A stretch of 28,124 nucleotides of DNA, taken from a virus. The stretch is taken from positions 1 to 28,124 of the IMG/VR virus record IMGVR_UViG_3300027747_003130. One strand, given 5' to 3'. Both the position numbers and the translations under genes were made by a program. The notes beneath the pieces are model-generated. The model was not told the DNA's origin and did not search any database. It saw nothing but the letters and a program-made list of their open reading frames with translations. The number at the start of each line of letters is the position of its first letter. Position 1 is the first letter of the stretch. Positions 1 to 28,124 of the stretch are shown here, in pieces.

Positions 1-13
1 CCTGGTGTTGTGG

Positions 14-742
14 TTAACTCCAGAAAAGAGTACTGCCCAATCTGAATTTTCTAGCATGATGGGCCCAACTAGATGACAATCGTACACTTTGAAAATAGGT
101 AGCCCCTTGTCCAACATCACGGATTCTACGTTGGTAAACACTCAGGGCTATCTTCTGCATTTTTTCCCAAGAATCATCTTCACGCTTCCATTTTGGACCA
201 AGAATTCTGCCTACCCAACTGAACTGATGTTTTACAACCCCATTGCGAATGGTATATTGAAAAACATTTGTACAGATATCATCACCGAAATCTGGAAGGC
301 CTATACGATTGATAGGCACAAAGGCTATGGCAATCTGTTCATCCATTTTACCACCTCTTACTTCAAAATAGAGATTCCATGCAATACACTCAATTTCTCG
401 TCTGTCATGATCGTTGAGGTCATTGGCCTCGGGTATGTTAAGAGGAAGATGTTGTCTAAGGTTCGTTACTGATTTAAAATCGGCTGTGGCTTTGTGAATA
501 GTTTTTGGCTGAACAGTCTTGACCTTGATGTCGGTGGATACAGTTGGGGGCACTGCGATTGCCACCGGTGTAGTGTTTTGAGACGGTATATCCATGATTA
601 TTGGTTTTGAGTCCAGATCTGGAGGCTCCTCGTCATGCCTAGAAGTTGGATATACTGTAATCACTGCGATGGCTGGGGCACAATACATGTAAGTTGCTCC
701 CAGACATAGGTTCAGGTACAGAAATAGGTGGCTTATACGCAT
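14..742 (-). CDS. SleB-type cell-wall hydrolase (probable endolysin)
   Basis: The 242-residue protein has a hydrophobic N-terminus (about residues 5-28) that could be a signal peptide or signal-anchor. A Pro/Thr-rich linker follows, and the C-terminal half (from about residue 110) looks like the Hydrolase_2/SleB fold. Its key motif is IAWNLYFEVRGG, matching the family pattern with a catalytic Glu in a 'xEARGE'-like motif, followed by AIAFVPINR (usual 'AVAxVxxNR'). The family cleaves peptidoglycan glycan strands. The signal-like N-terminus suggests a secreted or SAR-type endolysin, which is inference. An AAGGAG ribosome site and a good sigma70-like promoter (769-797) lie upstream. The family call is fairly sure; the bond cleaved is not. 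Confidence 0.82.
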   Translation of the reverse strand: MRISHLFLYLNLCLGATYMYCAPAIAVITVYPTSRHDEEPPDLDSKPIIMDIPSQNTTPVAIAVPPTVSTDIKVKTVQPKTIHKATADFKSVTNLRQHLPLNIPEANDLNDHDRREIECIAWNLYFEVRGGKMDEQIAIAFVPINRIGLPDFGDDICTNVFQYTIRNGVVKHQFSWVGRILGPKWKREDDSWEKMQKIALSVYQRRIRDVGQGATYFQSVRLSSSWAHHARKFRLGSTLFWS

Positions 743-768
743 TACGTTTTCACTCTCCTTATTTGTTG

Positions 769-797
769 TTTATATGATTCAGACACATTGAAGTCAA
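769..797 (-). promoter_or_regulatory. sigma70-like promoter for the cell-wall hydrolase
   Basis: On the minus strand, TTGACT (792-797) and TATAAA (769-774) are separated by 17 bases, a near-consensus host-type promoter. It would start transcription about 20 bases upstream of the hydrolase start, just before its AAGGAG ribosome site. Confidence 0.6.
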
Positions 798-936
798 TGT
801 TGTGGTTCTAAACCATTGATAGACAAAAACAATATCTATCATAACGCTGTGATCTTAAGATCGGCCCAGCATGATATTTAGGTTTTACCTATGGTAGTTA
901 AACCATTGGTTATTCTAACCGGGCAGTGTTCCTAGG

Positions 937-964
937 TTGGCCTTTGTTCTCTCAATGTTATATA
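937..964 (+). promoter_or_regulatory. Candidate plus-strand promoter for the Smr cluster
   Basis: TTGGCC (937-942) and TATATA (959-964) are 16 bases apart, ahead of the first plus-strand genes. The match to sigma70 consensus is only partial, so this is tentative. Confidence 0.3.
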
Positions 965-1037
965 GCACAGTTTTGATCATGGTCACAACAACTGAGCTTT
1001 TCTAGACGTTTTCAAGATAGATCCACATAATAACCAT

Positions 1038-1319
1038 ATGGAAACTACGACAAACTCCTCTAAACCAGAAGACCTTTTGGTTACCCTGCGACACTGCACA
1101 TCATTGACCAGTCAATTGGTCCAAACAGTGGACCTCCTCAATGCGTTGCTGGCTGATGCCGCTGGGATAGGGCTTCATGTAAGCATAATCAAGGATGAAA
1201 ACCATGTCAGCGGCAAAACAACTCAAATCTCGTTCTCTGTCAGGCAGATCAGTTACACACTGGAACTCGCAGGACCAAGTAAAACCAGAGGATCAGCGAG
1301 TGTGGAATGCTTATATTGA
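1038..1319 (+). CDS. Small protein of unknown function, overlapping the Smr gene
   Basis: The 93-residue product has a mostly helical-looking N-terminal half (Leu-rich, about residues 12-45) and a beta-looking second half. I do not recognise it. It overlaps the start of the Smr-domain gene by over 100 bases in another frame and has no convincing Shine-Dalgarno sequence. In its favour, it is the first open frame after a candidate promoter and its composition looks protein-like rather than random. It may be a real leader gene coupled to Smr translation, or spurious. Confidence 0.4.
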   Translation: METTTNSSKPEDLLVTLRHCTSLTSQLVQTVDLLNALLADAAGIGLHVSIIKDENHVSGKTTQISFSVRQISYTLELAGPSKTRGSASVECLY

Positions 1320-1632
1320 AAACCTCCAAAAAAAGCCGCAGGAAAGTTTTCGTCCAAAAAAAGGACATGACCAAACACTGAGATCAAGTCTTGATCTGCA
1401 TGGCCTGACAATACAACAGGCATTCAATGCCACCGGACAATTCCTCGAGGAACACAACATCAACGGCTCTAGGAGCGTGGTGATTATATGCGGTAAAAGC
1501 GGTAAGATTGCCGATGAACTGCCAGAATGGATTGCAAATTATTCATTTGTGCGCAAGGTCGAGCCTATATTAGACACTACAGGAACCGCCGGTGCATACA
1601 CTGTTCATATCTATGCTTTGCGTAGACGTTAA
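1204..1632 (+). CDS. Smr-domain protein (putative RNA/DNA endonuclease)
   Basis: I place the start at the second in-frame ATG (1204) because AAGGA lies 7 bases before it; the ATG at 1195 overlaps that ribosome site. The protein is about 142 residues. The N-terminal part is polar and basic. The Smr domain starts at the signature LDLHGLTIQQAF and continues through a hydrophobic strand and GKSG, corresponding to the family's 'HGKGxG' loop, to the C-terminus. Smr domains are nucleases: in bacteria SmrB cuts mRNA between collided ribosomes, and MutS2-type Smr acts in DNA or ribosome quality control. A phage copy in a genome that also carries tmRNA suggests a ribosome-rescue role (inference). Ribosome binding itself cannot be read from the sequence. 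Confidence 0.8.
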   Translation: MSAAKQLKSRSLSGRSVTHWNSQDQVKPEDQRVWNAYIENLQKKPQESFRPKKGHDQTLRSSLDLHGLTIQQAFNATGQFLEEHNINGSRSVVIICGKSGKIADELPEWIANYSFVRKVEPILDTTGTAGAYTVHIYALRRR

Positions 1633-1716
1633 TGACGCAAGGCAGCCATACTCTGTGACATGTTGCAGTGCAGCATAAAACTTGCTAAATATGTGAACTG
1701 CACAAGGAGATCAGTT

Positions 1717-1884
1717 ATGTTATTCAAACATCTTAAGCAACGCCTGCACACATGGTGGCAAAATTTTACTATGACAGAACAGGAACGTTGGCTGGCTTCT
1801 AGTGCAGATATACGTGAGTTGGAACTGCGACTGCGCATGATCCATAATCACAATCATTACCCCAAACTAGGAGAATTCAAATGA
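1717..1884 (+). CDS. Small DUF3563-like protein
   Basis: A strong AAGGAG lies 7 bases before the ATG at 1717, so I prefer this start to the upstream ATG at 1660. The 55-residue product has the pattern 'ERWLASSADIRELELRLRMI', close to what I remember of DUF3563, a family of short bacterial proteins with 'E-x-YLA-x-A-x-D-x-x-x-LE-x-R-x-R'. Its function is not known. It overlaps the next gene by 4 bases (ATGA), which points to translational coupling in one operon with the Smr gene. Confidence 0.7.
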   Translation: MLFKHLKQRLHTWWQNFTMTEQERWLASSADIRELELRLRMIHNHNHYPKLGEFK

Positions 1885-2075
1885 TCAACAACACTGCGTT
1901 CAAAGATGCTAACGAAGCAGTATTTAATTATGCTACGGCTGCTGCTCGCAAGAGCATCGACCTACAAACCTCGCTGGCTACTGAATGGGTATCACTTAAC
2001 AAGAAACTGATTGACCTGTCTCCTGCCAAGGAACTGGTCAACTTGTTTGTTTCAATGGCCCATGTGAAGAAATGA
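1881..2075 (+). CDS. Small helical protein, possibly phasin-like
   Basis: The start overlaps the previous stop as ATGA, with AGGAG a few bases upstream. The 64-residue product is rich in Ala, Asn, Leu and Lys and predicted by eye to be nearly all helical. The run around 'LQTSLATEW' followed by 'SPAKELVNL' recalls phasin-type helical proteins, but the likeness is weak. It is the last convincing gene of the plus-strand cluster and converges with the minus-strand Cys-rich gene. Confidence 0.65.
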   Translation: MINNTAFKDANEAVFNYATAAARKSIDLQTSLATEWVSLNKKLIDLSPAKELVNLFVSMAHVKK

Positions 2076-2110
2076 GTGAAACAGCAGCAGGGGGGATGAC
2101 CACTGCTGCT

Positions 2111-2548
2111 TCAACTCCAGGCGTTGCAGCAACCCTTGGCATCTACAGCCGATCCCAGTTCAAAGGTATCTGGCAGTTGCTGATCAAGTTTTTCAAAAAG
2201 TTCACAAGCACCTTTCTTGTACCAACTGCAGTTTTCGCAGCGTACCTGCCCTAAAACATAGCCTGAATTTTCTGGAGTTGCTGCTGCCAAGAACGGTTGG
2301 TCATCGTGCGGCATACCATTTATATAAAGACCGCAACTGGCATTGGCAACAACTTTGTCGTCTGGTCCATACAGCCCACAGCGTTTTTTTCCAGGCATGA
2401 ACAAAACACAAGTACCACACTGAGCAAATTGCGAATAATTTTCGCCTGAATTGTCTTCTGGTTCTAGATATATGAATGCCCAGCGTCCTATCTTGTCGCC
2501 TTTTTTGTAGGCTTTTTCCATGAGTGTGATAATAGATCGCATGTCCAT
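2111..2548 (-). CDS. Cysteine-rich protein of unknown function, possible metal binding
   Basis: With the ATG at 2548 the protein has about 145 residues and ten or so cysteines. They include CGTC, a single Cys after GKKR, CENC, and a terminal CC pair. The spacing suggests a Zn or Fe-S site, distantly recalling small high-potential iron-sulfur proteins, but I cannot confirm the family. An in-frame GTG at 2563 is an alternative start; neither has a clear ribosome site. An ATAAATA element (2554-2560) abuts the ATG, so a late transcript would have almost no leader. The C-terminal third overlaps an open frame on the other strand that I rejected. Confidence 0.65.
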   Translation of the reverse strand: MDMRSIITLMEKAYKKGDKIGRWAFIYLEPEDNSGENYSQFAQCGTCVLFMPGKKRCGLYGPDDKVVANASCGLYINGMPHDDQPFLAAATPENSGYVLGQVRCENCSWYKKGACELFEKLDQQLPDTFELGSAVDAKGCCNAWS

Positions 2549-2553
2549 GCGTG

Positions 2554-2560
2554 TATTTAT
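2554..2560 (-). promoter_or_regulatory. Candidate T4-like late promoter (ATAAATA)
   Basis: The element matches the core of the T4 late -10 box TATAAATA. It lies 5 bases before the ATG at 2548, so transcription would begin at or after that codon unless a later start is used. It may be a chance match. Confidence 0.25.
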
Positions 2561-2586
2561 CACTGATAGAGTAGGAGTCGTGGGGT

Positions 2587-3234
2587 CTAAATGATCAGCA
2601 GTTTTTCGTGACCAAGACGTATGGTAGGATCAACCCAGATCTTGTGTCCAAGTTCTTGCGCTGCCCAGCAAAATCCCACATCTTCTGCACAGAAATCATG
2701 AAAGTTACCCTGGCTAAACCATCGCGGTTGGAACCAAGGATACTCCATGGTTTCAAGAATGCCAGCCTTGATAGCAATGAATCCAAATCCGGTATAACTC
2801 ACAACAAATGGCATGGTCCTGCTGGCCATAGCATGCTTGCTCATAAATTGAAATGTGCCGGAATTGACAAGGTGTGTGTAGTCTAGGTTCTCTACTACAG
2901 GGAACGCATCTCCACTTGACATGAGATATGTTCCAGCAACTATGGGAAGGTCATACTGAATCAACTTCATAACGTCATCAGGAGACCAGACCATATCACT
3001 GTCTATCCAAATCATTTTGTCATAGGTTATCTGACCTCCCCATGGTTTTTGATGCCTACCGCTGTTGTTGTTCCCACCAAGTATACGATTGCGAGTGTAG
3101 TAAACTACAGGATCATAGATCATTGAATAGCCAAATTCTATGTTGTTTTGTCTCAGCACTGATACCGTGGCATTCCATGAGTTGAAATAATTGTTGGAAA
3201 ATGTCTTGCCAGGTAGGCAAAATATTATCTTCAT
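2587..3234 (-). CDS. GT-A fold glycosyltransferase-like protein
   Basis: The 215-residue protein starts with a typical beta strand (MKIIFCLPG). Around residue 77 it has the nucleotide-sugar/metal motif IDSDMVW, a DxD in the usual hydrophobic-strand setting. A later 'FCAEDVGFCW' resembles the acceptor-side 'ED' motif of GT-A enzymes. AAGGAAA upstream of the ATG supports the start. It lies next to a second GT-A gene on the same strand. The donor and acceptor are unknown: DNA bases, virion proteins or host polysaccharide are all possible. Confidence 0.75.
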   Translation of the reverse strand: MKIIFCLPGKTFSNNYFNSWNATVSVLRQNNIEFGYSMIYDPVVYYTRNRILGGNNNSGRHQKPWGGQITYDKMIWIDSDMVWSPDDVMKLIQYDLPIVAGTYLMSSGDAFPVVENLDYTHLVNSGTFQFMSKHAMASRTMPFVVSYTGFGFIAIKAGILETMEYPWFQPRWFSQGNFHDFCAEDVGFCWAAQELGHKIWVDPTIRLGHEKLLII

Positions 3235-3276
3235 GCGGGTGGTTTCCTTAAAATTAATGGGCTCAGTTACAGATAA

Positions 3277-3996
3277 TCATTTTGCTCGCCAAGGTAGTCC
3301 ATTGGGATAACGCTGATTCATGATACTGTTGCCCTTGATGAAAAAATCTGCGGTCACGGATTGTGGATTGCCATCCAATCTGTAGCATGCTGTGGTATAG
3401 CCTGTGCAACCAAAATCCTGTACATGCTGAGCTATAGCAGAATAAAAGCGTCGATCTCCACCCCAACCGCTATACCAGGCAGGGGCCATGCCTATCATAA
3501 CATCTTTGCGTATACAATAGGTAGACGTATCAACTAAATGATGCTGGTCGCTGAGATAGATCGGCCAACGCCCAAGGCTTTCGCAATCATCATCGCAGAT
3601 CCACCTACCCTGAGCATCGTGTATTTTGCGAAGGCTGTGACACCAACGCCAATTGTTGGCTTCGCAGGCAGAGATCATTTTAGTTACATGATCGGGCTCA
3701 AACCAATTGTCTTGATCCAACGCCAGCCAATAATCTTGTTCTATCAACGGCGCTGAGAGAAAATATATTCTGTGTCCATACCAGCCATTTCTGCCTGTGT
3801 TCCATGGCAGGGTCATGTGTTTTACAGAAGGAAACTGCCGTAGTATGCTCAGTGCTGCTGATTCAAATTCTGGCCCATCGATGATGACCAAACAGGTGGT
3901 ATTGGTATGTGTTTGAGTGGTTGCACTGGCCACAGCATCGGCTAGGGTTTTGGCTCCTGTAGTCGGTATTACAATTATTGCGGATTTGTCATGCAT
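3277..3996 (-). CDS. GT2-like glycosyltransferase
   Basis: The 239-residue protein opens with a Rossmann-type strand and the family-2 theme 'SATTQTHTNTTCLVIIDG'. Near residue 95 it has ALDQDNWFEPDHV, the DxD-like donor/metal site. A Trp/Gly-rich stretch (YSGWGGDRRFY) fits the catalytic loop region. Its ATG overlaps the end of tilS by 8 bases, so the two are probably co-translated. The substrate is not evident. It is probably related in mode to the GT-A gene at 14729-15421, which has the same architecture. Confidence 0.78.
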   Translation of the reverse strand: MHDKSAIIVIPTTGAKTLADAVASATTQTHTNTTCLVIIDGPEFESAALSILRQFPSVKHMTLPWNTGRNGWYGHRIYFLSAPLIEQDYWLALDQDNWFEPDHVTKMISACEANNWRWCHSLRKIHDAQGRWICDDDCESLGRWPIYLSDQHHLVDTSTYCIRKDVMIGMAPAWYSGWGGDRRFYSAIAQHVQDFGCTGYTTACYRLDGNPQSVTADFFIKGNSIMNQRYPNGLPWRAK

Positions 3997-4975
3997 GCAC
4001 TAGTTTATTGTCTGCAGCCGTCGGCGTCAAACGTTCGACAAAGATTCTCTTGCCTATCTTGCGAATACGTAGATTTTTGGTCAGTAGTTGGTTGCGATTG
4101 TCTAGATTTGCAGTGACCAGACCATTGGCAAACTGTTCAACCTGCCCTGCACTAAACGTATATACTCCCTCTAGTTCTAAAATCCTCAACACCATGTTTT
4201 TAATGCGGAGATAGCCTAGGTCTCTCACTCGATACCAATCCAGCACATTTGGTTTGGCAGTGACACGTGACAGATCCTGATCAGCTAAAATTCTAGTTAA
4301 TTGCCAAGCCTCTTCGATATGAGCTACACTGCGCAGGACGTTGACATCTGCTACACCAAAACGATCAGTAATGACCGGCCAGATCTTGTTTCTTATGTAG
4401 TTTCTGTCGTAACTGTTGTCTCGATTGCTGGGGTCTTGCACAGCAGTGATATTGTGTTCTTCGGCCCATAGTTCGATCTGCGGCCGAGTGACTTCCAACA
4501 TTGGTCTAAGCACCGTCACAGATTCGTCATACCAGCAGGGCACAGCAGGTAACATGCTTTTCAAACCGCGTATGCCGCTGCCTCGGAAAAGTTTCAAGAA
4601 AAAACTTTCGCATTGATCATTAGCATGATGTGCTAGAACAATGCTGTCGGCACGTGATTCGCAAAAGGCTTGGTATCTAGCCTTGCGTGCGGCGTATTCA
4701 AGATTATTACCAAGACCATCGAGGCTGACTTTTACTGTGATAAGATCAATCGACAAATCCCTACAGCGATCCTCAACAAAGTGTGCCCATGTGTCACTGA
4801 GCGCATTGATCCCATGATTCACATGTATGGCTTTGACTTCAAACGGAAATTCTGAACGATTTTTGGCAAACCATGTCAACATACACATGCTGTCTATGCC
4901 ACCGCTGATGCCCAGCAGGCACTGCCTGCTGTTGGCAAATAATTTTAACACTTTGTCCTTGCACAACAGGTCCAT
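3989..4975 (-). CDS. tilS: tRNA(Ile)-lysidine synthetase
   Basis: TilS changes C34 of tRNA-Ile(CAU) to lysidine so that the tRNA reads AUA and is charged with Ile. The start is set at the ATG at 4975 because AGAGGA stands 6 bases upstream; in-frame GTG (5068) and ATG (5056) codons lack a ribosome site. The 328-residue protein has the PP-loop SGGIDS at about residues 24-29, then AHHANDQCESFFLKLFRGSG and DPSNRDNSYDRNYIRNKIWP, all diagnostic for TilS. A C-terminal region of about 110 residues follows. TilS is rarely seen in phages. Its presence suggests AUA-rich messages or a phage tRNA-Ile2 elsewhere; none is visible here. It sits between Nudix and glycosyltransferase genes. Confidence 0.92.
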   Translation of the reverse strand: MDLLCKDKVLKLFANSRQCLLGISGGIDSMCMLTWFAKNRSEFPFEVKAIHVNHGINALSDTWAHFVEDRCRDLSIDLITVKVSLDGLGNNLEYAARKARYQAFCESRADSIVLAHHANDQCESFFLKLFRGSGIRGLKSMLPAVPCWYDESVTVLRPMLEVTRPQIELWAEEHNITAVQDPSNRDNSYDRNYIRNKIWPVITDRFGVADVNVLRSVAHIEEAWQLTRILADQDLSRVTAKPNVLDWYRVRDLGYLRIKNMVLRILELEGVYTFSAGQVEQFANGLVTANLDNRNQLLTKNLRIRKIGKRIFVERLTPTAADNKLVHA

Positions 4976-5076
4976 AAAATATCCTCTAGGTCCGCATACA
5001 CTAACACCATCTACTGTTATGTCAATGGTTTTAGACGGGTTGCATATCGCTACCATGGTAGCGTTCACAATTGGGA

Positions 5077-5532
5077 TTAGTGTTTTTTCTGCTCTTGAAC
5101 AAAGGCCTGCAGCAGTTTGGCAGCATTGTCATGATTCAGCATCTGCTTCATTCCCCAATGCAGTGTCTCTGGTAGACTGTCTAGATTACACCAGCAGTAG
5201 TCAGACGATTCATAATTGAGTTTTGGTTCAAATTCATTTGCCACTGTGCAGGCAAAAGTATAAAAGGTAAAACGAGGAGCATGCACAGTGTTGGTATAAA
5301 TCAGCACCATCGGTGCATCGCCAATGGTCATACCAATTTCTTCCAAAGTTTCCCTGCGTGCTGCCGATTCAGGGGTTTCGTTGCCATCTACATTGCCCCC
5401 CGGTAGGCCCCATTTCAGAGGTTCATTCACGTATTCACTGCGTTGGATCATCAAGAACTTGTCAGTCTTCAAGCAGTATATCAAAATGCCTGCGCCAGCT
5501 CGGTGCCTGTTGTGTAGATCTTGCAGTTTCAT
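5077..5532 (-). CDS. Nudix hydrolase
   Basis: The 151-residue protein carries a complete Nudix box (GX5EX7REUXEEXGU), seen from GGNVDGNETPESA through RRETLEEIG at about residues 46-68. The preceding WGLPGG is also typical. Such enzymes hydrolyse nucleoside diphosphates linked to another group, for example oxidised dNTPs, ADP-ribose, NDP-sugars or RNA caps. The substrate cannot be read from the sequence; nearby glycosyltransferases and NTP enzymes give no clear choice. There is no good Shine-Dalgarno sequence, but an ATAAATA element lies 5 bases upstream of the ATG. Confidence 0.9.
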   Translation of the reverse strand: MKLQDLHNRHRAGAGILIYCLKTDKFLMIQRSEYVNEPLKWGLPGGNVDGNETPESAARRETLEEIGMTIGDAPMVLIYTNTVHAPRFTFYTFACTVANEFEPKLNYESSDYCWCNLDSLPETLHWGMKQMLNHDNAAKLLQAFVQEQKKH

Positions 5533-5540
5533 TTTGTTAT

Positions 5541-6899
5541 TTATCTGTCAATGCTGGGTAATTTTTTCAAAGCCATTACTTCCTGCTTGTAAATTGCACG
5601 CATTTGATTTTCGTCGTTGAGAATATTTTTGTAATTGTCTATAGTTGACGTTAATTCATTGATGCGTGCCAGAGTCTCATCATACGCATCTCTTGCCCAT
5701 CTATAACTGGGCAAACTGGCAATGCGATCCTGCTGCCCTGCATCAATTGGAATGTTCACTGTCAGTTCTTGTATCTTCTTTAGGATATCGCCTTTGTTTT
5801 TGGCCTTGGCAAGAAATGCTGGTAAACCATGTTCATAGCACTCCTTGAGTGCTTGATTCCAATGCAGTTGATATGTGGCATCCTTGATGAGTTTTTGATA
5901 TCTCACAGCATAAAAACCCAGACGCCATTCTACAAAATCCCTCATCAGCAGTTCACTGTTGTCATACTGCTTGATGTTGTTGCCATCCCAGTCCAGCACT
6001 ACCAGTCGTTCGGTGGTTCTGCTTTTTAACTTGAGAAATTCAATAGCTTTTTCTTCAGTCCAACCGTCTATAGTACCGCGTTTGAATCGCACATCAATAC
6101 GTATGTCTTTGGTACTGCGATCAATATAGGTTTGTATCTGCTCATCATCTTCCATCTTGTTCAATCTAGATTTAAACTTTTCTAATGAAAGATCTGGAGG
6201 TAGTTCCATTACCGTAACGGTGCTGCCATCAACCTTTACCTTGCCCGTAAACTCATACCCGTTGTCGCCCAGACCGCGAACCAAACAGTCGAGGTATTCA
6301 TAAATTGGCATCATTGCTGGCAATTTGTCTTTCTTGTCAATAGCTGCCAGTGTAGCGTTAATGATGTCAGAGAATTTGCGCGGCAGTATCATTGTGCTCC
6401 AACCAACCGCAATACCACTTACACCATTCAACAGCACCAATGGGATCAATGGTAGGAAATGTTTTGGTTCCAGCACAGATCCGTCATAGTTTTCCTTGAG
6501 GGGTATTATGTCGTAGTCGGTGTAGATCAAAGCCTCTGTGTGTGAATTTTTCTTTACATAGGTATAGCGCGGGGCACCCCAGTCGCTGGGACCAACCCTG
6601 GTTCCAAATGCGCCAATACCACTGAACAATGGTACATTGTTGCAGTATGGCGCAGCCATCATTGAAATGGTATCACAGGCAGAAGCATCAGAGTGTAGAT
6701 AGATGTTTTCTGAAATCAATCTACCAGCTAATGAGATGGTTTTCAGTTTTTCATTTTGTGTTTTCATGACAAACAGTGCTTTGCGCTGGCTGTCTTTGAG
6801 ACCATCACTTACACTTGGTATTCCTCGGCTTTGACACACATAAATTGAATAGTCTCTGCTGGTAGTCTTGATGAATCCTGTGGTACCAATGTTGGTCAT
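5541..6899 (-). CDS. 52: DNA topoisomerase II medium subunit (T4 gp52-like)
   Basis: This is the GyrA/ParC-like DNA-cutting subunit, acting with the gp39-like ATPase/TOPRIM subunit in the next upstream genes. The N-terminus has GIPSVSDGLKDSQRKAL, matching the winged-helix 'RALPDVRDGLKPVHRR' region. The catalytic tyrosine is Y112 in APRYTYVK, and the 'GVSGIAVGWS' segment is the usual 'GxxGIAVGMAT'. The C-terminal half has coiled-coil character. At 452 residues it lacks the GyrA C-terminal beta-pinwheel, as T4 gp52 does. The catalytic tyrosine subunit is intact, in contrast to its partner. Confidence 0.92.
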   Translation of the reverse strand: MTNIGTTGFIKTTSRDYSIYVCQSRGIPSVSDGLKDSQRKALFVMKTQNEKLKTISLAGRLISENIYLHSDASACDTISMMAAPYCNNVPLFSGIGAFGTRVGPSDWGAPRYTYVKKNSHTEALIYTDYDIIPLKENYDGSVLEPKHFLPLIPLVLLNGVSGIAVGWSTMILPRKFSDIINATLAAIDKKDKLPAMMPIYEYLDCLVRGLGDNGYEFTGKVKVDGSTVTVMELPPDLSLEKFKSRLNKMEDDEQIQTYIDRSTKDIRIDVRFKRGTIDGWTEEKAIEFLKLKSRTTERLVVLDWDGNNIKQYDNSELLMRDFVEWRLGFYAVRYQKLIKDATYQLHWNQALKECYEHGLPAFLAKAKNKGDILKKIQELTVNIPIDAGQQDRIASLPSYRWARDAYDETLARINELTSTIDNYKNILNDENQMRAIYKQEVMALKKLPSIDR

Positions 6900-6917
6900 A
6901 ACTGTGTCGATCCTAGG

Positions 6918-7196
6918 TTAGCGGCTAAGTATAAAGTGCAGCAGCGAGGATTGATCCGGGAACACAGCATACCATGCCAAAACGCTGTGGTCCAAGTTCT
7001 TCCCGGGCTCAAAGTGCCTGGTATAGATAATTTGATCTGGATAATTCACATTGCACCATTCTATTGCTGACTGGCAGTGTAGACTAAACAGTAGATCATA
7101 ACTATGTTCCAGGTTTTCTTGATCATGTGAAAACAGCATGCGACCTATTTCATATTGATAATCTCTAGTGAAATTTATCACATCGTTGTTGATCAT
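6918..7196 (-). CDS. Unknown 92-residue protein between topoisomerase subunits
   Basis: The ATG follows the stop of the large-subunit gene with no gap (TAGATG), so it is probably translationally coupled. The product is rich in aromatic residues and His, with no recognised motif. Its position between the two topoisomerase genes could mean a topoisomerase accessory protein, or simply a small inserted gene. No transmembrane segment or signal is apparent. Confidence 0.65.
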   Translation of the reverse strand: MINNDVINFTRDYQYEIGRMLFSHDQENLEHSYDLLFSLHCQSAIEWCNVNYPDQIIYTRHFEPGKNLDHSVLAWYAVFPDQSSLLHFILSR

Positions 7197-7970
7197 CTAG
7201 TTTTGTCCTGCCTGATTTCCGGACATTGTTGTGTCAGCAGTCTCACCACTCAGTGCTACCCAGGCTTTGCGATCATCTGCGCGACTTGCATTGAAAATCA
7301 AATCAAGGGCTTCTGACAGTGCTCCGTCGTCTGTCAGGGGGATTAATCGTGGATTAGAAAGACTGTGTATCCAATCAATTTCTTCTAGACTGCCCAAACC
7401 CTTGGCACGAGTTGGTTTTGGAGCCCCTTTCCAATCATCTGCATTGTAGAGATGATAGTCATCGGCATACCAGTAGGTTCTTTTCTTACCCTTTTCCTGT
7501 ATGATGAACGGTGTCTGGAACACATAAAATACCGGAGGGAGTTTTGGGTCAAACAATTCTGGCCAATGTAGATAGAAAAAATTGACCAACAGTGCAGTAA
7601 TATTGGCTCCGTCGGGATCTTGATCTGCTGCTAGATAGACACTGCCATACCGCATGTCTCGCCGATTGGCAGGTTGGCCTAGACCAACGCCCAGTGAAGT
7701 CATGATATCGCTGATGATTTGGTTTTCAATAATGGTCTTTGGCAACTCTCCTCTGACATTGAGGATTTTGCCACGCAGTGGCAGAGCACCATGGATTTCG
7801 GGATGGCGAACGGCGGCCACCATGCTTTTTGCGCTATTATGACTTAGCAGTCCGTTTGATAATACAAATGTTTCGTCATCCATAACTTGTATATCATACA
7901 TGTTTGTTTTCCCTATAGGAGAGATATCTATTATATCTTCCATTAAAAACAAACTTTCATTTATATTCAT
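7197..7970 (-). CDS. 39: Topoisomerase II large subunit, C-terminal piece with split C-intein
   Basis: Residues 1-45 are a C-intein: block F-like YDIQVMDDETFVLSNG and block G ending LLSHN. The C-extein begins at Ser46 (SAKSMVAAV), completing the TOPRIM motif EGD|S that ends the upstream gene. The extein continues with ILNVRGELPKT and LAADQDPDGANI, whose DxD motif binds Mg2+. The ATG at 7970 has AAGG about 7 bases upstream, so this is a separately translated protein. It must be joined to the N-terminal piece by protein trans-splicing to rebuild the active centre. The gp39-like enzyme relaxes or manages supercoils during phage replication together with gp52. Confidence 0.9.
   Translation of the reverse strand: MNINESLFLMEDIIDISPIGKTNMYDIQVMDDETFVLSNGLLSHNSAKSMVAAVRHPEIHGALPLRGKILNVRGELPKTIIENQIISDIMTSLGVGLGQPANRRDMRYGSVYLAADQDPDGANITALLVNFFYLHWPELFDPKLPPVFYVFQTPFIIQEKGKKRTYWYADDYHLYNADDWKGAPKPTRAKGLGSLEEIDWIHSLSNPRLIPLTDDGALSEALDLIFNASRADDRKAWVALSGETADTTMSGNQAGQN
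7836..7970 (-). other. Split intein, C-terminal half (IntC, 45 residues)
   Basis: The 45 residues run from the start Met to Asn45, followed by Ser46 (+1). Block F and the penultimate His-Asn of block G are present, so Asn cyclisation and Ser-type splicing chemistry look intact. The partner is the N-intein at 8059-8574. Confidence 0.88.
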
Positions 7971-8006
7971 TGTTGTACCTTACCTACTATTAGATATTGT
8001 ATTTTT

Positions 8007-8046
8007 ACAATTATTTGGATCTATCATAATAGATCCAAATAATTGT
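8007..8046. repeat. 18-bp perfect inverted repeat between the split-intein halves
   Basis: Two perfectly complementary 18-base arms (8007-8024 and 8029-8046) flank a CATA loop in the 85-base gap between the two topoisomerase large-subunit genes. On the plus strand it is followed by six T, so it has terminator form only against the direction of the local genes. On the gene strand no T-run follows. It may be an RNA-processing or stability hairpin, or a scar of a lost mobile endonuclease gene. Confidence 0.75.
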
Positions 8047-8055
8047 TTTTTTCAG

Positions 8056-9870
8056 CTACAAATTATGTGCCATTAGTAAATGGATATCAATGTCTAGATT
8101 TTTAGCAGCTACCTTTTCAATGGTCGCAGTGCATTTATTTAAAACAGAGAATAAATGATTTTCGGACGTTATACAGGTTTGATTAATTATACCATTTGTA
8201 AAAGAAATTGATTTATTAAATTTTCCATCATCATAATCATTTACAGCGACGATTTCAAAAAATGTAGACTCCATATCAATTATAGAGGAAAACAGTTTAT
8301 GTTTAGACTTGTCTAAATCTTTGCCTTTTACAATTTCATATTGGTTAAGTTGTGTGTTATAAACAGGTATTTTATGCTCAAGACTTATTTTTAATGTTTT
8401 TCCAGATGATGTTGTAATAGCAATTCCGTCTGTTATTTTTGCCTGTTTATTACATACCGGTTTAATTCTGCCTTTATGCGTTAAAACTAAATCACCTATT
8501 TGGATGTCTTTAATTTTTTTGCTACAAAATCTTCCATCTTCAAATATTGCGATAGCTGTATCTTCTGCTAGACAATCACCCTCGCATATCAACAGTATAC
8601 ATTTGCTTCTATCCTTGCCGTTGGCATCTAGAAGTTTTGGGACCTTGTTGCGCAGCAGTTTGCGATTGGCCTTGGCAATATCTGCATCATCGCGTTTTTG
8701 AGTACGTGCTGCACAGCGAGCATAGATCTCATCCAACCACTCCTTATGAGTACGTAGGATGTTTTTGAATGTGTTTTCATCTTCTAAACTGGCTTTGATC
8801 CAACGATCTACCTCGTCATTGATCAAGCGTGTTTTGCTTTGACTGTCAAAGTTTGGAGCATGCATCACAGTGGTGTTGTAAATCAATAGACCTTCTGATA
8901 TATCACTGCGGTTTGGAGTCAGTCCTCGACGCTTGCTTTCACGTTCCATGGCTTTTAGCATGCCACTGAAAAACAACCTTTTAAACACATCAATGTGTTG
9001 GCCGCCATTGAATGCAGGTATATCGTTAACTGTACTGTGCACAAATTCGCCTTCGGAGCCAAATCCCGGAATCAAGTAGTAATTGCTGTGAAACTTTTCT
9101 TCCTGTATGCTGATGATCACGGGATTATTGTTGGCAAACATAGTCTTGTCGAGGCTTTTGGCCACTACGACTCTGTCACCATTGAAACTAAAGCGTATTT
9201 TAGGATGATTGGCAGCTACTTCAAATACCCTGGCCTTGACAAACGACAACGGTATCTTGGCCTTGGGAAAAACCACCGAACTGAGAGTGAAATTGATTTC
9301 AGTTCCCGATTTCATAGTACTGTTGAAGATACGCGGCTCACCAATGTTGAGATCTGGCATGAGTTCTGTACATTCTTTAAATTCCTGTTGGAATCGTTTG
9401 CCATCTCGTTTGATGTCGATGGTGAATGAACGCGAACAACTGACAACTACAGAAGAACCAACACCGTTGGTACCACGCACTTCTTCACGTGTGCCAAAAT
9501 TCCTGCCAACACGAGCCTGCGTCAGTGCCAAGGTAGCCTTGTGCATTTTTTCATTTTCATCCCAGTCAATTGGAATACCACGGCCATCATCTGACACACC
9601 AAATGTCAAAGTACTGGGATCGTAGGTGATATCAATGCGAGATCCATGTCCATGACCGACAACTTCATCCAGAGCATTGTCAAATATCTCTCGAAAGGCA
9701 GAATATGCGGCCGGCGTCCAAGCAACTTCTTCTGCAATCAGCTGACTACCATTCCAATTTATGACTGTTTGACTGTGAATATTGCGGCTGCCTAGATACA
9801 TTTCCGTCCGCAAGCGATGATGGTCGTAGTCGGTTAATTTAACAATTTCTTCGCTTGATTTTTTAGCCAT
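8056..9870 (-). CDS. 39: Topoisomerase II large subunit, N-terminal piece with split N-intein
   Basis: The start is the ATG at 9870 with GGGA upstream; an earlier TTG is unlikely. The protein has 604 residues. The N-terminal GHKL ATPase shows DNALDEVV, DDGRGIPI and GTNGVGSSVV. The transducer domain follows. The extein stops at CILLICEGD, exactly inside the TOPRIM EGDS motif. The last 172 residues form an N-intein starting CLAEDTAIAIF. The missing TOPRIM remainder is on the next gene. The stop is TAG at 8056, followed by a 40-base hairpin. A sigma70 promoter (9901-9928) and an upstream terminator (9936-9966) make this the first gene of its transcription unit. Confidence 0.92.
   Translation of the reverse strand: MAKKSSEEIVKLTDYDHHRLRTEMYLGSRNIHSQTVINWNGSQLIAEEVAWTPAAYSAFREIFDNALDEVVGHGHGSRIDITYDPSTLTFGVSDDGRGIPIDWDENEKMHKATLALTQARVGRNFGTREEVRGTNGVGSSVVVSCSRSFTIDIKRDGKRFQQEFKECTELMPDLNIGEPRIFNSTMKSGTEINFTLSSVVFPKAKIPLSFVKARVFEVAANHPKIRFSFNGDRVVVAKSLDKTMFANNNPVIISIQEEKFHSNYYLIPGFGSEGEFVHSTVNDIPAFNGGQHIDVFKRLFFSGMLKAMERESKRRGLTPNRSDISEGLLIYNTTVMHAPNFDSQSKTRLINDEVDRWIKASLEDENTFKNILRTHKEWLDEIYARCAARTQKRDDADIAKANRKLLRNKVPKLLDANGKDRSKCILLICEGDCLAEDTAIAIFEDGRFCSKKIKDIQIGDLVLTHKGRIKPVCNKQAKITDGIAITTSSGKTLKISLEHKIPVYNTQLNQYEIVKGKDLDKSKHKLFSSIIDMESTFFEIVAVNDYDDGKFNKSISFTNGIINQTCITSENHLFSVLNKCTATIEKVAAKNLDIDIHLLMAHNL
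8059..8574 (-). other. Split intein, N-terminal half (IntN, 172 residues)
   Basis: Cys1 follows EGD. Block A is CLAEDTAIAIF and a block B-like stretch is LEHKIPVYN at about residues 65-73. Usual split N-inteins are about 100 residues. Here about 65 more follow, with a second block B-like TSENHLF and a KVAAKNLDIDIHLL stretch resembling a Hint strand pair. The extra part may be a duplicated Hint segment or a remnant of an insert. It ends MAHNL just before the stop. Confidence 0.85.
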
Positions 9871-9900
9871 TATGATTCCCAACTGTGTATCGACATGACT

Positions 9901-9928
9901 AGCATATGCAAATCTGCATGTTTGTCAA
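9901..9928 (-). promoter_or_regulatory. sigma70-like promoter for the topoisomerase genes
   Basis: On the minus strand a perfect TTGACA (9923-9928) and TATGCT (9901-9906) are 16 bases apart. The predicted start lies about 25 bases before the ATG at 9870. It follows directly on a strong terminator, so the topoisomerase block is an independent, probably early, unit. Confidence 0.65.
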
Positions 9929-9935
9929 CCTCATG

Positions 9936-9966
9936 AAAAACGGGGGGATGGTAACATCCCCCCGTT
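9936..9966 (-). terminator. Rho-independent terminator
   Basis: A GC-rich 10-bp stem (9941-9950 with 9955-9964) closes a 4-base loop. On the minus strand it is followed by five T. It ends the unit containing the 83-residue protein gene, and probably tmRNA read-through, before the topoisomerase promoter. Confidence 0.88.
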
Positions 9967-10067
9967 GTAGCATAATTTTATTCTAGACTAATACTCCAGA
10001 GATTCTAACATTGACATGTTGATCCTGGATATTTTTTTAATTGATTTATAACTTGTTAAAACGCATT

Positions 10068-10319
10068 TTAGTCCATTGTAATGCCATCTCTACGGCTGAC
10101 AAATGCATTGAGTTTTACAGCAACTTTGGTAATTTCTTCAACTGAAGGAACTGGTGCTATGCTGGGATAGTTAACAGGTTCTCCGTTCTGATTTTTTAGG
10201 GCCAACTCGCGATCAAGGGTAAATTGGCAGTCTGCAGCATTTCTGTTTGCATGCCATTCTTCCATCAAAAGGTCCTTAGCCATCCTTACCAATTCTAAGC
10301 GAATTTCAAAAGCTTCCAT
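10068..10319 (-). CDS. Small conserved-looking phage protein, unknown function
   Basis: AGGAG stands 7 bases before the ATG, and a strong terminator follows about 100 bases after the stop. The 83-residue product starts with an amphipathic helix (EAFEIRLELVRMAKDLL) and ends with another (EEITKVAVKLNAFV). I recognise no domain. Similar short acidic proteins are, in my memory, common in T4-type marine phages, but that is not checked. Confidence 0.75.
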   Translation of the reverse strand: MEAFEIRLELVRMAKDLLMEEWHANRNAADCQFTLDRELALKNQNGEPVNYPSIAPVPSVEEITKVAVKLNAFVSRRDGITMD

Positions 10320-10345
10320 TTTTGTTCTCCTGTGTGTCTGTGTGT

Positions 10346-10375
10346 GTGTGATTTGATAGCATTATCAAATCACAC
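10346..10375. repeat. 13-bp perfect inverted repeat in a 5' leader
   Basis: Arms 10346-10358 and 10363-10375 pair perfectly around a 4-base loop, about 27 bases upstream of the ATG of the 83-residue gene. A CA-repeat tract adjoins it. There is no T-run on the gene strand, so it is more likely an mRNA leader hairpin or operator than a terminator. Confidence 0.65.
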
Positions 10376-10384
10376 CAAATATAA

Positions 10385-10413
10385 ATGGAAACCCTGTCCG
10401 GACGCAATATTGA
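10385..10413 (-). promoter_or_regulatory. Weak candidate promoter for the 83-residue gene
   Basis: On the minus strand TTGCGT is followed after 17 bases by TTATAT, just upstream of the leader hairpin. The match is partial; the gene could instead be read through from the tmRNA promoter. Confidence 0.25.
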
Positions 10414-10531
10414 AGTGATGTTGTTGGGGGAAAAACCCAAAATCTTCTTGCTGCATCTCAGGTCTGTTTATACATGAAAATTTTTTCCACAATGATCATC
10501 TTTTTGTCTCAAATGTTCATGTGATCATAGG

Positions 10532-10551
10532 TGAAGGCCCTTGCGGGCCTT
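10532..10551 (-). other. GCAA-tetraloop hairpin at the 3' end of the tmRNA coding piece
   Basis: An 8-bp GC-rich stem closes a GCAA (GNRA) loop when read on the minus strand, which suits a structured RNA end. On the plus strand the same hairpin is followed by TTCTGTTT and could act as a terminator for antisense transcription. No gene on that strand needs it. Confidence 0.6.
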
Positions 10552-10585
10552 CTTCTGTTTCTAGGCGTCCTGTAAGCCCAAGAGC

Positions 10586-10645
10586 TCATGCTGCTAGCAG
10601 CATGTCTCCAAATGCAATGTTGTCATTGTCATTTTTGTTTTTTGA
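10586..10645 (-). other. tmRNA tag-peptide reading frame
   Basis: The frame reads (S)KNKNDNDNIAFGDMLLAA and stops with TGA at 10586-10588. The hydrophobic Leu-Leu-Ala-Ala end and the Asn/Asp-rich start match known tmRNA tags. The exact resume codon is uncertain: Ser (TCA, 10643-10645) or the Lys after it, where most bacteria use Ala. The last codons lie inside an 18-base perfect palindrome (10587-10604), and TGA begins a small stem-loop of P5 type. Confidence 0.78.
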
Positions 10646-10868
10646 ACTGATTGTGAGTCGTGTCTTACCCAATACCTAAAGTTGGTCTTCATATTGCCAG
10701 GCGATCCTGTTTCATCCCCACGAGCAAGCACACCGGACGAGTGTTAATGCAATTACCCCATATTTCTAACACCTATGGGTACCAATGTGCTTACTGGTGG
10801 AGATGCGGAGGTACTGCCCCTCCGGTACTGTACAATTCATTCACCTTCCGTCAAACAGCATCAGTTCT

Positions 10869-10898
10869 ATTATAAAAATCATAAAGTCCCTATGTCAA
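10869..10898 (-). promoter_or_regulatory. Consensus sigma70 promoter of the tmRNA gene
   Basis: TTGACA (10893-10898) and TATAAT (10869-10874) are both perfect hexamers, 18 bases apart. The predicted start near 10861-10862 fits the 5' end of the acceptor piece. The -35 box overlaps the stop codon of the upstream 70-residue gene. Confidence 0.85.
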
Positions 10899-11107
10899 GC
10901 ATATTTAGGCCAATCTTGATGCTGTTGTTTCTTGCCATGGCTGCTGTGTCTGAGATTGTTGTTAGAATCAAAAATTTTAAAATTATCACAATACAACTCT
11001 GACGCATAGGTCAATGCTTCATCAAATGACGAAAAAAATGTATCCACAAATTTCAGCATGCCTTTTTCCCAGTCATGCATACGCACCTTGTAAAATTCTT
11101 CAGACAT
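10895..11107 (-). CDS. Small unknown protein upstream of tmRNA
   Basis: GGAGG lies 4 bases before the ATG. The 70-residue product has FYKVRMHDWEKGMLKFVD, then FSSFDEALTYASEL and NFKIFD, which looks like a compact beta-alpha-beta domain. I remember similar small proteins in T4-type phages but know no function. Its last codon and stop coincide with the -35 box of the tmRNA promoter. Confidence 0.78.
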   Translation of the reverse strand: MSEEFYKVRMHDWEKGMLKFVDTFFSSFDEALTYASELYCDNFKIFDSNNNLRHSSHGKKQQHQDWPKYA

Positions 11108-11122
11108 AATGCCTCCATCTTT

Positions 11123-12178
11123 TCAGTTTATATTGAAATATTTAACCCAAATATCACGTGTTTTATCGGTGTAGTTAGTCAATTCAAATTGATTTAATTT
11201 TACATTAATCCAAGGACAATCCCATGTGCGAGACAGTTTTTTCACAATATCTCGGCTTTCTACCGGGTCCGCAGTGAATAGGCTGCTGGCCCATGGTATC
11301 TCCCTGCTGCCCACAACTGGCACTCCTTGGCTTAGGTGATCTGCTGCTACTATGTTAAATGTTTCTGACAGACTGACCTGCATGCCCATGTCCATTTTGG
11401 CACAAATTTCAAGAAATTCTTCTCGCGGAACCCAGGTATGACTGATCAATTGATGTCCAGAATCTGCAAGATGCTGAAACATGCCTTTGAGATTATTCAA
11501 CATGGGTTCGCCTTTCATTTCAATTCGACCAGCATTCACATGGAAGCGCAATTTCTTACCAATTGAATCGGCAAATTGTACAGCACATAATGCCTGAAGA
11601 AGGTGGTTTTTCAGCGGGCGAATGGCTCCAAAGCAGGAGATATCTATATAGCTGTTGGATGATTTTGATTTTGGTTTTGTGTAGTCTTGAGGATAAAAGT
11701 TTGGCAAATATGTCACACGCTGGTTGGTATGCTCATCTGACCAACCATATATGTGTTTAAGATAAAAACGAGTTTCGTCTAACATGCGGGGTGCATTGAC
11801 GGCCATGTTGACCTTGGCAAAACGCACATAGTCTGCTATCCAATCCATTGCAATGCCTTCAGCAGCAATAAATGGCATTTCGCTATGCAGTCTTATTATC
11901 CAGTTGACCGTTGGATGTAGTTGCGTTAGTATATGAAATTTTGTTGGCACTACCCATAGCGCTTCTATTATTACATGTGTTGGTTGATAATTACGCACCT
12001 CGCGATCAATACAGTTATTGTCAATGGCTACGAACAGTTTACTTTCTATACCAGCGCTGTTCAGCATGTCATTGACAAATTTCACACTGTTATAAAGACC
12101 TGTACTGAGACCAACATGTGCATGGGCCTTGTGATTATAGTCGTCTCGTCTTTTCAGTATGAACAAAACCCTTGCCAT
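11123..12178 (-). CDS. GT-B (GT4-like) glycosyltransferase
   Basis: The 351-residue protein has the two-domain GT-B outline. The second domain starts near CFGAIRPLKNHLLQ. The donor-site motif is LSETFNIVAADHLSQGVPVVGS, matching the GT4 'E-x7-E' region where Glu/Ser-Glu contacts the nucleotide sugar; the second Glu is replaced here by Asp. AAGGACGG precedes the ATG, and an ATAAATA element (12204-12210) stands about 26 bases upstream, a good distance for late transcription. Sugar and acceptor are unknown. With the GT-A genes it may modify DNA, virion proteins or host surface. Confidence 0.82.
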   Translation of the reverse strand: MARVLFILKRRDDYNHKAHAHVGLSTGLYNSVKFVNDMLNSAGIESKLFVAIDNNCIDREVRNYQPTHVIIEALWVVPTKFHILTQLHPTVNWIIRLHSEMPFIAAEGIAMDWIADYVRFAKVNMAVNAPRMLDETRFYLKHIYGWSDEHTNQRVTYLPNFYPQDYTKPKSKSSNSYIDISCFGAIRPLKNHLLQALCAVQFADSIGKKLRFHVNAGRIEMKGEPMLNNLKGMFQHLADSGHQLISHTWVPREEFLEICAKMDMGMQVSLSETFNIVAADHLSQGVPVVGSREIPWASSLFTADPVESRDIVKKLSRTWDCPWINVKLNQFELTNYTDKTRDIWVKYFNIN

Positions 12179-12203
12179 GATGCCGTCCTTTTATCAACTG
12201 GCC

Positions 12204-12210
12204 TATTTAT
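12204..12210 (-). promoter_or_regulatory. Candidate T4-like late promoter (ATAAATA)
   Basis: The element overlaps the stop codon of the agmatinase gene and precedes the glycosyltransferase gene with room for a leader of about 20 bases including AAGGACGG. This is one of the better-placed copies of the motif. Confidence 0.4.
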
Positions 12211-13148
12211 GCGGGTTTTGAAAGTCTTTTCAATCTAAGTTGTGTGTCCATGGCCATGGCAATTTTGGATATATACTGCAGACAAAATGTCGCTGCAGCC
12301 AATGATGTAATCTCAGCATGATCGTAGGCTGGTGATACTTCTACACAATCCATGCCTATCCATGAAATGCCCTGCATATTATCCATGACTTCACGAAGCC
12401 AAATACTAGACAGGCCACCTATCTCTGGAGTGCCTGTACCAGGAGCCTGCGACGGATCAAGGCAGTCGATATCAAGGCTGAGATAGGCAGGCATATTGCC
12501 AACCCTGCGGGCAATCAGTCCGGCCATGTCTCGTGGTTGGACCACTGTTGCTTCGTAAGCCGACAGTGTGATACCACCTTTTGAGACCAGATAATGCCGA
12601 GAGTCTTCATCAGCGGGGCTACGGATGCCAATGCTGATGGTGTGATCAGCCTGCACTAGATCCTCATCAATGGCATGGCGTAGCCATGTACCATGCCCAT
12701 GGGTTTCACCGAAGTGATCATTCCATGTATCACAGTGTGCATCGAAATGCACAACAGCAATCTTGCCATGCTTTTCTTTAAGGCTGCGTAGAATTGGCAG
12801 GGTTATAAGGTGGTCTCCACCCAGGGCCACCACATGTGTGTTGGTCCTGGTCAAGTCCGTCATGCGTGCTTGGATCATAGCCAATACCGCTTGCGTGTTG
12901 CCAGTTGGCAATGGTAGATCTCCATAATCGCCCAACCATGGATAGAGATCAACATCATAACCAGCAAGATGTCCGTCAGTCAACATGGCACTGGCTGCAC
13001 GTATGCCAGCAGGCCCATGTCTAGTACCGCTGCGATATGAGGTACCACTGTCAACTGGTAATCCCAACACAGCTATGGGTTGATCATAGTACCTTTCGCA
13101 ACGTAGGAAGTTTGTGGTGCCGCTATATTGGAAAGGTTTATAATTCAT
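12207..13148 (-). CDS. speB: Agmatinase / arginase-family ureohydrolase
   Basis: The ATG at 13148 overlaps the previous stop as ATGA, which fixes the start; the longer open frame is not needed. The 313-residue protein carries all binuclear-Mn ligand motifs in order: GGDH, FDAHCDTW, and DIDCLDPSQAPGTGTPE, as in agmatinases. Agmatinase makes putrescine and urea from agmatine. Arginase, guanidinobutyrase or formimidoylglutamase activity cannot be excluded by eye, though 'GTGTPE' and length favour agmatinase-like enzymes. It is unusual in a phage. Putrescine could help neutralise packaged DNA (inference). Confidence 0.9.
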   Translation of the reverse strand: MNYKPFQYSGTTNFLRCERYYDQPIAVLGLPVDSGTSYRSGTRHGPAGIRAASAMLTDGHLAGYDVDLYPWLGDYGDLPLPTGNTQAVLAMIQARMTDLTRTNTHVVALGGDHLITLPILRSLKEKHGKIAVVHFDAHCDTWNDHFGETHGHGTWLRHAIDEDLVQADHTISIGIRSPADEDSRHYLVSKGGITLSAYEATVVQPRDMAGLIARRVGNMPAYLSLDIDCLDPSQAPGTGTPEIGGLSSIWLREVMDNMQGISWIGMDCVEVSPAYDHAEITSLAAATFCLQYISKIAMAMDTQLRLKRLSKPA

Positions 13149-13480
13149 GTAATGAGTCCGCTGCCGGCGCTGGGGATGGTCAATCCTGTGGTCTGTGCCA
13201 AATAACTCTTTGCAGCGTCTATGTTGGCTTTGACTAAGCAAACAACATGTGTCTTTGAGATTGTGAATTTTCCTGCGGGATCTGCACCCATCATCCAAAA
13301 TGGCGCCATTTGTACACCTGGTGCACCTGATCTTGGATCTTGGCTTAGAATCATCAGTAGTGGCTTAGACACTGTGATCTTTTCGGCGTCAACAGCTAGA
13401 ACCTTTGCGATGATCTCGTCGCCGTTGCCAAGTTTAACACTTACGATATCGTTGGCATCTAGTGGTTTATCTAATAACAT
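13145..13480 (-). CDS. Small protein with Sm-like (Hfq-like) beta pattern
   Basis: AGGAG about 9 bases upstream favours the ATG at 13480 over the longer frame. The 111-residue product has VSVKLGNGDEIIAKVLAVD then KITVSKPL, the strand-turn-strand rhythm of Sm/LSm domains ('V-x-V-x-L-x-(D/N)G'). I see no diagnostic RNA-binding residues, so the call is structural only. It is translationally coupled to the agmatinase gene. Confidence 0.75.
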   Translation of the reverse strand: MLLDKPLDANDIVSVKLGNGDEIIAKVLAVDAEKITVSKPLLMILSQDPRSGAPGVQMAPFWMMGADPAGKFTISKTHVVCLVKANIDAAKSYLAQTTGLTIPSAGSGLIT

Positions 13481-13533
13481 GTTTGTTCTCCTGCTGTATA
13501 CAGGATAATCAAAAGTCTCTTGGCACAGCAATA

Positions 13534-14415
13534 TTATTTTGATGGACTTGTGGGCAGCGGAGTGTTTGGATCAGGCCAAGCACGGCCTATATATCTAAAC
13601 GAGTCCAGTTGGAATCCGCCCAGAATTAAATCACCCGGTGTGTTGCCTTGATTGCCCCCAAGGCATTTCCACCAACCTCCACCTGGATATGACCACAAAA
13701 AGGTCACATGTGACCCAGAACTGGTGTTACCATGGCTGCCTACCACTGCTACATCCCCCTGCCGCCATAGTTTTGGATTCTTGATGTCAATAGACTGTCC
13801 ATAATTAACATAACTTGGAGCAGATGCAGAGCAGGTATCACCGGGTCCAACTACATATTTTAAACCACTGATTTTCAGCATCCATCCCATGAATGCTGCA
13901 CACCAAAAACTATGCCCGGGCGGAAACACACTGCCAGAACTGATGCCGGTGGCTGCTAGCATTTTTTGTATATTTGAGTTGCTGGCACCGCCACGCCATG
14001 CTCCACTTAATCCTTCCTGATAGGCTTTGGTCATATTGGCAATAAATGTAGAATAGCCTCCTTGGCCTACAGCCACAGGATCAATAGCAGTAGTAGTTGG
14101 GCCCGATATTTGCCCAGCAGCAGCGCCCGGGGAAGGGGCCGTGCCTTCTGGACTGGCACCAGGAGTATCTGCTGGAACAAATGTAATATTACCATCTGCA
14201 TCACGTATGGTCCACTGAGTAAATGTAGAAGAAGTGGCCAATGATATCTGTTCAGCAGTCAGGCTGTAGGAAGGATTTGGCAATACAGGTATAGAATGCA
14301 GTGCCGATGGCATCGGCACCGCCGGCTGCCACAAGGCTGCCTGTACTTGGTTTATATAAACATTAGGACTATACCATACATCTTGGCCGCTGTATGACGG
14401 GGGATTTAAAGGCAC
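13534..14415 (-). CDS. CHAP/NlpC-P60-like peptidoglycan hydrolase, probably in the virion
   Basis: The 293-residue protein starts at GTG (14415) with GGAGA 6 bases upstream. The N-terminal 120 residues are Pro/Ser/Ala-rich with no signal peptide. The C-terminal domain has the catalytic Cys in HSFWCAAFMGWML and a His in GSHVTFL, as in TIGR02594/CHAP-type amidases or endopeptidases. Lack of a secretion signal and the preceding ATAAATA element suggest a late, virion-associated wall-degrading protein rather than the lysis enzyme, which may be the SleB-like protein at the window start. Confidence 0.82.
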   Translation of the reverse strand: MPLNPPSYSGQDVWYSPNVYINQVQAALWQPAVPMPSALHSIPVLPNPSYSLTAEQISLATSSTFTQWTIRDADGNITFVPADTPGASPEGTAPSPGAAAGQISGPTTTAIDPVAVGQGGYSTFIANMTKAYQEGLSGAWRGGASNSNIQKMLAATGISSGSVFPPGHSFWCAAFMGWMLKISGLKYVVGPGDTCSASAPSYVNYGQSIDIKNPKLWRQGDVAVVGSHGNTSSGSHVTFLWSYPGGGWWKCLGGNQGNTPGDLILGGFQLDSFRYIGRAWPDPNTPLPTSPSK

Positions 14416-14445
14416 ATCAGTTCTCCAGGTAGGGAAATATGTGCG

Positions 14446-14452
14446 TATTTAT
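14446..14452 (-). promoter_or_regulatory. Candidate T4-like late promoter (ATAAATA)
   Basis: It lies about 30 bases before the GTG start of the peptidoglycan hydrolase, allowing a leader of some 24 bases with GGAGA. The placement and downstream gene type fit late expression. Confidence 0.45.
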
Positions 14453-14455
14453 TTT

Positions 14456-14719
14456 TTAGGTTTGGTTAAAATGCTGGGCCAACTCGCTATAGCCGCCTAT
14501 ATGTTGGTCATCAAGCCAGATCTGCGGCACTGTTTTGGCATTTGGTAGTTTTGCCAAAAGATCAGCTTTGGTTACGTAGAATTGGTTTGGATTTGCGGGA
14601 GTTTCGCCAAATCCCGGGCTGACTATGTATTCAACATAGTCGATTCCTTGACTGATTAATAGATCTTTGGCTCGTACACAATACGGGCAGTCATGTTTGG
14701 TGTAGATTACTGCAGTCAT
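14456..14719 (-). CDS. Glutaredoxin
   Basis: The 87-residue protein has the redox centre CPYC at residues 11-14 (KHDCPYCVRAKDLL), the cis-Pro motif TVPQIW at about residues 64-69, and GGYSEL near the end, all standard for glutaredoxins. AGGACGG lies before the ATG. In this position, two genes after nrdB, it most likely reduces the NrdA C-terminal CESC pair to support dNTP synthesis, as T4 NrdC does (inference from family and context). Confidence 0.93.
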   Translation of the reverse strand: MTAVIYTKHDCPYCVRAKDLLISQGIDYVEYIVSPGFGETPANPNQFYVTKADLLAKLPNAKTVPQIWLDDQHIGGYSELAQHFNQT

Positions 14720-14728
14720 GTCACCGTC

Positions 14729-15421
14729 CTATCTTGTTGTCTCAGCATGTGTATATGTATGCAAATTCCCATTCTGTTGAGCAATCCAAACACTGTCTGC
14801 AGGTGGAATCAGTCCAGCATGTTGATAGTGCCAAGCCCATCTTGAATGATAGTTTACACTGGGTATTTTACAATGTACTCGTGACAGATTGGCCTGCAAT
14901 ATACTGTGCCAAAATTTCCTATCGCTCCATAACCGCAGTGATGGTTCGGTGATCCAGTTTACAAGACAATGCATGCTTGGCGCTGTCAGAAAAAGACAGT
15001 TGGTATCGCAAAAATCTTCGCCAGTGCTTTCTATTGTGTCGATATAAAGAGCAGTCCCGAGTCTGGTACATATTGTTCGTGTAGCTGTTGCAACTGCTTG
15101 AGAACCAATAGTTTTTACCATCAATTCTAGGTGATTTGGTTCATAGGTGTTGTCAGCATCTAAAAATGCCACAGCATCATAGCCTTGGCTGAATGCTGAT
15201 ATAGCAGCCAATGCTCTGGGAGTAGCACCGGCATCAGCATGGCAGCAAGGTAATACCATGTGGTCAACATCGGGCCATTTGCTCACTATGGGATGGGGGT
15301 TGCCATCTGCCACCATGATGTGTCTATAATCTGCATGTGTCTGTGCTGACACGCTGAGCCTGCAGCGTGTCAGCACATCGGAAGTTTCATGCCAATACGG
15401 CGTGATAACTGCAATTTTCAC
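14729..15421 (-). CDS. GT2-like glycosyltransferase
   Basis: The GTG start overlaps the nrdB stop (GTGA) with no ribosome site, so it depends on coupling. The 230-residue protein has KIAVITPYW, then SVSAQTHADYRHIMVADG, and the metal/donor motif AFLDADNTYEPNHL near residue 90, typical of family-2 GT-A enzymes. It is short and has no membrane segment. The substrate is unknown. Its association with nrdB and glutaredoxin may only reflect compact phage gene order. Confidence 0.82.
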   Translation of the reverse strand: MKIAVITPYWHETSDVLTRCRLSVSAQTHADYRHIMVADGNPHPIVSKWPDVDHMVLPCCHADAGATPRALAAISAFSQGYDAVAFLDADNTYEPNHLELMVKTIGSQAVATATRTICTRLGTALYIDTIESTGEDFCDTNCLFLTAPSMHCLVNWITEPSLRLWSDRKFWHSILQANLSRVHCKIPSVNYHSRWAWHYQHAGLIPPADSVWIAQQNGNLHTYTHAETTR

Positions 15422-16518
15422 AGGATGGGCAATTCGTTGTAACTGATGTCTGTACTGAGCACACCAATAACATAGTTGGTTGATTCAGTTTCCTGCAGTG
15501 CTGATTGCTTCTTGCTGGGATTACTGTGCTTGTTGAACCAAGGTATCGGAGTGCTGCGTGGCGCTGTGCCTTGGTATTTTATGCCTATGTCCTTCAATGC
15601 TGCTGCACTGGTGAAATCAACAAAATCTTTCAAAATATTAGCATTGAGTCCGATCACAGGGCCTTTGCTGAACAGATAGTCGGCCCAGGCTTTTTCCTCG
15701 GCTACTACGCTGGCATACATAGCGTACACTTCAGTTTGGCAGCGAATTTTGGCCTGGGCGAAACGCGCATCTTCTTTGACAACTTGATTGATGATGAATG
15801 CAGTCCAGTCCTTGTGCAGCATCTCATCCTGTAGGATAAGGCTGATGATGTTGCCGTTGCCAATAAAGATCTTGTTCTCAACCATGGCTAGGCTGGTGGC
15901 AAAACTGACCATGAAGCGAAACGCTTCCAGTGCATAACTGGCATTGAGTGCTAGCCAAATGGCATCGATGTGCTCTTGCTCGTGGATCTCCTGTCCAAGT
16001 TCCTTGCGGCAGTTGATAATGTGCAGAGCATTGTAGTATTCACCGATGTCGGCGGCCATGCTGATAATCTCACTGACGTCGTGGATGGTGTTGAATACGT
16101 CTTTGGGAACATTATAGATGTTTTGTATGATGTGACTGTAGGATTTGCTGTGAATATTGGTTTCAAACGCACTCCAGATTGACACTAGAGATTCCATTTC
16201 CGGTAGGCTTACCACTGGGCTGAATACCTGTACCGGGGCACGGCCCTGTAGGCTATCCAGTGCTGTTTGTCGCAATAGATTGCTGGTGAATATATGTTTG
16301 ACCGCATCACTGGCATTCTTGAAATCATTAGCATCCTTGGTAAGATTGATCTCTTCTGGCACCCAGAAAAATCCACGCTGCTCCTGTTCATATTTGGCAA
16401 CACGCGGATAACGAAATTCCTCAAAGCGCTGGACAGTTACCGGACCAGCAGGATCCAAGAACATCTTGCGTGTGAGATAGTCAGTTTTGGTAGATAAATC
16501 ATATTGTGCTTTTGACAT
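15418..16518 (-). CDS. nrdB: Class Ia ribonucleotide reductase beta subunit
   Basis: The small subunit holds the di-iron/tyrosyl radical cofactor that starts catalysis in NrdA. Recognisable residues in the 366-residue protein are D88 (TALDSLQGR), E119 and H123 (FETNIHSKSY), radical Tyr Y127, E198 (ALEAFRF), and E232/H235 (QDEMLH). In E. coli the Glu and His of helix B are three apart (ETIH). Here four positions separate E119 and H123, a one-residue insertion worth checking. It is the only unbroken large reductase gene in the cluster, immediately downstream of the three nrdA pieces. Confidence 0.93.
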   Translation of the reverse strand: MSKAQYDLSTKTDYLTRKMFLDPAGPVTVQRFEEFRYPRVAKYEQEQRGFFWVPEEINLTKDANDFKNASDAVKHIFTSNLLRQTALDSLQGRAPVQVFSPVVSLPEMESLVSIWSAFETNIHSKSYSHIIQNIYNVPKDVFNTIHDVSEIISMAADIGEYYNALHIINCRKELGQEIHEQEHIDAIWLALNASYALEAFRFMVSFATSLAMVENKIFIGNGNIISLILQDEMLHKDWTAFIINQVVKEDARFAQAKIRCQTEVYAMYASVVAEEKAWADYLFSKGPVIGLNANILKDFVDFTSAAALKDIGIKYQGTAPRSTPIPWFNKHSNPSKKQSALQETESTNYVIGVLSTDISYNELPIL

Positions 16519-16608
16519 TTATATTCTTCCATTCTGTGTCTTGTGTCGGAACCCAACCATTTCTAAAATATTTTACCATATTCATGCAGGGAACTATTTC
16601 CTCACAGG

Positions 16609-17625
16609 CTATAATTTACACGACTCACATCCAGACTCATCATCAAAGTCAATTGGTTCTAGCATAGCAGGTGCTTCTCCAGCGTCGGCTTTTGATCCTT
16701 GTTTATTCACTAGTGAGTAGTATATGGTCTTGAGGCCCCACAAATGCGCTTGCATCAAGTTCTTAGCAACCAATGTCGCCGGCACTTTACGATCTGCGAA
16801 ATGAGCAGGATTATAAAAAGTATTGGTACTAATGCTTTGATCAACATAAGCTGCCAAAACCGCAGCGGTTTTGAGATATCCGTCGCAGTCCTTTTGATCC
16901 CACATTAGTTGATACTTGTTTTTAAGTTTAGTGTACTCTGGTACAACTTGTGTGAGTGATCCTGCTTTGCTTTCCTTTGTGCTGATCAAGCTCATAGGTA
17001 ATTCAATTCCATTAGTGCTGTTTATAACAACACTACTGCTTTCAACTGGAGCAATGGCCATTACTGTTGCATTGCGGACTCCATACTGTCTCATATTAGT
17101 ACGGAGTGTTTCCCAATCAAGTTCTGGTGTAAAGTCTGCTAAGTCATTAACAGCCTTGGCTCTTAATTCCCAAGGAAATATTCCTTGCCCATATCGTGTT
17201 TTTTCACTATCGATGCATGCACCGCGCTCTCGGGCTAATTCAACAGTAGCCTCTGTCAGGTAAAACGCTTGATGTTCCATCCATGTCTTGACATCCTGGA
17301 GTGCGTCCTTTTCTCCATACTTTAGGTTACGCTTGGCATGCCAGTAGGCTAAATTGGTTATACCAATACCTAGTGGGCTGATTTCATCGTTAGATAATTT
17401 ACTCTGGATTGATAGGAAGTCTTGATAATCTAAGATATTGCATAGGCTACGCTGTAGAATACGGCAAGCACGACGCATGTCTTCAGGATTACGGAAGGCT
17501 CCCCAGTTGATACTACCAAGCGTACACAAACTAATCCTCGCGGCATCTTCATCCACCTCATAATATTCATATTCATCATCCAGTTCTTCGGGTAGATATT
17601 CTATTTCTTCATATAATTCAATCAT
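16609..17625 (-). CDS. nrdA: Ribonucleotide reductase alpha, C-terminal piece (NrdA piece 3)
   Basis: GGAG lies 7 bases before this ATG, so it is a separately translated protein of 338 residues. The first 27 residues contain 14 Asp/Glu and no Lys/Arg; NrdA homology begins at about residue 29 with RISLCTLGSINWG. Visible active residues are C34 (E. coli C462), Y302-Y303 (radical-transfer Y730-Y731) and the C-terminal redox pair C333/C336 in CESCKL. No intein motif is at its start. It must assemble with piece 2, whose C-terminus ends in a Lys-rich tail. It lies upstream of nrdB. Confidence 0.92.
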   Translation of the reverse strand: MIELYEEIEYLPEELDDEYEYYEVDEDAARISLCTLGSINWGAFRNPEDMRRACRILQRSLCNILDYQDFLSIQSKLSNDEISPLGIGITNLAYWHAKRNLKYGEKDALQDVKTWMEHQAFYLTEATVELARERGACIDSEKTRYGQGIFPWELRAKAVNDLADFTPELDWETLRTNMRQYGVRNATVMAIAPVESSSVVINSTNGIELPMSLISTKESKAGSLTQVVPEYTKLKNKYQLMWDQKDCDGYLKTAAVLAAYVDQSISTNTFYNPAHFADRKVPATLVAKNLMQAHLWGLKTIYYSLVNKQGSKADAGEAPAMLEPIDFDDESGCESCKL

Positions 17626-17670
17626 TCTTCAACTCCAAAATGTGTTAAAATATTTCCACCAATCCACTAA

Positions 17671-18651
17671 CTATTTCAGTTTCTTCAGTTTAACAAATTG
17701 CTCTGGTTTGTTTAGTAAAAAGTCACTTGCTACTTCTTTTTTAACCTTAATAAACTTCTTCTTTGTAGTACCCATTGCAACAGTTGGCAACAAAATCTCC
17801 AAACAAAGATTACTTTGATAAATGGTGTGGAAGTTGGGATCAAATGGACCTTGATTCTGTACGTTGTCGATAAACACAAGATAAATGCGTCCAGTATCTG
17901 TGCGCTCTTTTAATATGCCGCCTTTGAATACATCTTCAGCTGCCATTGTTTTAGTACGTAAGTCTTTACGCTTTTCATATTTTACATACAGTTTTTCAAA
18001 AGCGGCGATATCTTTATAAAATGCTTCGTACAAGTCAGGTACTTCATTTGGATCAAAGAATGTTATATTTTCTTTGTTTTTAAATCTCCTCCAGAAGAAG
18101 GCAGAAAGTACCACTCCGTAGTCCATATGTCGTACCCTAGTTTCTTCTGTGCCTTGGTTATTCTTAAGAACAATAAGATCATCAAACTGAAGATGCCAAA
18201 TTGGATAAAATACAGTAGCACTTGCGTTCCGGATCCCTCCTTGGCTGTTGTGAGTCAAGACCATAGGACCATGGCTGCTATTCGAAGCAAAAAATGTATG
18301 GGTGTCGTCTACTGTAATATCAATGTATCTGGTGTCGTTTTGCTGTTCAAAATCTGCAACCAGCAAGCGAGTAAATCCATTTTCAGTAAGAACGCGATCT
18401 TCATTTGTAAGATCCGTTGGCTTCTTTTGCAAGAACGATCCCGACTCATGTAGCACCATAATAGGGTGATTCACTGAGCAATTCAATGTCACACCATTTT
18501 CAAATTCTAATCGAACTTGGTCGTGTTGATTTACAGTAGTATCCCATTTATTAGTTACTGTTTTAAACACTATTTCGCCGTTCTCATTTTTAGTTTTAAT
18601 TTTCATACCTGCGGTTAGATCTTTAATTTGAATCTTTTTAGTTTTTACCAT
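17671..18651 (-). CDS. nrdA: Split C-intein fused to the middle piece of NrdA (NrdA piece 2)
   Basis: Residues 1-135 are the C-intein. The extein starts at Ser136 (SQGGIRNASATVFYPIWH), continuing NrdA exactly where piece 1 stops. Active-site residues N281, C283 and E285 (SNLCLEILLP) match E. coli N437, C439, E441. After P289 the family would run on to C462. Instead there are 37 extra residues rich in Lys (11 Lys, 3 acidic), then TAG. The ATG overlaps the end of the endonuclease-like gene by 14 bases, so translation is probably coupled. After trans-splicing, pieces 1+2 would form one chain ending in this basic tail. Confidence 0.92.
   Translation of the reverse strand: MVKTKKIQIKDLTAGMKIKTKNENGEIVFKTVTNKWDTTVNQHDQVRLEFENGVTLNCSVNHPIMVLHESGSFLQKKPTDLTNEDRVLTENGFTRLLVADFEQQNDTRYIDITVDDTHTFFASNSSHGPMVLTHNSQGGIRNASATVFYPIWHLQFDDLIVLKNNQGTEETRVRHMDYGVVLSAFFWRRFKNKENITFFDPNEVPDLYEAFYKDIAAFEKLYVKYEKRKDLRTKTMAAEDVFKGGILKERTDTGRIYLVFIDNVQNQGPFDPNFHTIYQSNLCLEILLPTVAMGTTKKKFIKVKKEVASDFLLNKPEQFVKLKKLK
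18247..18651 (-). other. Split intein, C-terminal part (IntC, 135 residues)
   Basis: It holds almost the whole Hint fold: a strand pair (KDLTAGMKIKTKNENGE), block B NHPIMVL with the usual His, block F YIDITVDDTHTFFASN, and block G ending in VLTHN before Ser +1. The start, MVKTKKIQIK, is basic, opposite to the acidic 19-residue N-part. It contains no endonuclease domain. Confidence 0.9.
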
Positions 18652-19732
18652 TTTCGTGTTCTTCTCTTGTTAAAGTTTTGATATCAGTAAACCTATCGGA
18701 CATCTCAAATTGACTGACTTTTAATACCGTTTTACCTCTAGTTGTTTTGTAGTATTCATTCATTAGATCTTTTGATTTAAAAAACTTACCATCTACTTTA
18801 TAGAAAACCTTAGTACTTAAATTGGCGTAGTTGGTAGAATTTGTCTCATATTCTTCCTTGCTTATTGTGACAACTTTTCTTTCAGCAATGGAATATACTA
18901 CAATATTTCCGGTATTATGATGTTTATATACATTTTTATCATATTTTTCTTTTGCTACTAGTTTCTTTTCTCCGGTGTCTCTGTCTATAACCGGAACTAA
19001 CCCAAATGTATTACCAACATATCTGCCATTTGAGTTGTTGAATTCATTCTGTGACACCAATTTTTTACATTTATTAACAGTATCATATGCCGCTACTTTC
19101 CCTTTAGTAATGCCGACAAAATTAGGGTTAGACCTAAAAGTAGTCTTTGGGATTCTGAAAGTTTTTCCAGTAGTTGTGTCTAATGCCAGAACGTAATCGT
19201 TAAATTCAGTCAATTGAGTATTAGGATCAAAGTCTGTGGTATATATTTTTTTAATACCTGTTACTGTGCGTATATTCATCATACCTTTCGTAACGTGCTG
19301 ATGTTTTCCTGTAGCGAATTCTTCTACCGTTACTCGATAAGTATTGCCACAGTTGTCTTTGCATAACACAGAACCCGCCCCACAGTTTGATCCCCCTGCT
19401 GTAAGAGAATTTAAAAAATCAGGATTCTTACCAACTTGATGCTTTTGATGGAATATTTTTTCTGCTGCGAATGCATCGCTTCTAGTTTTAAAGTATTCAA
19501 CTCTATATTCAAACAAATCTGGGAATTTTTTTAGTTTTTCCTTAAAATCAATCACTGTTGAACTGGTAAAATACTTTATTAACAAATCGTGCATACCACT
19601 ACCTTCAACTCCGCGAGAACCAGAGTAAAACTTTCCTGTTTCCGTGTCTTTAATTGTATAGCAATAATAAGCAGAGTTCATTAGCATATTAGTTTGTGAT
19701 CCATTATATGATTCTTGTAGATAATTTAGCAT
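18638..19732 (-). CDS. GIY-YIG-like putative homing endonuclease with C-terminal repeats
   Basis: GGAGG 8 bases before the ATG at 19732 fixes the start; the in-frame ATG at 19747 overlaps this site. The 364-residue protein has an N-terminal YYCYTIKDTETGKFYSGSRG (about residues 22-41), a divergent GIY-YIG pattern, and a later Glu in AEKIFHQKH. From about residue 150 on, a motif of roughly 40-45 residues with 'V-x-A-x-D-x-x-T-G-K' and '(E/K)-x-(F/Y)' recurs several times, probably a DNA-recognition array. It sits between the intein halves of nrdA, the classic place for a homing gene. Nuclease activity is inferred. Confidence 0.78.
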   Translation of the reverse strand: MLNYLQESYNGSQTNMLMNSAYYCYTIKDTETGKFYSGSRGVEGSGMHDLLIKYFTSSTVIDFKEKLKKFPDLFEYRVEYFKTRSDAFAAEKIFHQKHQVGKNPDFLNSLTAGGSNCGAGSVLCKDNCGNTYRVTVEEFATGKHQHVTKGMMNIRTVTGIKKIYTTDFDPNTQLTEFNDYVLALDTTTGKTFRIPKTTFRSNPNFVGITKGKVAAYDTVNKCKKLVSQNEFNNSNGRYVGNTFGLVPVIDRDTGEKKLVAKEKYDKNVYKHHNTGNIVVYSIAERKVVTISKEEYETNSTNYANLSTKVFYKVDGKFFKSKDLMNEYYKTTRGKTVLKVSQFEMSDRFTDIKTLTREEHENGKN

Positions 19733-19749
19733 TTCGTATACCTCCATAT

Positions 19750-19756
19750 TATTTAT
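19750..19756 (-). promoter_or_regulatory. Candidate T4-like late promoter (ATAAATA)
   Basis: The element lies 17 bases before the endonuclease-like gene's ATG and just before its GGAGG ribosome site. Free-standing homing genes in T4-type phages often have their own late promoter, so this fits, but it rests on a 7-base match. Confidence 0.35.
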
Positions 19757-19775
19757 GCTGGTATACGAAAAACTG

Positions 19776-20744
19776 TCATTTATCTATAGAATTATCCTCA
19801 TCTAAAACCTCTACCCAGGTATCTGGGGTAACACAGCAACTGCGCAGATCACCAAACCATTTTTTCAAGAAAGGTATCATACCAGTATGCATGATTTCGC
19901 CACCGCGAATTGAGGAGCCCAATGGGCGCAGTCGACCTATTTCCAATCCGATCCCAGCACGTTTACTGGCATACTTGGCCATCATCTCGCCAGAAGCAAA
20001 GATACTATCCAAATTGTCGTCACTGCGGATTAGCACACAACTAGAAAACTGTTTAGTTGGAGTGCCAAGGCCAGCCAACACAGGTGTAGCAAGAGTAAAC
20101 AAACCATCTGATGCAGCATTGTAGTATTCTTTGATATAGCGCATTCTCGCCGTATTTGGTTCTTCTCTATGGAAAACAGTAGCAGCGGCTACAATGTAGC
20201 GAATCTGCGGAGTTTCATAGATCTTATTGGTTGCCCTGTTGCGAACAAGATATTTTTCAATCATCTGTTCAATAGCAGCAAAACTGTATTGCTCGTCCTT
20301 TTCATGATCCAGCATCTCGTTCATCTTGTGCCAATCATCGTCTGAGTACCATTCCAGCAGTTCTGGAGTATAGAGACCTACCTCTACATTGCGTTTGACG
20401 ATTGACAAGAGATCCGGTACCTCATAGGAACCATAAACATCCTTGCGCAGCATTGACAGGCGTTGTTTACCAGCAACATATTGATAATTTGTATGGCCAA
20501 TCACCGGGTTGATCTCAATGTCGATCAAATCAACTATGGCCCGCAGTGTGATACTATCGATTTCGGTAGTGGTGATATTGTTATAAAAATGTAACTGTGC
20601 TTTGATTTCGATCATAGACTGGCTGACATCTGCTACATTTTTACAAATCTTAGCGATTTGCTGTTGCCATTTTTCGATGTTCAATAGTTCTTGGTGTCCG
20701 TCTCTCTTGGTGACGAAAATATCACCCTGTTTTTGAGTTGTCAT
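19776..20744 (-). CDS. nrdA: Ribonucleotide reductase alpha, N-terminal piece with split N-intein (NrdA piece 1)
   Basis: AGAGGA lies 6 bases before the ATG. Residues about 8-95 are the ATP-cone allosteric domain (FVTKRDGHQELLNIEKW). The catalytic barrel begins with TPTKQFSSCVLI, where C236 equals E. coli redox Cys225. The extein ends at FGDLRSC303; Cys304 begins the intein part CVTPDTWVEVLDEDNSIDK, only 19 residues, then TGA. Intact NrdA proteins read SC-SQGG here, so the junction with Ser136 of piece 2 is exact. It needs trans-splicing with the C-intein encoded over 1.1 kb downstream. Its function is reduction of ribonucleoside diphosphates with NrdB. Confidence 0.93.
   Translation of the reverse strand: MTTQKQGDIFVTKRDGHQELLNIEKWQQQIAKICKNVADVSQSMIEIKAQLHFYNNITTTEIDSITLRAIVDLIDIEINPVIGHTNYQYVAGKQRLSMLRKDVYGSYEVPDLLSIVKRNVEVGLYTPELLEWYSDDDWHKMNEMLDHEKDEQYSFAAIEQMIEKYLVRNRATNKIYETPQIRYIVAAATVFHREEPNTARMRYIKEYYNAASDGLFTLATPVLAGLGTPTKQFSSCVLIRSDDNLDSIFASGEMMAKYASKRAGIGLEIGRLRPLGSSIRGGEIMHTGMIPFLKKWFGDLRSCCVTPDTWVEVLDEDNSIDK
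19779..19835 (-). other. Split intein, very short N-terminal part (IntN, 19 residues)
   Basis: Only block A (CVTPDTWVEV) and an acidic tail are present before the stop. Ordinary split inteins break near the endonuclease site, at about residue 100. This is the 'atypical' split type, known from a few phage-derived inteins such as AceL-TerL and VidaL. Cys1 is present, so splicing chemistry is possible. Confidence 0.9.
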
Positions 20745-20788
20745 GCGCAGTCCTCTTTATGTCTGTTGATGTTTTGAAGTCGCTGTGT

Positions 20789-20817
20789 AATGTAAGAGCG
20801 TTCTATTTAAACTTCAA
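20789..20817 (-). promoter_or_regulatory. Candidate sigma70-like promoter for nrdA
   Basis: TTGAAG and TACATT are separated by 17 bases on the minus strand, about 45 bases upstream of the nrdA start. Each hexamer matches consensus at four of six positions, so this is only plausible. Confidence 0.3.
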
Positions 20818-21329
20818 AATATTTGGTTATCATTTGTTTTTGTCTGACTTTGATCTTGACTATAACGTGCAGTGTAGCGATTGTTTTCGTAGTCATATGT
20901 CTGCTGCACTATATAATCCCTGCTGTTTTTGGTACTGTCGATCAGTCTATTGTATTCTACATTCAGGAGCCATCGGTCGTCGACTTCCAAAATTAGTCCC
21001 TGGTAGTTTTTAGGTGTGCTGTTGATAAGACATATCTCAATCCTTTGAGAATTCCAGCGGCGATCGCTAGAGTATATAAGTGAATAGAACATGCCCAGGG
21101 CAACTGCATTTTCATCAAATTTATTTTGATACATGAGATTCCAGGCATTTGGCCACAGATGTGGTTGATCCCAGTCTAATACATGTAGAGATATTGGTGC
21201 ATGGCTCCAAAATTCAACTACTTTATCAAGATGTTCTTGGTCAGTTTGGTCGTGTGTCATTGAAAGACGAAGTTGTTTCCACGAATTGAGTAGAGCTGTT
21301 GAATTACCAAAATTATCGCTATTGGTCAT
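20814..21329 (-). CDS. Unknown 171-residue protein
   Basis: A perfect AGGAGGT stands 4 bases before the ATG, implying strong translation. The product is acidic, with many aromatic residues, a central stretch about residues 45-75 rich in Trp, and a Gln/Asn/Thr-rich hydrophilic C-terminus. I recognise no family. It follows the tail-spike gene, so a tail-associated or chaperone role is possible but unsupported. Confidence 0.75.
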   Translation of the reverse strand: MTNSDNFGNSTALLNSWKQLRLSMTHDQTDQEHLDKVVEFWSHAPISLHVLDWDQPHLWPNAWNLMYQNKFDENAVALGMFYSLIYSSDRRWNSQRIEICLINSTPKNYQGLILEVDDRWLLNVEYNRLIDSTKNSRDYIVQQTYDYENNRYTARYSQDQSQTKTNDNQIF

Positions 21330-21411
21330 TTAGACCTCCTTTGGATTGACTGACATGGATACAATTGATCCGAGAGATGGATTCTATCTATCGTCGATTA
21401 TGATTGTCCGT

Positions 21412-22974
21412 TTAGGATTCTGTTTGTAGTAGGGTCAATGTCACGGTGATGACTGCTGCGCCGGCTGCAGTATTGGTCACTTTTATGGGTATTATGTCAG
21501 TTGGCGGTGATTCGCTGCTGAACCCAATTGCTGCTGGTGTAAATAATTTGATAGTACCTATATTGTTAATGGCTTCGGCGATTACACCGCTTCCAGATGT
21601 TGGATCTGTGTGTATGGGTCGCCCAGCATCGGCAACTAGACTTGCTGCGCTGCTGTAAATGGTAACCCAGGCAGGTTGATTGGTCTGTATACTGTAGAGA
21701 TTATAGCCTTTGAATCCAGTAGCATTGACAGTTACATTGCTGCCCGGAGCTATTGAACCGGTAGTGATCATAATGGTCGTTCTGCTGGGTGCTGTGCCCA
21801 ATGGTGGTATCTGTGCATCTAGTATGATGTTGTTTACACCATTGTTATTGATAGAAGGTAAAATATCAAACACATCTCCGATACTGGAGTTTAAAGTGCT
21901 GTTATTTCCCCAATATATGTGATATCCTCCAAGATTACGACCATCACTGTTAAAGGAGTTGCTTGTGCTGAGAACTCCGGGATTGGTACTGTCATCACCA
22001 ACCATGATGTTGTAGTTTTCCAAAGCATAGAAATAACTCTGTGACACACTGGTATAACTTGGCCCACCACTGACAGGCGTCACACCAAATGCCATACCTC
22101 TATAATTGTTGCGGAATACACTTCTAGCCACAGCGGTATAGGTCACAGGATCATCGGCTGTGATGCCAACAGTAAAGCCTTTAAATTGACAGTCAATAAA
22201 CTGTGCATCATAGGTGTTGATAGCAGTGCCAAAACTTTTTAGTGTAACAGCCGAGTCCTGCAACAGACCCTGTCCTTGTGTCCATCCGCCTTGAAAAGTC
22301 ACACGTTCAAACCGTATGTGATTATAACGCACCAACTGCACAGCATTCATGTGAAACCCATTGGTGTTGATTACAAGATCTTGCAGGCGGATGCGAGACG
22401 GCAGTGCAGCATTATTCAAACCAATGTTGGCCCCTGTTTGTCCTAGGCTATCTGCAGTCTGCATCATAAACATCAGTTGTTGGTCATTGCAGAGTATTGT
22501 TGTGGCCCCGTCACTGTCACCAAGTAAATTCAAATAAGGGTACAGCAATATGGTGCTGTTGATAAGATATTTTCCAGCAGGTAAATGTATACAGGGTACA
22601 GTAGTGCCACTATTGGGATAGTTTTTAAGCAGACTGGTGATAGCAGCATTTATAGCAGGTGCGTCATTAACTAACCCATTGCCAACCGCACCAAAATCTT
22701 TTACACTGACTATGTCATTCAACTTGCTACCCAGTGTTCTTGGTTTAGCAGCGGCTAGTTGCAGGCCATTGTTGTTGTAGACAGTGGAAATAATATCTGT
22801 ATTTTGGCTATACTCGGTGAGAACTTCAGTGTTGCCTCCGTAACCGTCGCTGTTGCCGATAAACAGTTGGCGAGTATCCAAACACCATCCAAACTCTCCC
22901 TCTGCCAGTGACGCTGGCAGATCGGCATATAATCCCCTGCGATTTTGAATTCTTGAAATTGTCTGGATGGCCAT
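21412..22974 (-). CDS. Tail spike/fibre with pectate-lyase-like beta helix
   Basis: The 520-residue protein starts with a short virion-attachment-like domain, RIQNRRGLYADLPASLAEGE then CLDTRQLFIGN (residues 8-40), a pattern common at phage fibre N-termini. Next is SVKDFGAVGNGLVNDAPAINAAI, the entry motif of the Pectate_lyase_3 right-handed beta-helix superfamily. The helix region with Asn-rich turns runs to about residue 400. The last 120 residues are beta-rich and Thr/Ser/Ala-rich, probably a trimerisation or receptor-binding tip. It probably binds or cuts host surface polysaccharide; catalytic residues cannot be assigned by eye. Confidence 0.88.
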   Translation of the reverse strand: MAIQTISRIQNRRGLYADLPASLAEGEFGWCLDTRQLFIGNSDGYGGNTEVLTEYSQNTDIISTVYNNNGLQLAAAKPRTLGSKLNDIVSVKDFGAVGNGLVNDAPAINAAITSLLKNYPNSGTTVPCIHLPAGKYLINSTILLYPYLNLLGDSDGATTILCNDQQLMFMMQTADSLGQTGANIGLNNAALPSRIRLQDLVINTNGFHMNAVQLVRYNHIRFERVTFQGGWTQGQGLLQDSAVTLKSFGTAINTYDAQFIDCQFKGFTVGITADDPVTYTAVARSVFRNNYRGMAFGVTPVSGGPSYTSVSQSYFYALENYNIMVGDDSTNPGVLSTSNSFNSDGRNLGGYHIYWGNNSTLNSSIGDVFDILPSINNNGVNNIILDAQIPPLGTAPSRTTIMITTGSIAPGSNVTVNATGFKGYNLYSIQTNQPAWVTIYSSAASLVADAGRPIHTDPTSGSGVIAEAINNIGTIKLFTPAAIGFSSESPPTDIIPIKVTNTAAGAAVITVTLTLLQTES

Positions 22975-23032
22975 AATAATGTCAACTCCGCTATGTGAAA
23001 TATTTACGTCAAACTTTGTGGTATTTACCAGC

Positions 23033-23085
23033 AGCGTTAGCTGCGTCGAGCGGAAAGCCGCGACAGCTTGCTGCGCGGTAGTTGA
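23033..23085. repeat. GC-rich imperfect inverted repeat between divergent genes
   Basis: The segments GCAGC, AGCTG and TCG of the left arm find complements GCTGC, CAGCT and CGA in the right arm in matching order, interrupted by small bulges, around a loop containing GGAAAG. It is distinctly more GC-rich than its surroundings. It lies between the tail-spike gene and the plus-strand cluster and could be a regulatory hairpin or a structured RNA. Confidence 0.45.
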
Positions 23086-23118
23086 CCAAATCTTTTGTGT
23101 TGGTCACAATTAGTGCTG

Positions 23119-23125
23119 ATAAATA
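23119..23125 (+). promoter_or_regulatory. Candidate T4-like late promoter (ATAAATA), plus strand
   Basis: The element stands 20 bases before the ATG of the first plus-strand gene, leaving a short leader with GGGGGA. It is the only evident promoter for this cluster. Confidence 0.4.
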
Positions 23126-23145
23126 ACCAGGCTGGGGGAAATTAA

Positions 23146-23322
23146 ATGCGGTTATTTGAGTTAATCGGCGAGGCAGCAGGTGTTGGCAAAATTGAACCTG
23201 GTATAAACACCACACCAGATATACACCCTGGAGAAATCAAACGTCAAGCTGCAAAACTGCACTGGACAGTTGACGACAATGGTTGTCCCCCAATAGCCAG
23301 GACCAATGGAGAAATTAGATGA
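23146..23322 (+). CDS. Small unknown protein, first gene of a plus-strand operon
   Basis: The ATG has GGGGGA 7 bases upstream, and the frame ends in ATGA overlap with the next gene, both marks of a real gene. The 58-residue product contains GKIEPGINTTPDIHPGEIKRQ and WTVDDNGCPP. I remember similar short segments ('PG-x-NTT-x-D-x-x-PGE') in other phage proteins, but no function. It is coupled to the oxygenase-like gene. Confidence 0.72.
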   Translation: MRLFELIGEAAGVGKIEPGINTTPDIHPGEIKRQAAKLHWTVDDNGCPPIARTNGEIR

Positions 23323-23897
23323 TGGATTCTAAAATATTGTTTGCATCGCTTGATTTGCCAATGAATCCATTGCGTCCAAATGTAGTCTGGCCAACTCCAC
23401 AGGTTAACCAAGTCAAACGGATCGATGCAGATGCCATAACTGATGAAATGCAGACTATCATACGAGATCTAGGTTTAACTGTAGATGTTCTCCTGTTGTG
23501 GACCTGGAACCCAGTACCAAATGATGAAATTTATCATATACACACCGACGGCCATTATACCAACAACCCCAGACATGTGGCTATAAATTGGTTGATAGAG
23601 GGCAACAGCGCAGTTGAATGGTTCAGTCGCGCAGGAGCAAAACCAAATTTAATTTTCAAGCAGAACGTCTTTCCGGTAACAGTGTGGAATTACACAGAAT
23701 CTACACCGCAATTAATTGGCTCGTGGCAGGGACAGCGCCCTGCACTATTAAGTATTCAACAACCCCACAGGGTCAGAGTCATTAGCCAAAATACCCCTCG
23801 CCGCAGCATAACCATGCGATTCTTACCAAACCTGAACATAGATAACATGATAGAAAAACTTGGTAAGAGAGTAATAAAAATCAACGAAGAATATTGA
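23319..23897 (+). CDS. 2OG-Fe(II) oxygenase-like protein
   Basis: The 192-residue protein has the iron-binding HxD in IHTDGHY (about residue 74), then RHVAINWLIEG and a distal His in QQPHRV followed by SITMRF with the 2-oxoglutarate-type Arg. This order and spacing fit the double-stranded beta-helix of Fe(II)/2-oxoglutarate dioxygenases, many of which are found in T4-type marine phages. The substrate is unknown: protein, nucleic acid or small molecule. It starts by ATGA overlap with the small gene before it, so it is operonic. Confidence 0.75.
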   Translation: MMDSKILFASLDLPMNPLRPNVVWPTPQVNQVKRIDADAITDEMQTIIRDLGLTVDVLLLWTWNPVPNDEIYHIHTDGHYTNNPRHVAINWLIEGNSAVEWFSRAGAKPNLIFKQNVFPVTVWNYTESTPQLIGSWQGQRPALLSIQQPHRVRVISQNTPRRSITMRFLPNLNIDNMIEKLGKRVIKINEEY

Positions 23898-23958
23898 CAA
23901 TCAAAAAACATATAATTCAAAGATTGACCAACCAAATATACACCTTATAACAGTAGAC

Positions 23959-24117
23959 ATGGATCAACAAGTCAAACTGCGTTGGCTAACCCGTGAACAA
24001 ATACCACTTCTGACTTTGGAGTGGGCTGAAACTGTTGCGAGTAACAAAATATCCGTTGAAGATGTGTGCCAATTGGTAGATGACTATGTTGACTGGTTAG
24101 ACAACGTCAATCAATGA
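23959..24117 (+). CDS. Small acidic protein of unknown function
   Basis: The 52-residue product has two probable helices (REQIPLLTLEWAETVAS and VEDVCQLVDDYVDWLDNV). No ribosome site is obvious. It ends 2 bases before the stop of the convergent exonuclease gene. Its acidic, evenly helical composition supports a real gene, with moderate confidence. Confidence 0.55.
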   Translation: MDQQVKLRWLTREQIPLLTLEWAETVASNKISVEDVCQLVDDYVDWLDNVNQ

Positions 24118-24119
24118 TG

Positions 24120-24803
24120 TCATACCTCATAGTAATCGGCTACTCTTTTCCACCATAGATTTTTATACTCTTCGAATTCTGATCCATTCAATACCCAGTT
24201 TTGCACTACCAAATCTTTGGTACACATCAAGATTACGCCTTGTTTTATATCAGTACCATACAAAACATCATGTGCTAGAGCATAGGCAGCAAGTTGTAGT
24301 TTATAATCAACCACGCGATCATCTGTTTTGAATTTATTTGATTGTTTAAAATCTACAATGCTGGGTTTACCACGATATACACCTGCCATATCAGTGGTTC
24401 CTGCATAGATACCCGGGTAATACAGTGAGGCTTCTAGACCCCAGGTTTCATCCATGAAAGGCATGAGGTATTCGCGCATAATGGCTTGGGCCATCTTGAA
24501 ACTCTGTTGATGGTAGAAATTACTGCCAGGTTTTGGGTCCTCACCAAGCATGAACCTTTCGAGAAAACTGTGCATCATAGTACCTCGAAAGGCTGCTTCA
24601 TTGGTGATTTCAGTAGCTTTTTTGTCGCCTACGCTGCGTCGCCATGCTGCTAGAGCACGCCGGCTTTCTTCTGGTTTCGTGCGATCCAGTATGGTTGTTA
24701 CAGATGGGAGTTTTTCACCTGTGGGATCAACATATTTTCGACCATCTGCTCCACCGTCTTCTCTTGTGAGTTTTTGATAGGGGTACCGATTTGTTATTGC
24801 CAT
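24120..24803 (-). CDS. PD-(D/E)XK exonuclease (RecB/MGME1-like)
   Basis: The 227-residue protein shows the nuclease motifs in order: AAFRGTMMHSFLERF (the conserved GxxxH helix at about residue 70), YAGTTDMAG (catalytic Asp) and SIVDFKQSNK, where 'D-x-K' is the metal-binding centre. A conserved YKLQLAAYALA helix (RecB-family 'QxxxY') follows. T4-type marine phages often carry such a protein, probably in recombination or DNA processing. Whether it is single-strand specific cannot be told. Confidence 0.88.
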   Translation of the reverse strand: MAITNRYPYQKLTREDGGADGRKYVDPTGEKLPSVTTILDRTKPEESRRALAAWRRSVGDKKATEITNEAAFRGTMMHSFLERFMLGEDPKPGSNFYHQQSFKMAQAIMREYLMPFMDETWGLEASLYYPGIYAGTTDMAGVYRGKPSIVDFKQSNKFKTDDRVVDYKLQLAAYALAHDVLYGTDIKQGVILMCTKDLVVQNWVLNGSEFEEYKNLWWKRVADYYEV

Positions 24804-24835
24804 GTTGTTATTTTAGCAGGTTGACTAGGATTGAA

Positions 24836-25069
24836 CTATATTTGTTTTTGTGCGGCCATCATTGCATCTGCAATAGCTTCGGCCCTGAGTTGAGCATCCA
24901 TTTGATAATGTTGACGCCTAATGTTCAACAGACCTTTGATCACGTCTGGTTTCTCCTGCAAAGCGCGAATATCATCTTCTGTCATGAGTATGGATTTGGC
25001 AATTAAGTCAATTATCTGCGGCTTTTTACTAGCCAGTAGTAGTTTTTCCGGACCATAACTGCTACGCAT
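24836..25069 (-). CDS. Small helical unknown protein
   Basis: The 77-residue product is Lys/Glu/Ala/Gln-rich and looks entirely helical, ending in a long amphipathic helix. It starts 6 bases after the previous gene's stop, without a clear ribosome site. It lies among presumed structural genes, so it may be a late accessory protein; no family is recognised. Confidence 0.65.
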   Translation of the reverse strand: MRSSYGPEKLLLASKKPQIIDLIAKSILMTEDDIRALQEKPDVIKGLLNIRRQHYQMDAQLRAEAIADAMMAAQKQI

Positions 25070-25075
25070 AACAGA

Positions 25076-25759
25076 CTACCACTGCAGGACCCAGGTAAAG
25101 GTATTACCAGTATTGGTGTTAACTATGCGGTTGACAATATAACCTAAAGTAGAAAAATAATTGATTACAGCATTCATTTGGTTGTTGTATGACGGGGACA
25201 GCAGAGGATTACTCATCATTTCGCCTGCCCACGCGCCATAGTAGTCTTGGCTGGGATAATAGGCATAGATACTGAAAACCCCCGAGCCGGAGGATGATAT
25301 TACAATGGGAATCGGGCGCTGTGCGGTTGCATTGGCAAAATTTGTTGCCAGCATTATGGTATTAACATCAACGAAGATAACATAATAATAAGTGGCCTGC
25401 TGTAGTGGTGTAGGCAGGTCTTCTGTGCTGCTGACTGTAACAATGTTGCCAGTATTAAATGGATGGTTTGGTATTATTAGGAAATTGTCAGATACCGTCC
25501 ATGTCAATGGAGTAAATGGTGTGCTGTAAGTCATCAATGTATTGTTAGATACCTGCGTTTGATAAACGCCCTGGCTAATGGCTGCAAACACTGCCTGCTG
25601 GAGATTGTAGACTTCGCCATTGACTGCTTCTTCTGCTGGTAGGCTGTGGCGAGCATCTACTGCGTTGCTGAAAACTCCGGACGGTGGTGGGTTGGGGTTA
25701 TAGGCATAGTTATAGTAAAAACTGGTCCAATAGTTGGCATTGTTCAACGAGCAAGACAT
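25076..25759 (-). CDS. Unknown protein, probably virion-related
   Basis: AAGGAG lies 10 bases before the ATG. The 227-residue product is rich in Tyr, Asn, Thr, Ser and Pro and poor in Lys. A beta-rich middle (about residues 85-165) has a small Ig-like feel around 'NHPFNTGNIVTVSSTEDLPTP', and aromatic-rich ends flank it. That wording resembles 'G-x-x-V-T-V-S-S' turns of virion decoration or tail proteins. Low Lys content and position favour a structural role, but no family is named. Confidence 0.68.
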   Translation of the reverse strand: MSCSLNNANYWTSFYYNYAYNPNPPPSGVFSNAVDARHSLPAEEAVNGEVYNLQQAVFAAISQGVYQTQVSNNTLMTYSTPFTPLTWTVSDNFLIIPNHPFNTGNIVTVSSTEDLPTPLQQATYYYVIFVDVNTIMLATNFANATAQRPIPIVISSSGSGVFSIYAYYPSQDYYGAWAGEMMSNPLLSPSYNNQMNAVINYFSTLGYIVNRIVNTNTGNTFTWVLQW

Positions 25760-25774
25760 GACACTGTATCTCCT

Positions 25775-26140
25775 TTATAATGCTAACTCGCCAGATTTGA
25801 CTGCAGCATCTGCAACCTTATCTGCAGTGTTGGCTATTTGTTTTTGTTCTTTTTCGGCAGTCTTGTCGTTGAGAGGATCTGGTATTTCCGTTTTGATCTT
25901 GATGTTTTGAGGACCAGTCTGTGCTACCACATCTGAAAACATAGGTTGCGATAGTAACTTCATCAGATCATCAGCATCAACATCATAGCCCAATTTAAGC
26001 ATGTATTCCACTGCACCATTTTTCCCGGCCATGGGAGCCCATGGCCGGTTTTTACGTCTATAGGTTACAATGAAATCCATGAGATCATTGTTTATGTTGT
26101 CTACTACCTTGCTTTCCTTCAGCAACTCTTTGATCAACAC
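25775..26140 (-). CDS. Unknown 121-residue protein
   Basis: The start is GTG at 26140, with AAAGG 8 bases upstream, 3 bases after the previous gene's stop; a TTG directly follows and could also serve. The N-terminal half is globular-looking (DLMDFIVTYRRKNRPWAPM and YMLKLGYDVDADDLMKLL). The C-terminal third is charged and Ala-rich. I have seen similar small genes beside structural genes of T4-type cyanophages, from memory only. Confidence 0.7.
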   Translation of the reverse strand: MLIKELLKESKVVDNINNDLMDFIVTYRRKNRPWAPMAGKNGAVEYMLKLGYDVDADDLMKLLSQPMFSDVVAQTGPQNIKIKTEIPDPLNDKTAEKEQKQIANTADKVADAAVKSGELAL

Positions 26141-26143
26141 TTG

Positions 26144-28124
26144 TTAAGCCTTTGTCTTTTTGTCTATCGCACGATCAAAGGTTTCAGGATCAATCATGCG
26201 TGGATTTTTAATCTCTAGTGCATGTAGATCCAGCCAATAGGCTCTTGTATCTGCTGTTTCAAACATCTTTTTGCTTTTGCTACCATTTTGAGTTTCGTAG
26301 ACAACACCATATGGAGTGCGATTTTTTATGGATTGTAGTTCCTTGGCCTTGTTCAGCGATTTGATGTTTTGCAGCATACCGATCACACCTTCTTGCATAA
26401 TATGACGAACAACACTAGTTAGTTCAGAGATTCTACGTTGTTGTTGCTTCATCTGCTGAAGAATATCTTCACCTTCCAGTCCATATCCAACCTGCAGTGG
26501 GTCGGAAGCTGTGCCTTCTGCAAGATGCTTTTTAAAATTTACCCTGTGTGTGTTCATTTGCTTTTTGAGGCCTGCTAGTGATCCCTTTGCTTCGGCTAAT
26601 GCCTTTACTGCTGAGATATACCCTTCGTGCTTTGGCCCAAACTCTTTCCATGCAGTGGCATACAATACACTTTCCCAGTTTTTACCATAGCGTTTTTTAA
26701 AAACATCTTTTTGATCACGTATAAATTGCTCAGCCTTCTCACCCGGTGGGGCTTTTTCCTTCAGCATTTTGGCCATGTCTTTTGGATCAATCTGAGTAAC
26801 TTCTGGTTTTGTTGATTTTTTGGAAATTTTGCTAGGCTCAATTGGATTGCCACGAATGTCAACCTGTTGTACGGTTGTTGCAGCTTTGTCCTTGGCCTTG
26901 TTTGGAGGTACCGCTGGCCCACCTAATGGTCCTGGTTCTTGAGTAACGGTGATTTTCTTACCAAACATGGCTTCTACCACCGGAGGTTCACTGTTGATCT
27001 TGGTTATACGGTTCCATTCCTTGTCTGTGCGACTCATGATCTTCTTTTGATCGGCCATTTTTTTCTTATAGCCCGGCCAAGTCTCTGCAATCATAACGGC
27101 ACCACATTCGTTGCAGCACATCTTGCCATGATCATCTTCCATATAGGTGCCCATGCCGCACTCATTGCAGGTCATGGCATTTTCATTGACATCACCCCAA
27201 TGATCCTTTTGCTTGGCACGAATAGCAAAATTCAGTTGTCTAACTTCCTTCTGCTCTTTTTCATTGCGTTCTGGTTTGTGCATCAATTGCTTTTTGCGTG
27301 CTTTCAATTCAGCAATGGTCCAGTCGTCCCACTTGCCAATATCTTTTTTGGCTGTGTGCATTTCTGTCCCCCATGCTTCATTTTGTGTGGTTTTTCGGCG
27401 ACGGAGTTCTTGCCTCGCGGCTTTGATTTGTAGGTCAGCTGGCGAACCAGCTGCTACATCATTGCGATCTGCTAGGGACTGTAGTTGATCATCGCTCATC
27501 TGCTTTACCCTGGCCACAACATCTTTTGGTTTGCCACCAGTTCCACCAATTTTGGGTACCCCCAGTGATGGCCATCCGCTCGCAGCACGCTTTAGATTTT
27601 TTATCATGCCTTCAGACATTGGCTTTTTGGCACGACCCAATGCCTCTTGGCCTACTTGGTCTGCAGCAGCAGGTTCTTCTGCAGGAGGTTCTTCTGCAAC
27701 AGGTTCTTCTGCAGCAGGTTCTGGAGTGGCCTGTTCTATATCAGTTGGTTGTGCTGGTACTCCCCCTCCTTGTAATGTAGTTACTGCTGTGTCAATGGCT
27801 TCTTTGGTTGAGGTTGTGTTTTCTAATAATCCATCTAAGGCAGTCTTTACAGTGGTATTGAATCCAGTTGCTGCTTCTGGTCCAAACTGTGCACGCATGC
27901 TGTCAACCAGCGGCATTAGATCATTTACAGACATTTTAGCCACATCTTCAGCCATATCCTGCACTTTGCTGCTTAATGATTTTGCATTGAGAATTAACTG
28001 TGCACGAGCCAGTGTTTCATTGTCTGGGTCCTCCTCCTCGTACAGCCGTGATTCTGCCATTGTTCTACGTTTGGCCTTGCGCCCTTCTTCAAAATGATCA
28101 TCCATTGCATGCTGCTCAAATTGC
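26144..28124 (-). CDS. Large unknown protein with zinc ribbon; 5' end probably outside the window
   Basis: From the ATG at 28105 there are 653 residues, but the frame stays open to the window edge and no ribosome site precedes that ATG, so the gene probably starts further upstream. Residues 30-112 form a helical region (ETLARAQLILNAKSLSSKVQ then VNDLMPLVDSM) that I associate from memory with cyanophage virion-related proteins. Residues 128-147 are a Pro-Glu-Glu-Ala repeat. C313/C316 and C331/C334 (CNECG twice) make a zinc ribbon. Long charged stretches and a compact C-terminal domain follow. The function is unknown; a structural or assembly role is my best guess. Confidence 0.78.
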   Translation of the reverse strand, partial: QFEQHAMDDHFEEGRKAKRRTMAESRLYEEEDPDNETLARAQLILNAKSLSSKVQDMAEDVAKMSVNDLMPLVDSMRAQFGPEAATGFNTTVKTALDGLLENTTSTKEAIDTAVTTLQGGGVPAQPTDIEQATPEPAAEEPVAEEPPAEEPAAADQVGQEALGRAKKPMSEGMIKNLKRAASGWPSLGVPKIGGTGGKPKDVVARVKQMSDDQLQSLADRNDVAAGSPADLQIKAARQELRRRKTTQNEAWGTEMHTAKKDIGKWDDWTIAELKARKKQLMHKPERNEKEQKEVRQLNFAIRAKQKDHWGDVNENAMTCNECGMGTYMEDDHGKMCCNECGAVMIAETWPGYKKKMADQKKIMSRTDKEWNRITKINSEPPVVEAMFGKKITVTQEPGPLGGPAVPPNKAKDKAATTVQQVDIRGNPIEPSKISKKSTKPEVTQIDPKDMAKMLKEKAPPGEKAEQFIRDQKDVFKKRYGKNWESVLYATAWKEFGPKHEGYISAVKALAEAKGSLAGLKKQMNTHRVNFKKHLAEGTASDPLQVGYGLEGEDILQQMKQQQRRISELTSVVRHIMQEGVIGMLQNIKSLNKAKELQSIKNRTPYGVVYETQNGSKSKKMFETADTRAYWLDLHALEIKNPRMIDPETFDRAIDKKTKA
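27671..27730 (-). repeat. 15-bp tandem repeat encoding a Glu-Glu-Pro-Ala linker
   Basis: About four 15-base units (plus-strand form aggttcttctgcagc, with small changes) lie in frame in the large unknown gene and encode EEPAA-type units. Such tracts expand and contract easily and form flexible linkers. Confidence 0.8.

What the first reader, a model, noticed from the sequence alone, without database searches (positions are those of the whole stretch)
16609..18651. Second, intein-free break in nrdA with basic and acidic docking tails
NrdA is cut again between the E. coli C439-E441 segment (piece 2) and C462 (piece 3), so the active site is shared by two polypeptides. Piece 2 ends in 37 extra residues with 11 Lys and 3 acids. 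Piece 3 starts with 27 residues holding 14 Asp/Glu and no Lys/Arg. Opposite charges at exactly the two new ends suggest an evolved electrostatic clamp that replaces covalent continuity. Phage Aeh1 NrdA-a/NrdA-b is a known precedent for a working reductase in pieces, but I know of none combining this with a split intein.
Basis: partly seen in the sequence, partly recalled or inferred. Interest (0 to 1): 0.92.

Follow-up and report, generated by a model that had tools for sequence, protein, structure and literature searches.

The report
Tail-docked split phage ribonucleotide reductase
A phage's DNA-building-block enzyme is cut in two at its active site by the scar of a DNA-cutting parasite gene, and the two cut ends carry conserved, oppositely charged tails that probably clip the halves together, as shown for phage Aeh1; here the tails prove to be widespread, mobile, and evolved in at least two unrelated versions.

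Summary
The second nrdA break falls between E. coli R1 residues 450 and 451, parting C439/E441 from C462. A Lys-rich C-tail and a Lys/Arg-free acidic N-tail flank it. About 50 uncultured-phage contigs share this break and both tails; none of 57 loci that span it lacks one tail. Intact relatives have only a 9-10-residue loop there. Most split relatives carry a homing-endonuclease gene in the gap. The window's 45-nt gap looks like a deletion scar of such an insert. So the break is a homing-endonuclease split, as in phage Aeh1, whose NrdA-a C-tail is homologous (best of 2,001 against shuffles). The tails are under purifying selection. They move as a cassette: tail DNA is 98-100% identical where nrdA is 71-81%, a C-tail sits on a 45%-identical NrdA, and split/intact state changes at least 10 times on the tree. 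AlphaFold2 gives the window's tails a local beta-alpha-beta plus beta fold. A docking role is likely but unproven; charge as the driver is untested. A second, unrelated tail pair of reversed polarity occupies the same loop in 41 contigs.

The parts
19776..20744 (-). NrdA piece 1: ATP cone, all-alpha domain and start of the barrel, with the C225 equivalent (SSCVLI); ends in a very short split-intein N half (about 19 aa, CVTPDTWVEVLDEDNSIDK, 19779-19835)
   Evidence: Pfam PF03477, PF00317, PF02867; motif positions
18638..19747 (-). 369-aa ORF inside the split intein, probable homing endonuclease (GIY-YIG-like by eye only)
   Evidence: no Pfam or PHROG match; homologues in the same place in L132 and L172
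17671..18651 (-). NrdA piece 2: split-intein C half (about 18247-18651), NrdA middle with NLCLE (C439/E441) and the C-tail
17674..17781 (-). C-tail, 36 aa, basic; predicted beta-alpha-beta
   Evidence: composition; homologous tails in about 50 contigs; dN/dS about 0.11; AF2 E155-163, H164-172, E178-183
17626..17670 (-). 45-nt intergenic gap; its 3' end (ACACATTTTGGAGTTGAAGA) matches the end of a cargo ORF (...KHFGVEE*) found in the gaps of L179, L175 and L186; probable scar of a deleted homing-endonuclease insert; holds GGAG ahead of the piece 3 ATG
   Evidence: gap ORFs
17545..17625 (-). N-tail, 27 aa, 14 D/E, no K/R; predicted strand at EYEYYEVDE
   Evidence: dN/dS about 0.06; AF2 E220-228
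16609..17625 (-). NrdA piece 3: N-tail plus barrel remainder, with C462 (SLCTL), the YY radical-path pair and the C-terminal CESC
   Evidence: PF02867; phmmer to E. coli R1 451-756
15418..16518 (-). NrdB, small subunit
   Evidence: PF00268

Best explanation
A homing-endonuclease cassette entered the surface loop between the C439/E441 and C462 strands of nrdA. Its unit was C-tail with stop, then HEG with cargo ORFs, then start with N-tail. It cut the gene into two translated pieces. In the window lineage the endonuclease was later deleted and the tails stayed. The spliced product of pieces 1 and 2, which ends in the basic beta-alpha-beta C-tail, is proposed to associate with piece 3 through its acidic N-tail strand. 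The two tails would form a small joint beta-sheet that holds the two barrel halves together, so that C225/C439/E441 and C462 make one active site, as in Aeh1 NrdA-a/NrdA-b. Shown here: the break, the paired tails, selection on them, their mobility, HEGs in relatives, and the homology of the Aeh1 C-tail. Inferred: docking, joint sheet, enzyme activity, and the deletion in the window lineage (a short scar).
For: Same-loop split with both tails in about 50 contigs, and no one-tailed locus among the 57 that span it. HEGs in most gaps; L003 has PF01541 E=4.8e-6 and phrog_314 E=3.9e-32. L205 retains the last codons of the HEG (Y*ITKYGKRI*) as its gap, a clear deletion scar; the window gap ends in a cargo-ORF remnant. 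C-tail DNA is 98-100% identical to L162/163/165/168 while core DNA is 80-81% (P2) and 71-75% (P3), and a run identical to L168 reaches from just after the E441 codon to the stop codon. L205 carries the C-tail at 89% aa on an NrdA that is 45-47% identical. Split/intact needs at least 10 changes on starred branches. dN/dS is 0.11 for the C-tail and 0.06 for the N-tail. The Aeh1 C-tail is rank 1 of 2,001 against shuffles, 15.1 against at most 10.7 bits, and the MobE C-terminal domain is homologous to the gap HEGs (E=1e-20). AF2 gives ordered tails. Aeh1 split NrdA is fully functional (PMC2988022).
Against: No contact between the tails was seen: the AF2 tool gives no coordinates, and the model is partial (pTM 0.64, TM about 0.45 to E. 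coli R1, rmsd about 21 A; piece 1 is missing), with a short artificial tether. A second model with a long linker left the tails disordered, but its alignment gave them no homologues. The Aeh1 N-tail is not significantly similar to the N-tail family (rank 114). The window scar match is only about 20 nt and includes the ribosome-binding site.
Confidence: 0.82

Rival explanations
1. The tails are unselected read-out of inserted DNA up to the next stop and start, with no docking role; the barrel halves associate through their own large interface.
For: Barrel halves share a large interface. AF2 pairing of the tails was not directly seen.
Against: dN/dS of about 0.11 and 0.06; invariant residues across about 50 contigs; both tails always present; a similar function probably served by a second, unrelated tail pair.
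Confidence: 0.12
2. The tails serve the mobile element, for example as conserved DNA for homing-site recognition or immunity or regulation of HEG translation, rather than the enzyme.
For: They travel with HEGs.
Against: Conservation is at the amino-acid level with near-saturated synonymous sites (pS 0.74 and 0.68). Tails are kept after HEG loss in the window, L173, L174 and L205.
Confidence: 0.06
3. Pieces 2 and 3 are rejoined by stop readthrough, frameshift, intron splicing or a cryptic intein.
For: The window gap is in frame, TAG then TGA.
Against: Spacing and frame vary (10 to 1,635 nt, in and out of frame), and TAG and TAA are both used. No Rfam intron. No intein match in these tails. Every one of 57 N-tails has a purine-rich ribosome-binding-like site.
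Confidence: 0.03
4. nrdA is a decaying pseudogene.
For: It is interrupted twice.
Against: All catalytic residues are kept, the core pN/pS is 0.14-0.22 over 29 split loci, and an intact nrdB lies next door.
Confidence: 0.03

Closest known systems
Aeromonas phage Aeh1 NrdA-a / MobE / NrdA-b
   Same: Class Ia NrdA split in the same loop between the C439/E441 and C462 equivalents, by a homing endonuclease; basic C-tail homologous to this one (FKVKKSEVDKF against IRVKKSNVDEF); acidic N-tail. Reported functional (PMC2988022). From memory, Friedrich 2007 and Crona 2011 showed assembly and need for the tails.
   Different: Aeh1 keeps an HNH MobE in the gap; the window gap is empty and its relatives mostly hold GIY-YIG enzymes. 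The window also has a split intein upstream. The Aeh1 N-tail is not significantly alike by profile.
Fractured genes with split inteins (Dassa 2009, cited in PMC3653736)
   Same: The first nrdA break here, and the one in the topoisomerase gene, are split inteins; that in nrdA surrounds an endonuclease-like ORF.
   Different: The second break has no intein and is not spliced.
Type II split at the same loop (L214-L254, L062, L132)
   Same: Same nrdA loop, HEG in the gap, complementary charged tails.
   Different: Unrelated tails with reversed polarity: an acidic 52-aa C-tail weakly like the middle of an intein, and a short basic N-tail MKIIKKECTREVP.
T4 gp39/gp60 topoisomerase and phage 25 gp43A/B
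   Same: Essential phage genes in pieces, associated with HEG insertion (PMC2988022).
   Different: Different genes; no homologous tails were examined.

Membership tests
Aeh1-type genes-in-pieces NrdA | nrdA split between the C439/E441 and C462 equivalents | tested here: met
   E. coli R1 450|451 boundary; Aeh1 splits in the same loop
Aeh1-type genes-in-pieces NrdA | homing endonuclease gene in the gap | tested here: not met
   Window gap is 45 nt without a gene; met in most relatives, with a probable deletion scar here and a clear one in L205
Aeh1-type genes-in-pieces NrdA | homologous C-tail | tested here: met
   Aeh1 tail 15.1 bits, best of 2,001 against shuffles
Aeh1-type genes-in-pieces NrdA | homologous N-tail | tested here: inconclusive
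   Acidic in both, but profile rank 114 against about 2,000 shuffles
Aeh1-type genes-in-pieces NrdA | pieces copurify and are active; tails required | not testable with these tools
   Needs biochemistry
Split intein at the second break | intein N and C halves flanking the break, with Cys/Ser and HN-nucleophile junctions | tested here: not met
   No intein family match in the type I tails and no HN junction at the start of piece 3
Group I intron | intron RNA in the gap | tested here: not met
   No Rfam match at E<=1

The most novel reading that the evidence does not exclude
Docking tails are portable parts of HEG insertion cassettes: protein clips that make insertion into an essential active site harmless. 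They move between distant NrdA enzymes, outlive the endonuclease, and have arisen at least twice in unrelated, oppositely charged forms at one loop, one of them possibly made from intein fragments.
Probability: 0.5. Interest if true: 0.78.

Novelty: new variant of a known kind. Interest (0 to 1): 0.62.

Why it matters
Aeh1 was a single case of a selfish insertion into an enzyme active site made harmless by new protein tails. Here there are about 50 natural relatives at every stage: intact, HEG-bearing, HEG-deleted, and transferred to a distant NrdA. There is also a second, unrelated solution at the same loop. Together they let one test whether the docking tails belong to the mobile element and how split essential genes become fixed. 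The tails are also candidate orthogonal pairs for assembling split proteins without splicing.

Tried and rejected
1) AlphaFold2 on L186 read through a 200-residue junk linker: the tails came out disordered, but I had not checked the alignment first and it gave them no homologues, so the result is uninformative. 2) The N-tail profile does not single out the Aeh1 N-tail. 3) An HEG C-terminal motif as source of the C-tail looked tempting by eye; the profile gives MobE -1 bit, so it is not claimed. 4) No PDB chain resembles the C-tail. 5) The N-tail search of GTDB genomes and the tail searches of isolate phages found no relative; only Aeh1 itself matches the Aeh1 tails. 6) Readthrough, frameshift and intron explanations rejected. 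7) Friedrich 2007, Crona 2011 and Dassa 2009 are not held; statements on them rest on memory or on citing papers.

Full report
What is there. The window is an uncultured phage contig. Its class Ia nrdA is in three pieces on the minus strand: 19776-20744, 17671-18651 and 16609-17625, followed by nrdB. The first break is a split intein around a 369-aa ORF. The second break, the finding, is intein-free. phmmer maps the extein part of piece 2 to E. coli R1 301-450 and piece 3 to 451-756, so the cut parts C439/E441 from C462. The catalytic motifs are present: SSC in piece 1, NLCLE in piece 2, and SLCTL, YY and CESC in piece 3.

Tails. The C-tail has 36 residues (11 K, 3 acids); the N-tail has 27 (14 acids, no K/R). 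Intact relatives, over 100 of them and up to 94% identical over the piece 2 core, have only 9-10 residues in this loop (LLPTKSFKRLDDAEGRIALCTL). So both tails are additions.

Relatives. Searches with the pieces and with the tails found 49 contigs in IMG/VR with the same split and homologous tails, not counting the window's own record (my tally over). Of the loci, 57 span both ends and every one has both tails (some contigs are represented by more than one locus); the apparent one-tailed loci are cut by contig ends, or in L172 displaced by an extra intein. The N-tail was not found in GTDB genomes, and neither tail was found in isolate phages. Every N-tail start has a purine-rich ribosome-binding-like site. 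Pooled dN/dS is about 0.11 for the C-tail and 0.06 for the N-tail, so both are selected as proteins.

What made the break. In most relatives the gap holds a homing endonuclease of one of at least three kinds: GIY-YIG 'MNYSGFIYEW', GIY-YIG 'MKKYIVYCHTL', and 'MTFTPTWLM' with an HNH-enzyme-like C-terminal part. Some also carry small cargo ORFs. In L205 the gap is the last codons of the first kind of HEG, plainly a deletion scar. In the window the gap ends in what looks like the last codons of a cargo ORF that ends ...KHFGVEE* in L179, L175 and L186. The window is therefore most likely an insertion that has lost its endonuclease.

Mobility. The window's C-tail DNA is 98-100% identical, and its N-tail DNA 91-94%, to L162, L163, L165 and L168, while the adjoining core DNA is only 80-81% (piece 2) and 71-75% (piece 3). 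With L168 the identical run goes from just after the E441 codon to the stop codon. L205 bears the C-tail (89% of residues) on an NrdA only 45-47% identical. On a tree of 141 cores, split/intact needs 15 changes, at least 10 forced by starred branches, and the window's sister is intact (L010). The tree is a quick one, with long branches for Aeh1 and L205.

Aeh1. I fetched it. Its NrdA-a ends VPMGKKEKMLFKVKKSEVDKFKLMVATDQYKSLRY in the same loop. A profile of the C-tails here ranks it first against 2,000 shuffles (15.1 against at most 10.7 bits). Its N-tail is acidic too, but profile similarity is not significant. MobE shares its C-terminal domain with the gap HEGs (E=1e-20). Aeh1 split NrdA is reported fully functional (PMC2988022). 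From memory, Crona et al. 2011 found the tails essential; that paper is not held.

Structure. AlphaFold2 on the window's pieces 2 and 3, read through the in-frame gap with a checked alignment, gives C-tail strand 155-163, helix 164-172, strand 178-183, and N-tail strand 220-228, with block pLDDT of about 60-83 in the tails against 27 in the linker. The strands alternate charged and hydrophobic residues, which would suit a joint sheet. I could not see which strands pair, the tether is artificial, and the barrel is incomplete (TM about 0.45 to E. coli R1). An earlier model without aligned tails is uninformative.

A second solution. The same loop is split in 41 further contigs with unrelated tails: an acidic 52-aa C-tail (net -3 to -8, weakly like the middle of an intein, E=0.008) and a short basic N-tail MKIIKKECTREVP. 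Their gaps hold HNH or GIY-YIG enzymes, one of the same family as in the first type (L226). No mixing of the two tail types was seen. Reversed polarity in an independent pair favours charge complementarity as a real feature, but does not prove it.

Verdict. The mechanism, docking tails, is likely and has a homologous biochemical precedent. The origin is a homing-endonuclease insertion whose tails travel with it. This is a new variant of a known kind, with unusually rich comparative material.

Noticed in passing
L214-L254, L062, L132: A second, unrelated tail pair (acidic intein-middle-like C-tail, basic MKIIKKECTREVP N-tail) splits nrdA at the same loop in 41 contigs.
   Followed up: partly
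window 7197-7970 and 8056-9882: The topoisomerase large subunit gene is also fractured by a split intein (starts CLAEDTAIAIFEDG, ends LLSHN before SAKSM).
   Followed up: no
window 19779-19835 and 18247-18651: The nrdA split intein has an unusually short N half (about 19 aa) and a C half of about 135 aa.
   Followed up: no
window 18638-19747: The 369-aa ORF within the split intein has no Pfam or PHROG match; its start looks GIY-YIG-like by eye, and it overlaps the next ORF by 14 nt.
   Followed up: partly
L172 1990-3396; L132 about 4244-4700: An additional intein sits at the C439 codon (NLC|CLTGETEI...), so some nrdA genes carry up to three different interruptions.
   Followed up: partly
L226 gap and L003 6612-7379: The same GIY-YIG endonuclease family sits between both unrelated tail pairs, so endonucleases and tails are exchanged separately.
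   Followed up: partly
L002 1376-1759, L113 5424-5810, L082 1189-1392: Small conserved cargo ORFs of unknown function ride in the gap cassettes; no Pfam or PHROG match.
   Followed up: partly
window 3989-5068: ORF with a SGGIDSM motif, like tRNA-Ile lysidine synthetase (TilS), in a phage; by eye only.
   Followed up: no
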